64,000 nucleotides of DNA from Sphaerospermopsis aphanizomenoides BCCUSP55 (GTDB lineage Bacteria; Cyanobacteriota; Cyanobacteriia; Cyanobacteriales; Nostocaceae): contig NZ_LUFH02000004.1 in NCBI RefSeq assembly GCF_001586785.1, positions 1-64,000 on the forward strand, in the 5' to 3' direction. Below the pieces are notes generated by a model. It saw only the letters and a program-made list of their open reading frames with translations, did not search any database and had not been told where the DNA came from. Positions 1 through 64,000 of the stretch are shown here, one piece after another. How positions within the stretch are numbered: the stretch's first letter is position 1; each line of letters opens with the position of its first letter. Both the position numbers and the translations under genes were made by a program.

Positions 1-86
1 CCCTGCCCCCTGCCCCTGCTCCCATGCTCCTCTGCTCCCCTGCTCCCTGCCCCCTGCTCCCCTGCTCCCCCGCTCCCCTGCCTCCT
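1..86. repeat. C-rich short tandem repeat
   Basis: Degenerate tandem units of the type CCCCTGCTC run to the 3' end of the pyruvate-kinase-like gene. No gene is visible in it. It is one of many low-complexity arrays in this window and belongs to the same class as the AGGCAGGGG units near 1651-1695 and 14441-14480. Confidence 0.8.
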
Positions 87-90
87 TCCG

Positions 91-1605
91 TTACCAAGAA
101 TGTAAAGCCCGCAATTGAGGAGTTTTCTTCATTTGATGGGCTTGCATTCTGGTGAGGACATCATCCAAAATTCCCACTGCTTCGACAATATGGGGTCCTT
201 TATTTAACATCACACATTCTGCCCTTTCTGCCATTGCGGCATCGGTCATTTCTGCCCGTGATGGCATTCCCTGTTTGACGAGATTTTCTAATACTTGAGT
301 TGCCCAAATTACGGGTATGTGGGCAGCTTCACATAACCACAGTATTTCTTCTTGAATTTCTGCCAATCTTTGATAACCAATTTCAATGGCTAAATCTCCT
401 CTAGCGATCATAATTCCCAAGGGTTGTTTACCGGCTGCTTGGACAATTAACTCTGGCAAATTGCTGACGGCTAAAGGAGTTTCTATTTTGGCAACTATGG
501 CTGGGATAGGATAATTTTCTGGTAATCTTGCTGCTAATTCTGTTTGCAAAAGTTCAATATCTTCTGGTGTCTGCACATAAGAATAGCCGATGATGTCAAT
601 CATATCGGCGTGGGCAGTAATAAAATCTAAATCTTGTTTGTCTTTCTCAGTCAGAGAACTTAAGTGTAAGTCAGTGTAAGGAAAGTTAATGCCTTTATCT
701 GGTAGTAGTTTTTCACCTTTAAGGCGGGTGTGAGTGATTCGTAAATGTACCCCCTCTGGCGTAATTGATTCTACACTCGCACCTATATGACCATCATCAA
801 TCCATACGGTTGTACCAATTTTTAGTTCTTTGAGGACTTGGGGTAAACTACAACTGGCTTGAAAACAGGTAGAACCAATAGTAGTTGGTGCATTGTAGGT
901 CAAAAGCAGAGATTCCCCTTTAAAGATGCGTTTTTTAGGATGGGGGGCGACTGCAAATTGAATCCGGGGTTTGGGTCCGCTTAAATCCATGAGAATTCGA
1001 CAGGAATGTCCTGTTTCTTTTTCTGCCATGCGGACATTAGCAATCATTGCTGACCATTCTTGTGCGGTATCATGGGCGCAGTTAATCCGCACACAGTTAG
1101 TACCTTGGCAAATGAGATCCCGCACAAACTCATAATTGCTGGCGGCTTGACTGGGTAGTGTCACCATAATTCTGACCCGGCGGTTGTGCAGAGTCTGGCC
1201 AAACAAATCTTCTGTGTGTTGTTGAAGTAAGCGATCGCCTTCAAAAAATGCCTCAATGGGAGGATGATTGGTTTCTTGTCCACAAACTGCTGCTAAAGTG
1301 GCAATTACAGCATCTAAATTCGGTAAAACTTTTGCTTCAATTCTCCCTAAAGACGACAAACCCCAAGGCATCAATGCTGCTTGGATGGGTCGTAAATCAT
1401 GTCTTCGCAATGCCATGTAATAGGCCAGGTTAAGACTACTATTAATGAATGCTGGACGTTGAATGCGCGATCGCCACTGATTAAATATTTCCCTACCTTC
1501 TTCATCAACAGACTGACGGAGTTGTTCTAATGTTCTCAGTAAATTAGCAGGATTATGAAGATTCATTCCTGCTAAATCTTTGGTTTGTAGATTAGATAAC
1601 TGCAT
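91..1605 (-). CDS. Pyruvate kinase-like protein, N-extended and lacking the C-terminal domain
   Basis: 504 aa. Residues from about 143 to the end align by eye with the pyruvate kinase barrel: VRINCAH (Arg of the substrate site), MDLSGPKPRI, IVAKIETP (catalytic Lys and metal-binding Glu), ARGDLAIE, and ATQVLE followed by MPSRAEMTDAAMAERA. The family normally continues for about 100-120 residues into an allosteric C-terminal domain; this protein stops just after the barrel. About 140 residues at the N-terminus do not match ordinary pyruvate kinase. It would convert PEP and ADP to pyruvate and ATP if active; loss of the C domain suggests altered regulation. It sits downstream of ppsA on the same strand, which does the opposite reaction. 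The start has no clear Shine-Dalgarno. Confidence 0.85.
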   Translation of the reverse strand: MQLSNLQTKDLAGMNLHNPANLLRTLEQLRQSVDEEGREIFNQWRSRIQRPAFINSSLNLAYYMALRRHDLRPIQAALMPWGLSSLGRIEAKVLPNLDAVIATLAAVCGQETNHPPIEAFFEGDRLLQQHTEDLFGQTLHNRRVRIMVTLPSQAASNYEFVRDLICQGTNCVRINCAHDTAQEWSAMIANVRMAEKETGHSCRILMDLSGPKPRIQFAVAPHPKKRIFKGESLLLTYNAPTTIGSTCFQASCSLPQVLKELKIGTTVWIDDGHIGASVESITPEGVHLRITHTRLKGEKLLPDKGINFPYTDLHLSSLTEKDKQDLDFITAHADMIDIIGYSYVQTPEDIELLQTELAARLPENYPIPAIVAKIETPLAVSNLPELIVQAAGKQPLGIMIARGDLAIEIGYQRLAEIQEEILWLCEAAHIPVIWATQVLENLVKQGMPSRAEMTDAAMAERAECVMLNKGPHIVEAVGILDDVLTRMQAHQMKKTPQLRALHSW

Positions 1606-1617
1606 ATTCGTAATTTG

Positions 1618-1793
1618 TAATAAAGGGAACGGGGAATAGGGAACAGGTAAGAGGCAGGGGAGGCAGGGGAGGCAGGGGAGGCAGGGGAGGCAGAGGGGCA
1701 GGGAGAAAAAAGTTATTTAATTTTGACTTTTGACTTTTGACTTTTGACTTGATTTTGCCCTACACCCTACACCCTACACCCCACACCCCACAG
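1618..1793. repeat. Composite short-tandem-repeat spacer
   Basis: Four repeat classes lie side by side between the PK-like gene and ppsA: GGGAATA-type units, AGGCAGGGG decamers (about 1651-1695), TTTTGAC heptamers (about 1721-1750) and CCCTACA heptamers (about 1758-1792). The sharp class borders show independent arrays laid together rather than one diverged array. Confidence 0.85.
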
Positions 1794-1797
1794 TCAT

Positions 1798-4700
1798 TTA
1801 TTGACCTTGTTCTGCTTTAGCTATTTCCAACAAAGTTTTGAGTACAGAGTCTGGGTTGAGGCTGATTGAATCTATGCCTTCTTCAACTAGGAAGCGGGCG
1901 AATTCTGGATAATCGCTTGGTGCTTGACCGCAGATACCGATTTTGCGATTAAATTGTTTGACTGTGGCGATCGCTTTAGCAATTGTCCGTTTTACAGCTT
2001 CGTTGCGTTCGTCAAACAGATGGGCAACTAACTCAGAATCTCTATCCAAGCCTAAAGTTAATTGTGTCAAGTCGTTAGAACCAATGGAGAAGCCGTCAAA
2101 GACTTGGCTAAATTCGTCTGCTAGTACCACATTACTGGGTAATTCGCACATAACGTAGACTTGCAGTCCGTTTTCACCTTTGACCAAGCCATTTTTTGCC
2201 ATCTCTGCAAGTACCCGTCTTCCTTCTTCGGGAGTGCGGCAGAAGGGAACCATCAAAATCATGTTGGTTAAACCCATTTCCTCTCGTACTCGTTTCATGG
2301 CTTCACATTCTAGGGCGAAACCTTCACGGTAACGAGGATCATAATAGCGGGAAGCACCACGCCAACCAATCATTGGGTTTTCTTCTTTGGGTTCAAATTG
2401 TCTACCACCCAAGAGGTTTGCATATTCATTACTCTTGAAGTCAGACAAACGCACAATTACAGGTTTGGGATAGAATGCTGCGGCAATTGTACCAATACCT
2501 TGTGCCAATTGAGCAATAAAGAATTCGGCTTTATTTTCGTATTGAGAAGTTAACTCAGCAATCTTATATTGTGCTAGTTCGTCTTCTAATTGATCAAAGT
2601 GAAGTAATGCTAAAGGATGGGCTTTGATGTGGTTAGCAATAATAAATTCCATCCGTGCTAAACCTACACCATCATTAGGAATTGCTGTTAAACCTAATGC
2701 TTCTTCTGGGTTGCCCACGTTCATCATAATTTTAGTACGAGTACGAGGCAAGTTTTCTAAAGGTAATTCTTGGACTTCAAAATTTAATAAACCTGCATAA
2801 ACTTTGCCTGTTTCACCTTCAGCACAACTAACGGTAATTTCTTGGCCAGTTTGTAATATTGTCGTGGCATTTCCACAGCCAACAATGGCAGGAATTCCCA
2901 TTTCTCTGGCAATTATCGCCGCGTGACAGTTACAAACAACTACAGGAGTATATTTATCCGTAAACACCAGATAATTATGATGATCGGCAACAGTAATATT
3001 ATAAACTTCAGCGTCTACTGCATCTGCAACTTGAACAACTCGTTGCATCCGAATATCACCTTTTAAAAGGTCTGCAAATTGATTTATTTCACTCAGTTGT
3101 TTATCGGAAACAAGTAAGTTTTTATCTTTTCTTAATTTGATTTTACCTGTTACATTGTCACTAAATAGTTGGTTAGCGGCAAAAAATCTGGTTTGAATAG
3201 TTCGTGGAGTAACATCTCCTTTGACTCGTTGGGTATATTGTAAAATCTGCTCTAATTTTTCTACAATTTGGACATTGTAGATATGGCGATTTTTAGTAAC
3301 TTGAGGAACAGTATTGATTTTCAAACAAGCAATAATCACAGCTTGTAGCAAGTTCTCTTCAGAAATATAGATGTTAATGCGGTTGTTAGCATAGCAACCA
3401 TCACCATCAATTACACCTCCTAAAAAGTGATAGGAAACTTCTGGAGTATTTTCTAAGAGAATTTGAGTAATTTGTTGTTCTTTTTCTTTTAAGTCATAGG
3501 CGATAGCCTTAGAATAAATACGATAAGCTGTAGCTTGTCCTTTTACCTGTTTTCCTCGGATGTAACCTGAAGATACTTCTTTCTCACAAGCAGCAAAAGA
3601 TTTACCATAAATAGCATTCATTTTTTCATTCATAGTAGCGATGAATGCTTGTTTTTCTGGTAAACATTTTTGGATAAACTGGACTTCTCCATGAGTGCGA
3701 CTGGTGTAAATTGAACCGTCTGTGACAATTCCTCCTAGAAGATAAGCTAAATCTGCTTCTTGATTTTTGCTATCACCTAATGTGGGAATATTCTGAGATA
3801 CAAGCAACATTTCTTGATTATCTAACATTTCTTGAATCTCAGTTTTGGTATATTCACCATTCCTAAGATTGACCATTTTATGATCAGGAGTTAACCGCAG
3901 GAAATTATCTCTAACTTTCCCAGTTTGAGATACACTCACACCAATTATTTGAGATGTACGTTTCATTGCATCTATAATTGGTTTCCATTCCATCTGATGG
4001 GTTTTAGTGTTCAGGGCTAAAGTTGATAATCCTTGATATCCTTGTTCATAAATTTGCTGAATGGTCATAAAACCTTGATTGGTGAGAATTTTCGTCTCTC
4101 CATCAAAACAAGTCCTACCACCAGAGTTAGTGACAATGGCACTGGCTTTTTTCATGATTGGTTCCCAATCTGGATCTGTGCGGTTGGTTACTAACACATC
4201 TCCGGCTTGGAAGAGGTTAATTTGAGTTGGGTCAAAAATAACTTTTGCTTTACCTTGACCAATCATTTCACCAACGCTACGACCTGTGAGGAGAACTTCA
4301 CCTTTTTCTTTTAATTGATAGGTGCGGAGGACGTTTTTCGCTTTTTGAGATTGGACTGTTTCTGGTCTAGCTTGGACAATAAATAATTCATTAGTGATAC
4401 CATCTTTTGCCCATTCAATATCCATTGGTGTGTCTATACCACGGACTTGGGAATAATGGTCTTCAATGATGCAAGCCCAGTTTGCTAGTTGTATAATCTC
4501 GTCATTATTGAGAGCAAATTGGTTGCGGTCTGAGGGCAGGACGGAGACGTTTTTAGTTAATTTTGTGCCGCCCACATCATAAACCATTTTAATTTCTTTT
4601 GTTCCCAGACGTTTTTGCAGAATGGGTTTATATCCTTGTTTTAAGGTGGGTTTGAATACTAAATATTCATCTGGGTTAACGGCACCTTGAACGACGTTTT

Positions 4701-5421
4701 CACCTAAACCGTAAGCTGCTGTAATTAATGCCGCATCTTTGAACCCGGTTTCGGTATCAATGGAGAACATGACACCAGAACTAGCCAAATCAGAACGTAC
4801 CATTTTTTGGACACCTACTGACAGTGCCACTTCAAAATGATCGAAACCTCTCAGTTGTCGGTAGGAGATGGCACGGTCGGTAAAAATGGATGCAAAGCAT
4901 TTATGGCAGGATTCGAGTACGCTTTTGAGTCCGTGAACGTTGAGGTAAGTTTCCTGTTGTCCGGCAAAACTAGCATCGGGTAGGTCTTCTGCGGTGGCGC
5001 TAGAACGGACTGCAACGTCGGTATCATGACCGTATTCTTGGCAGAGGGTTTGATAGGATCGGGCGATCGCTTCTTGCAGATCCATCGGAAATGGGGTTTC
5101 TAGCATGAGCGATCGCGCTTGTTGTCCACATTGGCGCAAATTGTCTACATCTTCTACATCTAAATTAGCAAAAATCTTTCTCAGTTTGGTTTCTAAACCT
5201 GCTGTGGTGATGAAATATCTATAAGCATAAGCTGTGGTCGCAAACCCAGTCGGAACCATTACTCCTTGCGGTCGCAACTGCTGAATCATCTCTCCCAAGG
5301 AAGCATTTTTGCCCCCGACAAAGGGAATATCTGCAATGCCAACGGCATTAAAAGGTAGGACTAGTGCTTGTTCTTTGGAGGCTGGGCTATTGGTTTGTTG
5401 ATTGCTTTGTATTTCCAGCAT
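1798..5421 (-). CDS. ppsA: Phosphoenolpyruvate synthase precursor with intein
   Basis: 1207-codon precursor. After removal of the 394-residue intein the protein is 813 aa, the normal PpsA length. It makes PEP from pyruvate and ATP, releasing AMP and phosphate. Order: N-terminal PPDK-type ATP-grasp domain (about 20-370), swivelling phosphohistidine domain split by the intein (GGRT at 434-437, then CHAAIIARE from 832, with His833 the expected phospho-His), and C-terminal PEP-binding barrel (about 960-1200) with NPMIGWRGASRYY, GSNDLTQLTLG and the active-site GICGQAPSD. The start ATG follows a weakly purine-rich stretch. A direct-repeat motif shared with nifJ lies 102-119 bp upstream. Activity depends on protein splicing because the insertion abuts the catalytic His. 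Confidence 0.95.
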   Translation of the reverse strand: MLEIQSNQQTNSPASKEQALVLPFNAVGIADIPFVGGKNASLGEMIQQLRPQGVMVPTGFATTAYAYRYFITTAGLETKLRKIFANLDVEDVDNLRQCGQQARSLMLETPFPMDLQEAIARSYQTLCQEYGHDTDVAVRSSATAEDLPDASFAGQQETYLNVHGLKSVLESCHKCFASIFTDRAISYRQLRGFDHFEVALSVGVQKMVRSDLASSGVMFSIDTETGFKDAALITAAYGLGENVVQGAVNPDEYLVFKPTLKQGYKPILQKRLGTKEIKMVYDVGGTKLTKNVSVLPSDRNQFALNNDEIIQLANWACIIEDHYSQVRGIDTPMDIEWAKDGITNELFIVQARPETVQSQKAKNVLRTYQLKEKGEVLLTGRSVGEMIGQGKAKVIFDPTQINLFQAGDVLVTNRTDPDWEPIMKKASAIVTNSGGRTCFDGETKILTNQGFMTIQQIYEQGYQGLSTLALNTKTHQMEWKPIIDAMKRTSQIIGVSVSQTGKVRDNFLRLTPDHKMVNLRNGEYTKTEIQEMLDNQEMLLVSQNIPTLGDSKNQEADLAYLLGGIVTDGSIYTSRTHGEVQFIQKCLPEKQAFIATMNEKMNAIYGKSFAACEKEVSSGYIRGKQVKGQATAYRIYSKAIAYDLKEKEQQITQILLENTPEVSYHFLGGVIDGDGCYANNRINIYISEENLLQAVIIACLKINTVPQVTKNRHIYNVQIVEKLEQILQYTQRVKGDVTPRTIQTRFFAANQLFSDNVTGKIKLRKDKNLLVSDKQLSEINQFADLLKGDIRMQRVVQVADAVDAEVYNITVADHHNYLVFTDKYTPVVVCNCHAAIIAREMGIPAIVGCGNATTILQTGQEITVSCAEGETGKVYAGLLNFEVQELPLENLPRTRTKIMMNVGNPEEALGLTAIPNDGVGLARMEFIIANHIKAHPLALLHFDQLEDELAQYKIAELTSQYENKAEFFIAQLAQGIGTIAAAFYPKPVIVRLSDFKSNEYANLLGGRQFEPKEENPMIGWRGASRYYDPRYREGFALECEAMKRVREEMGLTNMILMVPFCRTPEEGRRVLAEMAKNGLVKGENGLQVYVMCELPSNVVLADEFSQVFDGFSIGSNDLTQLTLGLDRDSELVAHLFDERNEAVKRTIAKAIATVKQFNRKIGICGQAPSDYPEFARFLVEEGIDSISLNPDSVLKTLLEIAKAEQGQ
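2929..4110 (-). other. Intein with LAGLIDADG endonuclease domain, inserted in PpsA
   Basis: 394 residues, precursor positions 438-831. It starts at Cys1 (CFDGETKILT, block A), has the block B motif T74-x-x-H77 (LTPDHKM), two LAGLIDADG-type motifs (about 121-131, LLGGIVTDG; about 229-238, FLGGVIDGDG), block F (VADHHNYLVF) and ends VVVCN followed by +1 Cys. The terminal Asn and both splice Cys are present. The penultimate residue is Cys, where most inteins have His. The insertion lies one residue before the phospho-His of PpsA, a highly conserved site. Both acidic residues of the endonuclease motifs are kept, so the homing enzyme may be active. Confidence 0.95.
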
Positions 5422-5522
5422 ATTTTAGAATCCTTTAAATTATATCAATATTTAGATCAAGAAGCTTTTAGTAAATCTCTCTGCTTCTGGTTTTCATAAT
5501 TATTTTTATACAACAGAAATTT

Positions 5523-5540
5523 TGAGGAACTTGTGAGGAT
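5523..5540 (+). promoter_or_regulatory. Direct-repeat motif shared by ppsA and nifJ upstream regions
   Basis: Reads TGAGGAACTTGTGAGGAT: TGAGGA twice with an 11-bp period. It is identical over 18 bp to 20916-20933 upstream of nifJ. The spacing of about one helical turn is what OmpR/PhoB-type regulators use, but the binding protein is unknown. Confidence 0.6.
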
Positions 5541-5593
5541 TTAACTTTAAAAAACTTCAAGTACATTAGCTGTTAAATCTTTAACTTACCTTT

Positions 5594-5660
5594 GGGGGTG
5601 AAAATCCCCTGCTTCTACAAGCAGCGGGTTTTGCGTCGGCGTAAAATCCCCGTTGCAAAA
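5594..5660. repeat. Structured region with adjacent hairpins
   Basis: GGGG-TGAAAAT-CCCC (5595-5609) is followed at once by CTGCTT-CTAC-AAGCAG (5609-5624), then by GTTTTGC (5628-5634) with a matching GCAAAAC near 5655-5661. Such clustered hairpins resemble ends of IS200/IS605 elements or a structured RNA. No transposase fragment was found next to them. Confidence 0.4.
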
Positions 5661-5832
5661 CGTAATTCTAAATTCTAAATTCTAAATTCTGCATTCTTTT
5701 AACTTGCACATTCAGGTAGGCAGGGTATCAAAGGAGGATGAAACTAAGATATTAAATTATGTTTAGATATAGTTAGAGTAAATACCTCCTTATTTATTTA
5801 GCAATATTAAGGTATATGTTGAGATGAAAACA

Positions 5833-5850
5833 ATCCTCACGACTTTCTCA
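5833..5850 (-). promoter_or_regulatory. Inverted second copy of the ppsA/nifJ motif
   Basis: On the minus strand it reads TGAGAAAGTCGTGAGGAT, 15 of 18 positions identical to the copy at 5523. The outer, inverted placement is repeated at nifJ (21132-21148). Confidence 0.5.
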
Positions 5851-6186
5851 CATTTATCAGTTAAACTTTAGATATAGCAGGTGACAGGTGACTCTTAGCA
5901 GGTAAACGAGAATTTTAGATTTTAGATTTTAGATTTTAGATTTTAGATTTTAGATTAAAAAAATTTGGTATGGGTCTGGAGTCCTTCAGGACGGAAAAAT
6001 ACTCGCTGCGCTGCTTACGCTTCGCTAACGTCAATCCCAAATCCCAAATTTTCAAGCTCTACACTTGAGGGTGGAGTCAATCCAAAATCCATAGACGCTT
6101 TCTTCGGCTTCCCGAAGGGTAATCGTCAATCCAAAATCGAGGGACTTTAGTTAAAAGGCTTTTATTGTCTACGTTTTATCATCTGT

Positions 6187-6217
6187 TAATGTCCTAACCG
6201 CCTTGTCTACGGCTATA
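6187..6217. repeat. 31-bp dispersed repeat, copy 1
   Basis: Starts AATGTCCTAACCGCCTTG and continues into GCTATATA. It matches 51030-51060 with two differences. It lies about 90 bp before the small zinc-ribbon gene; TTGTCT and TATATA within it could look like promoter boxes, but that is a guess. Confidence 0.65.
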
Positions 6218-6307
6218 TATAAATAAAAAAAAATTTTTTCAATCAGATTGCCTGGTTAATTGACTTCTAGATACGGCAAACACTTTTTATGAAAGGATTT
6301 AATCAGC

Positions 6308-6514
6308 ATGAATAATTACTGTCCTTGTTGCTCCGATTCCCTTTTAAAACATATACGCAGATCTGAAACTTACTGGTTTTGCCGTACTTGTTGGCAAGAA
6401 ATGCCAGTAATTACGCTTAATCTTTCCAGTTCCTTACCAGAAACTATTTTAGCTAAAGTACCCAGAAAAATTCAAGATGCTGATTCATATCCGCGATGTT
6501 CTCTCAAGAGATAG
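6308..6514 (+). CDS. Small zinc-ribbon-like protein
   Basis: 68 aa. The N-terminal half has CPCC (residues 5-8) and FCRTCW (about 24-29), a likely four-Cys metal site, followed by a Gln-Glu-Met-Pro motif and a polar tail. I recall similar short cyanobacterial proteins of unknown function, but no role is established here. GAAAGGA lies about 16 bases before the ATG. It stands alone between ppsA and a convergent DUF4327 gene. Confidence 0.7.
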   Translation: MNNYCPCCSDSLLKHIRRSETYWFCRTCWQEMPVITLNLSSSLPETILAKVPRKIQDADSYPRCSLKR

Positions 6515-6581
6515 TTAGTAACCTATTGCTTGGACAATTAATGTTGGGCGTTGCTAATTACTGACTTAAGTCAATGTTGTT

Positions 6582-6803
6582 TTAATCTTCTGTCCATATT
6601 TCCGACCCAAGCAGGTCAATAATTCGATCTCTGAGTAAATATTCGTTTTTTTCCAGTTCATGTTCAAAATCAGCCCATTCACGATCAGGAATAAATTTAC
6701 AAAGGGTATAAATTGGCTGTTGACGGTTAACAAGTCCTTTTCTAGCAAGTTGACTTGCTTCTTCCTTGATAACCTCGATGTCGTATTTGATAGCAGTATC
6801 CAT
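6582..6803 (-). CDS. DUF4327 family protein
   Basis: 73 aa. The pattern IKEEASQLARKGLVNRQQPIYTLC followed by an acidic W-containing segment and LLRDRIIDLLG is that of the small cyanobacterial DUF4327 family, whose function is unknown. Length fits the family. The overlapping frame at 6566-6748 is a shadow. It converges on the zinc-ribbon gene with about 65 bp between them. Confidence 0.8.
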   Translation of the reverse strand: MDTAIKYDIEVIKEEASQLARKGLVNRQQPIYTLCKFIPDREWADFEHELEKNEYLLRDRIIDLLGSEIWTED

Positions 6804-7138
6804 AGCTTGTTACCTCGTTATTTATCAAGGAATTAAGAAACAAAAACAAATTTTTTTTTGCCTCTACTTTAAATTTATCAAAAATTTCGGTAAAGATGTC
6901 AACAATCACAAATTTATCCATCAACAGTGTTAAATAATTTAGCACCCTTTGGGTTATGTGATTTGCATGACAACGAGTTTAATTTTGCAGAAAAGTATCC
7001 GGCTTGTGCAGTTTTGCCCAGATAATACTTTCTGCCAGAGGGCAGTTAAATTCAAAATCCCGTGCGCGTCTACGTTGCTAGGTGAGATATTTTGCTTGCT
7101 GTTGGAATATGAATCTCTTTGCTGAAAAGTATTTAACC
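6804..7138. other. Intergenic, no gene seen
   Basis: AT-rich upstream region of the DUF4327 gene. It contains a short dispersed-repeat piece near 7060-7080. An open frame at 6742-6945 overlaps the DUF4327 start and has no family resemblance. Confidence 0.6.
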
Positions 7139-9049
7139 TTATTGTTGCTGCTGTCGTCTGGCTTCAATTTCTTGAGCAGAAATCATACTTTTTATTTTCT
7201 CCACATCTACCATCATTAAAACAACACCTTCAATTTCTTTGTCGATGAGGGGAGTGATAGCAATATAACATTTGATGAGTTTACCCCGGCGATTAGTTGC
7301 ATCTAAAATCATTTCTTGAAATTTTGTTTTCCCAAATAAAGAATCGCGGATAGGCGAGCGCAACTTTTCTAATGGTAAACCAATATCTAAGCTAAAGAGG
7401 GATTTATTAATCACTTCTTCAGTTCGTAATCCCCATAAATCTTCTAATAAATGATTCCAAATTAAAATATTAAAGCTTTTGTCAATTACTACCATTCCCG
7501 TTTGCAGACTTTTGAGAATAGAAATGATAAAAACATTATTACGGTTAAGTTCTAAGGTACGCTGACTTAATTCATAATTAATGGTTTGTAATTCCTCATT
7601 AGCAGATTGGAGTTCTTCATTCATGGTTTCCAGTTCTTGATTAGTAGACTGAAGTTCCTCGTTAATGGTTTCTAATTCTTCGTTAGTAGATTGAAGTTCT
7701 TCGTTAGTGGTTTCTAATTCCTCGTTAGTAGATTGGAGTTCTTCATTAGTGGTTTCTAAATCTTGCTGAGAACGTTGTAGTGCTTCTTGAAGTTTAATAT
7801 AGCGACTGACATCATTAAAGGCAATAGTGACACCTAATAAGTTCAAATCATGATCTTGCAGAGGTGTAATTCGTACATCTAAATATTGTTTTTCGGAATT
7901 AGACAAATACCGCTCGACATTTGTTAAAGTAATAGGACGACGTTCGTTATAGGCTCTTTCAATCAGCGAGCGCAACTCTATTGGTCGATAGGAAAGTTCT
8001 AAATCCTGAAAAGGACGCTCTAAATCTCTTGGTGACAAACTAAACAAAGAGCGTGCTTGCTCATTCATCATCACTAATAAACCATTGATATCAATGACTA
8101 TTTCGGCAATTTGTGCTGTATTAAAAACTAATTCTCGGAGTTTGATATATTTAGATAATCTGTCATTATATTCATCTTCAGTGGCATTTGTCATGACCAA
8201 CAAGCGATCTCGTATATTAGTAGAGGTTACTTTAGTAAATATTCGGTTCTTCAAGTCTATAGGTGTGAACAAATTAGAATGCATCAACAACATTTCTGCT
8301 TTACCCAAAAATAGATAACCCCCATCATTCAATGCAAAATGAAACCGTGCCAGAATCTGTCCTTGGGTCTCACAATTGAAATACATGATCGTATTGCGAC
8401 ATACTAGCAAATCTAACCGGGAAATCGGTGCATCCTGAATTAAATTATGACGACCAAAAATGACACAACGGCGCAAGTCTTGGCGAAATACATATTTGTG
8501 AGCAACTAAATCAAAATATTTATCCCGCAATTCTGGTGAAATAATCTGCATATCTTTAACTAAATACACAGCTTGACGAGCTTGCTGAAGAGCTTCTTCA
8601 TCAATATCTGTAGCATAGATTTTCACCCGTTGACGAAAATCCTCTATTCCCAATATTTCCGCTATGAGAATAGCTAGAGTATAAGCTTCTTCTCCAGAAG
8701 CACAACCAGCAGACCAAATGCGAATCTGTTCACCACTACTTTTAGATTTCACAATATTGGGGATAATTTGTGTTGCTAGGTGTTCCCAAGCAGAATTATC
8801 TCGAAAAAATTCAGTGACATTAATTAAAATAGTATTGAATAAATAATGAAATTCTTCTGGATGAACTTGGAGATAGTCTATATAATCTGTACAGCTTTCA
8901 ATATTTACTGACTGCATCCGCTTGTCTATGCGACGCATTAAAGTTGATCTTTTATAGCCTGTAAAATCAAAACCCCTACTTTGTCTAATGTAAAGCAATA
9001 AATTTTCAAAATCGGGGTTTTTTCCTTCGGAAGTCATAGGGTTACTCAA
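7139..9049 (-). CDS. CheR-type methyltransferase with PAS domains and a long coiled coil
   Basis: 636 aa. Order: CheR N-terminal helices (about 12-65), SAM-dependent methyltransferase (about 75-265; SAM loop IWSAGCASGEEAYTLA), PAS (about 305-420), coiled coil (about 430-500) built from near-identical 14-residue units of the type ETTNEELQSTNEEL, and a second PAS (about 505-620). Classical CheR methylates chemoreceptor glutamates; this architecture usually occurs in CheB-CheR-PAS sensor proteins, but there is no CheB, kinase or receptor here. It ends in a Gln-rich tail. The target is unknown; a signalling role is likely. Confidence 0.9.
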   Translation of the reverse strand: MSNPMTSEGKNPDFENLLLYIRQSRGFDFTGYKRSTLMRRIDKRMQSVNIESCTDYIDYLQVHPEEFHYLFNTILINVTEFFRDNSAWEHLATQIIPNIVKSKSSGEQIRIWSAGCASGEEAYTLAILIAEILGIEDFRQRVKIYATDIDEEALQQARQAVYLVKDMQIISPELRDKYFDLVAHKYVFRQDLRRCVIFGRHNLIQDAPISRLDLLVCRNTIMYFNCETQGQILARFHFALNDGGYLFLGKAEMLLMHSNLFTPIDLKNRIFTKVTSTNIRDRLLVMTNATEDEYNDRLSKYIKLRELVFNTAQIAEIVIDINGLLVMMNEQARSLFSLSPRDLERPFQDLELSYRPIELRSLIERAYNERRPITLTNVERYLSNSEKQYLDVRITPLQDHDLNLLGVTIAFNDVSRYIKLQEALQRSQQDLETTNEELQSTNEELETTNEELQSTNEELETINEELQSTNQELETMNEELQSANEELQTINYELSQRTLELNRNNVFIISILKSLQTGMVVIDKSFNILIWNHLLEDLWGLRTEEVINKSLFSLDIGLPLEKLRSPIRDSLFGKTKFQEMILDATNRRGKLIKCYIAITPLIDKEIEGVVLMMVDVEKIKSMISAQEIEARRQQQQ

Positions 9050-9460
9050 AGTGTATCGAGGTTTAGTCTGGGTTAATGCTGTAGACTTTGTTCATCATAA
9101 CTAAAATTACCCGTATTGTAACCAATAACTATTATCAAAATTACCAAGTATGCAGCAATATATTCCTTATGGATGATGAAGTAAGTACCTAAGCAAAATT
9201 AATTGCACATATTGATTGAAAACAAAAATGTCTGTATTCGTAAGTATTCCTAGCTTAAGTAATCAGTAAGTGACTACGCCACGCTAGGCGGTAAGCGCAG
9301 CTATGCCCTTCAGGCTTTACAGCCAATAGCAGTAATAGGAAAAATTCAGAAGTTTTAATTTCAGGTATGTTAGAGAGCATCTGTTTCTTTTGATTCTTTG
9401 TATTTCAATATTCCAGGTACATAGCTGACGGCTGACAACTGACGGCTGAATACTTACCTC
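9050..9460. repeat. Composite of dispersed repeats; no gene seen
   Basis: Two dispersed repeats fill most of the gap: 9184-9239 (matches 58529-58584, 56 bp, few differences) and 9321-9457 (matches 62360-62489, about 130 bp). Between them, about 9271-9315 holds an extragenic-palindrome-like piece. The second repeat ends four bases before the stop codon of the PPK2 gene. Confidence 0.75.
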
Positions 9461-10330
9461 TTAATCTTCACTCTCTAAAATTTTCTTAGCTTCCAAAAGC
9501 TTCTGGTGATGCAGTTCTGAAACTTGGGGATATTGTAAATTTAATTCTTTTAATTTTGTACAAATAATTTCCGAAACAACTAACCTTGTAAACCATTTGC
9601 GATCAGCAGGAATAATATACCAGGGAGAATATTCTGTACTAGTGTGATTAAAAACTTCTTCATAAGCAGTCATGTAATCATCCCAAAACCCCCGTTCCCG
9701 CACATCACTGGCTGAAAATTTCCAATGCTTCTCTGGTGATTCAATTCTAGCTAAAAAGCGTTTTTTTTGTTCCTGTTTCGAGACATTAAGAAAAAACTTG
9801 AGGATAATAATCCCATTGTTAACTAAGTATTTTTCAAAATTATTGATTTCCTCAAACCTCTGATGCCAGATTTGATTACCTTGAGGAGTATAATGTAGTT
9901 GCTGCCTTTCGAGAATTTCTGGATGTACGCGCACTACTAGCAATTCTTCATAATATGAACGGTTGAAGATACCAATTCTACCTCGTTCTGGTAACGCCTT
10001 CATTGTCCGCCATAGGTAATCATGGTCCAATTCTTCCTCACTGGGTGTTTTAAAACTAAATACTTGACATCCTTGTGGGTTTATACCAGACATGACGTGC
10101 TTGATAGTGCTATCTTTACCAGCAGCATCCATCGCTTGAAAAATAATTAGTAAGGCATAAGTATTTTGGGCATAGAGGATATCTTGATACTTTGCTAATT
10201 GTTTAATACCTGCTTGTAATTTTATTTTGGCATCAGCTTTTTCGTGATATTCTGCCTTATAGGATGGGTCATAATCATTTTTTAAAGAAATCTTAGCACC
10301 TGGAGAGACAATAAAAGCATCATGATTCAT
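9461..10330 (-). CDS. ppk2: Polyphosphate kinase 2 family phosphotransferase
   Basis: 289 aa from the chosen ATG; an in-frame ATG at 10357 would add nine residues. I prefer 10330 because GAAAGGATA lies about 12 bases upstream. PPK2 enzymes transfer phosphate between polyphosphate and nucleoside mono- or diphosphates. Walker A is AMDAAGKDS (about 65-73), the lid/Walker B region reads [19 protein letters not shown], and the [17 protein letters not shown] segment is typical. Length fits the short single-domain class. It is divergent from the CBS-PAS kinase gene with about 590 bp between them. Confidence 0.9.
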
Positions 10331-10924
10331 TTTCAATAGTATCCTTTCAAAATGCAAAGAGTTGAGGGTGTAGGGGTTTTTCTCTGCTCGACCTTGATTT
10401 TTCCATCACTTTACACTTTTGTCAAAACCCTTGCTTCAGGAGGCAGGAGGCAGAAGAAAACCAAAATGCCTGTATTCCTTACCTATTCTCTGTTACCTAT
10501 TCCCTGTTCCCTATTCCCTATTCCCTGAGACAGGTAAGTGTACTGCATTTTTTGGACATCAAGTCAATTAAGATTTTATTAAGAATTTTAAATAAAAATC
10601 TACAAAACTTATAAATCATCATATTTTGAATCAAGTAAGCTGAAATTGAATAGCTAAAACAGCTGATAGTCACTTGCTACTTGGTAAAATCTCAATAGGG
10701 AATAATCTTACCAATTATCAGTTACCAACGTCCTATTTTTTCTGTCTAAACTAGATAAATCACCATGAGGATGATTTTGGATTTCTGAGGATCTAGAAAT
10801 TTTTCAAAAAAATATAGTAATCTAAAATGAGTAGTGGAAAGGTAAGTAGTCTGTGTGCCGAAGCTCTAAGCAAAACTTTATTCACAGTCAATAATTTAAG
10901 ATAATTAAAATCAGCTATATACCT
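10331..10924. other. Divergent intergenic region with tandem repeats and paired TGAGGAT boxes
   Basis: Contains TATTCCC/TGTTCCC heptamers at about 10487-10528 and two TGAGGAT boxes at 10766-10772 and 10786-10792 (20-bp period) before the hybrid kinase. The boxes resemble the half-sites of the ppsA/nifJ motif. No gene is visible. Confidence 0.5.
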
Positions 10925-13900
10925 ATGCAATTCAACGATCATCTAATTGATTTGCCTTCTTTACATCAAGTTATTGATCGTTATCCCTTGACGATTAGCC
11001 CTGATAGTCCTGTGGTTGCAGCTATTAGCTTGATGATGCAAGGAAAAAGTCCCAGTTGTGGACTGCTCAATCATGTATCAGCATCATTACTGTACAGCAA
11101 CCAACAGCAAAAAGCAAATAACTATATTTTAGTGTTACAAGAAGGGCGATTATTAGGAATATTTACGCTTATAGATGTACTGAAAATAACAGCCTTGGGA
11201 ATGGATTTATCCAAAACCACAATGGCCGAAGTGATGACGCAACCATTGATCACATTCAAGCAATCAGATTTACCTCATCTTACTAATGTTTTATCGCTCT
11301 TCCAGAAATATCAAACTCAATATTTACCAATTATTGATGATCAAGAAAAATTAGTAGGCATAGTTACAGAATCTCGCTTGTTACAAGAGATGGATTTGGT
11401 AAAAATAGTTAGTGTTGTAGAAGCTGTACAAGAGACTTTACAAAATATCAGCAAATGTCCCGAAAAAAATCAGCACCTAGAGGGAGGAAACGACAAAACT
11501 GATAATCTGTTAAAAACATGGGTAGAGGAGAGAATAGCCAAAGAAATACAAATTCAGGAAAAACTACAGGAAACCTTAGAAGAATTACAAATAGTTGAAG
11601 AAGAAATACGTAAACAGAACGAACAACTAGCTGCTGCTCGTGAGATGGCAGAATTAGAGCGCCGACGTTATCAGGATTTATTTGAATTTACACCGGATGG
11701 TTATTTAGTAACGGATAAATTGGGCATTATTCAAGAGGCTAATCATGCGGCATCATCCTTGCTTTTAGTACATCCAAAATACCTGGTAGGGAAACCAATC
11801 ACGGTTTTTATTGCTCCATCAGACCGCCATGCTGTTATCTCCCATCTCAGAAATTCCCAGCACTTCCAAGAATGGGAAATTTACCTGCAACCGAGAGAAG
11901 GAAAGCCTTTTCCTGCCAGTGTGAGATTAAGGGCTGTATATGATCGCCAAGGTCAGTGGCATGGTTGGAGTTGGTTATTATCTGATATTAGCGATCGCAA
12001 GCAAGCAGAAATTGCACTACGTCAAAGTTCTGATGAATTGGAGAAACGAGTAGCAGAGAGAACAAAAGAGTTGATAGTTGCTAATCAAGCTTTAGAACAA
12101 GAAATCATTGAGCGTCAGCAGATAGAAGCAGCATTGAAGGAAAGTGAGGCGAAATTTCGGCAATTTGGAGAAAATCTCCAGTCACACATCTGGATTTATT
12201 CTCAAGATTGTAGTGAAATTGTCTATGTAAATCCTGCTTATGAGAGAATGTGGGGTCGTTCTTGCCAAAGTCTGCGGGAAAATCCTCAATCATGGAGAGA
12301 AGCCATTCATCCAGAAGACCGCGATCGCATCTTGACAGAAATTGCAGAGCGACATCAAAAAGGTGAAGGTACTAGTTTAGAGTATCGCATCATCCATCCT
12401 AACGGCGAAATTCGCTGGCTCTGGGCTAGATGCTTTCCCATGAAGAATGAACAAGATGATAAGTTTTACTATGGTGGCATTACCGAAGATATCACTGAAC
12501 GTAAACTAGCTGAAGAATCCCTGCGAGACAGTGAAGCACGACTGACTTTAGCCTTAGAAACAGTCAATATGGGTATATGGGAGCGCAACCTTACCACTAA
12601 TCAATGTATCTGGTCTGATAACATGGGGCCACTTTACGGTTTAACAAGAGGTACTTTATGTCCTGAATCCCATGAAGAGTTCTTCAGCTTAATCTATCCT
12701 GAAGACCGTGAGCTTTGCATTCAGGCTGTGAATCGCGCCATTGAGGAAAACGGCGAATTTACCGTAGAATATCGGGTGATTTGGTCTGATGGTAGTCTGC
12801 ACTGGTTAAGAGGTACTGGCAAAGTCCAGCAAGACTTACAAGGTCAACCCACCAGGATCATTGGTACAACTAGAGATATATCTGATCGCAAGCAAAAAGA
12901 ACAAACCCTATCTGAACAAGCAGCATTATTAGATATCGCCACCGATGCAATTTTTGTGCGAGATTTCCAAACAGAAATCTTATTTTGGAATCAAGGTGCA
13001 GAGAGGATATACGGTTGGCACAAACATGAAGCTGTGGGTAAAAACCTCAAGGATTTGTTCTGTTCTCAACATTCACTCCAACAAGAAGCAACTGCACTCA
13101 GAACTGTAGTTAAGTCGGGAACTTGGCAAGGTGAGTTACGCAAAAAAACCAAATTGGGTAGAGAAATTATTGTTGAAAGTCGTTGGACACTGATGTTTGA
13201 TGCCGATGGACAACCAAAATCTATCTTGGTGGTAGATAGTGATATTACAGAGAAAAAACAACTGGAAGAACAATTTTTCCGCACCCAGCGATTAGAAAGT
13301 ATTGGTACTTTAGCGGGTGGTATTGCCCACGACTTAAACAATATCTTGACACCCATTTTAGGGGCAGCACAATTACTAAAAGGTAGATTTGCCAAAGATG
13401 AAGAACGTCATCCCCAACTACTAACAATCATTGAAAATAATGCCCAACGCGGTGCAGCTTTAGTTAAACAAGTGTTATCCTTTGCGCGAGGATTAAAAGG
13501 AGAACGTGGCATTGTCCAAGTGCGACATCTAATTTCCGAAATTGTGCAGATTGGTAAACAGACTTTTCCCAAATCTATCGAATTTACCACCCAAATACCA
13601 GAAAATCTTTGGACTGTTTCTGGAGACACCACACAACTACATCAAGTATTGATGAACCTGGTAGTTAATGCCCGTGATGCCATGCCAGAAGGAGGCAAAC
13701 TCAAAATTACTGCGGACAATATTTATATTGATGAAGCCTATACCCGGATGCATCTTGAGTCCAAAGTGGGAAATTACATTGTGATTACTGTCACGGATAC
13801 AGGTATGGGAATGACTCCAGAAACATTAGATAGAATTTTTGAGCCATTTTTCACCACCAAAGAATTTGGTAGTGGCACAGGATTAGGTTTGTCAACTGCG

Positions 13901-14422
13901 CTGGGAATTGTTAAAAGTCATAATGGTTTTGTCACAGTATCTAGTCATGTAGATAAAGGCAGTAAATTCAAGGTATTCCTACCATCTATAGAAAGTCCTC
14001 AAATCGCCAGTCCAGATCAATCGAAATTAACACTGGGAAAAGGAGAGTTGATTTTGGTGGTAGATGATGAACCGCAAATTCGTGATGTAGCGACAATTAT
14101 TTTAGAGAACCACAACTACCAGACTATAACTGCTAGTAATGGAATGGAAGCGATCGCTCTTTATGCCAAACACAAAAAAAATATCAGTGCAGTGTTGATG
14201 GATATGATGATGCCAGAAATGGATGGTGTCACTGCCATTCGCACCATGCAAAAAATGAACCCAAAGGTGCAAGTAATTGCTTGTAGCGGACTCAATACCA
14301 AAGATGTCATGCCCGAATCAGAAAAAATGGAAGTACAAGCAGTTTTATTAAAACCCTACACTGCCTATGAATTATTACAAAACTTGAATCAAATCATTTG
14401 TGAAAAAGGGAATAGGGAATAG
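10925..14422 (+). CDS. Hybrid histidine kinase with CBS pair, four PAS domains and receiver
   Basis: 1165 aa, no membrane segment seen. Order: two CBS domains (about 10-160), coiled coil (about 195-245), PAS (about 250-365), helical linker, three further PAS/PAC units (about 410-525, 530-655, 660-775), HisKA with LAGGIAHDLNNIL (about 797-809), HATPase with NLVVNARDAMPEGG and GTGLGLSTALG, and a C-terminal receiver (about 1040-1160; VVDDEP, phospho-acceptor Asp in LMDMMMPEMDG, LLKP). A soluble energy- or redox-sensing role is plausible from CBS plus PAS. The last residues, GNRE and the stop, come from a GGGAATA tandem repeat that runs on downstream. Confidence 0.9.
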   Translation: MQFNDHLIDLPSLHQVIDRYPLTISPDSPVVAAISLMMQGKSPSCGLLNHVSASLLYSNQQQKANNYILVLQEGRLLGIFTLIDVLKITALGMDLSKTTMAEVMTQPLITFKQSDLPHLTNVLSLFQKYQTQYLPIIDDQEKLVGIVTESRLLQEMDLVKIVSVVEAVQETLQNISKCPEKNQHLEGGNDKTDNLLKTWVEERIAKEIQIQEKLQETLEELQIVEEEIRKQNEQLAAAREMAELERRRYQDLFEFTPDGYLVTDKLGIIQEANHAASSLLLVHPKYLVGKPITVFIAPSDRHAVISHLRNSQHFQEWEIYLQPREGKPFPASVRLRAVYDRQGQWHGWSWLLSDISDRKQAEIALRQSSDELEKRVAERTKELIVANQALEQEIIERQQIEAALKESEAKFRQFGENLQSHIWIYSQDCSEIVYVNPAYERMWGRSCQSLRENPQSWREAIHPEDRDRILTEIAERHQKGEGTSLEYRIIHPNGEIRWLWARCFPMKNEQDDKFYYGGITEDITERKLAEESLRDSEARLTLALETVNMGIWERNLTTNQCIWSDNMGPLYGLTRGTLCPESHEEFFSLIYPEDRELCIQAVNRAIEENGEFTVEYRVIWSDGSLHWLRGTGKVQQDLQGQPTRIIGTTRDISDRKQKEQTLSEQAALLDIATDAIFVRDFQTEILFWNQGAERIYGWHKHEAVGKNLKDLFCSQHSLQQEATALRTVVKSGTWQGELRKKTKLGREIIVESRWTLMFDADGQPKSILVVDSDITEKKQLEEQFFRTQRLESIGTLAGGIAHDLNNILTPILGAAQLLKGRFAKDEERHPQLLTIIENNAQRGAALVKQVLSFARGLKGERGIVQVRHLISEIVQIGKQTFPKSIEFTTQIPENLWTVSGDTTQLHQVLMNLVVNARDAMPEGGKLKITADNIYIDEAYTRMHLESKVGNYIVITVTDTGMGMTPETLDRIFEPFFTTKEFGSGTGLGLSTALGIVKSHNGFVTVSSHVDKGSKFKVFLPSIESPQIASPDQSKLTLGKGELILVVDDEPQIRDVATIILENHNYQTITASNGMEAIALYAKHKKNISAVLMDMMMPEMDGVTAIRTMQKMNPKVQVIACSGLNTKDVMPESEKMEVQAVLLKPYTAYELLQNLNQIICEKGNRE

Positions 14423-14612
14423 GGAATAGGGAACAAGTAAGAGGCAGGGGAGGCAGGGGAGGCAGGGGAGGCAGGGGAAAAATTACTTCTTTCTTCTTCT
14501 TTCTGAACTCCTGAACTCCTGAACTACTGAACTCCTGATAGCGCAGCGTGGCGTAAGCCATACTCCTGAACTTCTACTTTCTGTCACCTGTCACCTGTCA
14601 CCTGTCACCTTA
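14407..14612. repeat. Tandem-repeat block between the kinase and pfkA
   Basis: In order: GGGAATA units overlapping the kinase stop codon, AGGCAGGGG decamers (about 14441-14478), TGAACTCC units (about 14502-14535), a dispersed palindrome piece (about 14537-14563) and GTCACCT heptamers (about 14583-14610) that overlap the 3' end of pfkA. Confidence 0.85.
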
Positions 14613-15667
14613 CCTACATAAATTCCTAAAGCTTGAGCAGTTTCAATTAAATAACTGTGAGTATTGACAAGTGATGGACTTTGATCTAAAACTTGGTTGA
14701 TGGGAATAGGTATCACTTGTCCATTTTGCCATGCTAACATTTGGTCATATTTTTCTTGGGCAATTAAATCAACTGCTGTTTTACCATAAACTGTGGCTGT
14801 GAGACGGTCTAAAGCAGAAGGAATGCCACCGCGTTGAATATGTCCTAAAACCGAAACTCTGGTGTCAATTTGGTTATTACTGCAACTAGCAATTTGGTCA
14901 GCAATGTATTGTCCTCGACCACATTTAGCAACAGTACAACTAGCAGCATTTTCTATATCTTCTAGACAAGAAGAAGCACCTTCAGCAACGACAATGATGG
15001 CAAATTTCCGCCGCCAGCGGTCGCGCAATTGGGTAAGATGATCAAACAAACCTTTAATACTGTAAGCAAGTTCAGGAATTAAAATTACATCTGCACCTCC
15101 AGCAATACCAGCGTGAAGTGCTAAATGCCCAGCAGTGCGTCCCATCACTTCCACAATCATCACCCGGTCATGACTGGCAGCCGTAAATGTGAGACGATTA
15201 ATAGCATCCACAATTGTATTAACTGCCGTATCAAAACCGATGGAACGTTCCGTTAATGCTACATCATGGTCAATGGTTTTGGGGATACCGACTAAATTCC
15301 AATTACCCAAAGTAGCCAACTCATGAATAATCTTTAAACTACCATCTCCACCTACAGCAATTAAAGCATCTAAACCCAGAGCTTCATAACTAGCTAAAAT
15401 TTCACTAGCGGAAGCTAAAGTATCCCCCTTATTGATACTACCTAAAATTGTTCCCCCCATATTTAATAAAGGGTCAATACCGCGCAAGTCCCAACCGTGC
15501 ATATTTAAAGGCACAGTTTGCCGTTCTAATAACCCTTGAGTGGCATAAGGAATACCGACGACTTCCCAATTGTATGTGAGTGTCGCATGGCTTACAGCAG
15601 CACGAATCACACAATTTAGACCAGGACAGTCACCACCACTAGTAAGAATACCGATACGTTTTTTCAT
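14591..15667 (-). CDS. pfkA: 6-phosphofructokinase
   Basis: 358 aa from ATG 15667, which opens MKKRIGILTSGGDCPGLN; the open frame extends 23 codons upstream but that part is only translated CCCTACA-type repeat. Group A PFK phosphorylating fructose 6-phosphate. Motifs: GGDCPGLN, GGDGSLKI (Gly at the position that is Asp in PPi-dependent enzymes), PKTIDHDV (Lys where E. coli PfkA has Gly), MGRTAGHLAL, HIQRGG. The GGDG plus PKTID combination occurs in an intermediate ATP-using subgroup, so ATP is the likely donor but not certain. The C-terminus (VTGDR and stop) is encoded by GTGACAG repeat. Confidence 0.9.
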   Translation of the reverse strand: MKKRIGILTSGGDCPGLNCVIRAAVSHATLTYNWEVVGIPYATQGLLERQTVPLNMHGWDLRGIDPLLNMGGTILGSINKGDTLASASEILASYEALGLDALIAVGGDGSLKIIHELATLGNWNLVGIPKTIDHDVALTERSIGFDTAVNTIVDAINRLTFTAASHDRVMIVEVMGRTAGHLALHAGIAGGADVILIPELAYSIKGLFDHLTQLRDRWRRKFAIIVVAEGASSCLEDIENAASCTVAKCGRGQYIADQIASCSNNQIDTRVSVLGHIQRGGIPSALDRLTATVYGKTAVDLIAQEKYDQMLAWQNGQVIPIPINQVLDQSPSLVNTHSYLIETAQALGIYVGKVTGDR

Positions 15668-15900
15668 AAGAAGGGGTGTAGGGGTGTAGGGGTGTAGGGG
15701 TGTAGGAGTCAGGAGAGAAATAAATTCAAACATCAAAATTTAAAAACTTTTGCCTTTTGCTTTCTTTCTCTTCACTGTCACCTGTCACCCTATGGCTTAC
15801 GCCACGCTGCGCTATCGGGTTCAGCAGTCGCACCCTTACGGGAAGGCTTACGCCAACATGGGGGAAACCCCCAAGACCGCGCTGCTTCACCTGTCACCTG
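15668..15900. repeat. Tandem and dispersed repeats between pfkA and the DHOD-like gene
   Basis: CCCTACA-type heptamers (about 15671-15705), then a dispersed palindromic repeat with GCTTACGCCACGCTGCGC (about 15794-15811) and more of the same family to about 15885, ending in GTCACCT units that touch the DHOD-like stop codon. Confidence 0.75.
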
Positions 15901-16932
15901 TCACCTAATTTGAGTTGACATCTGTACTTGTCTACCCCACTCAGGTTTGTAACTTTGCAAAGCTTTCATGTATTGAGCGCGTTCAAAGGCGCTAGGATCA
16001 GGACAGTTGAGTTGACTCATACTACCTTGCATTTGTTTAACAGATTCATATTCATGGTTTAGCATCCATTCCCGCAGGTCTTTTTCTAAACAACGAATAT
16101 GATCAATGCCATGCCGTAATAGCACAGAACAAAGCATGGTTGCATTTGCCCCAACCATCAACATTTTGATCACGTCATGGGCATTATGAATACCGCTAGT
16201 TGCTGCTAGACTTCCTTGAATATGACCATAAAGAATAGCTATCCAGCGCAGAGGTAAACGAATATCTTGCGGTGTACTTAATAGTACATGGGGTTCTACC
16301 TCTAAATGTTCTAAATTAATATCTGGTTGATAAAAACGATTAAATAATACCAAACCATTAGCCCCAGCTTGGTCTAAACGTTTAGCCATATTTGCAGTAT
16401 TCGTAAAATAGGGGCTGAGTTTTACAGCTACAGGAATAGTAACTGCGGCTTTAACTCTGGTGAGAATATCAATATATGTGTTTTCTATTTCATGGCTCGT
16501 CAGGTCTAAATCTGTGGGAACATAATAAATATTCAGTTCTAAGGCTGATGCTCCTGCTTGTTCCATCATAGTGGCATAATTAGTCCATCCTCCCACAGAA
16601 CAACCATTCAAACTAGCAATAATAGGAATCTCTACTTGTTCTTTAGCTTTGCGGATATGTTCTAAATATTCTTCTGGACCGACTCGGAAAGTTGTGGGTT
16701 CAGGGAAATAAGTTAAAGCTTCTGGAAAACTCTCTGTACCGTAGGTGAGATGATGATGAAGTTCGTATTTTTCTAAAGTTAATTGTTCTTCAAATAATGA
16801 GTGCATTACTACTGCACCAGCACCAGCATCTTCCATTAATTTAATGTTGTCAACTTCTTGGGAAAGGGGAGAAGCTGAAGGTACAAGGGGAGATTTTAAT
16901 TCTAAACCGAGATATGTTGTTGTTATATTCAT
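15901..16932 (-). CDS. Dihydroorotate dehydrogenase-like flavoprotein
   Basis: 343 aa from ATG 16932 (MNITTTYLGLELKSPLV); the 41 codons upstream in frame encode only SLFPIPY-type repeat peptide and are rejected. The fold is an FMN-binding TIM barrel related to PyrD: SPLVPSASPLS, VPIIASLNG, KLSPYFTN, NGLVLFNRFY, ATSGIHNAHD. It lacks the usual class-2 PyrD membrane helix, and the family is often annotated only as DHOD-like. The neighbouring nifJ on the same strand, about 145 bp upstream, suggests a redox role rather than pyrimidine synthesis; this is inference. Confidence 0.85.
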   Translation of the reverse strand: MNITTTYLGLELKSPLVPSASPLSQEVDNIKLMEDAGAGAVVMHSLFEEQLTLEKYELHHHLTYGTESFPEALTYFPEPTTFRVGPEEYLEHIRKAKEQVEIPIIASLNGCSVGGWTNYATMMEQAGASALELNIYYVPTDLDLTSHEIENTYIDILTRVKAAVTIPVAVKLSPYFTNTANMAKRLDQAGANGLVLFNRFYQPDINLEHLEVEPHVLLSTPQDIRLPLRWIAILYGHIQGSLAATSGIHNAHDVIKMLMVGANATMLCSVLLRHGIDHIRCLEKDLREWMLNHEYESVKQMQGSMSQLNCPDPSAFERAQYMKALQSYKPEWGRQVQMSTQIR

Positions 16933-16935
16933 AAG

Positions 16936-17036
16936 TTTGTTAGGGAATAGGGAATAGGGAATAGGGAATAGGGAATAGGGAACAGGGAATAGGGAATAGG
17001 GAATAGGGAATAGGGAACAGGGAATAGGGAATAGGT
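16936..17036. repeat. GGGAATA/GGGAACA heptamer array
   Basis: About 14 near-perfect heptamers separate nifJ from the DHOD-like gene. The array is open in the reading frame upstream of the DHOD-like start, which creates a false N-terminal extension. Confidence 0.95.
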
Positions 17037-17076
17037 AGAAAGATATTCTCCCCATCTCCCCATCTCCCCATCTTTT

Positions 17077-20000
17077 TTAACGGTTGGAGGTTGTTACACC
17101 TTTGTGGTTATTGTTTGATTCTGGTTGTTTGGGAGTATTTTCAACTGGTTTGGTTTCTGGTTCTTGATGTTGATTTTCTTGTAATTTTCTCGCGGCTAAA
17201 TATTGATACATTTGCCAACGGGTATTAACATCTGCTTGGGCTTCTTGCAGTAGTTGTTTAGCCGTTTCTGGGTTAATTTTGGTCAACATCTTGAAGCGGT
17301 TTTCCATATACATGGAATTTTCTACTGGTATTCTTGGTGTGCGTGAATCAAGTTGTAATGGGTTTTGTCCTTGTTGCACACGGTCGGGGTTATAGCGGTA
17401 CAATAACCAGCGTCCAGAGTCTACAGCAGCTTTTTGATTTTGCATGGCTGTACTCATATTAATGCCATGAGCAATACAATGACTGTAGGCAATAATTAAT
17501 GATGGTCCATCATAAGCTTCGGCTTCTAAGAAGGCTTTTAATGTGTGTTCGTCTCTTGCACCCATAGCCACACTAGCAACATAAACGTTACCGTAGGTCA
17601 TGGCTATTAAACCTAGGTCTTTTTTGGCTGCTGGTTTACCACCTGCGGCAAATTTTGCTACTGCACCTTTGGGGGTAGATTTGGACATTTGACCGCCAGT
17701 GTTAGAATAAACTTCTGTGTCTAATACCAAAATATTGATATTGCGTCCACTAGCAATTACATGATCTAATCCACCGTAACCGATATCATAGGCCCAACCA
17801 TCACCGCCTATCATCCAAACACTCTTTTTCACTAAATAATCAGCAAGGGATTTTAGATTGAGAATTTGAGATTTTTGCAGAGTTTCTGTTGCAGATAGAA
17901 GAATTTGATCTAATCTTTGTTTGAGAATAGATACCCGTTCTCTTTGTTCATAAATATCTGCTTCGTCTTTTTGTTCTGCATTGAGAATTGCAGTAACTAA
18001 ATTGTCTCCTAGTTGGGGTGCGAGTTGTTGGAGTAAGTAAGCTGCTGTTTCGGCTTGTTTATCTATGGAAACGCGGAATCCTAAACCAAATTCGGCGTTA
18101 TCTTCAAATAAACTATTAGACCAGGCTGGACCTCTACCATCAGCGTTTTTTGTCCAAGGTGTGGTAGGTAAGTTACCACCGTAGATAGATGAACAACCGG
18201 TGGCGTTGGCCACTATCATGCGATCGCCAAATAATTGCGTTACTAGTTTAATATAGGGTGTTTCTCCACATCCAGCACAAGCACCAGAAAATTCAAATAA
18301 TGGTTCTTGCATTTGTTGTTGATTAATATGATTCAACTTCAAATTCCGTCGGTCTGGATTTGGTAAACTTAAGAAGAAATCCCAGTTTTCTCGTTCTTGT
18401 TCTCTGATTGGTCTTTGTTCTGCCATATTAATGGCTTTTTTGCGTGGTTCGGCTTTATTTTTAGCCGGACATACATCAACGCACAAAGCACAACCTGTAC
18501 AATCTTCTGCGGCTACTTGAATGGTAAATTTCAAATCATGCCAATCATTTTCTTTAGAATTGGCACTCTTGAAGGTTGTAGGGGCATTTTCTAATTGTTC
18601 TGGTTCATAAACTTTACTGCGGATAACGCTGTGTGGACATACCATCACGCATTTACCGCATTGAATACAAACGTTGGGGTCCCAAACAGGAATTTCTTGG
18701 GCAATATTGCGTTTTTCCCATTTCGATGTACCGGTGGGATATGTACCATCTATTGGTAATGCACTCACAGGTAAATCGTCACCTTCACGGGCAATCATTT
18801 TGCCTAAAACATTGCGAACAAATGCAGGTGCGTAATCGGGTATAGGTGACAGGTGACAGGTGACAGGTGACAGTTCTGTTTTCAGTTCTTTAGTGGTTAT
18901 TTCAAATAGATTATCCAAGGTTTTATCAACTGCTTGAATATTCATTTGGACGATTTCTTCACCTTTTTTACCGTAGGTTTTACGAATTGATTTTTTAATT
19001 TCTGCTATCGCTTCTTCTCTGGGTAAAACACCGGAAACGGCAAAGAAACAAACTTGCATGACTGTGTTAATATGTCCACCCATTCCCGCTTCGCGGGCAA
19101 CTTTATAGCCGTTGATAACATAGAATTTGAGATTTTTGTTAATTATCTCTTGCTGCATGGAAGCTGGCAATTTTTCCCAAACTTCATCTTTGTTGTATGG
19201 TGAATTAAGCAAGAATGTGCCACCAGGAACAATATCTTTCAACATTGGGAATTTTTCTACAAACTCCCATTGATGACAAGCGACAAAGTTAGCTTTGGTG
19301 ATTAAATAGGTAGAACGAATTGGTTGAGAACCAAAGCGCAGGTGAGAAACGGTAACAGAACCCGATTTCTTAGAGTCGTAAACAAAGTAACCTTGGGCGT
19401 AATTATCAGTTTCTTCCCCGATAATTTTGATGGAGTTTTTGTTTGCCCCAACTGTACCATCTGCACCTAAACCATAGAAAATCGCCCTAACTATGCTATC
19501 TGGTTCAATATTAAATTCCGGGTCATATTCTAGGCTGGTATGGGTGACATCATCGTTAATACCAACTGTAAAATGATTCTTTGGTGTTTCAACAGTCAAA
19601 TTATCAAATACAGCTTTTACCATCGCAGGTGTAAATTCTTTAGATGATAAACCATATCTTCCACCCACAATCAATTTTAGATTTTGGATTTTAGATTTTG
19701 GATTTGCTTCTTGAATGGCAGTAACAACATCTGTATAGAGTGGTTCACCTATTGCACCAGGTTCTTTTGTTCTGTCTAAAACTGCAATACTTTGAGTGGT
19801 TTTTGGTAAAGAATCAATAAATCTTTGGGTGTCAAAGGGTCGATATAATCTAACTTTAACTACACCAACTTTTTCCCCTTGTTTATTAAGATAATCTACG
19901 GTTTCATGAACTGTTTCACAACCAGAACCCATGAGGATAATTATTCTTTCTGCTGTTGGATCTCCATGATATTCAAATAGTTGATATTCTCGCCCTGTCA

Positions 20001-20760
20001 TTTGGGCGAATTCATCCATTACCTTCTGAGTGATATCTGGGCAAGCTAAATAAAACGGGTTAACGGTTTCCCTGGCTTGAAAGTAAACATCGGGGTTTTG
20101 GGCTGTTCCTCTTAATACTGGTCTATCAGGTGTTAAAGCCCGTGAACGATGATTTATTACTAATTCTATGGGGATGAATTTTTGTAAATCTTCTGTTGTT
20201 AATGTTTCTACTTTATCGACTTCGTGAGAGGTGCGAAAACCATCAAAAAAGTGTAGGAAAGGTATGCGTGATTCTAAAGTTGCGCGTGTAGAAATGAGGG
20301 CAAAATCTTGGGCTTCTTGCACAGAAGCAGCGCATAACATGGCAAAACCTGTACTTCTAGCGGCCATGACATCGCTATGATCACCGAAAATAGATAAAGC
20401 TTGGGCAGCCAGCGATCGCGCTGCAATATGAAATACTGTAGGTGTAAGTTCACCCGCAATTTTGTACATATTCGGCAGCATCAACATTAATCCCTGCGAT
20501 GCTGTAAATGTGGTAGTCAGTGAACCTGTTTGTAAAGCACCATGTACAGCACCAGCTACTCCTCCTTCACTCTGCAACTGCACTACTGAAGGCACAGTTC
20601 CCCAGATATTAGGTTTATTTTCACTCATCCAAGCATCAGACCATTCCGCCATCGGTGAAGATGGTGTAATTGGATATATAGCAATAACTTCATTGAGTGG
20701 ATAGACGACTTTGGCAACTGCTTCATTACCGTCTATGGTGGCAAAGTTTTTAGTTGTCAT
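17077..20760 (-). CDS. nifJ: Pyruvate:ferredoxin (flavodoxin) oxidoreductase
   Basis: 1227 aa single-chain enzyme oxidising pyruvate to acetyl-CoA and CO2 while reducing ferredoxin or flavodoxin. Visible parts: N-terminal pyrimidine-binding domain (IYPITPSSPMAE), CoA/gamma domain, two 4Fe-4S clusters (CIQCGKCVMVCPHS and CTGCALCVDVCP, about 690-760), proximal Cys in ACAGCGETPY, and TPP motif GDGWAYDIGYGG. Three stretches in the protein are translated intergenic-type repeats: about 350-362 (KSKIQNLK), about 628-640 (LSPVTCHLSP) and about 955-965 (KSQILNLK). A polar Gln/Asn-rich tail follows the family core. A motif shared with ppsA lies 156-173 bp upstream. Confidence 0.95.
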   Translation of the reverse strand: MTTKNFATIDGNEAVAKVVYPLNEVIAIYPITPSSPMAEWSDAWMSENKPNIWGTVPSVVQLQSEGGVAGAVHGALQTGSLTTTFTASQGLMLMLPNMYKIAGELTPTVFHIAARSLAAQALSIFGDHSDVMAARSTGFAMLCAASVQEAQDFALISTRATLESRIPFLHFFDGFRTSHEVDKVETLTTEDLQKFIPIELVINHRSRALTPDRPVLRGTAQNPDVYFQARETVNPFYLACPDITQKVMDEFAQMTGREYQLFEYHGDPTAERIIILMGSGCETVHETVDYLNKQGEKVGVVKVRLYRPFDTQRFIDSLPKTTQSIAVLDRTKEPGAIGEPLYTDVVTAIQEANPKSKIQNLKLIVGGRYGLSSKEFTPAMVKAVFDNLTVETPKNHFTVGINDDVTHTSLEYDPEFNIEPDSIVRAIFYGLGADGTVGANKNSIKIIGEETDNYAQGYFVYDSKKSGSVTVSHLRFGSQPIRSTYLITKANFVACHQWEFVEKFPMLKDIVPGGTFLLNSPYNKDEVWEKLPASMQQEIINKNLKFYVINGYKVAREAGMGGHINTVMQVCFFAVSGVLPREEAIAEIKKSIRKTYGKKGEEIVQMNIQAVDKTLDNLFEITTKELKTELSPVTCHLSPIPDYAPAFVRNVLGKMIAREGDDLPVSALPIDGTYPTGTSKWEKRNIAQEIPVWDPNVCIQCGKCVMVCPHSVIRSKVYEPEQLENAPTTFKSANSKENDWHDLKFTIQVAAEDCTGCALCVDVCPAKNKAEPRKKAINMAEQRPIREQERENWDFFLSLPNPDRRNLKLNHINQQQMQEPLFEFSGACAGCGETPYIKLVTQLFGDRMIVANATGCSSIYGGNLPTTPWTKNADGRGPAWSNSLFEDNAEFGLGFRVSIDKQAETAAYLLQQLAPQLGDNLVTAILNAEQKDEADIYEQRERVSILKQRLDQILLSATETLQKSQILNLKSLADYLVKKSVWMIGGDGWAYDIGYGGLDHVIASGRNINILVLDTEVYSNTGGQMSKSTPKGAVAKFAAGGKPAAKKDLGLIAMTYGNVYVASVAMGARDEHTLKAFLEAEAYDGPSLIIAYSHCIAHGINMSTAMQNQKAAVDSGRWLLYRYNPDRVQQGQNPLQLDSRTPRIPVENSMYMENRFKMLTKINPETAKQLLQEAQADVNTRWQMYQYLAARKLQENQHQEPETKPVENTPKQPESNNNHKGVTTSNR
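18843..18872. repeat. GTGACAG heptamers inside nifJ
   Basis: Four tandem heptamers in frame within nifJ encode a Ser-Pro-Val-Thr-Cys-His-Leu segment on the minus strand. The same heptamer is intergenic at 14583-14610 and 15890-15905. Confidence 0.85.
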
Positions 20761-20915
20761 CTTTTTTTAACCTTTAAAACTGTTTAACTTTTAGGTAATT
20801 AGCGAATTAATAATTTATAAAACTCTTACCTAGTCCCCAGAAAACAGCAGGAGTAAAGTGTAAGTGTCATGTATGTGTCTTTCTGGTTTCTACTTTGAAG
20901 GTTAAGATGAAAACA

Positions 20916-20933
20916 TGAGGAACTTGTGAGGAT
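20916..20933 (+). promoter_or_regulatory. Direct-repeat motif upstream of nifJ
   Basis: TGAGGAACTTGTGAGGAT, identical to the ppsA copy at 5523-5540 and in the same orientation relative to its gene. Two TGAGGA half-sites sit 11 bp apart. Confidence 0.6.
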
Positions 20934-20964
20934 AACTCTAAAGTTTACAAGTAAGTCAATATTA

Positions 20965-21114
20965 ATAGAACTTACGCAAAATAACGAAAAATAAGGTTGT
21001 TGTAGGATAGGTTAATGAAAGGAAAAAACCCTACACCCTACACCCTACACCCTACACCCTACACCCTACACCCTACACCCAGCCCTGATGGTAGATTTTG
21101 TGCGTAAGTCCTGT
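20965..21114. mobile_element. MITE-like element, copy 1
   Basis: 150 bp with 14-bp imperfect terminal inverted repeats: ATAGAACTTACGCA at 20965-20978 and TGCGTAAGTCCTGT at 21101-21114. The interior matches the reverse complement of copy 2 (58327-58443) almost throughout but carries a longer CCCTACA array (21029-21080, about 7 units). No coding capacity. No matching flanking duplication is seen for this copy. Confidence 0.75.
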
Positions 21115-21131
21115 ACTCTACAAGGATTCTT

Positions 21132-21148
21132 CCCTCACAAGATCCTCA
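21132..21148 (-). promoter_or_regulatory. Inverted second copy of the nifJ motif
   Basis: Minus strand reads TGAGGATCTTGTGAGGG, one difference over the first 16 positions of the consensus. It is about 216 bp beyond the proximal copy, with the MITE between them. Confidence 0.5.
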
Positions 21149-21543
21149 AATTCTTGTTCTAGAGTGAATATGAGAGTGAAGATTAGTATCACTTCTCTTG
21201 GAGAAGCTACGCAAACGCGGCTGTCAAAAGTGAAAAAGAAAGCTTTAGGGTGTAGGAAAACCAAATAAATAAATTTTTAGCAAATTTTATTTGCAGGAGT
21301 AAGTTATGAAGTTGATGTGAACTTAACAGTCACAACCTGTTGTAATTGTGATATTTAGCTTGGGATAGGTTTGTAATTAAGATACTAACCAATACTGCTG
21401 ATTTTATATTTTTAAAATTCTCTCTTCAGCTTTACCCGACTTATGCAAAAAGCTTCTTCAATGTAAAATACCCACCAAAGCAACCCGCTGAGGAAAAGGT
21501 TTTTACTGCTGCTTTTTACTTAACATTATTTCCCCCAAAACCT

Positions 21544-21948
21544 ATGATTGACAATGTGCTGCCAATAAATATTGTCAGGAAAATTAATCAGGAATTAGCA
21601 ATAAGTGGACAAATTACACCAGAACAGCTACAAAAACTTGCTGATGAGGGTTATAAATCTGTCCTTAACCTATGTTTTCCAGATGAATCATGTTTATGGA
21701 TAAATGAACAAGAAAAAACTGAGATTTTGGGATTGTGTTATGTCAATATGCCTACAAACATCGAAAATCTCAATCATCAAGCTGCAATTCAGATATTTCA
21801 AACTATTAGCAAACTACCTAAACCTCTGCTGATACATTGTGATAATTCAAAACGTTCGGCAGCTATAGTATTATTATATATCTCTACTAAACAAGGCATT
21901 AAATTTGAGCAAGTATGGCAACAGGCTATTAGTTTAAACTTGTTATAG
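21544..21948 (+). CDS. DUF442 / beta-lactamase-hydrolase-like phosphatase
   Basis: 134 aa. Resembles the DUF442 tyrosine-phosphatase-like fold: SGQITPEQLQKLADEGYKSVLNL at the N-terminus and a P-loop HCDNSKRSAAI at about 100-110. The family loop is usually C-R-(S/T)-G-x-R-S; here Asp-Asn-Ser-Lys fill the loop and the glycine is absent, so catalytic ability is uncertain. The nucleophile Cys and the Arg remain. It is divergent from nifJ and precedes a repeat array. Confidence 0.75.
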   Translation: MIDNVLPINIVRKINQELAISGQITPEQLQKLADEGYKSVLNLCFPDESCLWINEQEKTEILGLCYVNMPTNIENLNHQAAIQIFQTISKLPKPLLIHCDNSKRSAAIVLLYISTKQGIKFEQVWQQAISLNLL

Positions 21949-22167
21949 GACTGGTATTTGATTTTTGAAATTATCTGTGTAGAGAGGGAACAGGGAACTC
22001 TTAACAGGGAACAGGGGAAGTGTACGGAGTGTTTTTCAAGAATCAAATATGATTCCTATATAAGTAGAAGGCAGGAGGTAGTTGAGTACCGAGTACCGAG
22101 TACCGAGTGGTTTACTTGTCTTCTACTCATTACTCATCTCTCCCCTACACCCCTACACCCCAAACTA

Positions 22168-22509
22168 CTAATTGGGACTGAAAATTTGAGATGAAGTCAC
22201 ACAATGAGAACTATTTACAGCATGAAGTTTTGGCTTACTAGTAGATATAGATGCCGTGTTCATTTGGCTATTTTCTTTCATTAAACGACTATAAGTACGT
22301 TGGGGAATGTAATGTAGTGGATTGTAGCCAATAAAACGTAAAATCAGCACACAAGCCCAGGAATATCTACCATCAGCAATAGCTTCAATGATTTGATTTA
22401 ATTCTTCAGGAGTAATAAGATTCTGAACATCTGTTTGAGAAGAAGAAACTCGGTAGTTCATGACTGGCCCTGATACAACTTGTATAATTGAAGGTTTATC
22501 AATGGACAA
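22168..22509 (-). CDS. HetP-family protein
   Basis: 113 aa from the first ATG; an internal ATG (22461) would give 97 aa and neither start has a clear ribosome site. The core LITPEELNQIIEAIADGRYSWACVLILRFIGYNPLHYIP with RTYSRLMKEN following is the hallmark of HetP and its paralogs, which govern commitment to heterocyst formation in Anabaena. The tail after about residue 82 is Ser/Thr-rich and not conserved. Whether this is HetP itself or one of its paralogs cannot be told here. The first ATG overlaps a CAATTGATAATTG-type repeat. Confidence 0.85.
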   Translation of the reverse strand: MSIDKPSIIQVVSGPVMNYRVSSSQTDVQNLITPEELNQIIEAIADGRYSWACVLILRFIGYNPLHYIPQRTYSRLMKENSQMNTASISTSKPKLHAVNSSHCVTSSQIFSPN

Positions 22510-23768
22510 TTGATAATTGACAATTGGTTAATTTGGTTTAAAACTTCTCTTTTTCAAGAGAAAGTGCCAGATAAACCTGTTCTTACTTTCAATCCTCTAC
22601 CCTTGACAGGAGAGGTAATTGTTCATTTTTCATTGTCAATTGTTGAATGTTAAGTTACAGCCGTGGACAGGATGGTCAGGATATCAATTGATAATGAAAC
22701 TCCCACTAAAAGAGGATTTTATTCCTGACTCCTGACTCCTGACTCCTGACTCTTGCTATAAGTGATGTGCTAGATGATGTCCTGTATTAGCAATGTTTAT
22801 AAATGCTAAAAATTCAGAAGCATTTAGCGATTGCTTGTCACCACCCAAGATTTTCCCACAGTGGAGATTAATACATTCCTCCTCATTAGCCACAGACGTA
22901 AATTACATAGTTGATATTCAAGGCTAAGTAGATTCATCACTACTATTGTTAATATCAACTACATTTTTAACAAAATAAAAACACTATTATTTTCTGTGAC
23001 TTTTTTGTGGAAATAATTAATAGCAGCACATATTGAATTTACAACCTAGTGCTGAGTTCATCTCTGATTTTGGTCTTTTTGGCTCATGAACAACCGATTA
23101 ATGTGACAGTTTCTGTTTTGGCATTTCTGAGTCGGGAAATCAGAAATTTTATCAATTTTTACTTTCACTTTACCCATTCCCCTTTACATTTTCTTACATT
23201 TATGTAAATTATCAGCCGATGTCCTTTACTTGAGTATCTCAGTCAATTTTGTGATTTAAAAAATAGGGAACACAGATATTCATCTGATATGCAGAATACT
23301 ATTTTTTTTGAGCCAGTTTAGCCAATTTGGCAAATTTTATCCAAAAAAATGATAGCTTAAGATAATTTTTACATATTCATTAAATGCCTATTTGAATACT
23401 GTCACACTAGCAGTTTACAAAATGCCAACTAGCAGGTATTGAAATATCAAGACACAAAAATAGAACTGCAAATGCTTGCCAGTTAAAGGGCAAAGGAGAA
23501 GGGAGAAAGAGAAAAAGCTTAAATTTGATATGTAAATTTGATAATCTAACTCTTCATCAAAAATTCTGACTCCTAACTCCTGAATTCTGACTTTCATCCT
23601 ATATCTAAAGAATTACCCCTAGATTTCACACCTCAGCTAGACGCGCTTATTTTTACAACTTAATTACGATCAAGGAAATATACACCTCACTCAATTAATC
23701 ATCTCAAACCACGGTTTTAGAAGAGAGAAAAATGAGGTTATGACCTAGCTATAGTCTGGTAATTCCCT
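22510..23768. other. Long intergenic region, mostly without recognisable genes
   Basis: Upstream of the HetP-like gene and of susA. Contains TTGATAATTGACAATT-type repeats near 22500-22530, GACTCCT heptamers (about 22721-22755) and a possible 45-codon frame at 22756-22893 (minus). The remainder, about 22900-23768, is AT-rich with no coding signal that I can support and may hold promoters for susA. Confidence 0.6.
22756..22893 (-). CDS. Possible small protein, 45 aa
   Basis: Frame from GTG 22893 to TAG 22756, too short for usual ORF filters. The translation looks protein-like: an acidic start with Cys7 and Cys12, an LNASEFLAFINIA segment and a His-rich end (GHHLAHHL). It precedes the HetP-like gene on the same strand by about 250 bp. 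No family was recognised and there is no clear ribosome site, so it may be a relic. Confidence 0.25.
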   Translation of the reverse strand: MANEEECINLHCGKILGGDKQSLNASEFLAFINIANTGHHLAHHL

Positions 23769-26192
23769 ATGTATGAATTATTTCAAGCTGTTTTAACCAG
23801 TGAGGAAAAAACTGATCTAAGTCATTTTCTTTTATCTTTAGATCATATTGAGCAACGGTACTTGCTGAGAAATGAAATCTTACAAGCTTTTGCAAATTAT
23901 TGTCATCAATCTCAAAAGCCTGCTTATTTTTACCATTCTTCCTCGTTAGGTACTCTCATACACTACACCCATGAAATAATTCTCGAACAGGACAATACTT
24001 GGTTCATTGTCAGACCGAGAATTGCTAGTCAAGAAGTGTGGAGACTAACCGCAGATTTTACTAGTTGCGATTTAATGACATCAAAAGAATTTTTAGATGT
24101 AAGCGATCGCTTAGTCAACCTTTCCCAACCGCACATCTTAGAAATTGATCTCCACCCCTTTTACCAAGCATCTCCGAGAATTACCGACCCTAGGAACATT
24201 GGTCAAGGTTTAACTTTCCTCAACCATTATCTATGCAATCAATTTGTCACCGCACCTCAATATTGGCTAGAACAATTATTTCAAGCATTACAAGGCATAG
24301 AATACAATGGCATGAGGCTGTTAGTTAGCGATCGCATCTCTTCAGGTATCCAGTTTGCTAAACAAATTAAACCAGCCATCAGATTTTTAAGTGAATTACC
24401 TCCTGATGCACCCTACGAAAAATTTCACTTACATCTGCAAGAACTTGGTCTAGAAGCTGGTTGGGGTAATAATGCAGCACGAGTTAGAGAAACGCTAGAA
24501 CTGCTGCAAAGACTCATCGACACACCCCAACCTGCTATTCTTGAAGCTTTTGTCGCGCGTATTCCCGCAGTCTTTCGGGTTGTTCTCGTTTCCATACATG
24601 GTTGGGTAGCACAAGAAGACGTTTTGGGAAGAGATGAAACATTAGGTCAAGTTATCTATGTCCTTGAACAAGCACGCAGTTTAGAAAACAAACTCCAAGA
24701 AGAAATCAAACTTGCTGGTCTTGACATTTTTGGCATTAAACCTCATGTAATTATTTTAACTCGCCTGATTCCCAATTGTGGGAGTACATTTTGTGACTTA
24801 CGGTTAGAGAAAGTTCACAATACAGAAAATGCTTGGATTTTGCGCGTTCCCTTTCAAGATTTTGACTCAGAAATTACCAATAACTGGATTTCTAAATTTG
24901 AAATTTGGCCTTATTTAGAAAGATTTGCCGAAGATGCCGAAAAAGAACTTTTAGCACAATTTCAAGGCAAACCAAATTTAATCATTGGTAATTACACAGA
25001 CGGTAACTTAGTGGCATTTCTTCTCTCGCGTAGCTTAAAAGTCACACAATGCAATATTGCCCATTCCCTAGAAAAACCCAAACACTTATTTAGTAACTTA
25101 TATTGGCAGGATTTAGAAGATAAATATCACTTCTCAGCCCAATTTACTGCCGACTTAATTAGCATGAATGCAGCAGATTTTATTGTAGCTTCATCCTATC
25201 AAGAAATTATCGGTACACCAGACACAATGGGACAATATGAATCTTACAAATGTTTTACCATGCCCCAACTCTATCATGTAATTGATGGCATTGATTTATT
25301 TAACCCTAAATTTAATATGGTGCCTCCGGGAGTCAGTGAAACTTGCTTTTTCCCCTACAGTCAAAAAGAACAGAGAAATCCTCAAGAAAGCCAACAAATT
25401 CAAGATTTATTATTCCAAAAACGAGATGATCATATTCTCGGCTACTTAGACGATGTTCAGAAAAGACCAATTTTTGCAGTTGCTCCCATTACTTCCATTA
25501 AAAACCTGACTGGATTAACAGAATGTTTTGGCAAAAATCAAGAATTACAAACTCGGTGTAACCTAATTTTATTAAGTAGTAAATTGTATGCAGACGAAGC
25601 TACAGACTTAGAAGAAGCAAGAGAAATTCAAAAACTGCACAATCTAATTAACGAATATCATCTGTATGGAAAAATCCGTTGGTTAGGGATGCGCTTACCC
25701 AGTCGCAAAATCGGTGAAGCTTATCGGATAATTGCTGATTACCAAGGAATTTATATTCATTTTGCCCTTTATGAAGCCTTTGGACGTAGCATATTAGAAG
25801 CAATGATTTCCGGTTTACCAACCTTCGCTACTAAATTTGGAGGATCATTAGAAATTATCGAAAATTGGCAAAATGGATTTCATCTTAACCCAACGGATTT
25901 AGAAGGAACAGCTAAAACAATTATCAACTTTTTAAATAGATGTGAAGCCAACCCAGAATATTGGACAGAAACATCCCAGTGGATGATTGAAAGAATCCGC
26001 CATAAATACAACTGGAAATCACACACAGAACAATTATTATTGTTAGCAAAAACCTTCAGCTTTTGGAACTTTATTGCCCCAGAAGACAACGATGCAAGAG
26101 ATAGATATATGGAAACATTATTTTATCTCATTTATAGACCCAGAGCCGAAAAAATTCTCACCCAACATCAAAAACGATACGCTCCCATTTAA
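23769..26192 (+). CDS. susA: Sucrose synthase
   Basis: 807 aa, the usual length. Reversibly converts sucrose and NDP to NDP-glucose and fructose; in diazotrophic filaments it is mainly a sucrose-cleaving enzyme. N-terminal regulatory part (about 1-250), GT-B glucosyltransferase core with LGQVIYVLEQARSLE (about 290-305), CNIAHSLEKPKHLFS, MPPGVSET-type MVPPGVSE, and the E-x7-E nucleotide-sugar site EAFGRSILEAMISG. A GH65/PGM fusion gene follows after 70 bp in the same direction, so the two probably share a transcript for sugar breakdown. Confidence 0.95.
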   Translation: MYELFQAVLTSEEKTDLSHFLLSLDHIEQRYLLRNEILQAFANYCHQSQKPAYFYHSSSLGTLIHYTHEIILEQDNTWFIVRPRIASQEVWRLTADFTSCDLMTSKEFLDVSDRLVNLSQPHILEIDLHPFYQASPRITDPRNIGQGLTFLNHYLCNQFVTAPQYWLEQLFQALQGIEYNGMRLLVSDRISSGIQFAKQIKPAIRFLSELPPDAPYEKFHLHLQELGLEAGWGNNAARVRETLELLQRLIDTPQPAILEAFVARIPAVFRVVLVSIHGWVAQEDVLGRDETLGQVIYVLEQARSLENKLQEEIKLAGLDIFGIKPHVIILTRLIPNCGSTFCDLRLEKVHNTENAWILRVPFQDFDSEITNNWISKFEIWPYLERFAEDAEKELLAQFQGKPNLIIGNYTDGNLVAFLLSRSLKVTQCNIAHSLEKPKHLFSNLYWQDLEDKYHFSAQFTADLISMNAADFIVASSYQEIIGTPDTMGQYESYKCFTMPQLYHVIDGIDLFNPKFNMVPPGVSETCFFPYSQKEQRNPQESQQIQDLLFQKRDDHILGYLDDVQKRPIFAVAPITSIKNLTGLTECFGKNQELQTRCNLILLSSKLYADEATDLEEAREIQKLHNLINEYHLYGKIRWLGMRLPSRKIGEAYRIIADYQGIYIHFALYEAFGRSILEAMISGLPTFATKFGGSLEIIENWQNGFHLNPTDLEGTAKTIINFLNRCEANPEYWTETSQWMIERIRHKYNWKSHTEQLLLLAKTFSFWNFIAPEDNDARDRYMETLFYLIYRPRAEKILTQHQKRYAPI

Positions 26193-26262
26193 AACTCATT
26201 TTCCTCTTCTTCCTCTTTGCGCCTTTGCGTGAGACAAATTTATATTCACTAAGCAATATTTA

Positions 26263-29151
26263 ATGATAAACATGGAAACAAAAAACGATTTTATTTACAC
26301 AGACTGGATATTAACAGAAAACCAAATCCACCCTGACCAATTACAAGCCAGAGAAACAATATTCACTATTGGTAACGGTTACTTAGCAACCAGAGGAACA
26401 TTTGAAGAAAGCTATCCTCGTGCCTTATCTGCTACATTTATTAATGGTGTTTATGACAATGTGCCTGTAGTTTATACCGAATTAGCCAACTGTCCAGACT
26501 GGCTACCATTGGTAGTGATGATAGATGGCGATCGCTTTCGTCTCGACCAAGGTAAAATCTTAGAATACAGCCGGAAATTAGACTTACATCAAGGACTTCT
26601 CAGTCGTTCTCTGCGTTGGCGTAGTCCCACCGGCAAAACCATAGATATCAGCTTTGAACGCTTCGCCAGTTTAGCGGATCATCATGTTTTAGGTCAACGC
26701 TGCCAGTTAACAACAGTAGATTTTAATGGATTTGTTGAAATCCAAGCTAGTATCAACGGCTATCCGGAAAATAAAGGTTTCAATCACTGGGAAGGACTAG
26801 ACCAAGGGAAGATTGACAAAGGTTTTTGGTTACACAGTCGCACCCGCTACTCCCGCATTGATATCGGTATGGCTGCAAAAATGACCATCTCAGGAATTGA
26901 AGCAGCGATGCAAGTTAATACTGCACCTGGTTATCCCAGCATCATTGCAACTTTCTTCTCTGAACCACAGCAGACTGTCACCATAGAAAAAATTGTCACA
27001 GTTTTTACTTCTAGAGATGTTGAAGAACCAGTATCGTCTGCACAAGCTAAACTAGACCAGGTAACAGATTATATCACTCTCCATCATGCTCATGAACAGG
27101 CATGGATCCAGGTGTGGGAAAAAAGTGACATTATCATTGAGGGTGATAGTAAAGCCGCTTTTGCTGTTAGGTATAATTTGTTTCAGTTATTAATCGCTGC
27201 TGCCCATGATCAGAGGGTAAGTATTCCTGCTAAAACCCTCTCTGGCTTTGGTTATCACGGACATATTTTTTGGGATACGGAAATTTTTATTTTGCCATTT
27301 TTTACTTTTACTCAACCAGAAATAGCTCGTAATTTGCTCAGTTATCGTTATCACACTTTAGATGGGGCGCGACGGAAAGCAACTCATTATGGATATCAGG
27401 GGGCGATGTATGCTTGGGAAAGTGCGGTGACAGGTGATGAAGTCACGCCCAGATGGTCACTACCTAGTGATTATTATGGCGAAGATGTGCGGATTTGGTG
27501 CCGCGATCGGGAAATTCATATTAGCGCAGATATCGCCTATGCTGTATGGTATTATTGGCGAGTGACTGGTGATGATCAATGGCTGAGAGATTATGGTGCG
27601 GAGATAATTCTCGATACCGCAATTTTCTGGCATAGTCGGGTTGAGTTTAATTCTCAACATCAACGTTATGAAATTCGCAGTGTCATCGGTGCGGATGAAT
27701 ACCATGAGTTAGTCCATAACAATGCCTTTACTAATCGCATGGTGCAATGGCATTTAGAAAAAGCTGGTATAGTTGATGATTGGTTACACCGTAATTTCCC
27801 GGAAAAAGCCACGGAAATAGAGACAAAATTGCAACTGACTGACGAAATTAAAACCCATTGGCAAGATATTATTGCTAAAATCTGGATTCCCTACAACCCA
27901 GAAACAGGACTAATTGAGCAATGTGAAGGGTTTTTGCAATTAGATGATATCAACTTAGCTGATTATGAACCACGCCACAAGTCCATGCAGGCGATTTTAG
28001 GTATTGAAGGAGCAAACAAACACCAAGTCCTTAAACAGCCAGATGTATTAATGTTGTTATATCTGATGCGGGAATCTGCGGTTTGTCTCTATAAACACAA
28101 CACCTTGCAGGTAAATTGGGACTACTACGCACCCCGTACCGATATCACCTATGGTTCTTCTCTAGGGCCTGCCATTCATGCAATTTTAGCCGCAGATTTA
28201 GGCAAAACCCAGGAGGCTTATGAACGCTTTATGCAAGCAGCTATGGTAGATTTGGAAGATAGACGGGGGAATACTAATGAAGGTATTCATGGCGCTAGTG
28301 CTGGGGGAATTTGGCAAGCTGTAGTTTTTGGTTTTGCAGGTATCCAATTTACAGATCATCAACCCGTAGCTAATCCCCATCTGCCTCCTGGTTGGACACG
28401 CTTGCAGTTTAAATTATACTGGCATGGAAAATGGCATGAATTCGATTTACGCCCCACTTCCCCACCTTCCCACCTCCCTAACATTCGGGGAATTATCTTT
28501 GATTTAGATGGTGTGTTAACAGATACTGCTGAATATCACTATCAAGCTTGGCAGCGGTTAGCAGATGAAGAAGGTCTACCTTTTAACCGTCAAGCAAATG
28601 AAGCCTTGCGGGGAATTTCTCGCCGTGCTTCGTTGATGTTAATTATTGGTGATAGACGATATTCAGAAGTACAAATACAGGAGATGATGGAACGCAAAAA
28701 TGATTACTATGTAGAGTTGATTCAACATATCACACCCAAGGATTTATTACCAGGTGCAGTTTCTTTGTTAGATGATTTGCGACAAGCGGGGATTAAAATA
28801 GCTCTTGGTTCAGCAAGTAAAAATGCGCGTGTAGTGGTGGAGAAATTGGGGATTAGTGATAAATTTGATGCGATCGCCGATGGTTATAGTGTCCAAAAAC
28901 CCAAACCCGCACCAGATTTATTTTTATTTGCAGCCCAGCAGTTAGGACTTCCACCGCAGGAATGTGTAGTGTTTGAAGATGCAGCCGCAGGTATTGATGC
29001 AGCTTTAGCCGCAGGGATGTGGGCTGTGGGTATGGGTCCACCGGAACGAGTGGGAACTGCTCACATTGTTTTACCCAGTTTAGCAGGTATGACTTGGGAA
29101 AAATTGCAAGGTAAATTTAGGGATATTGCTTTACAAAAATCAAGGATTTGA
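26263..29151 (+). CDS. GH65 disaccharide phosphorylase fused to beta-phosphoglucomutase
   Basis: 962 aa in two parts. Residues 1-730 are a GH65 phosphorylase of the maltose/trehalose/kojibiose type: beta-sandwich domain, (alpha/alpha)6 barrel with FGYHGHIFWDTEIF, and the acid catalyst region VIGADEYHELVHNNAFTN. Residues about 745-955 are a HAD-family beta-phosphoglucomutase: IIFDLDGVLTDTAEYHYQAW, LGSASKN, KPAPDLFLFAA, VFEDAAAGIDAA. Together they would release beta-glucose 1-phosphate and turn it into glucose 6-phosphate in one polypeptide. The substrate cannot be read from sequence; trehalose, maltose or kojibiose are candidates. The join is a short Pro/Ser-rich linker. Confidence 0.9.
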   Translation: MINMETKNDFIYTDWILTENQIHPDQLQARETIFTIGNGYLATRGTFEESYPRALSATFINGVYDNVPVVYTELANCPDWLPLVVMIDGDRFRLDQGKILEYSRKLDLHQGLLSRSLRWRSPTGKTIDISFERFASLADHHVLGQRCQLTTVDFNGFVEIQASINGYPENKGFNHWEGLDQGKIDKGFWLHSRTRYSRIDIGMAAKMTISGIEAAMQVNTAPGYPSIIATFFSEPQQTVTIEKIVTVFTSRDVEEPVSSAQAKLDQVTDYITLHHAHEQAWIQVWEKSDIIIEGDSKAAFAVRYNLFQLLIAAAHDQRVSIPAKTLSGFGYHGHIFWDTEIFILPFFTFTQPEIARNLLSYRYHTLDGARRKATHYGYQGAMYAWESAVTGDEVTPRWSLPSDYYGEDVRIWCRDREIHISADIAYAVWYYWRVTGDDQWLRDYGAEIILDTAIFWHSRVEFNSQHQRYEIRSVIGADEYHELVHNNAFTNRMVQWHLEKAGIVDDWLHRNFPEKATEIETKLQLTDEIKTHWQDIIAKIWIPYNPETGLIEQCEGFLQLDDINLADYEPRHKSMQAILGIEGANKHQVLKQPDVLMLLYLMRESAVCLYKHNTLQVNWDYYAPRTDITYGSSLGPAIHAILAADLGKTQEAYERFMQAAMVDLEDRRGNTNEGIHGASAGGIWQAVVFGFAGIQFTDHQPVANPHLPPGWTRLQFKLYWHGKWHEFDLRPTSPPSHLPNIRGIIFDLDGVLTDTAEYHYQAWQRLADEEGLPFNRQANEALRGISRRASLMLIIGDRRYSEVQIQEMMERKNDYYVELIQHITPKDLLPGAVSLLDDLRQAGIKIALGSASKNARVVVEKLGISDKFDAIADGYSVQKPKPAPDLFLFAAQQLGLPPQECVVFEDAAAGIDAALAAGMWAVGMGPPERVGTAHIVLPSLAGMTWEKLQGKFRDIALQKSRI

Positions 29152-29250
29152 TTTGATCAATTGATAATTGACAATTGACAATTGATAATTTACTTCAAAT
29201 TTTAAATATTCTTCGGGTGAATAGCAGAGTTTTTCTTGTGCAATAATCAT
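29140..29250 (-). pseudogene. Truncated Uma2-family gene start
   Basis: ATG 29250 opens MIIAQEKLCYSPEEYLKFEV, a typical Uma2/DUF820 N-terminus, but after about 21 residues the frame runs into TCAATTGTCAATTATC-type repeat and stops. An intact Uma2 gene ends 57 bp upstream on the same strand, so this is the relic of a tandem partner. Confidence 0.6.
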
Positions 29251-29306
29251 GATATTTCAACTCCCAATTATCTTGATTTTGGACTATCCAGCTAAAATAT
29301 TACTAT

Positions 29307-29903
29307 CTATTGAATTTTCTCCCGAAAAGCTAATGCTGCTTCTAAAGGATAATCGAAAACTACATATTCTGCCAAAATCTTTAAATCTAAATCTGGTAAT
29401 AATTCACTTTTTGTCATAACTTCATAAGTTTCACCATTTAGATAATAAACTGTAAATTGATTATTGGTAAAAAACCAAACTTCTTGTACCCCTAATCTTT
29501 TATAAACTTCTAATTTATCAATTCCTCCACTACTGACAACAATTTCAATTACTAAATCAGGAAATTCTTTTTCTGTACCTAGACAATAAGACTCATCTGG
29601 TTCTACTCCTCCTTTGTTTGCTTGTTTACGGAAAGTTGTAGAACCAAGGGGAAAATAAGGAATGCGTTTTTCTTGAAAGTAAATTTCTAATAAAGAACCA
29701 GTAACAGTTTTTCTTTTTTCGTGACGACGATTGGGTGACATTAATTCTATGACTCCATCTAAATATGTAACTCTATATTCTAAGCTGTCACCTAAATCAT
29801 TCAGTAATGCTTCGTAACTTTCCCAACTGACACCAGTAATAATTTGCCGTTCTTCTGGGTCTTGTGCTTGCAATATTTCTGATAGTTCTTGAAGTAAGAC
29901 CAT
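29307..29903 (-). CDS. Uma2 family (DUF820) putative endonuclease
   Basis: 198 aa, normal length. PD-(D/E)XK-type core: VTYLDGVIELMSP with RRHEKRK after it, GVEPDESYCLG, FPDLVIEIVVSSGGIDKLEVYKRLGVQEVWFF, which provide the D, E and K residues of the nuclease site. These proteins are abundant in cyanobacteria with unproven cellular roles. A truncated second copy follows at 29140-29250. Confidence 0.85.
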   Translation of the reverse strand: MVLLQELSEILQAQDPEERQIITGVSWESYEALLNDLGDSLEYRVTYLDGVIELMSPNRRHEKRKTVTGSLLEIYFQEKRIPYFPLGSTTFRKQANKGGVEPDESYCLGTEKEFPDLVIEIVVSSGGIDKLEVYKRLGVQEVWFFTNNQFTVYYLNGETYEVMTKSELLPDLDLKILAEYVVFDYPLEAALAFREKIQ

Positions 29904-30067
29904 AGCAGTTACTCACTTAGACTTGCTAATTTGATTATACTTGATTGATATTTTCCTCCGCAGGAAGGTTTCAATCTAACTGAAGTTAGTTTATTTTGTT
30001 GAAGTCATTATAATTTAAAATAAAAAATTATTAGGTTTACAATAATTGGCTGGTTGCTAGACACTAA

Positions 30068-30292
30068 TTACTCTCCAACAAATTTATGTTTGATATTTGA
30101 CCATACATCAATATCTATTTCTTGCGCTAGAGTTTCAGCTTGTGCTGTTGTCATACTGATTTTTTGTCTCAAAGACTCCAACTCAAGATAATCTAAAAAC
30201 TTTTTGAGAGTATCTAGCTAAATAATATCTTTTTTGAACCTGATAATCAGGTCTTGGTTTTCTACTGTGATATTGTAAATTTGCTCTGACAT
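30068..30292 (-). pseudogene. Antitoxin-like small gene with an internal stop
   Basis: Frame from ATG 30292 (MSEQIYNITVENQDLIIRF) stays open for 74 codons except for one TAG at codon 25 (30218-30220). After it the frame continues DTLKKFLDYLELESLRQK and ends WSNIKHKF plus VGE. The pattern is that of small cyanobacterial antitoxin-like proteins. A single nonsense change, or a sequence error, separates it from an intact gene. No toxin partner is visible beside it. Confidence 0.6.
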
Positions 30293-30385
30293 AAGATGAT
30301 ACTATTTAGGTGGTTAGGGTAGAGGATATACCTAGGCTATTTATATTATCTCAGAATTAATGGGGTTTGGACAAATATTTACAGG

Positions 30386-30540
30386 GAATTAATACCCAAG
30401 GCTGCAAGTTGTTCATTTATCCAATTGGTGGCTGTGGTTTCGTCGGTTTCAATGGCTTTTTCTACTCCTGTTTTAGCATGATGTGATAATTATATATATA
30501 CATCCGTTCTTCAACTTCTCCGCATTCAATTTCTAATATC
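30386..30540 (-). pseudogene. Frame-broken gene fragment
   Basis: One frame reads VILEIECGEVEERMYIYNYH, and a shifted frame continues HHAKTGVEKAIETDETTA and ends NEQLAALGINSL before a stop. The two halves look like one protein joined by a frameshift near 30480-30490. The family was not identified. Confidence 0.35.
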
Positions 30541-30626
30541 ACACATGTTCAAATCCATACTACTGAGGCTCAACACTCTAAACAAGATCACAATAGTTCC
30601 ATAACAACTTTTTTTATCTATAAAAT

Positions 30627-31109
30627 ATGGAACTCAAAACCGTTACTTTAGAAATTCCCGTCGGTTGTAACCTGATATTGGGACAAACCCACTTTATCAA
30701 AACCGTAGAAGATTTATATGAAATTATGGTGGGGATATCCTCACAGGTAAAGTTTGGTATCGCCTTCTGTGAAGCATCAGCCGCTTGTTTAATTAGAATT
30801 GCTGGCAATGACGAAATTTTACAAGCAATAGCCACTAAAAATGCTCAAGCAATTGCCGCAGGTCACAGTTTTATCATTGTACTCAAAGACGCTTATCCTA
30901 TTAACTTTCTCAATGCCATTAAACAATGTCCAGAAGTCTGCAATATTTATTGTGCTACCGCTAATCCTGTACAAGTAATTTTAGCAGAAACTGAACAAGG
31001 TCGGGGTATTCTTGGTGTTATTGATGGTTTTTTACCCAAAGGTGTAGAAGGTGCTGAGGATATAAAAGCACGTCAAGATTTACTGCGTCGCTTTGGTTAT
31101 AAAATGTAG
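30627..31109 (+). CDS. Adenosine-specific kinase family protein (DUF355)
   Basis: 160 aa. The whole length matches the DUF355 pattern: IPVGCNLILGQTHFIKTVED, KFGIAFCEASAACLIR, AGHSFIIVLKDAYPINFLNA, ATANPVQVILAETEQGRGI and GVIDGFLPKGVE. An archaeal member was described structurally as an adenosine-binding kinase; the cyanobacterial role is unknown. A membrane-protein gene follows after 15 bp, probably co-transcribed. Confidence 0.9.
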   Translation: MELKTVTLEIPVGCNLILGQTHFIKTVEDLYEIMVGISSQVKFGIAFCEASAACLIRIAGNDEILQAIATKNAQAIAAGHSFIIVLKDAYPINFLNAIKQCPEVCNIYCATANPVQVILAETEQGRGILGVIDGFLPKGVEGAEDIKARQDLLRRFGYKM

Positions 31110-31124
31110 CTAGGGTGAAAAAAT

Positions 31125-31562
31125 ATGGCGATTAATTATCGAGAGAAAATCATAACTTTGTGGACAGTGTTTCTATTAGGGACACTGTTTCATACTCAAC
31201 TAGGTTTAATGCCATTATTTCACGGTTTAAATGTAGTGGAATCGCAACAAGCTACATCACTCAATGAAGTTTCGGGGATTTTTTGGTTAATGTTGGTATT
31301 TTTTGTGTTGCCAATGTTAGCAATTATTGGTACTGCGTTCACAGAAAATAAACGCTATCGAGTCATACATTTTGGCTTGACTGTGTTTTATGGAATTATG
31401 AATTTAATGCACTTAATTTTAGATTTACTACTTCCTCTCGTGCTGTGGTATCAAATCGCATTAATGGTGTTTTTATTTTTGACTGGATTATTATTAATTT
31501 TTGTAGCTTACCAGTGGATGCAATCATCATTAAATAGACACAATTTCCCAGAACATATTTAA
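31125..31562 (+). CDS. Four-helix membrane protein, unknown
   Basis: 145 aa with four hydrophobic segments at about 10-30, 48-68, 78-100 and 104-128, short loops and a polar C-terminus. No family recognised. It is 15 bp downstream of the adenosine-specific-kinase-like gene and converges on a radical-SAM gene; GGGAAAG/CTTTCCC between them at about 31572-31597 could form a shared terminator stem. Confidence 0.75.
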   Translation: MAINYREKIITLWTVFLLGTLFHTQLGLMPLFHGLNVVESQQATSLNEVSGIFWLMLVFFVLPMLAIIGTAFTENKRYRVIHFGLTVFYGIMNLMHLILDLLLPLVLWYQIALMVFLFLTGLLLIFVAYQWMQSSLNRHNFPEHI

Positions 31563-31607
31563 AGATTAAAAGGGAAAGTAAAATGCTCCCCTTTCCCCGA
31601 CTCAGGT

Positions 31608-32231
31608 TTAAGTTAGTTCTAACCAACCTTGATAACCAGTCACAATGCGATCGCCATCTTTGAGAATATGAACTTCTATTTGGTCACTAGCCCAGCTAAT
31701 TTGATCTTTAAATTCTGGGTTAAATACATGAACTTGTTGATTTCTAGAAGAAACCGGAGATGTGGGAGAATTAATGGCTTGAGATTGGACAAAAGGACCA
31801 TCAATTAAAATATCTAATTGTTCTAACAATTCTTGAGAACCAGGAGGTGCTGATTCAGATTGCAGTTGCTTCAAGGTAAACCCAGTAAAAGCCATCACAT
31901 TTAATCCAGCAGCTTTGACTTTACGTGCTAAAGTAGCTAACCCAGATGCTTGCCAAAATGGTTCACCACCAGAGAAAGTTACCCCTGTATTATCGGGATT
32001 TTTAAGAATATCTGCGGCTAAAGTATCAATAGCCACTAATTGGTTAATTTCAAATGTCCAAGAGTCGGGATTAAAGCAACCAGCACACTCACGAGGACAG
32101 CCTTGCACCCACACAACTGCACGACAACCAGGTCCGTTAACTTCTGACTTATCAACATAACCCATAATGTTAAGATAGCCAGCAGGAATTTCTTTAAGTG
32201 CTAACAAAATTTCAGTTGACTTTGTTTCCAT
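31608..32231 (-). CDS. 4Fe-4S single-cluster radical SAM protein (NrdG/activase-like)
   Basis: 207 aa. CPRECAGCF (about 45-53) gives the CxxxCxxC cluster, followed by NTGVTFSGGEPFWQ (SAM-binding GGEP). Size and order resemble anaerobic ribonucleotide reductase activases, but such single-cluster proteins also activate other glycyl-radical enzymes, and no NrdD is present here. AAGGAG lies eight bases before the start. A second radical-SAM gene follows upstream on the same strand. Confidence 0.85.
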   Translation of the reverse strand: METKSTEILLALKEIPAGYLNIMGYVDKSEVNGPGCRAVVWVQGCPRECAGCFNPDSWTFEINQLVAIDTLAADILKNPDNTGVTFSGGEPFWQASGLATLARKVKAAGLNVMAFTGFTLKQLQSESAPPGSQELLEQLDILIDGPFVQSQAINSPTSPVSSRNQQVHVFNPEFKDQISWASDQIEVHILKDGDRIVTGYQGWLELT

Positions 32232-32360
32232 TTGTTTAACTCCTTCATTATCGAAACTAGGGTGTAAGGTGTGGGGTGTGGAGGAAGAAGAGGCAGGGGA
32301 AGCAGGGGAAGCAAATTCTTACTCAGCACTCGGAACTCAACTGCCTTTTGCCTTCTGACA
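32232..32360. repeat. Intergenic repeat
   Basis: Short GGGGTGTGGA and AGGCAGGGGA/AAGCAGGGGA units (about 32258-32312) between the two radical-SAM genes. No gene. Confidence 0.7.
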
Positions 32361-33176
32361 CTATTTCTGTGTAGCGTAACGTACAGGAACTTTTGTGATA
32401 TTGTGAATCTTTTCTGCTAACGCAGCTAGTTCTTCAGGATTGATAAGTTTGAAATTATCACAAGCATAAGAACGAGATTCGACAATCTCATTACCTCTAG
32501 ATTCTAGCTGACTAACTAAGACGCGGGGACGGGAAGGAATGTTAAGTTGAATTTCATCAGGTTGGAGACACTTAATTAAGTGTATATAATGGGCTTGGGT
32601 TTCTGCTGTCCAAGCAGACAAAATCATAGTTTGTATTGCCATCCTGCCCGGATATTCCTGTCTAAATTGTTCAATTCCTTTGACAATATCTGCTACATCT
32701 ATTGTCTCTTGTGCCTGATTAATCAGCCGTAGTTGATTTGACGAAACAGCATCTAGTTTCACGGCAACAATATCTGCTAATGCTAAAGCGTCACGAACAG
32801 ATTGCTGTCTCAGCAAGGTACTATTAGTTAATACTACTTTCGGTTGTGGGAAAATCTCTTTGGTAGCTGCCAAAATTTCCTTTAAATTCAATGCTAGGGT
32901 AGGTTCACCACTACCACTGACTGTCACCACGTCTATGGGTACTTCTCTTTGTGCGATCGCTTGTAACTCTGAGAAAATTTGACTAGTAGGAATAAAAATT
33001 TGTCGTTTAGTTGTAATTTCTTGAATATTTCCTAACTGACAATATATACAGTTAAAAGAACAAGTAGATATTAACCCAATCGGATCAATACCAAGCGATC
33101 GCCCAAATCGCCAAGAATTTACAGGCCCATACACAGAAGGACAAAATGGTTGTTGGGATGATGGCAATGTACACAT
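32361..33176 (-). CDS. Radical SAM protein related to wyosine-synthesis enzymes
   Basis: 271 aa. CSFNCIYCQLG gives CxxxCxxC near residues 38-45; SGSGEPTLA, VVLTNSTLL and VAVKLDAVSSNQL follow the usual barrel order of the COG0731 group, whose name comes from tRNA wyosine base formation. Bacteria do not make wyosine, so the substrate is unknown. A copy of the ppsA/nifJ-type direct repeat lies at 33261-33277, about 85 bp before the start. Confidence 0.85.
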   Translation of the reverse strand: MCTLPSSQQPFCPSVYGPVNSWRFGRSLGIDPIGLISTCSFNCIYCQLGNIQEITTKRQIFIPTSQIFSELQAIAQREVPIDVVTVSGSGEPTLALNLKEILAATKEIFPQPKVVLTNSTLLRQQSVRDALALADIVAVKLDAVSSNQLRLINQAQETIDVADIVKGIEQFRQEYPGRMAIQTMILSAWTAETQAHYIHLIKCLQPDEIQLNIPSRPRVLVSQLESRGNEIVESRSYACDNFKLINPEELAALAEKIHNITKVPVRYATQK

Positions 33177-33496
33177 AACTACCTCATTGTCTAGCCTAGC
33201 CTAGAATCTGTTGATATCAACCCAATAACTCGAGTAATTCTCAAATCTAGAGCTATTTTGTGAGGAAGTTGTGAGGTAAATTGGTACTTGGTGATTGGTA
33301 ACAGGTGACAAAAGGTTATTTTTCCTCTCAACCGTTAAACCTACTCATATCTTCGATGATAGGTGCTTATTTAATCAGATATGGAGTGGATTTAGATAGA
33401 TATTTTGATTCAGTTACTAGCCCCACACCCTACACCCTCTTTTTTGATGATAAGTATATCTCTGACGAGACGCTACGCGAACAAACGGACATGATA
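33177..33496. other. Intergenic with one regulatory-motif copy and repeats
   Basis: Contains the direct-repeat motif at 33261-33277, CCCTACA-type units near 33421-33440 and a dispersed palindrome piece near 33464-33485. A 76-codon plus-strand frame at 33305-33535 is built from these and is not accepted as a gene. Confidence 0.6.
33261..33277 (+). promoter_or_regulatory. Third direct-repeat motif, upstream of a radical SAM gene
   Basis: TGAGGAAGTTGTGAGGT, 15 of 17 positions identical to the ppsA/nifJ motif, same 11-bp half-site period and same orientation relative to the downstream minus-strand gene. Confidence 0.5.
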
Positions 33497-33994
33497 TCAC
33501 TTAATAACTTGAAACTTTTCCACAGTCAAATATAGTTCCTCATCAGCTATTTGACTGTTATAATCGACATTAATTTGAGTTGGATAACCAAATTTGGGAT
33601 CATACTTCACAATCAAACTTGATGGCTTCCGATTAATTGCATCTTGAATCACATTAAAAAGCTTGGGAACATTATCATACTTTTTAAATAATTCTCTATC
33701 CACAGGCTGATTAGTTTTCACAGAAGTAACCGCAGTTGTGACACCTTTACGGACTTCAATCACTACTGGTTCTCTAGCTTCAGGCGTACAGAAACAACTT
33801 CTAGTTAGAGTATAACGATAGTTGGATATATTCCGCTTCCGCCATAACCGACGATTGACCTGTAACTGAATCATCTTTGCTTGATTAGGTCGTGTTTGTG
33901 CTGTTGGTAGAGGAGAATTAGAAAGCACAGGTACATTAAAAGCCAGAGAAATTACTAATCCCGCAGCAATAGTTAGTGGTAAACGCATATTCAT
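33497..33994 (-). CDS. Exported DUF6174-like protein
   Basis: 165 aa. N-terminal signal peptide (about 1-25, hydrophobic LTIAAGLVISLAFNV, cleavage near LSNS). The mature part fits DUF6174: W-x-x-x-x-ISNYRYTLTRSCFC, PVVIEVRKG, FNVIQDAI, and KYDPKFGYPTQINVDYN. The Cys pair in SCFC is typical. Function is unknown; it should be periplasmic. Confidence 0.8.
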   Translation of the reverse strand: MNMRLPLTIAAGLVISLAFNVPVLSNSPLPTAQTRPNQAKMIQLQVNRRLWRKRNISNYRYTLTRSCFCTPEAREPVVIEVRKGVTTAVTSVKTNQPVDRELFKKYDNVPKLFNVIQDAINRKPSSLIVKYDPKFGYPTQINVDYNSQIADEELYLTVEKFQVIK

Positions 33995-34116
33995 CCTTAT
34001 CTGTTTGGGTTATTTGTCTGTATTTTAGGTAAACATTGCACGAATGCTTACCTTTGTAGACTCTCCCAACTTTGACGAGTGACATCAATGCAAAGTTGCA
34101 CAAATCCTCTCAAAAA

Positions 34117-34329
34117 CTACTTTTTTTGATCTGTTTCTTCGAGTTCGCGTTCTGTGCGTTGATATGGATTTGTCTTTGGTTTCCAAACCGGAAAACTACC
34201 TATCAAAAAGTTGTTGACAGATGTACGAGTCTGAGTGCTAAATTTGCCAATAGCACCAGGAAATACCTTATCCCCTCCTGCTACAAACAAGATAGTGCCA
34301 ATAAATATCAAAGGCAGATAACGTTTCAT
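34117..34329 (-). CDS. Small membrane protein, unknown
   Basis: 70 aa. One N-terminal hydrophobic segment (about 4-24), then NNFLIGSFPVWKPK and a charged tail ending DQKK. It looks like a conserved small cyanobacterial protein rather than a random frame, but I cannot name a family. An antisense frame at 34072-34335 is less protein-like. No close operon partner. Confidence 0.6.
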   Translation of the reverse strand: MKRYLPLIFIGTILFVAGGDKVFPGAIGKFSTQTRTSVNNFLIGSFPVWKPKTNPYQRTERELEETDQKK

Positions 34330-34403
34330 ATCTAAATTCTCGATCCTGAATACTTATCATTTGTAATCTGTAATTGATTATTTTATCCCCTACAACCTAG
34401 ATT

Positions 34404-37400
34404 CTACACCCTACACAACCCTTGCATGGGGATTTCAATCCAAAATTCACAACCCTGACCTGGTTCAGAAACACAGTTAATTTGACCTCCATGTTTTTCC
34501 ACAATTATTTGATAGCTAATAGATAGCCCTAAACCAGTTCCTTCTCCTGGTTCTTTAGTTGTAAAGAAAGGTTCAAAAATACGCGATTCCATGCCTTTGG
34601 GAATACCACAACCATTATCTGCAATCCAAATCAAAACAGAATTACTATTTGTCACTTGTGTACGAATCCAAATTTTAGGTTTGTCGGTTAATAGCCCTTT
34701 TACTAAGGATTTTTCTATAGCCCAAATGGCGTTATTAATAATATTCATAAACACCTGATTCATCTGGGCTGCATAGCAAAATACTGGAGGCAAATTTCCA
34801 TATTCTTTCACAATTTCAATAGCTGGAAAATCTCCCTGTGGTTGTAAGCGATTTTGGAGAATTAAAAGTGTACTATCTATTCCTTCATGTAAATCAACAG
34901 GTTTCTTTTCAGCTTCATCCAAACGAGCAAAAGTCCGTAAGGAAAGCACCAATTCTCGAATTCTGTTTGCACCCATCATCATCGAATTGAGCATTTTTGG
35001 TAAATCATCAGCAATAAAATCTAAATCCAGAGATGCTACTTGCTGTTTAATTTCTGCTTGTGGTTGAGGATAGTGTTCTTGGTAAAGAAGTAACAAATTT
35101 AATAAATCTTCAGTGTGATTTTTCACATAAGGAATATTACCGTAAATGAAACTAATAGGGTTGTTAATTTCATGGGCTAATCCAGCCACTAACTGTCCTA
35201 AACCAGCCATTTTTTCACTTTGAATTAGCTGGCTTTGAGTTGCTTGTAATTCTTTGAGAGTTTGGGCGATTTCTTCTTTTTGATGTTGGGTACGTTCCAA
35301 CAATTCTGCTTGCTGGAGTCCTACTCCCAATTGCGAACCAATCTGTACTAATAAATCTATCTCATCTCCTTGCCAATTACGGGGTTGGGTATGTTGATAA
35401 GCGGCCAATAATCCCCAAAGTTTTTCTCCTTGAAAAATCGGTACAATCAGGTAGGCTCTAATTTCTGTCGGTGTAGTGAGGGCAATATGGGGAGTAGAAT
35501 TATTTGTAGTCAAAGTATCCTTAACTACAATAATGTTCCCTTTAATATTTTCTTCTCTTTGAGTTATTTGCAGATAATTATCTGCGATTACAGGCACAAG
35601 TTCCTGTATTGATTTCCAACCATAAGCTAATGATTCGGCTACAAATTCACCACTCCAATCTGAACGGAAGCGATAAATTGTCACTCGATCAACTTCCAAT
35701 AGTCGCAGGACTTCTTGAGTGCTGGTGGCAAAAATAGTATTGAGATCAAGAGACTGGCGAATTTTTTCTACAGTTGCAGCTAAAGCTTTTTCTCTTTCTG
35801 CGGCTTTGCGTTCTCTCTCGGCAGCTTGAGCGAGTTTTTCGGCTTGGATTTGTACCTGTTTTAAAGACTCAGCTTGTTGTAATGCCACACCCAATTGCAC
35901 ACCAACTTGTGCTAACAAATTAATTTCTTCATCTTGCCAATAACGGGGTTGGGAGTTTTGATAAGCTACTAATAATCCCCACAGTTTTTCACCTTGAGAA
36001 ATAGGAACAAAAACTTCATTCCGCGCATATTTCCCAGCTTTTGTTCCTTGTAAAAGCAAACGTTCGGTGACAGGTTGGGGCTTAACTATTGGTGTCCAAC
36101 CATCCATAATAGAATCAGCTACAAATTCACCACTCCAGTCTGGATAGAAGCGATAAATTGCCACTCTTTCTACTTCCAATAATCCGAGAACTTCTTGAGT
36201 GGTGGTTTTAAAAATGGTATCAATATCTAAAGATTGACGAATTTTATCTACAGTGTTGACTAATGCTCTTTGCCGTTCCGCAGCTTTGCTAATTGCTGCT
36301 GCTTGTTTTTGCATTTGTTGTAAATATTCTGCTTGCTGTAAAGCTACTCCTAATTGAGAACTAACTTGGGTGAGTAGATAAATTTCATCTTCTTGCCAAT
36401 CACGAGTGTCTTTGTTTTGATAAACTGCTAATAAACCCCAAATTTTGTGATTAAAAAGAATAGCAACTATTACATAGGCTCTGGCCTGATAGCTTTCTAA
36501 AACTTTGATGTAACATTCGTTAAAACCTGCATTATAAATATTATTACAAATACGATATACTTCACCTTTAGCAAAACGACCACCGCCTGTATCTTGTAAG
36601 TATGTATCTGTGGGTGGTTCAATGATCTCTTTCAATTTACATTCGCTGATATTTTCACTTAATTCAGGTCGTTGTAACTGTTCTTGCATGAGTGTAACCC
36701 AACCAGGGGCTACAGATTCAAATACAAATTCACCACTCCAATCGGGATTAAAACGATAAATAGCAACGCGATCGCTATTCAGTAATTGTCTAATTTCTTC
36801 CGTGGTGGTACGAAAAATAATTTCTAAATCTAGGGACTGACGAATTTTTTCAATGGTTCTGGCTATGGTTTTTTGCCATTCTGCGGCTTTTTCTCTGGCT
36901 TTTGCCTGTGCAAGTTGGGCAGATTGTAGTTTCATTTGTTCTATATAATCTGCTTGCTGTAAAGCAACTCCCAGATGTTCGGCAATTAACTGCACAAATT
37001 CAATTTCTGAGGTTTCCCATTGTCTAGTGCCACTACATTGATGAATACAAAGTAATCCCCATAAGTCTCTACATTTCATGAGGGGGACAGCAATGTTAGC
37101 ACGGACTTGGAATTTTTCCAACATTTTCATGTGACAATCACTGACAACATCTTGATAAATATCAGATATTGCCTGAATCCTCCCTTCCTGATCAAGTTGG
37201 GCAAATTCTTCAGCAAAACAGTGGTCATGCAATTTGGTAGTTAATATAGATACCCATTGGGTGTCTACGTCTTCATAGATAAATTCGCCTTCCCATTCCA
37301 ACTCAGGATAAAATTTAAACACCCCAACCCGGTCAGTGTTGAGTAACTGACGCACTTCTGTGACTGTTATTTTGAAGATGGTGTCTATATCCAGAGATTC

Positions 37401-37505
37401 TCGAATGTGGGAAATTACTCTAGACAAAGCTTTTTGTTTTTCACTCTGATCTAGGTACAATATCATACCTGGTTGATATTCTGTTTGGGAAGTTGACTGT
37501 ATCAT
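34404..37505 (-). CDS. Histidine kinase with four GAF domains
   Basis: 1033 aa, no membrane segment. Four GAF units (about 20-195, 215-395, 415-555, 580-770), each containing a DRV-or ERVAIYRF-type strand and FVAES or similar, separated by coiled linkers; this is the cyanobacterial multi-GAF pattern. HisKA follows with [17 protein letters not shown] (about 797-813), then HATPase with [21 protein letters not shown] and [12 protein letters not shown]. No obvious bilin-binding Cys next to a His in a GAF core was seen, so the ligand is unknown. No receiver is fused and no response regulator is adjacent. Confidence 0.9.
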
Positions 37506-37599
37506 CCACCACAGTATTTAATTATAATTATTATATAAGGTAACAAGAAATCTTCAATATTGGTTTATGTAGGGTATTTGTATAATATGAATATATAGA

Positions 37600-37640
37600 G
37601 ACACGATCAGATCGTGTCCCTATGAGAGGGTTTTCAACCC
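37600..37640. terminator. Hairpins downstream of the petN operon
   Basis: GACACGAT-CAG-ATCGTGTC (37600-37618) and GGGTT-TTC-AACCC (37628-37640) lie between petN's partner gene and the GAF kinase. Either could stop minus-strand transcription, though no long T tract follows. The first stem also resembles palindromic repeats common in Nostocales. Confidence 0.4.
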
Positions 37641-37668
37641 AGAAACAGCTTGGGATGTGCTGTCAAAG

Positions 37669-37830
37669 TCAGCGTCGTTTGGCAGTGCTGCGTTTAAGTT
37701 CGCGGGTTTCGTCTTCTTGACGACGGCGATCGCGCCAGTCTGCCAAGGTTAAATAAACTACACCACCTGTAACTCCCAATAGCAGCACTAGGGCAGCCAG
37801 AGCCAAAATACTCAGGTATGGACTTTCCAC
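37669..37830 (-). CDS. Small single-pass membrane protein next to petN
   Basis: 53 aa, missed by a 60-codon cutoff. GTG start with AGAGGAAT just upstream. One membrane helix (about 6-28, LAALVLLLGVTGGVVYL) is followed by a very basic stretch (DWRDRRRQ) and a charged tail. The helix-then-YLT-x-x-x-WRDRRR pattern reminds me of small NDH-1 subunits such as NdhP, but I cannot verify that. It follows petN by seven bases, so it is almost surely co-translated with it. Confidence 0.75.
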   Translation of the reverse strand: MESPYLSILALAALVLLLGVTGGVVYLTLADWRDRRRQEDETRELKRSTAKRR

Positions 37831-37837
37831 GATTCCT

Positions 37838-37924
37838 CTACAGTCCGTTGCGTCCCCAAACTACCATAGAAATCGACCAAGTGAACACAACCAGAAGTGA
37901 TACCCAACCCAGTGTCAAAATCAT
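37838..37924 (-). CDS. petN: Cytochrome b6f complex subunit PetN
   Basis: 28 aa: a single membrane helix containing [15 protein letters not shown] and ending VVWGRNGL, matching PetN (subunit VIII) almost residue for residue. It sits in thylakoid membranes as a small structural subunit of the b6f dimer. It is far below common ORF cutoffs. A 53-aa membrane-protein gene follows seven bases downstream. Confidence 0.95.
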
Positions 37925-38012
37925 AGTTCTACTTTTCAAATAATTGCAAAACGTCTCTAATACTTATCATACCGGGAAAGGCAGTTGATTTCTCAATGGT
38001 GTTGACAGGAGG

Positions 38013-38474
38013 ATGAACAAAAAGATGGAAATGATGGTAGAACGGTTAGAATCACTGAAAGCAGCTATAATTGGCGGTTTGTCAGTTGGTTTCGCTTGTT
38101 TAATTACCAGCCTTGTCAATAATTTATTGCTGGCTAAGTATCTTCCCATACTCACCACGGAAGAAAACAATTTCCTAGATTTACATTTTTGGCTGAGTGC
38201 TGGTATTGCAGGTTTTTCTGGTTTCTTATTTGGTGTCACCTATCGCTATATCATTCGCGTAGATAAAAATCCGCAACTTAAATCTGGTGCTGTCTTTGCT
38301 TTTGGTTTAGTGAGAGGATTAACTCAAATAGAATTTGGCTTACGTATACATCACACACTTTTGCCTTTTTTGATATTAGCTGGGGAAAGTGTCTTGTGGT
38401 TTACTGTAGCGGCGCTTATGCTGGATACAGCTATGTTACTGGGTTGGGTTAAACCATTTTCCTCGGAATTTTGA
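38013..38474 (+). CDS. Conserved-type membrane protein, unknown
   Basis: 153 aa from the first ATG; GGAGG directly abuts that ATG, so the ATG at 38025 (12-base spacing) may be the real start. Hydrophobic segments at about 20-45, 58-78, 90-105 and 122-142; FGLVRGLTQIEFG is a distinctive central motif. I recall related membrane proteins in cyanobacteria and plastids without a known function. The exonuclease gene follows after seven bases. Confidence 0.8.
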   Translation: MNKKMEMMVERLESLKAAIIGGLSVGFACLITSLVNNLLLAKYLPILTTEENNFLDLHFWLSAGIAGFSGFLFGVTYRYIIRVDKNPQLKSGAVFAFGLVRGLTQIEFGLRIHHTLLPFLILAGESVLWFTVAALMLDTAMLLGWVKPFSSEF

Positions 38475-38481
38475 ATTATTT

Positions 38482-39033
38482 ATGACTCACTATTTTCTCA
38501 TCATTGACTTAGAAGCTACTTGCTGTGACAAAGGTACTTTTCCCCGTCATGAAATGGAAATTATTGAAATTGGTGCGGTGATGTTAAATCGCCAAACGTG
38601 GGAAATTGATTCTGAGTTTCAACAATTTATTAAACCTGTGAGAAATCCCCACCTGACAGAATTCTGCACCAATTTAACGAGCATTACTCAGGAACAAGTT
38701 GATGCAGCACCTCATTTTCCTGAAGTCATGTCCAAATTAACAGTATGGATGACTTCATTTCCTAATTATATTTTTTGCTCTTGGGGAAATTACGACAAAT
38801 CACAATTTTTACAAGATTGTAAATTTCATCATGTGCCATATCCCTTTGGATCAGAACACAGAAATATCAAAAAAGAATTTTCTGAATATTTGGGTGTAGC
38901 TCATAAATTTGGTATGGCACAAGCTCTTGAAAAATTGGGAATGGAACTACAAGGAACACATCACAGGGGAATTGATGATGCCCGGAATATTGCAGCGATT
39001 TACCGTTATATGCAGATGACAAAAAGCAGTTAA
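38482..39033 (+). CDS. DEDDh 3'-5' exonuclease (ERI1/KapD-like)
   Basis: 183 aa. IIDLEATCCDKG supplies the D-x-E pair (Exo I), CSWGNYDKSQFLQDC the Exo II Asp, and HHRGIDDARNIAAI the H and D of Exo III. Length and spacing fit stand-alone ERI1-type exonucleases that trim RNA or DNA 3' ends. The in vivo substrate is unknown. Co-directional with the preceding membrane-protein gene (seven-base gap). Confidence 0.9.
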   Translation: MTHYFLIIDLEATCCDKGTFPRHEMEIIEIGAVMLNRQTWEIDSEFQQFIKPVRNPHLTEFCTNLTSITQEQVDAAPHFPEVMSKLTVWMTSFPNYIFCSWGNYDKSQFLQDCKFHHVPYPFGSEHRNIKKEFSEYLGVAHKFGMAQALEKLGMELQGTHHRGIDDARNIAAIYRYMQMTKSS

Positions 39034-39081
39034 TCTTCAGAGTAATTACACGCTCAATTTACCATCAAATAAATATTAAAA

Positions 39082-39522
39082 TTAAGACTTAGAAACGGCA
39101 TTGATGGTTTTTTCTAATGACTGCAATTCTGTTAACAATTTGTCTTTTTTGGGTTTAGATGCTTTGAGTTCTCCAGAGATGTCATCCATGCTTTTTTCTA
39201 TCGCTTCATAATTATCACGAGATTTAGCTTTGATTCCGTCTTCTACTTCTTTCCAAACATCCTCAAATTTATCAAATTCTTTTTTGGCTTGAACAAAATC
39301 ACCAGACGTAACTGCGGTTTTAGTTTTAGATACTACAGCTAACAAACCATCATTACCTGGTGTGGTTGTTGATGCTGGACTGCCTGCTACATTAGTATTA
39401 GAAGTATTATTAGAAGTTGCCGCAGGGGTAGTTTCGATAGTGGCTTGTTCGCCATTGGTACAACCTACTAAAGCCAGTAAGCTGATACCTGCAATAATTA
39501 ACATTGGCTGAAAACGCTTCAT
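39082..39522 (-). CDS. Lipoprotein with helical domain
   Basis: 146 aa. Signal peptide with lipobox LVGC (Cys21), a Thr/Ser/Asn-rich linker (about 25-60), then a charged helical domain (about 62-146) with KKEFDKFEDVWKEVEDGIKAK. It resembles DUF4363-type or iron-transporter-associated helical domains, but this is tentative. Expected to be anchored to a membrane facing the periplasm. Confidence 0.75.
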   Translation of the reverse strand: MKRFQPMLIIAGISLLALVGCTNGEQATIETTPAATSNNTSNTNVAGSPASTTTPGNDGLLAVVSKTKTAVTSGDFVQAKKEFDKFEDVWKEVEDGIKAKSRDNYEAIEKSMDDISGELKASKPKKDKLLTELQSLEKTINAVSKS

Positions 39523-39866
39523 TGTCTACTCCTTGGTTGATAAAACTGCAAATATATGACTTGCACCCTGATTGTTTCCTAGAATAAAACAGCAAAAGTA
39601 AAGAACTCGGAAAGATGCATGACCAAATTCAAAATATGTGTAAGAATTCAGGGGTCAGGAGTCAGGAGTCAGTAGTCAGGAGTCAGAATATTTGTTTGTA
39701 GCACTGATCTACAGAAGTACGTTTTCTCATCAATTAAGTAGTCGTGCCAAATAAATTTCATAGTTAGGAGAGGGAAACAGTATAATTTAGTAGAATATTA
39801 GAAATAATTCAAATTCAATTAGATAAAGATAACAACCACAATTATCACTTGCCGGAAAAATAGAAG
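39523..39866. other. Intergenic with GGAGTCA repeats; no gene seen
   Basis: CAGGAGT-type heptamers at about 39651-39685; the rest is AT-rich and may hold the promoters of the divergent lipoprotein and carbonic-anhydrase-like genes. Confidence 0.6.
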
Positions 39867-40451
39867 ATGAATCATATTACCAATCAATCAAAAGTAACTC
39901 AATGTCTTTGTTGTCATCCTTTGACTGCTCGTCGTCATTTTCTCAAATCTCTCCTGCCCGCAGCAGTAGCATTTGGTATCTTACAATCAACCGCACCAGC
40001 TAAAGCCGAAACTCATCAACCTCAAGCTTTAGTTCTTAGTTGTATTGATTTTCGGTTTTTGACAGCAGAACGCTATTTTCTCAGGAATAAACATCTTCTT
40101 GGTGAATATGATTGGACAGCTTTAGCAGGTGCTTCTCTAGCTATAACAGGTTTTCCTCACCCATCTGATGCGGAAGCATTTTGGGATCAACTAGATATAT
40201 CTTATCGACTACATCATATTCAGAAAGTGATTGTGATTGATCATCAAGATTGTGGGGCTTATGCAATGATGATTGATCCTAATTTAAGCAAAGATCCAGA
40301 GCGAGAATTGCAAGTACATACAGATTATTTAAATCGAGCTTATTGGTTAATTCGCAACCGCTATCCTGATATTGATGTTGAGCTTTATTTGGCAACTCTT
40401 AACCAAGATGAATTCAAAACTATCTTACCAAGACTTGAAAATCAGACATGA
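39867..40451 (+). CDS. Tat-exported beta-carbonic-anhydrase-like protein
   Basis: 194 aa. Twin-arginine signal RRHFLKS followed by a hydrophobic stretch (about 22-45, cleavage near AKA). The mature domain has VLSCIDFRF (zinc Cys with the Asp-Arg dyad) and DHQDCGAY (zinc His and Cys), the metal ligands of beta-class carbonic anhydrase. It is shorter than canonical enzymes, and export is unusual. If active it would interconvert CO2 and bicarbonate in the periplasm. A two-component pair follows 70 bp downstream. Confidence 0.8.
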   Translation: MNHITNQSKVTQCLCCHPLTARRHFLKSLLPAAVAFGILQSTAPAKAETHQPQALVLSCIDFRFLTAERYFLRNKHLLGEYDWTALAGASLAITGFPHPSDAEAFWDQLDISYRLHHIQKVIVIDHQDCGAYAMMIDPNLSKDPERELQVHTDYLNRAYWLIRNRYPDIDVELYLATLNQDEFKTILPRLENQT

Positions 40452-40521
40452 TTAATTTATGACCAATTTTTGAAGGTCATAATTCAAATTTAGATTACAC
40501 ATTTATCTGGGTGATGACTGG

Positions 40522-41199
40522 ATGAAATTTTTATTAGTAGAAGATGATGAACGAATTGCTTCATCTCTTGCAGAAGCCCTAACTGATAACAATTACGCCG
40601 TTGATGTAGCTATTGACGGAGAAGAAGGATGGGACTTCATTACCGCATTCAGCTATGATTTAATTCTGCTGGATGTGATGTTACCCAAATTGAATGGTAT
40701 AGAATTGTGTCAAAGATTAAGGCGACATGGTTATGGACTGCCAGTGCTGATGTTGACAGCGAAAGATAGCAGTGCGGATAAAGTCATAGGTTTAGATGCT
40801 GGTGCTGATGATTACGTCATCAAGCCTTTTGATTTAAAGGAATTACTAGCACGAATTCGGGCTTTGCTGCGTCGTGGAAGTATGCCAGTATCAAACTTTT
40901 TAGAGTGGGGAGAACTGCAACTTGACCCTGCTAATTGTACCGTTACTTATCAACAACAATTATTATTATTAACACCAAAAGAATATCAATTATTAGAATT
41001 ATTTCTTCGTCATCATGGTCACGTCCTCAGTCGTCAGCAAATACTTGACCACCTGTGGTCATCTATTGACACACCAGGACAAGATACAGTCAAAGTGCAT
41101 ATTCGGGGAATACGTCAAAAACTCAAAGCCGCAGGAGCAAAACATGATTTTATCGAAACTGTTTATGGGCTTGGGTATCGGCTTAACCAAAACTTTTAG
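40522..41199 (+). CDS. OmpR-family response regulator
   Basis: 225 aa. Receiver (1-120) with VEDDERI, phospho-acceptor Asp in LILLDVMLPKLNG, Thr in LMLTAKD and Lys in VIKPFD, then a winged-helix DNA-binding domain (about 128-225; LLLTPKEYQLLELFL, VHIRGIRQKLKAAG, ETVYGLGYRL). It overlaps the kinase gene by 56 bases. The resemblance is to cyanobacterial RppA/ManR-like regulators, without a firm ortholog call. Confidence 0.95.
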   Translation: MKFLLVEDDERIASSLAEALTDNNYAVDVAIDGEEGWDFITAFSYDLILLDVMLPKLNGIELCQRLRRHGYGLPVLMLTAKDSSADKVIGLDAGADDYVIKPFDLKELLARIRALLRRGSMPVSNFLEWGELQLDPANCTVTYQQQLLLLTPKEYQLLELFLRHHGHVLSRQQILDHLWSSIDTPGQDTVKVHIRGIRQKLKAAGAKHDFIETVYGLGYRLNQNF

Positions 41200-42658
41200 A
41201 ACCAAAACCAGATTTTTATCCAGAAAATATATTGTACCTTGGCGGTGGAGAAATATTTTATCTAACTCCCAATTTCGTGCTACCAGTTCGCGGCTATTGT
41301 TATCTTATTTGTTGGCGATGATAGTAGTGATGGGACTATCATCAATGGGAGTTTATCATTTTTTCGCTTACAGTTTGTATCAACAATTAGATCATCAGCT
41401 ATTGACTTTAGCAGATGCTGCGGCTCATAATTTATCGTCTATTCAAGCAGATAGGACAGCGGTACATCGGAAAATGCCCAGAATTTTGGATCATGATGGA
41501 GATTTAGATATTCCTTGGCAAGATTTGCGGCTATATAATCAAAGTGTAGAATGGTTTGATCACAAAAAGCAATTATTAGGAAAAGCGGGAAAACAATTTC
41601 CGCAGGTACCATTTGTGACTAGTTTTCAATCATGGCATAAAAATCAGATCCGTACATTAACTATTCCAGTTTATTTTTCCGAAAAAAATCGCCAAGTTTT
41701 AGGTTATGTGCGTGTGAGTGCATCGACAACAGAAGTACAAAAAGAACTAAATAGACTATTGATAGGTTTAGGTTTTGGCGGTGTTTTGGGAATGGTTTTA
41801 ATTGGTGGTACAGGCTGGTGGTTGACGAGTAAAGCCTTGCAACCTATTGAGCAGAGTTTCCAGAAGTTACAACAATTTACTGCGGATGCGTCCCATGAAT
41901 TACGCAGTCCTCTGACGGCGATTAAAACAACTGTAGAAGTGATGCAAAGTCATCCAGAACGCCATCCCAGTGATAGCAAAAAAATTGCCATTATAGAAGG
42001 TGCAACGCGACAAATGACGCACTTGGTGGAAGATTTACTGTTATTAGCAAGAAACGATTCTGCTGATGTTAATTTGCCAACAATTGCAATTCCTATACCT
42101 ATAGATGAAATTTTATGGGATTTAATAGCTAGTTTACAACCGCAAGCACAGGAAAATAAAATTACCCTAGAAATTTCTCTGGAGTCTGATTTTACTAAAG
42201 CTCAAAATGGTTTCCAGCTTTCCGAACCAAACAACAAATTTTTCCCTCATGTCTATCAACTAAATTCAGATATAAGGAAAATCCAAAATCCTCAAACTGA
42301 TGAAGTATGGGTGAAGGGAAATGCAAATCAAATACAGCGACTATTCGTAAATTTGCTAGAAAATGCCCTGCAATATACCCCAGGAGGTGGTTTAGTAAAG
42401 GTAAAAATTATGAAATCGGATAATTTTGTGATGATTGAAGTGGCAGATACTGGTATTGGTATTGCTAGTGAACATTTACCTTTAGTATTTAATCGCTTTT
42501 GGCGTGCTGACAAAGCTCGTTCTCGTCGTCATGGTGGTTCTGGTTTGGGTTTAGCTATTGCTCAAGCTATTACTCATGCTCATGGTGGGGAAATTTCTGT
42601 GAAGAGTCAACTTGGTGTGGGTAGTTGTTTTCGGGTGAAGTTACCAGTTTTTGAGTGA
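41144..42658 (+). CDS. Membrane sensor histidine kinase
   Basis: 504 aa from ATG 41144, chosen because AGGAG lies seven bases upstream; the open frame reaches further back but only inside the regulator gene. Two membrane segments (about 50-75 and 200-225) frame an extracytoplasmic sensor domain. HisKA with FTADASHELRSPLTAIKT, N box NLLENALQYTPGG, G1 VADTGIGIA, G2 GGSGLGLAIAQA. It pairs with the overlapping OmpR regulator. Signal unknown; the upstream carbonic-anhydrase-like gene and the downstream PepSY-type gene may be targets. Confidence 0.93.
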   Translation: MILSKLFMGLGIGLTKTFRTKTRFLSRKYIVPWRWRNILSNSQFRATSSRLLLSYLLAMIVVMGLSSMGVYHFFAYSLYQQLDHQLLTLADAAAHNLSSIQADRTAVHRKMPRILDHDGDLDIPWQDLRLYNQSVEWFDHKKQLLGKAGKQFPQVPFVTSFQSWHKNQIRTLTIPVYFSEKNRQVLGYVRVSASTTEVQKELNRLLIGLGFGGVLGMVLIGGTGWWLTSKALQPIEQSFQKLQQFTADASHELRSPLTAIKTTVEVMQSHPERHPSDSKKIAIIEGATRQMTHLVEDLLLLARNDSADVNLPTIAIPIPIDEILWDLIASLQPQAQENKITLEISLESDFTKAQNGFQLSEPNNKFFPHVYQLNSDIRKIQNPQTDEVWVKGNANQIQRLFVNLLENALQYTPGGGLVKVKIMKSDNFVMIEVADTGIGIASEHLPLVFNRFWRADKARSRRHGGSGLGLAIAQAITHAHGGEISVKSQLGVGSCFRVKLPVFE

Positions 42659-42813
42659 ATATAAAACCGATTTCTCTCAGCTGTCAGGGTTCTTTACTAG
42701 TTCTTTACTTTGTTTATTTTATGCTATCAAGTGGTGTTTAGGGGATTATTGCTTGATGTTTCGTGTTTACGCCATCTCATAAATTCAGTAACACTAAATA
42801 ATTATTCTGGAGG

Positions 42814-43104
42814 ATGAGTATGAAAAAAGCATTCCGCAAGTATCACCGCATCATTGGTATTATTATTTGTTTACCACTTCTATTAACAGTCTTAACGGGA
42901 ATGTTAGCAACTGTTGCCCAAGAATGGCCGATAAATATTGGACTTTCATCTAGATTAATGTTGAAAATTCATACAGGGGAAATTTTCCATTTACAGGCAA
43001 TTTACCCCATTTTGAACGGCATTGGACTGATTGGTTTGCTGGTGACAGGTATGAGTATGTCAGGATTATTTAATCAGAAAAAAAGACCTAATATCAATAA
43101 TTGA
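42814..43104 (+). CDS. Small PepSY-associated-type membrane protein
   Basis: 96 aa. Starts KKAFRKYHRIIGIIICLPLL, the first helix pattern of PepSY-associated membrane proteins, with a second segment (about 67-87, LNGIGLIGLLVTGMSMSGLF). GGAGG lies six bases before the ATG. The family's larger members sit in metal-uptake systems; this short form is of unknown function. It is about 155 bp after the kinase gene. Confidence 0.75.
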   Translation: MSMKKAFRKYHRIIGIIICLPLLLTVLTGMLATVAQEWPINIGLSSRLMLKIHTGEIFHLQAIYPILNGIGLIGLLVTGMSMSGLFNQKKRPNINN

Positions 43105-43133
43105 ACTCAGGTTTTTGATTGCATCCAATCTGA

Positions 43134-44375
43134 TTATTTCACATCAGTTACCCGCCAACTGAGTTTCAGGTTAACCCAGAAATTCCAAATTGTGGCAACT
43201 GCGATCGCAATCAGGTTAGCAATATACTGATTACGAATCAAGAAATTATAAACAATATTCAAAACCAAGACATTAATTACCAACCCTGCTAAACAAACCA
43301 CATTAAACTTGAGAAATCTTTTAATGCGTTGTCTCCATCCTTTTTGCTGCATAGACACATCTGCAAATGTCCAAGCATCATTCCACAGGAAATTATTGAA
43401 AATGGCAACTTCACCAGCAATGATTTTACTGCGAGTTAAATTCCAACCTAAAGTAGAATCATCACTGAGTAAATACAGTACCGCCATATCTACAAATACC
43501 CCACTTAGTCCTACCAAACCAAAGCGGATAAATTTACCAATGGGAAAATCAATCTTCCGGCTAATTTTTCCTAACCGTCCAGTAGATACCCGTAAGCGGA
43601 TTAAGTGTTGAATGTACTCTACATATTGCTTCCACGTGACCTTGCTTTCGCCTTCTGTGCGTTCACGGAATACATAACCAGCTTCCGCGATTTCCCTCAC
43701 TTGTCCACGACCGATTACCTCCAGGAGAATTTTATACCCTACAGGATTCATGGTTGCACCTGCGATCGCACTCCGTCGCACCATAAAATAACCACTCATC
43801 GGGTCAGTAACTCTTCCTAGTACACCTGGTAAAATAATTAACCCTAAGACCTGCGCTCCACGAGACAAAAAGCGCCTAATCACACTCCAGCTACTGACAC
43901 CACCACCATCTACGTGACGACTGGCCAAAGCCAAATCTGCCCCCTGTTCTATCTTCTGCAACAGTTGGAACAATACCTCTGGAGGGTGCTGCAAATCTCC
44001 GTCAATTACACCTAAAATCCGCCCTGTGGCAGCTTGCCAACCGCGAATCACTGCTGAAGAAAGTCCCCGTTCCTCTTGACGACGCATTACCCGCAACTGA
44101 GGATAATCTGGTATCAAAGATTGTGCTACTTGCCAAGTCAAGTCTGGACTATCATCATCCACTACAATGAGTTCATAATTACCAGGAATAGCCTCATCCA
44201 GTAACCCACTGAGGATATTGACGATCTTCTCAATATTGTCACGTTCTTTATAAGTAGGAATCACTAGAGACAGAAGAATGGGCTTGTCTCCAAACTCATC
44301 TGCTGATGGATGTTCAGAAATCTTTAATGCCCCAGTGGGAACTGCTAATAAGGAATTTGAGGAATGGAAATCCAT
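43134..44375 (-). CDS. Polyprenyl-phosphate glycosyltransferase with GtrA domain
   Basis: 413 aa. GT2 domain (about 35-265): SLVIPTYKERDNIEK, VVDDDSPD, VIDGDLQHPPE (metal-binding acidic motif), similar to dolichol-phosphate mannosyltransferase. C-terminal GtrA-type membrane domain (about 285-410) with four helices (RFGLVGLSGVFVD at its start). Such fusions load a sugar on a lipid carrier and help move it across the membrane. The two upstream minus-strand genes are membrane glycosyltransferase-like and could use the product. Confidence 0.9.
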   Translation of the reverse strand: MDFHSSNSLLAVPTGALKISEHPSADEFGDKPILLSLVIPTYKERDNIEKIVNILSGLLDEAIPGNYELIVVDDDSPDLTWQVAQSLIPDYPQLRVMRRQEERGLSSAVIRGWQAATGRILGVIDGDLQHPPEVLFQLLQKIEQGADLALASRHVDGGGVSSWSVIRRFLSRGAQVLGLIILPGVLGRVTDPMSGYFMVRRSAIAGATMNPVGYKILLEVIGRGQVREIAEAGYVFRERTEGESKVTWKQYVEYIQHLIRLRVSTGRLGKISRKIDFPIGKFIRFGLVGLSGVFVDMAVLYLLSDDSTLGWNLTRSKIIAGEVAIFNNFLWNDAWTFADVSMQQKGWRQRIKRFLKFNVVCLAGLVINVLVLNIVYNFLIRNQYIANLIAIAVATIWNFWVNLKLSWRVTDVK

Positions 44376-44593
44376 AAATTAAAATTTCAGTATCTAGGTG
44401 TAAAATTTTACTTTTAATGGCGCGGTATCTTGATATACTATATACTTTTTTTACTGTTTCCTATGTTTATTTTATTCTCTTGGCAATTGTGTAGTTTTAA
44501 TGTTAAGTGTTGAAAAAGTTTTTGGTGTCAGTATTTTCATTTAATTCATCGTAACTTTACATTTAATCACTAATTGTCAATTTAATTTCCCGG

Positions 44594-46273
44594 TCAGGGT
44601 GTGTAAAGATTAGCCGTAAAATTATCAAGGGTCATTGTCCCGGAAAGATTTTGAGTTTCTTGTAATTTAAACCCAGAAGACAAAACTTGTTGAATTTTCT
44701 CTTCTTGCTGCTTTACTTCCGCTTCTGTTTTCAACCGTGACCACAAAGGATTAGCACTATTTAGCCAAACAATTCGGGAATATCTACCTGGTTCTTCCTT
44801 GAGAACCTTTTCTAAAGAATTTGCTAGTTCTGAAGGTTTTTGGGATAGAAGCATCACAGGGTAAGAACTAGGAATATAATAAGCCACACGCATAACATGA
44901 CCCCAAGCTTTAGAGTTCATAGCAATTAAAGTTGGTTGATTTCCATCTTTAGCCATCAATTCTGCAACTGATCGAAAAACCACACGATTTCGGAGACTAA
45001 AATCTCCGATACTAATAGTTAGATATATCAGTAATATACCAGCAGCTACAAGGGTACGCCATTCTTTAGCAACAGCTTTTTCTAACCACAAACTTATTAA
45101 TAATAAACAGCCTGGGAGAATAATAATCATTGTTCTGCCAAAGCCAAAACCCAAGGTAAACTTTTTCGTGGCAATGTCTACTATTAATGCTAGTGATATA
45201 GGTAAAATTCCTAATATTAAAACAGTAATTAAATTTTTATGTTCATTTTGTTTCCACAAATGAATACTAAAACCTAAAAATGCCAAAATTACTAAACAAC
45301 CAGCTAAAGTAACGACAATGGGATCTAAACTAGTTGCCCAGTCTCCTATTAATATGTCAGTACCCAAAGTATTGGTAAAATCCTGTAAATGTCTTAAAAA
45401 AGGAGGTAATGTAGACTTGGCTTTACCAAAACGGTCTAAGTCAGCATTCCGCAGTTGTTTAATTGTACCCCACAATACCCAAGGCATGGTTAATAAAACG
45501 CCAGTACCTAAGCGTAAGCCATGTTGAAACCAATTTCTTCTATCTAAATAAAGTACCAATACTCCTAAAACTATTAGCCAATAGGCATATAAATAAAAAG
45601 TCATCAAACCGGCAGTAATAGAAATAATTAAAAGTCCATTCCATAACAACTGACTGCGACGACTTTGGCTAATGTCGGAATTTTTTTGTTCAATAATATA
45701 TAGTAGCGCCCATGTACTCAAAATTGCCCACAAAACCAGGGGTGCATACATTCGTACATTCAGAGAATGAAATAAATAAAATGGGCTAACTGCCACCAAT
45801 GCTGTAAATAATAGTCCTCCACGATGTCCTAAAAATAACTTACCTAAACCATAAGCACCACCCATAGCCGCAATGCTAAATAAGGTGTTTAAACTCCTTG
45901 TTCCTGCTTCGCTATTACCAAAAAGACGTAACCAAAAATGCTGACTCAAAAAGAATATTGGTGGATGAGGTTCTCCACCCAAAAGACTTTTAATTAACAC
46001 GATGATAGTTTGGAAAAAATCCCCTAAACTTGCTTCTTTGGGTAAGCTTAATAAGGATGTATATTCTGCCAATACTACCGGCACATCTCCAGGAGTTTTG
46101 TAAATACCATTTTTACTGGTAGACAGTAGTAATGATAAAACTTCGTCATACCAAAATTCTCTAGTACCGAGATTGATAATTCTGAGGATGACTCCTATAG
46201 CTATTGTTATCAATGCTAATTTTTCTAGGGAAAGCTGTTGTTTGAGGTTATTACTTGCTAAGTTAGTTTTCAT
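44594..46273 (-). CDS. GT39/PMT-type membrane glycosyltransferase
   Basis: 559 aa with about ten to twelve membrane helices. The first loop has GTREFWYDEVLS, containing the conserved acidic pair of GT-C enzymes, and GEPHPPIFF follows, as in the PMT_2 family that uses polyprenyl-phosphate sugars. The C-terminal about 130 residues form a soluble domain. It lies downstream of another membrane protein and upstream of the GT2-GtrA gene, suggesting one cell-envelope glycosylation set. Confidence 0.85.
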   Translation of the reverse strand: MKTNLASNNLKQQLSLEKLALITIAIGVILRIINLGTREFWYDEVLSLLLSTSKNGIYKTPGDVPVVLAEYTSLLSLPKEASLGDFFQTIIVLIKSLLGGEPHPPIFFLSQHFWLRLFGNSEAGTRSLNTLFSIAAMGGAYGLGKLFLGHRGGLLFTALVAVSPFYLFHSLNVRMYAPLVLWAILSTWALLYIIEQKNSDISQSRRSQLLWNGLLIISITAGLMTFYLYAYWLIVLGVLVLYLDRRNWFQHGLRLGTGVLLTMPWVLWGTIKQLRNADLDRFGKAKSTLPPFLRHLQDFTNTLGTDILIGDWATSLDPIVVTLAGCLVILAFLGFSIHLWKQNEHKNLITVLILGILPISLALIVDIATKKFTLGFGFGRTMIIILPGCLLLISLWLEKAVAKEWRTLVAAGILLIYLTISIGDFSLRNRVVFRSVAELMAKDGNQPTLIAMNSKAWGHVMRVAYYIPSSYPVMLLSQKPSELANSLEKVLKEEPGRYSRIVWLNSANPLWSRLKTEAEVKQQEEKIQQVLSSGFKLQETQNLSGTMTLDNFTANLYTP

Positions 46274-46304
46274 TATTATTCATCAGGTTGAATATGATTG
46301 TGTT

Positions 46305-47882
46305 TTATTCTTGAACAATAGTCGCTTCTTCTATTCTGTATCTTTTATTTTCCTTGATGTTTTTTAGCTGAATAGTTAATTTTTTCGGGCTGGCAAATAT
46401 TCTTAATTTATTAGGTATTTGGGGAGATGCAAAGCATTTGTCATATACAGGACATATATACAGAAATTTTGTATATCCTTGTTCATGCAATGCCAATCCT
46501 AATTTACTAACATCATTAGGTTTCTTGGTCAGAAAAAATATTTTTTGATTGAAAGTTGCTTCAAAACTTTGACCTACATACTGATTAGCTACCGCTACAA
46601 TTTTATTGCTATCTTTCCTTAAAAAATCAAGAACTTCTACATTTTCTTGTTTATCTTTTTGATAAGCAGTTTTTGTACCTGCAATTATATTAAGATTAAA
46701 TCCCCATACAAACAGCACCGCTAAAATTGCCATGCTAATATATCTAATCCCAAACTGCTTAATTTCCCAAGTTTTATCTAAACCCGATATGGCGATGATA
46801 TTAACTAATGGGATGAGAATTAATAAAAACCGCGGACCCCACTGTTTACCACCATCACTAGGAATAAGTATAGGTACTATCAACAAAAATAAAATTGATA
46901 TTAGTAAGATTTGGATCGCAACAGGGTTGATTCTAAAATTTATTCTGAATATGGAAATTACACAAATCGCCAAGGCAAAGTATATAACTGGAAAATGTTT
47001 TAATAAGTTATCTTTGAGTTCATTGAAAAACTTCCAGGATTTTAATAATCTTTCAGACAGAGAAAAATTTTCTACAACTTGGAATGCATGAGCGCCCAAG
47101 GGATGATTATAAATCATTTTATTCAAGGCGAAGAAACACAATACTGTAATTATTAAACTCACTGAAAATATTATTTGTTTATTGTTGATGATAGTAAATA
47201 AATCTAATTTAGTTAGATATGAGGCCATTATTAATATGATTAAAATAGCTACTAAAGCTAGAAATTCTGGTCTAAACCACACGGCTAAACCAATCAATAT
47301 ACCACTGAGAATAGCTTCTTTGTTATTCAAGTCATTTTCTTGCTTGGAGAAGATCACCACCAAACCAGTAAAGGCTAAACATACTGCCAGTGTATGTTCC
47401 CAATACATGGCACTATACATAGTCAGTGGTGAAGCAAAAATTAGGGTAATCAAACCTATGGAGGTGATTAACTGATTGATTTTAAAAGACTGACATAAAC
47501 GATAAAAACTTAACCAAATTAGCCATGTAGAAATTAAAGGAACTACATAAAAACCTCTATACCCAAAAATGCCATAAAATGGAGACGTAACCAGGGGAAA
47601 TGTAAACGGAAATGTGATATAATAGAGGTTATTAATTTTGTAGCTAAACGGTGGCTCAAAAGGGTATAATCCACTATTCCAGATCGTCTTTACCCATGGC
47701 GGTACTTGTAGATTTAAATCAAAGTGTAGATTGCCAGAACTTAGTTGTTGAGCTAACAATGCCTTGAGTCCACCATCACCACTAAAGTAAAGATCATCTG
47801 GAACTTGTGACAGTAAATATAAAGAGAAAATCACACCTGATAAAATGATTAATAATGGTGCATTGGTTTTTAATTTATTCAT
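46305..47882 (-). CDS. Polytopic membrane protein, GT-C-like
   Basis: 525 aa with about eleven hydrophobic segments. The first loop carries YFSGDGGLKALLAQQL, an acidic motif in the place where GT-C enzymes bind the lipid-sugar. No firm family match. The C-terminal about 130 residues are soluble. It is divergent from cofH with only 24 bp between starts, and 31 bp upstream of the GT39 gene. Confidence 0.75.
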   Translation of the reverse strand: MNKLKTNAPLLIILSGVIFSLYLLSQVPDDLYFSGDGGLKALLAQQLSSGNLHFDLNLQVPPWVKTIWNSGLYPFEPPFSYKINNLYYITFPFTFPLVTSPFYGIFGYRGFYVVPLISTWLIWLSFYRLCQSFKINQLITSIGLITLIFASPLTMYSAMYWEHTLAVCLAFTGLVVIFSKQENDLNNKEAILSGILIGLAVWFRPEFLALVAILIILIMASYLTKLDLFTIINNKQIIFSVSLIITVLCFFALNKMIYNHPLGAHAFQVVENFSLSERLLKSWKFFNELKDNLLKHFPVIYFALAICVISIFRINFRINPVAIQILLISILFLLIVPILIPSDGGKQWGPRFLLILIPLVNIIAISGLDKTWEIKQFGIRYISMAILAVLFVWGFNLNIIAGTKTAYQKDKQENVEVLDFLRKDSNKIVAVANQYVGQSFEATFNQKIFFLTKKPNDVSKLGLALHEQGYTKFLYICPVYDKCFASPQIPNKLRIFASPKKLTIQLKNIKENKRYRIEEATIVQE

Positions 47883-47906
47883 ACGGTAATAAAAATTTGA
47901 TAGACT

Positions 47907-49046
47907 GTGACTAATATAACTTTGGATACTATTCTTGATCGTTCCTTGCTAGGGTCTAATATATCACCATCTGAGGCAGTAGTTTTATTAAAACAAACTG
48001 ACCCCCAAGCTGTAAATGCTATTCGGGCTACAGCTGACCAACTGCGACAAAGACAAGCTGGTGAGACCGTAACTTACGTAATAAACCGTAATATTAATTT
48101 TACTAACATTTGTGAGCAGCACTGTAGTTTTTGTGCATTCAGACGAGATGATGGTGATACGGATGCTTACTGGTTAGATTGGGCGCAAATTTTGGAAAAA
48201 TCTACAGATGCAGTGCATAGAGGTGCAACAGAAATCTGTATGCAAGGGGGATTAAACCCACAAGCGCAAATCAACGGTAAATCCTTACCCTATTACATAA
48301 AGTTAGTAGAAACCATTAAACAGGAGTTTCCTCAGCTACATTTACACGCTTTTTCTCCCCAGGAAGTGCAATTTATTGCCAGACTTGACGGAATTTCCTA
48401 CACTGAAGTGATAGCAGCTTTGCGGGATGCAGGTGTGGGTTCGATGCCGGGAACAGCAGCCGAGGTGTTAGATGATGAAGTCAGAAGGGTATTGTGTCCC
48501 GAAAAAATTGATACTGAAACTTGGTTAGAAATTGTCAGTACGGCTCACAAACTAGGTGTACCCACCACCAGTACAATGTTATCTGGGCATATTGAAACTC
48601 CAGAACAGCAAACTGCACATTTAGAAAAATTGCGATCGCTCCAACAAACAGCCTTAGAAAAAGGATATCCAGCCAGAATAACAGAATTTATCATCTTACC
48701 CTTCGTTGGTCAAGAAGCGCCTAAATCTTTACGTCGTCGGGTAGGAAGAGATCAACCAGTGTTAGCAGATGCGCTTTTATTAACTGCGGTAGCGCGGATA
48801 TTCTTAGGAAACTACATACCTAACCATCAACCCAGTTGGGTAAAATTGGGTCTTGCGGGTGCGACAGAAGCTTTAACTTGGGGTTGTAATGATATTGGTG
48901 GCACATTGATGGAAGAACACATTACCACAATGGCAGGAGCGATCGGTGGTACGTGCATGGAAGTCGAAACTCTACAAAGTGCGATCGCTTCCCTTAACAG
49001 ACCTTACCAGCAACGAAATACTTTGTATCAGGGTTTAGGGGTGTAG
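47907..49046 (+). CDS. cofH: FO synthase subunit CofH
   Basis: 379 aa from a GTG start. Radical-SAM enzyme that joins a tyrosine-derived fragment to the flavin precursor to form 7,8-didemethyl-8-hydroxy-5-deazariboflavin, an antenna for some photolyases. [12 protein letters not shown] gives CxxxCxxC near residues 69-76; [10 protein letters not shown] and [10 protein letters not shown] are typical. CofG is not in this window. The last codons (GLGV and stop) come from a GGGTGTAG tandem repeat. Confidence 0.92.
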
Positions 49047-49196
49047 GGTGTAGGGGTGTAGGGTGTAGGGTTGAGGGGAGAAAATTTACCAATTACCAAT
49101 TACCAATTACCAATTACCAATTACCAATTACCAATTACCAATTACCCATTACCCATTACCAATTACCAATTACCCATTACCCATTACCCATTAAAG
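49027..49196. repeat. GGGTGTAG and CCAATTA arrays
   Basis: GGGTGTA units overlap the cofH stop (about 49036-49075), then about 14 units of ACCAATT/ACCCATT run to the 3' end of cnfR (49087-49194). There are no spacers, so it is not a CRISPR array. Confidence 0.95.
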
Positions 49197-50783
49197 TATA
49201 TTTAGAACTTTCCGCAATAATGCCTGGTCTTCTATTTTGGGTTTGAGACGACCATTTTCGACATCACGAATCCAACTTTGGCTTTTACCCGTGAGTTTTG
49301 CTAGTTCTCTTTGAGAAATATTCAGGTTTTTACGTGCTTGCAGAACTTGTTCAGCTAATAAATCATCTGTGGGTTTGAGAATTCGTTTATTTGTAATAAT
49401 GGTACGGCGTTTTTTCTTCTCTACTACTGAATTTTGCTGTTGCCATTCTAGAGGCAGTTCAAAGGATAAAATCCTGGCATTCATCAGTAAATTCCACTTA
49501 CCACGGGGTCCACTATCTGTCAGACGATGATCACCACCACCATCATTAATCCAAAATTCCAACGCCTCATCTGGATCTTCAGGAATATCAACTAATTTCG
49601 CCCACAAAGGTTGAATTTCTGGTGGGTAGGTAATTGGGTCAAAAACAGGTTTGATGCCATAGTGATTGAGAACTTCCAAATCGTTTTCAAATGTTCGTAA
49701 TAGGCGCTTACGTTCATCTCTTAATCTGGAAGCGAGGTTCATTTTTTCCTCACCATAAGCAACACGCAGTAAAGTAGGAACGGTAATGCGTTGTTCTCTA
49801 CCCATTTTGGTTTTAAATAACAACCATAACATTAGTCTAACAGCACCTTCATGTTGCTGCCAAAGACTCATAACTGTAGTTAATAACGTTTTGGGTAGAC
49901 TACCATATTGATAGAATCCGGTACGTTCTTTACAGCCTTGTTTATTTAAGAAATGTTGCGCCCAGATGCCAGCTTTAATTTTAAATGTTAGGCCAATCAG
50001 ATATTTGCACCCTAATTCATCTTCTTGAAAATGGTGCTTAATATCTATTAAATGCCATAGGCGACTATTTGTGGCAGAAAATCCGGGAACTTTACCCCGT
50101 GGCAGCCAGTCAATAGAAACAATCAAAGAGCAAGCTTGCTGAACGATGTTCTTAATTAAACATAGCTTGGCAACTTTATTTAGGTCTTTGCGTTTTTCTA
50201 ACCCCAAGTATTTTTCAATTTGGCGTTCATCAATGACAAACTCCTGTTCCCAAGGTTGCTCTAAAGTTGTAGCATGGGCAGCAAAAATCAGATGAATACC
50301 AGCAGATCGAATATCGAGATTTTCGACAGCTTGTAAATCTTGAGCCAGATTGTTAACTTGAAATGGGTCTTGGATGTGAAAAGAAATTGCCCCCCGACCT
50401 TGATTAACTTGTCGGCTATAATGTAAATTACCTCCTGCATCTGTCTCCCAATTTAATGATTTACGTTGCGCTAGTAGATTGCAAGCTTCCCAAATAACTA
50501 TTGCCGAAGCAAATGGGGTATTCTTGCCATTGGAAAACAAATCAGGACTGGTAGGTTCTCGCGCTTCAACTTTGCATCTGCCTTTTTTCGCTTGCCAAGG
50601 GATAGGAGCGTTTTTTGGACAAGCAATTACACATTGTGGTTCTGGATAATAACCCTCACAATTGTTACACAGACAAGGATCAATCCAATATTCATTATTT
50701 TCGATTTTGATTGCACCCGTAGGACATTGGGGGCGGCAGTTATCACATCCAGAGCAATTTTTGTTAGGAATAGTATAAGGCAT
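49191..50783 (-). CDS. cnfR: Nitrogen-fixation regulator CnfR (PatB)
   Basis: 530 aa from ATG 50783 (MPYTIPNKNCSGCDNC), chosen over an ATG 28 codons upstream because GGAAG lies nine bases before it and the first cluster motif is then N-terminal. Two 4Fe-4S motifs (CSGCDNCRPQCPTGAI; CLCNNCEGYYPEPQCVIACP), a long middle domain, and a C-terminal XRE-type helix-turn-helix (LNISQRELAKLTGKSQSW). CnfR activates nif genes under low oxygen; Anabaena patB mutants show abnormal heterocyst patterns. It is divergent from fdxB, the gene order known around patB in Anabaena. Confidence 0.95.
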   Translation of the reverse strand: MPYTIPNKNCSGCDNCRPQCPTGAIKIENNEYWIDPCLCNNCEGYYPEPQCVIACPKNAPIPWQAKKGRCKVEAREPTSPDLFSNGKNTPFASAIVIWEACNLLAQRKSLNWETDAGGNLHYSRQVNQGRGAISFHIQDPFQVNNLAQDLQAVENLDIRSAGIHLIFAAHATTLEQPWEQEFVIDERQIEKYLGLEKRKDLNKVAKLCLIKNIVQQACSLIVSIDWLPRGKVPGFSATNSRLWHLIDIKHHFQEDELGCKYLIGLTFKIKAGIWAQHFLNKQGCKERTGFYQYGSLPKTLLTTVMSLWQQHEGAVRLMLWLLFKTKMGREQRITVPTLLRVAYGEEKMNLASRLRDERKRLLRTFENDLEVLNHYGIKPVFDPITYPPEIQPLWAKLVDIPEDPDEALEFWINDGGGDHRLTDSGPRGKWNLLMNARILSFELPLEWQQQNSVVEKKKRRTIITNKRILKPTDDLLAEQVLQARKNLNISQRELAKLTGKSQSWIRDVENGRLKPKIEDQALLRKVLNIL

Positions 50784-51837
50784 AAGGCTTCTTCCTAGTC
50801 TAATTGCTGAGATGTTTGGCTCAAGTCTCCCCTCGATGTCTCCTCTTGATTCATAACTTGCTACCAAATTATCTCCATGACAAGAAAAGTTTTTCTCGCC
50901 TCACTTATCAGTTATCAGTTATCAGTTACCAGTGATCAGTTATCATCAGTTGTCAGTGATAGCGGAAGGCAAGAGGCAAAAGGCAAAAGTAAAACCCTTG
51001 TTATCTATCACTAGTTTTTAGCTTTTGAGAATGTCCTAATCGCCTTGTCTACAGCTATATAATTAGTTATTTTCTCCTTACTTCTGCGTGGGAGTATCCT
51101 GCTTTACTGACTGCTGATTTCTCGATTCTGTTGTATTTTCTGTCACTGATTTTAGATCCTGGAAATTAGGGCTTCATTGCTTCTTTATTAACTATACATT
51201 TCATAAAGATTTCGCTAAGTTTGTTCAGAATGAGCTTAGGGAGATTTCTTAATATTTGTGTTGTTTGTTGACTGGAAATCCTCACTGAAAGTGTTTTCAG
51301 ATAACATTTCACCAAGGTCAAATTGTTTTAATTTAGTATTTTGATTTTCTTGACAGTTAATATAAATTTGTGCCTGGTTATAAAAATTACATTTTTGATC
51401 ATAAATAAACTCTTTGGCATCAACTTAGTTAATGCAAAAATATAACTTTTATTCTCATTGCATTTGTATAGATGTTTGCATATAAAGTAACTAAAACTTA
51501 TGTTGTATCTGTAAATACGGTTGTATGATATTTTCACTTCATATTTTCCAGATTATATTTGCGACATAATATCAAAACATAAATTATTGCTTGGCTTAAT
51601 TGATTAACAATCTAATTCTTTAGATATAGCCGGATAGCAAGATGTGTAGCCATTCTATTTATTAATAATAATTAGCAGTTATCCTTTTGGATAAATTCCT
51701 ATCAATTGATATTATTTAGCAAGTCAGCAAAACTTGATAAAAAAGTTAATTTTTGTCATCAAAATATTCAAATCTTAGGCTAGTATTAAGATTAAATCAC
51801 CAACTAATTTATAAGCGAAATTGCTGAGGATAGATTC
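50784..51837. other. cnfR-fdxB divergent control region; no gene seen
   Basis: About 1 kb. Contains AGTTATC-type repeats (about 50908-50960), a second copy of a 31-bp dispersed repeat (51030-51060) and AT-rich sequence up to fdxB. One TGAGGAT box occurs on the minus strand near 51272-51278. No GTA-N8-TAC NtcA site was found by eye in either promoter area, but I could not search exhaustively. Confidence 0.6.
51030..51060. repeat. 31-bp dispersed repeat, copy 2
   Basis: AATGTCCTAATCGCCTTG and the following bases match 6187-6217 with two substitutions. It lies about 250 bp upstream of the cnfR start. Confidence 0.65.
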
Positions 51838-52131
51838 ATGGCGACATTGACAGGCGTAACATTTGGCGGTAAGACTTGGACACCTAAATTTGCCCAAGAA
51901 ATTGACAAAGATAAATGTATCGGTTGTGGCAGATGTATTAAAGTATGTGGTCACAATGTATTAGGCTTGATGGCATTGAATGAAGAAGGTGAATTCGTAG
52001 AAGATGAAGATGATGAAGAAATTGAACGCAAAGTCATGACAGTTGCACATCCAGAAAACTGTATTGGTTGTGAAGCTTGTTCGAGAATTTGTCCCAAGAA
52101 CTGTTATTCTCATACAACATTAGACAACTAA
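51838..52131 (+). CDS. fdxB: Ferredoxin III, nif-specific
   Basis: 97 aa with two 4Fe-4S motifs: [17 protein letters not shown] and [16 protein letters not shown]. The acidic linker (EDEDDEE) and length are those of FdxB, an electron carrier in nitrogen-fixing cells. AGGATAGATTC precedes the ATG. It is divergent from cnfR and 505 bp before coxB. Confidence 0.95.
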
Positions 52132-52636
52132 TACTTGTGGGAATTAGCGACATTGTTTAATTCCGTAAATACACGAAAGAAGTGATTAGAGGGGAATACT
52201 TTATTTTTAATATCAGTAAGTAAAAGTTCATAGTAAACAAAAATATAAATCGTCAATTGTTATTTTTAAACACAATCATGCCACCATATTCCTGATTTAT
52301 TTAGAAAATCGGGAATATTAGTATTTTCAGAAAAAAGGTTATGAAAAAATCTGGAAGTTTACCCCATTTTTGGTGATGTACAAGTTAGAACTTGAATAAG
52401 TGGAAATCAAAAACACCGCTGAAATTGTTAGACCTAGTAGCCATGAATAAATTTTTTGATATTTTTGGCTAGGGATAAATATCAACAACAGGATGCAATC
52501 TCCTAAATCAGTGAACAATACAGCAGAGTTCAGGAGTCAGGAGTCAGGAGTAAAACTGGCTTTTTGTCCAGCGTTGAATTTAGATCCTGTACCTTATTGA
52601 TCACTGGTAACTGATAACTAAGAAAAAGTAGGTAGT
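52132..52636. other. fdxB-coxB intergenic region
   Basis: AT-rich, no gene seen. CAGGAGT heptamers at about 52530-52553 precede the cox operon. It may hold the cox promoter; no known site was recognised. Confidence 0.6.
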
Positions 52637-53614
52637 ATGCAAAAAGTTCCTGTGTCGTTGTGGACGCTGTTAGCGGGGATGATAATTTCCCCGATTAGTA
52701 TTTGGATTGGTCAAAATCATCATCTACTTCCAGTACAAGCATCGCAACAAGCGCCTTTGGTAGACGGATTTTTTAATATCATGTTTACCATTGCGATCGC
52801 TCTTTTTTTAGTAGTAGAAGGAACGATTTTAATTTTCTTGTTTATCTATCGTCGTCGCCCCGGTGACAATAGTGATGGTACACCGATAGAAGGTAACTTA
52901 GCCTTAGAAATTTTTTGGACAGCAGTACCCACTGTAATTGTGGTTGGTTTGGGTATTTACAGCGTCAATATTTATAACCAAATGGGAGGTTTAGAACCAG
53001 GTAGTCATCCTCATGGCCATGTCGCTCATGTTTCCGGTACAGCGATGGCTGCTAGTATGAATGATGGTTCTCAATCTTTAACTGCTCCCAATATTGGTAT
53101 TGGTGGAAGTCCCCAAACTCAAGGTAAACCAGCAGATTTGGTAGTTGATGTCAAAGGGATTCAATTTGCATGGTTATTTAACTATCCAGAAACTGGTATT
53201 GCTGCGGGAGAACTGCACGTTCCAGTTGGTGCTGATGTGCAGTTGAATTTATCAGCAGATGATGTCATTCATTCCTTCTGGGTTCCCCAATTTCGACTCA
53301 AACAAGATGCGCTTCCTGGTATCGCTACTGAATTGCGTTTTGTGGCTACAAAACCAGGTACATATCCGGTAGTTTGTGCGGAATTATGTGGTGGTTATCA
53401 TGGTGCAATGCGATCGCAGGTTGTTGTCCACACTCAAGAAGATTTTGAAGCTTGGATAACAGAAAATCAGATTGCACAACAGCAAGGACAACCTCAAGTT
53501 GTGGCTGTAAATCCTGCTAATTTATCTACTTCTGAATTTCTTGCTCCATACATTCAGGATATGGGAGTGAGTAAAGAAAATATTGCGTCATTAGTTATCG
53601 GGAATAGGGAATAG
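52637..53614 (+). CDS. coxB: Cytochrome c oxidase subunit II (heterocyst-type)
   Basis: 325 aa. Two N-terminal membrane helices (about 44-68 and 88-106) and a periplasmic cupredoxin domain carrying the CuA site: DDVIHSFWVPQF and CAELCGGYHGAMRS (two Cys, His, Met). A His/Gly/Ser-rich insert (about 115-155) separates them. It takes electrons from a soluble donor and passes them to CoxA. Context with cnfR and fdxB matches the heterocyst cox2 operon. The last residues (GNRE) and stop arise from GGGAATA repeat. Confidence 0.93.
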   Translation: MQKVPVSLWTLLAGMIISPISIWIGQNHHLLPVQASQQAPLVDGFFNIMFTIAIALFLVVEGTILIFLFIYRRRPGDNSDGTPIEGNLALEIFWTAVPTVIVVGLGIYSVNIYNQMGGLEPGSHPHGHVAHVSGTAMAASMNDGSQSLTAPNIGIGGSPQTQGKPADLVVDVKGIQFAWLFNYPETGIAAGELHVPVGADVQLNLSADDVIHSFWVPQFRLKQDALPGIATELRFVATKPGTYPVVCAELCGGYHGAMRSQVVVHTQEDFEAWITENQIAQQQGQPQVVAVNPANLSTSEFLAPYIQDMGVSKENIASLVIGNRE

Positions 53615-53707
53615 AGAATAGGTAAATTAAACTTTTGCCTTTTTCCACTGATAAATGAAAATCCCAAATTCCCAATCCCGAATCTAAAATCTAAAATCCA
53701 ACATCGA

Positions 53708-55387
53708 ATGACACACATAGAATTTCCTCAAGATCCACCACCAGAAGAGAGTCAACAAAAAACTGTGGTAGTTGCTCATACTCAACGTCTCGCACCTTGG
53801 AAACTGAAGGACTATTTCACCTTTAATATTGACCACAAAGTTATTGGCATTCAATATTTGGTGACGGCGTTTGTATTTTATTTGATTGGTGGGTTGATGG
53901 CCATTGCTATCCGCACCGAATTAGCCACACCAGAAGCAGATTTTATTGATCCAAATCTGTACAACGCTTTCATGACCAATCATGGAACAATCATGATATT
54001 TTTATGGATTGTTCCCAGTGCAATTGGGGGATTTGGTAATTATCTAGTACCCCTAATGGTAGGTGCTAGAGATATGGCGTTCCCGAAATTAAATGCCATT
54101 GCCTTTTGGTTAAACCCACCCGCAGGTTTACTATTATTAGGTAGTTTCATATTTGGTGGTTCTCAATCAGGTTGGACAGCTTACCCACCTTTAAGTTTAA
54201 TCACTGCCAACACCGCGCAAACGATGTGGATTTTGGCGATTGTGTTGGTAGGAACTTCTTCAATTTTAGGTTCATTAAACTTTGTCATCACCATTTTGAT
54301 GATGAAAGTTCCCAGTATGAAATGGGATCAAGTTCCTTTATTTTGCTGGGCAATTTTAGCAACTTCTATCCTCGCACTTTTATCTACACCAGTATTAGCA
54401 GCAGGTTTAATTCTGCTGTTATTTGACATTAACTTTGGCACTTCCTTCTTCAAACCAGATGCTGGTGGTAACGTCGTTATTTACCAACATTTATTCTGGT
54501 TTTATTCCCATCCGGCGGTTTATTTAATGATTCTGCCAATTTTTGGGATCATGTCAGAAGTAATTCCCACCCATGCACGCAAACCAATTTTTGGATATAA
54601 AGCGATCGCCTATTCCAGTGTCGCTATCTGCGTCGTTGGTTTATTTGTCTGGGTACACCATATGTTCACCAGTGGTACACCCGGTTGGATGCGGATGTTT
54701 TTCACCATTTCTACATTAATAGTAGCCGTTCCCACAGGTGTAAAAATCTTCGGTTGGGTTGCAACCCTTTGGGGTGGAAAAATCCGTTTTACCACAGCCA
54801 TGTTATTTGCCATTGGCTTATTATCCATGTTCGTCATGGGTGGTTTAAGCGGCGTAACAATGGGAACAGCACCCTTTGATGTTCATGTCCACGACACATA
54901 TTATGTAGTCGCACATTTCCACTACGTTTTATTTGGTGGTTCCGTCTTTGGTATTTACGCAGGTATCTATCATTGGTTCCCCAAAATGACCGGCAGAATG
55001 ATGAACGAAACCTGGGGAAGAGTTCACTTTGCCCTGACTTTAATTGGTACTAACTTAACATTCCTACCCATGCATGAATTGGGTTTACAAGGAATGCCTC
55101 GCCGAGTTGCTATGTATGACCCCCAATTTATTAGCTTAAATCAGCTTTGTACCATTGGCGCATTCATTTTGGGTATTTCTGTAATTCCCTTTGCTTGGAA
55201 CGCTATTACTAGCTGGAAAAAAGGTGAATTTGCAGGTGATAATCCTTGGGAAAGTTTAACTTTGGAATGGACTACTAGTTCTCCTCCAATGATTGAAAAC
55301 TGGGACGTTTTACCTGTTGTCACTCATGGTCCTTATGACTATGGTCAAATTCATGATCAATCTTCGTCAGTGACTGAGGCTGTTTAA
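53708..55387 (+). CDS. coxA: Cytochrome c oxidase subunit I
   Basis: 559 aa with twelve membrane helices. Heme and copper ligands are visible in NHGTIMIFLW, SHPAVYLMILP, WVHHMFTSG and AHFHYVLFGG. The motif FYSHPAVY (no Glu in the HPEVY position, Tyr-Ser before it) marks an A2-type heme-copper oxidase. It reduces O2 to water and pumps protons; in heterocysts this respiration protects nitrogenase. It follows coxB by 93 bp. Confidence 0.95.
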   Translation: MTHIEFPQDPPPEESQQKTVVVAHTQRLAPWKLKDYFTFNIDHKVIGIQYLVTAFVFYLIGGLMAIAIRTELATPEADFIDPNLYNAFMTNHGTIMIFLWIVPSAIGGFGNYLVPLMVGARDMAFPKLNAIAFWLNPPAGLLLLGSFIFGGSQSGWTAYPPLSLITANTAQTMWILAIVLVGTSSILGSLNFVITILMMKVPSMKWDQVPLFCWAILATSILALLSTPVLAAGLILLLFDINFGTSFFKPDAGGNVVIYQHLFWFYSHPAVYLMILPIFGIMSEVIPTHARKPIFGYKAIAYSSVAICVVGLFVWVHHMFTSGTPGWMRMFFTISTLIVAVPTGVKIFGWVATLWGGKIRFTTAMLFAIGLLSMFVMGGLSGVTMGTAPFDVHVHDTYYVVAHFHYVLFGGSVFGIYAGIYHWFPKMTGRMMNETWGRVHFALTLIGTNLTFLPMHELGLQGMPRRVAMYDPQFISLNQLCTIGAFILGISVIPFAWNAITSWKKGEFAGDNPWESLTLEWTTSSPPMIENWDVLPVVTHGPYDYGQIHDQSSSVTEAV

Positions 55388-55525
55388 AACGCAGAGGTAC
55401 GCGGAGGTTAGCGCAGAGGTACGCGGAGTGTTTTTGAGGATTATTTTTTCTACCTTTGCGCTTATCCTGCGGGTTCTCCTGACGGAGATTGTGGAAGAGA
55501 AATAATAATTTATTAGGTAAATGAA
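55388..55525. repeat. Dispersed repeat inside the cox operon
   Basis: ACGCAGAGGTACGCGGAGG-type units (about 55388-55430) and a palindromic piece (about 55460-55495) lie between coxA and coxC. Related units occur at 60585-60630. Confidence 0.7.
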
Positions 55526-56122
55526 ATGACTGCAATTACAACAGGTGAACATCACGAAGATGGACACGAACATCATCCAGATTTAAGAGTTTGGGGACTG
55601 TTGACTTTTCTGGTTTCTGAATCTTTGATGTTTGGCGGATTTTTTGCCACTTATTTGTTTTTTAAAGGTACTACTGCAGTTTGGCCACCAGAAGGAACTG
55701 AGGTAGAATTATTTGTACCCACAATTAACACTATCATTCTTGTTTCTAGTAGTTTTGTCATTCACTTTGGTGATATGGCAATTAAAAGAAATAGTGTGGG
55801 TTGGATGCGGTTTTGGTATTTTATTACCGCAGTTATGGGTGCTGTATTTTTAGCAGGCCAGGTTTATGAATACATGAATTTGGGTTATGGATTAACCACC
55901 AATCTTTTCGCTAATTGCTTTTATTTAATGACAGGTTTCCACGGGTTGCACGTATTTGTGGGACTGTTATTAATTTTGGGTGTGTTATGGCGTTCTTTCC
56001 GTCGTGGTCATTATTCTGCTACTAAACACACTGGCATAGAAATGGCAGAAATTTACTGGCACTTTGTTGATATCATTTGGATTGTTCTCTTCACTTTGGT
56101 TTACATCCTCAACGCATTTTAA
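55526..56122 (+). CDS. coxC: Cytochrome c oxidase subunit III
   Basis: 198 aa, five membrane helices, the short bacterial form of subunit III. Motifs: WGLLTFLVSESLMFGGFFATY at the N-terminus, MTGFHGLHVFVGLLLI and YWHFVDIIWIVLFT near the end, with the conserved acidic and His residues. It stabilises CoxA. Third gene of the coxBAC set. Confidence 0.95.
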   Translation: MTAITTGEHHEDGHEHHPDLRVWGLLTFLVSESLMFGGFFATYLFFKGTTAVWPPEGTEVELFVPTINTIILVSSSFVIHFGDMAIKRNSVGWMRFWYFITAVMGAVFLAGQVYEYMNLGYGLTTNLFANCFYLMTGFHGLHVFVGLLLILGVLWRSFRRGHYSATKHTGIEMAEIYWHFVDIIWIVLFTLVYILNAF

Positions 56123-56327
56123 TTTGGTAATAGGTAATTGGTAATTGGTAATTATGCATCTGTTACCTCTTACCTTCTCATACATCATTCACAATTATTA
56201 AAACATCATCCAATCACATCCTGTAAATCCTTAAATCCTGGACATCCTGATTCTGACAAAATCAAAATTCTGAAAATATTTAAATCTTGTAAATCCTGAT
56301 GCAGACAATTTATCATGTTTCAAGATT

Positions 56328-56813
56328 ATGCAAACTAACCAAAACAAACTCTCCTGGTTTGACGTATCCGATGATGTCAAGGAATTATTAATATTAGCTG
56401 CACAAACCTGGGAAAATTCAGAAGTTTCAGAAAAATATATGCAGCAAGCTTTAGCTAAAACCGGAGATAACACAGATATTTTAGTTGCGGCTTATAGATA
56501 TTTTTATTACAAAAATAATTATTGTTTAGCACTGACAACAGCAGAGAAAATAATTGCTAAAATTAGAGCAGTCGAGAAATTACCCGATAAGTGGGAAGAA
56601 CTAAAACCTATCTTAGTTCAACGACAACAAGAAACCCAAATCAGATTGTTCTTAAATGCTTATGCTGCTTCTGGTTTAGTGTTAGCTAAACTAGGAAAAA
56701 TAGAACAAGCTAAAGAAATCAGTACCAGAATTAAAGGTATTGATAACAAAAATGATTTTGGTGCTGGTATTCTTCTAGATATTTTAACCCGTCCACCAGA
56801 AGAAGACGAATAA
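56328..56813 (+). CDS. Helical-repeat (TPR-like) protein
   Basis: 161 aa, all helical. A pair of TPR-like helices is seen at about 24-62 (AAQTWENSEVSEKYMQQALAK), and a second at about 110-140 (YAASGLVLAKLGKIEQAKEI). It has an acidic tail (PPEEDE). A similar gene follows the cox2 operon in Anabaena, from memory. A scaffold or assembly role near nitrogenase or oxidase is possible but unproven. Confidence 0.75.
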   Translation: MQTNQNKLSWFDVSDDVKELLILAAQTWENSEVSEKYMQQALAKTGDNTDILVAAYRYFYYKNNYCLALTTAEKIIAKIRAVEKLPDKWEELKPILVQRQQETQIRLFLNAYAASGLVLAKLGKIEQAKEISTRIKGIDNKNDFGAGILLDILTRPPEEDE

Positions 56814-56879
56814 TTCGTAATTCGTAATTCGTAATTCGTAAAAACTATTCTTTATTACCTAATCACCGAATTAATCATC

Positions 56880-57050
56880 ATGAACAATTGGTTTTCTACC
56901 CGAATTTCTGGTTACACTTTGTCAATATCCACTAATAATAATATTCTCTTCCCCGGATTGCCTGAAACTCCCTCAACTCCTGTAACTAAAAACCCTCAAA
57001 CCAATCCTCCTATCCTTTATTTACCTAACTATTCAAAATTTACGCTGTAG
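56880..57050 (+). CDS. Possible small protein, 56 aa
   Basis: Open frame between the TPR-like and cupin genes, ending six bases before the cupin ATG. It starts MNNWFSTRISGYTLSI and is rich in Asn, Thr and Pro, ending PNYSKFTL. There is no clear ribosome site and no family. The position makes co-translation possible; it may also be chance. Confidence 0.3.
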   Translation: MNNWFSTRISGYTLSISTNNNILFPGLPETPSTPVTKNPQTNPPILYLPNYSKFTL

Positions 57051-57055
57051 AAATT

Positions 57056-57667
57056 ATGCAAGGTAAGGATTGGTTTGTCGGTGGAGATGGACAGCATCAA
57101 GTCTGTAAATCAGCGAGAGAATGGGATTTATTACGTGATAATTATCGCCTATATCGGTTTCTGACCGAGGTTGAAGATGTCCTTAATCATGTTGAGGATG
57201 AATCAACAAGTCTCCCAGAACTGAGAATCTTAGTTAGGCGATTAATTGTCAATTCCTATTGGATACAAAGTCAATTTTTACAACCCGATCCAAAAACCGG
57301 AACATCAGTTTTATTATTATACGATGAATTAGGATTTCCCTTAACTGTGCAAACAGTCACATTTGCACCAGGGACAACTTCTAATATTCATAATCATGGA
57401 ACATGGGGAATAGTTGCCATATTAAAAGGCCAGGAAAAAAATACATTTTGGCGAAGAAATCCTACACCAGAACATCCTGATCAAATTGAGAAAGTAGGAG
57501 AACTGGATTTATATCCCGGAGACTTAATTAGTTTTACCCCGGAGACAATACATCATGTGCAGTCAATTAGTAAAGAACCAACAGTTACATTTAATATTTA
57601 TGGAGAAACTGACCCAAAATACAGATTTGAATTTGATGTAATTAATCATATTGCTAAAAAATTTTAA
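57056..57667 (+). CDS. Cupin protein, cysteine-dioxygenase-like
   Basis: 203 aa. The cupin metal motif is visible as FAPGTTSNIHNHGTWG (about 101-116) and the second as ISFTPETIHHVQSI (about 160-175), giving three His and a likely Glu or similar ligand; the overall pattern resembles cysteine/thiol dioxygenases. It probably binds iron. The substrate is not readable from sequence. Position within the nitrogen-fixation island suggests a link to sulfur or metal handling. Confidence 0.8.
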   Translation: MQGKDWFVGGDGQHQVCKSAREWDLLRDNYRLYRFLTEVEDVLNHVEDESTSLPELRILVRRLIVNSYWIQSQFLQPDPKTGTSVLLLYDELGFPLTVQTVTFAPGTTSNIHNHGTWGIVAILKGQEKNTFWRRNPTPEHPDQIEKVGELDLYPGDLISFTPETIHHVQSISKEPTVTFNIYGETDPKYRFEFDVINHIAKKF

Positions 57668-57849
57668 AAGTAGTGGCAAAAACATAAATAACAGATTATC
57701 GTGATTAATAGGTAGAAATAGGTAAAAAAATCCAGAATATTTACCTATAAATAAAGTCCATCATCTTTCATCTGCGTTCATCTGTGTTTATCTGTGTTTA
57801 ATTATTTGCCATCCAGAAATCAAACCAGAAAGTTATAGGAGAAATAGCA

Positions 57850-58326
57850 ATGGCCAGAGTAATTTTCTATGAAAAACCAGGCTGTAAAAACAATACCAGA
57901 CAAAAAGTATTACTAACAGCCGCAGGCCATCAAGTAGTAGCATATAGCCTATTAACAGAACCTTGGACTGTAGAAAGATTAAAATCATTTTTTGGCGATC
58001 GCCCCGTCATCGAATGGTTCAACAAAGCCGCACCCAGGATCAAATCTGGAGAAGTGAACCCTGAAAACATCGACGCTGACACCGCTTTAGTAATGATGCT
58101 CAGAGATCCCCTATTAATTCGTCGTCCTTTACTAGAAGTAGGGGATAAACGGGAAATAGGCTTTGATACCGAAAAAATTGATGCTTGGATCGGCTTAAAA
58201 CCCGTAGATGACTCTTTTAAAGAAATGAGTGAAAACCTAATGCAGCAAGATTTACAAGGTTGCGCTCATGGAAATAATCACGAACACCATCATCATGGTG
58301 AAGGTGGTTGTAAACATCACACTTAA
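57850..58326 (+). CDS. Nitrogenase-associated ArsC/Spx-like protein
   Basis: 158 aa. Thioredoxin-fold ArsC-like domain with a single active Cys (EKPGCKNNTRQK) and a WFNKAAPRIKSGEVNPE segment, the pattern of the nitrogenase-associated protein family (NifO-type). The C-terminus is strongly His-rich (EHHHHGEGGCKHH), a likely metal-binding tail. AGGAGAAATAGCA precedes the ATG. The stop codon TAA also forms the left flank of a MITE-like element. Confidence 0.9.
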   Translation: MARVIFYEKPGCKNNTRQKVLLTAAGHQVVAYSLLTEPWTVERLKSFFGDRPVIEWFNKAAPRIKSGEVNPENIDADTALVMMLRDPLLIRRPLLEVGDKREIGFDTEKIDAWIGLKPVDDSFKEMSENLMQQDLQGCAHGNNHEHHHHGEGGCKHHT

Positions 58327-58443
58327 ACAGGACTTACGCACAAAATTTATCATCAGGGTAGGGTGTAGGGTGTAGGGGTTTTTTCTTTTGATGAACCTAT
58401 CCTCCGAAAACCTTATTTTTTCGTTCTTTTGCGTAAGTTCTAT
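58327..58443. mobile_element. MITE-like element, copy 2
   Basis: 117 bp with terminal inverted repeats ACAGGACTTACGCA (58327-58340) and TGCGTAAGTTCTAT (58430-58443), flanked on both sides by TAA, consistent with a 3-bp target duplication that includes the stop codon of the preceding gene. It matches the reverse complement of copy 1 (20965-21114) but holds only about three CCCTACA-type units instead of seven. Confidence 0.8.
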
Positions 58444-58485
58444 TAAACATGGAAATCTAATATAACATTCAGCAGTCAGCTAATC

Positions 58486-58510
58486 AGCCCACATTCGTGG
58501 GCTTTGTTTG
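58486..58510 (+). terminator. Rho-independent terminator of the nif/cox island
   Basis: AGCCCAC-ATTC-GTGGGCT stem-loop followed by TTGTTTG. It is the clearest terminator in the window and lies just beyond the MITE, after the ArsC-like gene. Confidence 0.8.
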
Positions 58511-58528
58511 TTGAGTTCCAAAATTATC

Positions 58529-58584
58529 AGTACCCAAGCAAAATTAATTGTACATATTGATTGAAAACAAAAATGTCTGTATTC
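58529..58584. repeat. 56-bp dispersed repeat
   Basis: Matches 9184-9239 with few substitutions, including a shared AAAACAAAAATGTCTGTATT run. No coding capacity. It is followed by TATTCCC heptamers reaching the PAP2 gene. Confidence 0.75.
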
Positions 58585-58589
58585 CTTAC

Positions 58590-59318
58590 TTATTCCCTAT
58601 TCCCTATTCCCTGTTCCCTGTTCCCTCTATGCAAATTAGGTTTGAGAATAAGACTGACACCAATAGCCCAAGCTAACGCAACCATCCAACCGGCAAGAAT
58701 ATCACTGGGAAAATGAACTCCTAAATATAGGCGTGTCCAAGCAATTGCCAAGAGGTATAAACTACCACAAGTCACAACCAACCAGCGCCAGGGACGATGC
58801 CAAGTTAAAATCACTAAAATAGCTACCAAAGTCATACTTGTCATTGCATGACCACTAGGAAAAGCATAATCAAATTCAGGTGCTTTTGATAGCCACAATT
58901 GAGGACGCACTCGGTGCATGAATTCTTTAGCAGTGCGGTTAATAATTAAATTTCCCACAGCCGTAGTGAGTAAATAAGCCAGAGTTCTCAATCTGCGTTT
59001 ACGTAATAAAATTAGAGCGATCGCACTCAAAACAGGGAATGCAGTCCAGAATGATCCCCACTTAGTCAGAACTACTGCAAAAACATCTAGTTGGGGAGTA
59101 GCAGTAGAATGAATAGCCATCAAAATTGGCACATCCCAAGGAAAACCACCTTCATTTTGCCAAACTTTTACCGCCAGGATTTCCACAACCTGCAACGGTA
59201 AATACACACCCATCAACATCAATAATAAAGAACGCCAATGGGAAAGCAGCAGGTTTTTGAGAAAAAGAATTGGTGATCTGTGTCTATTATTCAATATCTT
59301 GGCTTTATTCATAATCAT
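58590..59318 (-). CDS. PAP2-family phosphatase
   Basis: 242 aa with about six membrane helices. Acid-phosphatase motifs: KEFMHRVRP (first, K-x6-RP), PSGHAMTSM (second) and TRLYLGVHFPSDILAG (third). It dephosphorylates lipids such as phosphatidate or undecaprenyl pyrophosphate; the substrate is not determinable. The C-terminus RGNREQGIGNRE is entirely translated GGGAACA/GGGAATA repeat. Confidence 0.9.
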   Translation of the reverse strand: MIMNKAKILNNRHRSPILFLKNLLLSHWRSLLLMLMGVYLPLQVVEILAVKVWQNEGGFPWDVPILMAIHSTATPQLDVFAVVLTKWGSFWTAFPVLSAIALILLRKRRLRTLAYLLTTAVGNLIINRTAKEFMHRVRPQLWLSKAPEFDYAFPSGHAMTSMTLVAILVILTWHRPWRWLVVTCGSLYLLAIAWTRLYLGVHFPSDILAGWMVALAWAIGVSLILKPNLHRGNREQGIGNRE

Positions 59319-59784
59319 AAACCTAATTGATATATTATCTCCGTTTGTTCTAGCTTCATATCTGTTTGGACAAGAAATAAGGAATGGGAAATAACTTATT
59401 AATTATAAGTAATTAAATGAGCCAGACATGATATTAAACATAAATTATATTCACCCATTACCCATCTAATATTTTTTATCCAGCCATAGAATCTCACATA
59501 ACTGTAGTTTGTATTTGTCTAGATTATTGATACTTTTATTCTCCCTCCTAGACAGAATAATTACGCAAACAGATATCAATTTACTGATATTGACACTAGA
59601 CTTTTGGGAGTATTAATATTAATATACGGTAAGTCAATCGACTTTTAGGAATTTGTAGAAAGTTAAAAAAACCACAGCCTGCATTTCCACCAAGCAGAAA
59701 ATCTCATTCTTCAGGAGTTATGACACCATACTCACAAAGTCTATAGTCATACTCAACCCCTAAAACCCACTACCAGCTAGGAAT
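59319..59784. other. Intergenic, nothing recognised
   Basis: AT-rich region between the divergent PAP2 and TSUP genes. No repeats of note, no gene; presumably holds both promoters. Confidence 0.5.
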
Positions 59785-60582
59785 ATGGACTACTTATTAC
59801 TACCAGTTTTCAGCTTTATAATTGGCATCATCGTTGGTTTAACAGGAATAGGCGGTGCATCTCTGATCACTCCCATGTTGATTTTTATCTTTCACGTACC
59901 ACCTTCTGTTGCCATCAGTTCTGATGTTGTAGCCGCCACATTAATGAAAGTAGTTGGTGGAGTCAAACATTGGCAACAAAAAACCCTTGACCTAGAAATA
60001 GTCAAATGGTTAGCAATAGGTAGCGTTTCCGGTTCATTGCTGGGCGTAGGAATTTTACACCTTCTCAGAAGCAGTAGAGAACAGAATATAGATAATCTTT
60101 TGCTACGCTTATTGGGAATAATGATTTTAATAGTCACATTGACAGCATTCATACAACTGTTGTTAATGACCTTTTTTCCCAAAGTCAATTTACCTGCACT
60201 ACCAAAATTAAATGTCAAAACCAATAAAGGACGTTTTCTAACTGTTATTCTTGGTGCAGTTTTAGGCTTTTGTGTAGGAATTACCAGCGTTTCTTCAGGT
60301 TCTATGTTTGCTTTAGTTCTCATAGCCTTCTTCCGTTTAGATGCCCGGAAATTAGTGGGTACAGACATTACCCAAGCCGCAATTTTATTAATGTTTACCT
60401 CACTGGGACACCTGACATTAGGAACTGTCAATTGGAGTTTAGTATTCCCAATTTGGCTTGGTTCTGTTCCTGGAGTTCTCATTGGTGCTAAACTTTGCCA
60501 AATCACACCCCAACGTCCCCTCAGATTCATTATTTATAGCATCTTAATAATGGTGAGTTGGAAATTAGTAGCACAAGCATAA
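59785..60582 (+). CDS. TSUP (TauE/SafE) family transporter
   Basis: 265 aa with about eight membrane helices in two related halves: GIIVGLTGIGGASLITPMLI and GFCVGITSVSSGSMFALVLI, the duplicated family motif. Members export or take up sulfite, sulfoacetate or other organic sulfur anions. The cysK operon lies 2 kb away, so a sulfur role is plausible but not shown. A 212-codon antisense frame at 59892-60530 is a shadow. Confidence 0.85.
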   Translation: MDYLLLPVFSFIIGIIVGLTGIGGASLITPMLIFIFHVPPSVAISSDVVAATLMKVVGGVKHWQQKTLDLEIVKWLAIGSVSGSLLGVGILHLLRSSREQNIDNLLLRLLGIMILIVTLTAFIQLLLMTFFPKVNLPALPKLNVKTNKGRFLTVILGAVLGFCVGITSVSSGSMFALVLIAFFRLDARKLVGTDITQAAILLMFTSLGHLTLGTVNWSLVFPIWLGSVPGVLIGAKLCQITPQRPLRFIIYSILIMVSWKLVAQA

Positions 60583-60627
60583 TTACCTCCGCGTACCTCT
60601 GCGCCAAACTCTGTGTACCTCTGCGTT

Positions 60628-61290
60628 TTAATTTTCCTTCAAAAGTAATAAATCAAAAGTACCTCGTTCATACATAATAAACAACCCCAAACCAATTAAA
60701 ACAAACGGCACTATACCCTGACCATAACGACTTAAAATATAACCAATAGCAGCTTGACGACTTAACAAATAAGCAATACCACACCAAACTCCTACCATGC
60801 CCAAAAATACAGCCAAAATTATCCCTAAACTAGCAAAATCTTGACCTGCAAATAGGGGAATGTAAATACTAATATTGTCACCACCATTAGCAATTGTCAC
60901 AGCAGCAACTTTATAAGTATTGGGGTGAAGAATACTCAGCAAGAAAGAAACTATAGGGTTAGGATGTGATGGTAACAAAAAATCAGTATTAACAGTTTGA
61001 ACTTCTGAACTTTCTTCCTGCCGATTTAGTAATTGTTTAACACCCATGACTATTGGCAATATTCCTAATAATCCAATAAATTCTCGCTTAATAACCAAGC
61101 CACCAAAGAATCCTGGTAAGCTGAGGATAATAATGGCAGCAAAGCCAAGATATTGACCAATAAAAATATGTCTACGGCGAAAATTATGATCTATTTGTGA
61201 AAAAAATAGTAGCAAAATAATAATATCGTCAATATTAGTGGCGGCAAAAGCAATCATGCCTTGTGTAAAAGCAGTAATAAGACTACTCAT
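60628..61290 (-). CDS. CadD-like cadmium resistance transporter
   Basis: 220 aa with about six membrane helices. AFAATNIDDIIILLLFF and TIANGGDNISIYIPLF are the duplicated motif of the CadD family, linked in other bacteria to cadmium or quaternary amine resistance. It is a paralog of 61635-62318 on the other strand, about 50% alike by eye in the motif regions. Confidence 0.85.
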   Translation of the reverse strand: MSSLITAFTQGMIAFAATNIDDIIILLLFFSQIDHNFRRRHIFIGQYLGFAAIIILSLPGFFGGLVIKREFIGLLGILPIVMGVKQLLNRQEESSEVQTVNTDFLLPSHPNPIVSFLLSILHPNTYKVAAVTIANGGDNISIYIPLFAGQDFASLGIILAVFLGMVGVWCGIAYLLSRQAAIGYILSRYGQGIVPFVLIGLGLFIMYERGTFDLLLLKEN

Positions 61291-61634
61291 GGTAAAATTT
61301 TATCATATTACAATTTATCAACATACCAAATTTTCACGCTTCTATCGCATCTAAAAATATCCACTTTTCTCTGACTATTAGACTAAATACGCAAAATCCA
61401 GGTATACTAAATACCATTAATTTTCCAAATATGAACAGATGGAACAATATCTACAATCAACTGAAATTATTGATTGGCTTCATCCTTTAGTTCTGGAACT
61501 GGCACAAAAAATAGGTTCAAAGTATCAAACTTATGGTTTAATTGTGAGACAATAATCACCGAAAAGTAAATGCTGATAAAATCAAACTAGTTCTTTAATA
61601 AAAATATTTGTTAGCAAAATCGGGGCATAAATAA
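61291..61634. other. Intergenic with a truncated gene
   Basis: Between two divergent CadD-like genes. Carries only the gene relic at 61439-61555; the rest is AT-rich and may hold both promoters. Confidence 0.6.
61439..61555 (+). pseudogene. Truncated transglutaminase-like gene start
   Basis: 38 codons reading MEQYLQSTEIIDWLHPLVLE and then LAQKIGSK before a stop. This matches my memory of the N-terminus of cyanobacterial transglutaminase-family proteins, whose catalytic domain should follow but is absent. Confidence 0.5.
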
Positions 61635-62318
61635 ATGAGCAGTATTCTTACTGCAATTATCAACGGAGTAGTTGCGTTTGGGGCAACCAATATTGATGAC
61701 CTTGTAATTTTATTAGTGTTTTTTGCTCAAATAAATGATGACTTTCGCCCTTGGCAAATTGTTCTTGGTCAATATATAGGCTTTACTATTCTCGTCATTC
61801 TGAGTTTACCAGGTTTATTGGGCGGTTTGATTCTACCTGCAAACTTGATTGGTTTATTAGGTTTAGTTCCTCTAGCTATTGGTATAAGTAGTTTGGTGAA
61901 TCAAGAAACAGATTCATTGCCTGAAGTTTTAGCAGAAATTACACCATCTGCAAAATCAAAAACTCAGAATTTTTTTAATCCCCAAATTTACACCATCACA
62001 CTCATAACTATTGCCAATGGTAGTGATAATATTAGCATTTATATAACTTTATTTTCTAGCATTAGATTAGATGGCTTTTTAGTAATAATCACTTTATTTT
62101 TTATTCTTTTAGCTATTTGGTGTTACGCAGCATATAAATTAACCCACCAGCAGAAAATTGCTGAGGTTTTAACCAGTTACGGTAATTATCTTGTTCCTTT
62201 CGTACTGATGGGTTTAGGGGCTGTAATTGTTTGGAAAAGTCAGGCTTTAAGTCCTCTAAAACTCCTTGCTAGTTGTCTTTGTTTGCTGGTTTTGGTGAAA
62301 AAAGCGAGCAATGACTAA
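61635..62318 (+). CDS. CadD-like transporter, second paralog
   Basis: 227 aa with about six membrane helices. FGATNIDDLVILLVFFAQI and TIANGSDNISIYITLF repeat the family motif. The loop between the halves (about 95-115) differs from the first paralog, and the C-terminus has an extra hydrophobic segment. The two divergent paralogs suggest duplication followed by divergence of substrate or expression. Confidence 0.85.
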   Translation: MSSILTAIINGVVAFGATNIDDLVILLVFFAQINDDFRPWQIVLGQYIGFTILVILSLPGLLGGLILPANLIGLLGLVPLAIGISSLVNQETDSLPEVLAEITPSAKSKTQNFFNPQIYTITLITIANGSDNISIYITLFSSIRLDGFLVIITLFFILLAIWCYAAYKLTHQQKIAEVLTSYGNYLVPFVLMGLGAVIVWKSQALSPLKLLASCLCLLVLVKKASND

Positions 62319-62359
62319 AGTATTAAACGTAAGTATTCAGCTATCAGTAATCAGTAATC

Positions 62360-62489
62360 AGCCAATAGCAGCAATAACAAGGATGCAGAAATTTTAATTT
62401 CAGGAATGTTAGAGAGCATCTGTTTCTTTTCATTTCTTGTATTTCAAGATTTCAGGTACATAGCTGACGGCTGACGGCTGAATGCTTAC
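62360..62489. repeat. 130-bp dispersed repeat, copy 2
   Basis: Closely matches 9321-9457, sharing the run GTTAGAGAGCATCTGTTTCT. Both copies end within four bases of the stop codon of a minus-strand gene (cysK here, ppk2 there). Confidence 0.8.
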
Positions 62490-62491
62490 TA

Positions 62492-63460
62492 TTAAACTTG
62501 TGTCAACCATTCACTCTCTTCTGGATCTTTAAATAGTGGAGTGCTGAGGTAGCGTTCCCCAAAACTAGGCTGTACCATCACTATCAATTTGCCTTCATTT
62601 TCTGGACGCTTGGCAATTTGCAAAGCTGCATATAAAGCAGCACCAGCAGAAATTCCTGATAGCAAACCTTCTTCTTTTGCTAAACGACGACTGTAGGAAA
62701 TTGCCTGTTCATCTGTGACTTGAATGACTTCATCAACAAGTTCTGAACGATAAATAGCGGGAATAAATCCAGGCCCAATACCTTGAATTTTGTGTGGTCC
62801 TGCTTTTCCACCTGCTAATACTGGACTGTTGACTGGTTCAACTGCGATCGCTTGAAAGCTGGGTTTGCGTTGTTTAATAACTTCGGAAACGCCTGTAATT
62901 GTCCCTCCAGTTCCCACTCCAGCAATGAGAAAATCAACTTCACCATCTGTATCATTCCAAATTTCTTCAGCTGTAGTGCGAGCATGAATTTGGGGGTTGG
63001 CAGGATTGCTAAACTGTTGCAACATATAAGCATTGGGGGTTCTGGCCACAATTTCAGTGGCTTTGGCGATCGCACCCCGCATTCCTTCTACCCCTGGTGT
63101 TAACTCCAACTGCGCCCCATAAGCCCTTAACATCAGTCGTCGTTCCTGGCTCATGGTGTCTGGCATAGTTAAAATTAGACGATAGCCCTTAGCAGCTGCA
63201 ACCATCGCTAAAGCAATTCCTGTATTTCCAGAAGTCGGCTCTACTAAAATAGTTTGACCAGGAATAATTAAACCTTTTGCTTCTGCTGCTTCCACCATGT
63301 TTACGCCAATTCTATCTTTGACAGAAGCAGCAGGATTCATACTTTCTAATTTGACAACAATTCGCGCCAATGCTCCCCAGGTTTGAGGAATTTTATTTAA
63401 CTTTACTAAGGGTGTTTTACCCACTAACTCGGTGATGTTGTTTGCTATTCGCATGGTCAT
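62492..63460 (-). CDS. cysK: Cysteine synthase A
   Basis: 322 aa. PLP enzyme making cysteine from O-acetylserine and sulfide. [11 protein letters not shown] holds the Schiff-base Lys, [12 protein letters not shown] the Asn/Ser substrate loop, [13 protein letters not shown] the phosphate-binding loop, and [10 protein letters not shown] the PLP-ring serine. The start could be the first or the third codon. It follows an Rrf2-type regulator gene by 12 bases, probably an operon. Confidence 0.95.
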
Positions 63461-63472
63461 ACCTCTTGATAA

Positions 63473-63955
63473 CTAGATGTAGTACATGGGACTGTTTTGA
63501 GTGCGGATTTCTCTTTCCTGGCACAAATCTTGGAGTGTATAGCCGCGTAATACTTCAATAGAAGCAATGTTAGCTTTTTCCCAAACTTCTAAAACCAAAG
63601 TTTTTTCTATAGTCGGAGTCTCAGAGTTTTCTTTCTCTTTGCGTTCCCCTTCTACCAAAGTGACAATTTCTAGCAAAGTAACCTGCCACGGTTCACGCAC
63701 TAACACGAAACCACCTTTTGAACCACGCTGACTCTGGACTACACCCGCACGTCGCAGGTGAGTCAGAATTTGTTCTAAATAACGCTCTGGTATCGGTTGC
63801 TTGGCAGCAATCTCGTTCATGGTCAGAGGAACTTTTTTATCGTGGTGGGTGGCCAGTTCTAACAAGGCTAGTAGTGCGTATTCCACCTTGGCAGAAAGAT
63901 CCAGAAGAGCGTAACTTTGGCTATTCAAGTCCGTACTTAAAATACTACTGTACAT
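63473..63955 (-). CDS. Rrf2-family transcriptional regulator
   Basis: 160 aa. Winged helix with LSAKVEYALLALLELA, MNEIAAKQPIPERYLEQILTHL and QSQRGSKGGFVLVREP. There is no Cys cluster of the IscR kind, so it is closer to CymR-type regulators that sense cysteine supply through CysK. Its position 12 bases before cysK supports that reading. The promoter would lie just beyond 63955. Confidence 0.88.
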   Translation of the reverse strand: MYSSILSTDLNSQSYALLDLSAKVEYALLALLELATHHDKKVPLTMNEIAAKQPIPERYLEQILTHLRRAGVVQSQRGSKGGFVLVREPWQVTLLEIVTLVEGERKEKENSETPTIEKTLVLEVWEKANIASIEVLRGYTLQDLCQEREIRTQNSPMYYI

Positions 63956-64000
63956 TGATAGATTTAACGGAATTTTTACGAAAATTATTTTCTTTCAAGT

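Follow-up and report, generated by a model that had tools for sequence, protein, structure and literature searches.

In Nostoc sp. PCC 7120, the region from all2512 to alr2520 holds, according to published tables, patB, the cox2 genes alr2514-alr2516, alr2517, the cupin gene alr2518 and the nitrogenase-associated gene alr2520 (PMC2821919, PMC7065334). TPR, cupin and NifO-type genes were already listed as genes of N2 fixers in 2010 (PMC2821919), and no functional study of these accessory genes was found in the literature. Published data on heterocyst expression exist for some genes of the locus. In the nif cluster of Leptolyngbya boryana, which unlike the present host does not form heterocysts, the cox2 genes (coxB2A2C2) likewise lie a short way downstream of cnfR (PMC5943405). 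CnfR activates nif transcription in other strains; no CnfR motif was found in the accessible part of that source (PMC8510180).

The window studied here, a stretch of 64,000 nucleotides from Sphaerospermopsis aphanizomenoides BCCUSP55, carries this conserved cnfR-fdxB-cox2 region of heterocyst formers. All the open reading frames named by the first-pass annotation are present in the order cnfR, fdxB, coxBAC, TPR-like gene, 56-codon ORF, cupin gene and ArsC-like gene, and all lie on the plus strand except cnfR. The latter (patB; 49191-50783, minus strand) encodes the XRE-type helix-turn-helix (HTH_3, 34.1 bits, above cut-off) and ferredoxin-like Fe-S part of CnfR/PatB, the Fer4-type matches (E 0.001) being below cut-off, and has full-length matches in relatives with up to 90% identity. 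Where it starts is uncertain: of 61 matches, 27 begin only at query residues 23-29 and fit the ATG at 50783 (530 aa), whereas the others reach further upstream, where the longest ORF extends to 50867. The divergent intergenic region (50784-51837) contains two NtcA-like GTA-N8-TAC sites (51094-51107 and 51505-51518), which are weak evidence because the whole window has 14 such sites against 10.7 expected, near the chance rate. On the plus strand follow fdxB, encoding the nif-specific ferredoxin III (51838-52131; TIGR02936, 140.2 bits against a cut-off of 80.55), and the cox2-type coxBAC (52637-56122), made up of coxB (52637-53614; TIGR02866, 169.8 against 147.7), coxA (53708-55387; TIGR02891, 698.1 against 670.75) and coxC (55526-56122; PF00510, above cut-off). 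At the coxA break in locus L158, no direct repeat of at least 11 bp was found in the stretches compared.

The region was also said to close with one clear terminator. The hairpin at 58486-58503 (plus strand, 7 pairs, 5 of them G-C) does rank first, but the list has 13 terminator-like sites in all, against 7.9 +/- 2.6 expected from shuffling, so it is the likeliest predicted end among several candidates. An Rfam search of 47-60 kb gave no match.

Distribution and gene order of the accessory genes

The distribution of the accessory genes was assessed in 291 cyanobacterial genomes, comprising 59 diazotrophs and 232 others, with diazotrophs defined by gene content as genomes carrying nifH or nifB by sequence (at most 8 nifH candidates scored per genome; nifB test covering 40 genomes plus 193 of the family). 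The TPR-like gene occurs in 39 and the NifO-type ArsC-like gene in 46 of the 59 diazotrophs. Neither was found in any of the 232 genomes without nifH or nifB evidence, and for these two genes there is thus no sign of the conservation in non-fixers, away from nif, that would speak against a link to nitrogen fixation. All 46 genomes with NifO above cut-off have nifH or nifB, while a single match below cut-off comes from a genome without nifB (G032). Neither gene is essential for fixation, since 20 of the diazotrophs lack TPR and 13 lack NifO. One genome (G304) has nif, cox2, cupin and NifO and no TPR; another, of the family (G315), has TPR, cnfR and fdxB, and a search for nifH and nifB detected neither.

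Gene order, whose conservation the first-pass annotation had proposed as a check, was assessed in loci picked by a TPR match. Of the 50 relatives whose sequence around TPR was fetched, 37 keep the full order, as do 59 of 80 named genomes; because the sets overlap in species, the two counts are not independent. The order is conserved far beyond chance. The TPR, cupin and NifO genes are adjacent in 50/50 of the relatives, even where cox is elsewhere, and in 79/80 of the named loci, the remaining one being cut by a contig end.

The usual place of these genes directly behind coxC (37/50), together with a genome in which NifO precedes coxBAC and cnfR (G166), could suggest that they assemble or metallate the cox2 oxidase, the His-rich protein being a copper carrier. 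We consider this very unlikely, as the trio stands without coxBAC, judged within the fetched stretch, in five of the 50 loci (each with >11 kb of upstream sequence) and in 8 of the 80 named loci (9 kb upstream). Furthermore, the accessory genes are found among sulfur, ferredoxin or molybdate genes in other genomes: cysK-TPR-cupin-NifO in the non-heterocystous G164, a molybdate permease (modB-type) fusion followed by fdxB and TPR in G099, and flavodoxin-cupin-NifO-modA in G014. The tie of the accessory genes to the oxidase is loose.

A more serious alternative is that a common late requirement in heterocysts is all that keeps the genes together, with TPR, cupin and NifO doing unrelated jobs in nitrogen fixation. 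Other lineages do show the members apart (NifO lacking TPR in G008, G011, G054 and others; cupin adjoining cnfR in G256, G151 and G123; TPR beside fdxB in G099), and published cox2 transcripts fall together with alr2520 or alr2517 (PMC7065334, PMC4390870). Against this, the trio remains adjacent even when cnfR or cox lies elsewhere, and it recurs outside the family in G164. Such an explanation by shared expression is a genuine possibility, though not a likely one.

Properties of the accessory proteins

The ArsC-like gene (57850-58326, plus strand, 158 aa, alr2520 type) belongs to TIGR01616, 'nitrogenase-associated protein', with 176.7 bits against a cut-off of 109. The active site of arsenate reductase ArsC is Cys-X3-Arg. 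This motif is absent, position 16 being Thr, Ala, Ile or Val in 58/58 copies (at position 17, 17 copies have Arg and 41 have Lys), and a classic arsenate reductase was rejected. Cys12 and Cys138 are invariant in the same 58 copies, and the His-rich tail is present in 51/51 copies of the heterocyst family and 0/14 other cyanobacterial copies.

The cupin (57056-57667, plus strand, 203 aa, alr2518 type) falls below every curated family cut-off and matches 3-mercaptopropionate dioxygenase 6xb9 by sequence (phmmer E 3.1e-13) and fold (Foldseek E 8e-13, TM 0.72). H112, H114 and H166, the three His of the cupin fold, are conserved in 77/77 aligned members, and so is a Tyr. Thiol dioxygenases have a Ser-His-Tyr triad and a substrate-binding Arg or Gln. 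In the alignment, and with residue roles taken from this general background, the cupin instead carries Thr/Ser-Asn-Tyr: Asn replaces the triad His in 54/57 nif-linked and 20/20 other cyanobacterial cupins, the His itself being present in 1/57 and 0/20. No substrate Gln was found at the two aligned columns 84-85, an alignment-dependent result as a gap adjoins them. Since these residues differ from those of known dioxygenases, the cupin may not turn over thiols. The replaced catalytic residues raise the alternative that the cupin is no enzyme and instead senses O2 or a thiol, or binds metal in a structural role. Given that all three His and this Tyr are kept throughout and the fold matches thiol dioxygenases, we regard this as rather unlikely.

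The cupin family as a whole was rejected as diazotroph-specific, as 70 of the 291 genomes have a match and these include 14 without nif evidence from which 15 copies were fetched. Nevertheless, in a tree retaining 25 of 57 nif-linked copies after thinning of 32 near-duplicates, the cupin falls in a diazotroph-only clade with support 100/100, and the 15 copies fetched from those 14 genomes fall outside it. The tree excluded four distant canonical copies (L161-L164), a fragmented copy (G209) and weak matches in G089, G231, G268, G004, G010 and G018. Judged by this phylogeny, a single subfamily within the wider family is diazotroph-specific.

The TPR-like protein (56328-56813, plus strand, 161 aa, alr2517 type) is predicted to form a nine-helix solenoid (pLDDT 92.1). 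It is below every curated cut-off (best profile TPR_8, E 0.01), and its model resembles generic TPR folds: the best Foldseek match has E 5e-3, with none at E 0.001, and a VIA Z of about 12 is generic for helical repeats.

Between the TPR and cupin genes, the possible 56-aa protein of the first-pass annotation (56880-57050, plus strand) is borne out as a real gene. The tblastn search recovered the ORF in only six relatives, which first suggested a spurious or local ORF, and family profile searches gave no match. However, homologues occupy 30-31 of 34 suitable gaps against 0.74 expected from shuffling, with an HMM cross-check, and 70/72 suitable gaps in named genomes, and pN is below pS in 61/62 pairs. 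A chance ORF is ruled out by the gap reading, shuffle, dN/dS and HMM tests, and by these comparative criteria the ORF is a coding gene under purifying selection. Its product is Pro/Ser/Asn-rich and nearly uncharged. The ORF ends 5 bp upstream of the cupin start here, and its stop lies 2-6 bp upstream in 24/30 cases; the sequence diverges fast, and Pro-Pro occurs in 20/30 members and Pro-Pro-Pro in 3. These features would fit a leader peptide controlling cupin translation, its product functionless. Purifying selection along the sequence and conserved ends indicate instead that the product is constrained, and in L078 the stop is 171 bp before the cupin; a leader peptide seems rather unlikely.

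Proposed function and relation to described systems

Conserved in content and order, co-occurring with nif, separable from cox and including a coding small gene, this set may be an accessory cassette that helps to supply or protect nitrogenase. We read its role as serving Mo/S supply under low O2, a function that we infer and hold tentatively, just short of calling it probable. NifO, with its thioredoxin fold and two invariant Cys, would direct molybdenum to the cofactor of nitrogenase, a role also suggested for Azotobacter NifO, which has been linked to Mo distribution (PMC5249018), and its His-rich tail in heterocyst formers might buffer or hand over a metal. The Fe-cupin would, with trace amounts of O2, act on or sense a thiol, thereby limiting the free thiols from which cluster assembly draws its sulfur; the TPR protein could be a scaffold, and the small protein a partner peptide or a means of coupling translation to the cupin. 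The cassette would tune Mo/S supply to nitrogenase while the neighboring oxidase keeps the cell low in O2.

A bolder version, which we consider improbable, unites the four products in one complex coupling O2/thiol chemistry to Mo/S delivery for nitrogenase. Its cupin would be the first protein of the thiol-dioxygenase fold dedicated to nitrogen fixation. The small Pro-rich subunit would have arisen a single time among heterocyst-forming cyanobacteria, perhaps out of non-coding DNA, and NifO would have gained its metal-binding tail in the heterocyst lineage.

The earlier description of an uncharacterised module for oxygen, sulfur or metal handling thus holds in part. The genes are nif-associated and uncharacterised, and sulfur or metal handling is hinted at by the cysK, modB-type fusion and modA neighbors outside heterocyst formers; on the other hand, the locus was known in PCC 7120, its three accessory genes were on the 2010 list, and they are only loosely tied to the oxidase. 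New here are the nif-restricted distribution, the adjacency of the trio, the reality of the small gene, the His-rich tail of the heterocyst family and the cysK/molybdate-type neighbors. Any transfer of nitrogen fixation to organisms that produce oxygen depends on knowing all helper genes, and in heterocyst formers this cassette offers four genes beside the master activator CnfR, strictly nif-bound and conserved in order. Whether nitrogenase is served by a protein with a thiol-oxygenase fold and by a NifO with a His-rich tail also becomes testable.

Compared with Nostoc PCC 7120, the small gene sits where its gene tables number no gene, between alr2517 and alr2518, and it seems to have been overlooked or left unannotated so far; alr2519 must, by numbering alone, fall between the cupin gene alr2518 and alr2520. 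The TPR protein can be likened by size and position to orf159 of the Leptolyngbya boryana nif cluster, which follows the cox2 genes (PMC5943405). The cupin shares the fold and three His ligands of 3-mercaptopropionate/cysteine dioxygenase but has Asn for the triad His, no substrate Gln at the aligned columns and about 23% identity over the fold. Finally, NifO has in common with the NifO/DraB family (Azotobacter nifBfdxN-nifOQ, Azospirillum draTGB) the ArsC-like fold, TIGR01616 and a link to nif and Mo use (PMC5249018), whereas the His-rich tail is confined among cyanobacterial copies to the heterocyst family, and its partners here are the TPR protein and the cupin.

Gene set and gene order

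All of the open reading frames (ORFs) named in the first-pass annotation were found at their positions in the window: cnfR on the minus strand and, on the plus strand, fdxB, coxB, coxA, coxC (cox2), a TPR-like gene (alr2517 type), a 56-codon ORF, a cupin gene (alr2518 type) and a NifO-type ArsC-like gene (alr2520 type), with a hairpin and T-rich tail at 58486-58503. FdxB, CoxB, CoxA and the ArsC-like protein passed curated cut-offs in family profile tests. The cnfR start position is not certain; 27 of 61 matches begin at query residue 23-29, consistent with an ATG at 50783. A CofH-family radical SAM gene (47907-49046) adjoins the island just past cnfR.

We fetched 50 loci around the TPR gene from the window's own family of genomes (f1), mostly one per genus. 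TPR, cupin and NifO were adjacent in the same order in every one, and the complete order from cnfR onward was kept in 37. The 80 best of 230 TPR matches, taken from named genomes, had this trio in order in 79 cases (the remaining locus, L213, runs out at a contig end) and the complete order in 59. Five f1 loci (L074, L084, L101, L103 and L104) carry the trio without coxBAC in more than 11 kb of upstream sequence, and cox genes are missing in 8 of the 80 named loci even though their sequence covers 9 kb upstream. Since the trio is adjacent throughout yet cox-free in some loci, it is a unit usually, but not always, located behind cox2; the suggested tie to the oxidase is loose.

Several loci depart from this arrangement in other ways. 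Two TPR-like copies lie in tandem ahead of the cupin in G368 (L093:7437-8450). In two small genomes of one genus (G046 and G227; L069 and L105), cox-TPR-cupin-NifO is retained, the small gene has been lost and cnfR lies far off on the chromosome. In G315 (L158:6859-19458), ~10.9 kb interrupts the cox2-type coxA near residue 90-99, and the G300 and G085 loci hold coxA only from residue 90 on (L068:9221-10630; L096:9251-10642); these cases resemble the known heterocyst excision elements in coxA (PMC4874684).

Co-occurrence with nitrogen fixation

The survey covered 291 cyanobacterial genomes, each at least 90% complete. nifH was above cut-off in 46 and fragmentary in one more (G149), which has nifB, as do eleven further f1 members and G110; by gene content (nifH or nifB), 59 genomes, including 32 from f1, were thus taken as diazotrophs. 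TPR was present in 39 of the 59 and NifO above cut-off in 46 (G032 has a match below it), and neither occurred in the 232 others, in agreement with the nitrogenase link drawn in the first-pass annotation. Neither gene is essential, because only 7 (TPR) and 14 (NifO) of the 27 non-f1 diazotrophs have them.

In f1 at large, nifB was found in 188 of 193 genomes and TPR in 190. Among the five without nifB, G291 and G340 have nifH as well as TPR, G322 has TPR alongside half a nifH, and G310 lacks nifH, TPR and cnfR. In the fifth, G315, no nifH was found and TPR, cnfR, fdxB and the interrupted coxA are present; in its draft state, this genome is an apparent exception to the TPR-nif rule. Conversely, G304 and G343 have nifB and no TPR; G304 yet keeps cnfR, fdxB, coxBAC, cupin and NifO. 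In G343 the contig terminates just beyond coxA. The window's genome has an intact nifH on contig C133 and a second in two halves (C230:468-887 and C227:6782-7189; L003 and L005; profile 1-140 and 137-272), as if an element or a gap in the assembly had split it.

For the cupin, the link to fixation holds at the level of a subfamily, whereas cupin matches as such occurred in 70 of 291 genomes, some without nif evidence. In a 58-row tree, one 31-row clade (support 100/100) consists exclusively of diazotrophs: 25 rows carry the label nif-linked (19 from f1), and six are unlinked copies from non-f1 fixers. One locus so labelled, L054, has cupin and nif genes on different contigs. The remaining 27 rows comprise 12 from diazotrophs and all 15 from genomes without nif evidence, so that no genome outside the diazotrophs was placed in the subfamily in this tree. 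It is carried by 44 of the 59 diazotrophs (32 f1, represented by 19 tree loci, and 12 others, all included in the tree).

The closest solved structures to the cupin are 3-mercaptopropionate dioxygenases, and three His and one Tyr are invariant (77/77). At what we take to be the triad-His position, Asn is found in 54 of 57 nif-linked and 20 of 20 other cyanobacterial members, and none of the aligned cupins has Gln at the columns presumed to hold the substrate Gln. Some f1 genomes (L161, L162, L163 and L164) have, in addition to the nif-type copy, a third, distant cupin that is 24-29% identical to the query and carries Ser-x-His, a motif characteristic of known thiol dioxygenases. A 209-codon ORF lies directly 3' of the nif-type cupin in three fixers of family f6 (L048:3215-3844, L049:16481-17110 and L050:3769-4398); in L048 it encodes a CBS-CP12 domain protein.

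NifO is invariant in 58 of 58 copies at Lys9, Gly11, Cys12, Gln18, Arg91-Arg92-Pro93 and Cys138. Its tail is lineage bound, with 4-13 His beyond Cys138 in 51 of 51 f1 copies (extra Cys in 45 of them) vs 0-2 in the 14 non-f1 copies. At least 5 His lie within the final 30 residues in 78 of 79 named loci; the frame is interrupted ahead of the tail in Dolichospermum sp. UHCC 0259 (L171:10569-11163). The TPR protein has a confident nine-helix predicted model with a generic TPR-like fold.

A small gene between TPR and cupin

The possible 56-aa protein of the first-pass annotation is coding. All 52 TPR-cupin gaps were read, which revealed ORFs similar in length and pattern; in 30 of the 34 gaps of 150-450 bp, an ORF with an ATG start and 45 or more codons ends at most 35 bp from the cupin start, vs 0.74 expected from dinucleotide shuffles. 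pN was below pS in 61 of the 62 pairs sharing 45% identity or more. dN/dS was 0.13-0.32 in the 12 closest pairs and 0.35-0.76 in the close relatives of the window itself, and constraint therefore looks weaker there. An HMM of 19 members recovered, among 3473 short ORFs, 10 of the 11 members with Trp near the start (E < 1), one unrelated ORF and a 31st member, L078 (E 2.7e-11), whose ORF stops 171 bp before the cupin; the reciprocal HMM recovered 10 of 19, plus four unrelated ORFs. Among the 80 named genomes (best 80 of 230 TPR matches), the gene is in 70 of 72 suitable gaps (70/80 overall). The protein is rich in Pro (17.8%) and Ser (15.4%), with 4.6% charged residues, and none of 15 members matched a Pfam or NCBIfam model. 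Mapped onto a 52-row tree of TPR+cupin+NifO, its presence pattern needs four changes, most simply read as one gain (branch support 100/98) and three losses, the deepest part being uncertain owing to long branches.

Putative role and relation to known systems

Neighbours outside the usual locus recurrently concern molybdenum, sulfur and the electron donors of nitrogenase. In G164 (non-f1), cysteine synthase A is immediately 5' of the TPR-cupin-NifO trio; fdxB and genes for a CBS-domain protein and a methyltransferase lie at a greater distance upstream. In G099, TPR follows fdxB, which in turn follows a molybdate permease-ATPase fusion, and in G008 the nifO end abuts an ABC fusion that combines these same two domains. 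Flavodoxin, cupin, NifO and then modA are found in G014, a homocitrate-synthase-like gene is nearby in G137, NifO is 5' of coxBAC and cnfR in G166, and the cupin adjoins cnfR in G256, G151 and G123. Four non-f1 fixers have, immediately 3' of TPR, an ORF that is exactly 83 codons long in each (L040:7407-7658; L041:6984-7235; L043:8061-8312; L045:7563-7814), the L040 copy without a match in Pfam or NCBIfam.

The TPR-small gene-cupin-NifO cassette is very probably a nitrogenase accessory unit. That it serves molybdenum and sulfur supply is a tentative reading, with chances slightly short of even. NifO would handle molybdenum, as proposed for Azotobacter (PMC5249018), and its His-rich tail may bind a metal; the cupin would turn over or sense a thiol with oxygen, and the TPR protein could hold the unit together, with the small protein as a possible partner or coupler.

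The identity and arrangement of the locus are already known. Table 5 of PMC2821919 lists patB (all2512), alr2517 (hypothetical), alr2518 (cupin 2) and alr2520 (nitrogenase-associated protein) among the genes of N2 fixers and as absent from strain D9, which lost fixation. Its Nostoc punctiforme identifiers (patB 186680864; accessory genes ...869, 870 and 871) agree with the window's gene order, and their numbering suggests that this record lacks an annotated protein at the position between TPR and cupin. According to further papers, transcripts of cox2 genes and alr2520 were reduced in a strain whose heterocyst genes were down-regulated (PMC7065334), alr2517 transcripts went together with those of cox2 genes in a sigma-factor study (PMC4390870), and in Leptolyngbya boryana the stretch downstream of cnfR holds coxB2A2C2 and orf159 (PMC5943405). 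Proteogenomic work on PCC 7120 reports 26 novel genes (PMC8557916), of which the small ORF may or may not be one. A literature search to which subscription journals were largely closed found no functional study of the accessory genes. Within the literature searched, the small gene is the foremost novelty; also new are the test of co-occurrence with nif genes, the finding that the trio can part from cox2, the cupin branch confined to diazotrophs and the NifO tail restricted to one lineage. The locus as such is ordinary; as a supply of testable targets, it is better than ordinary.
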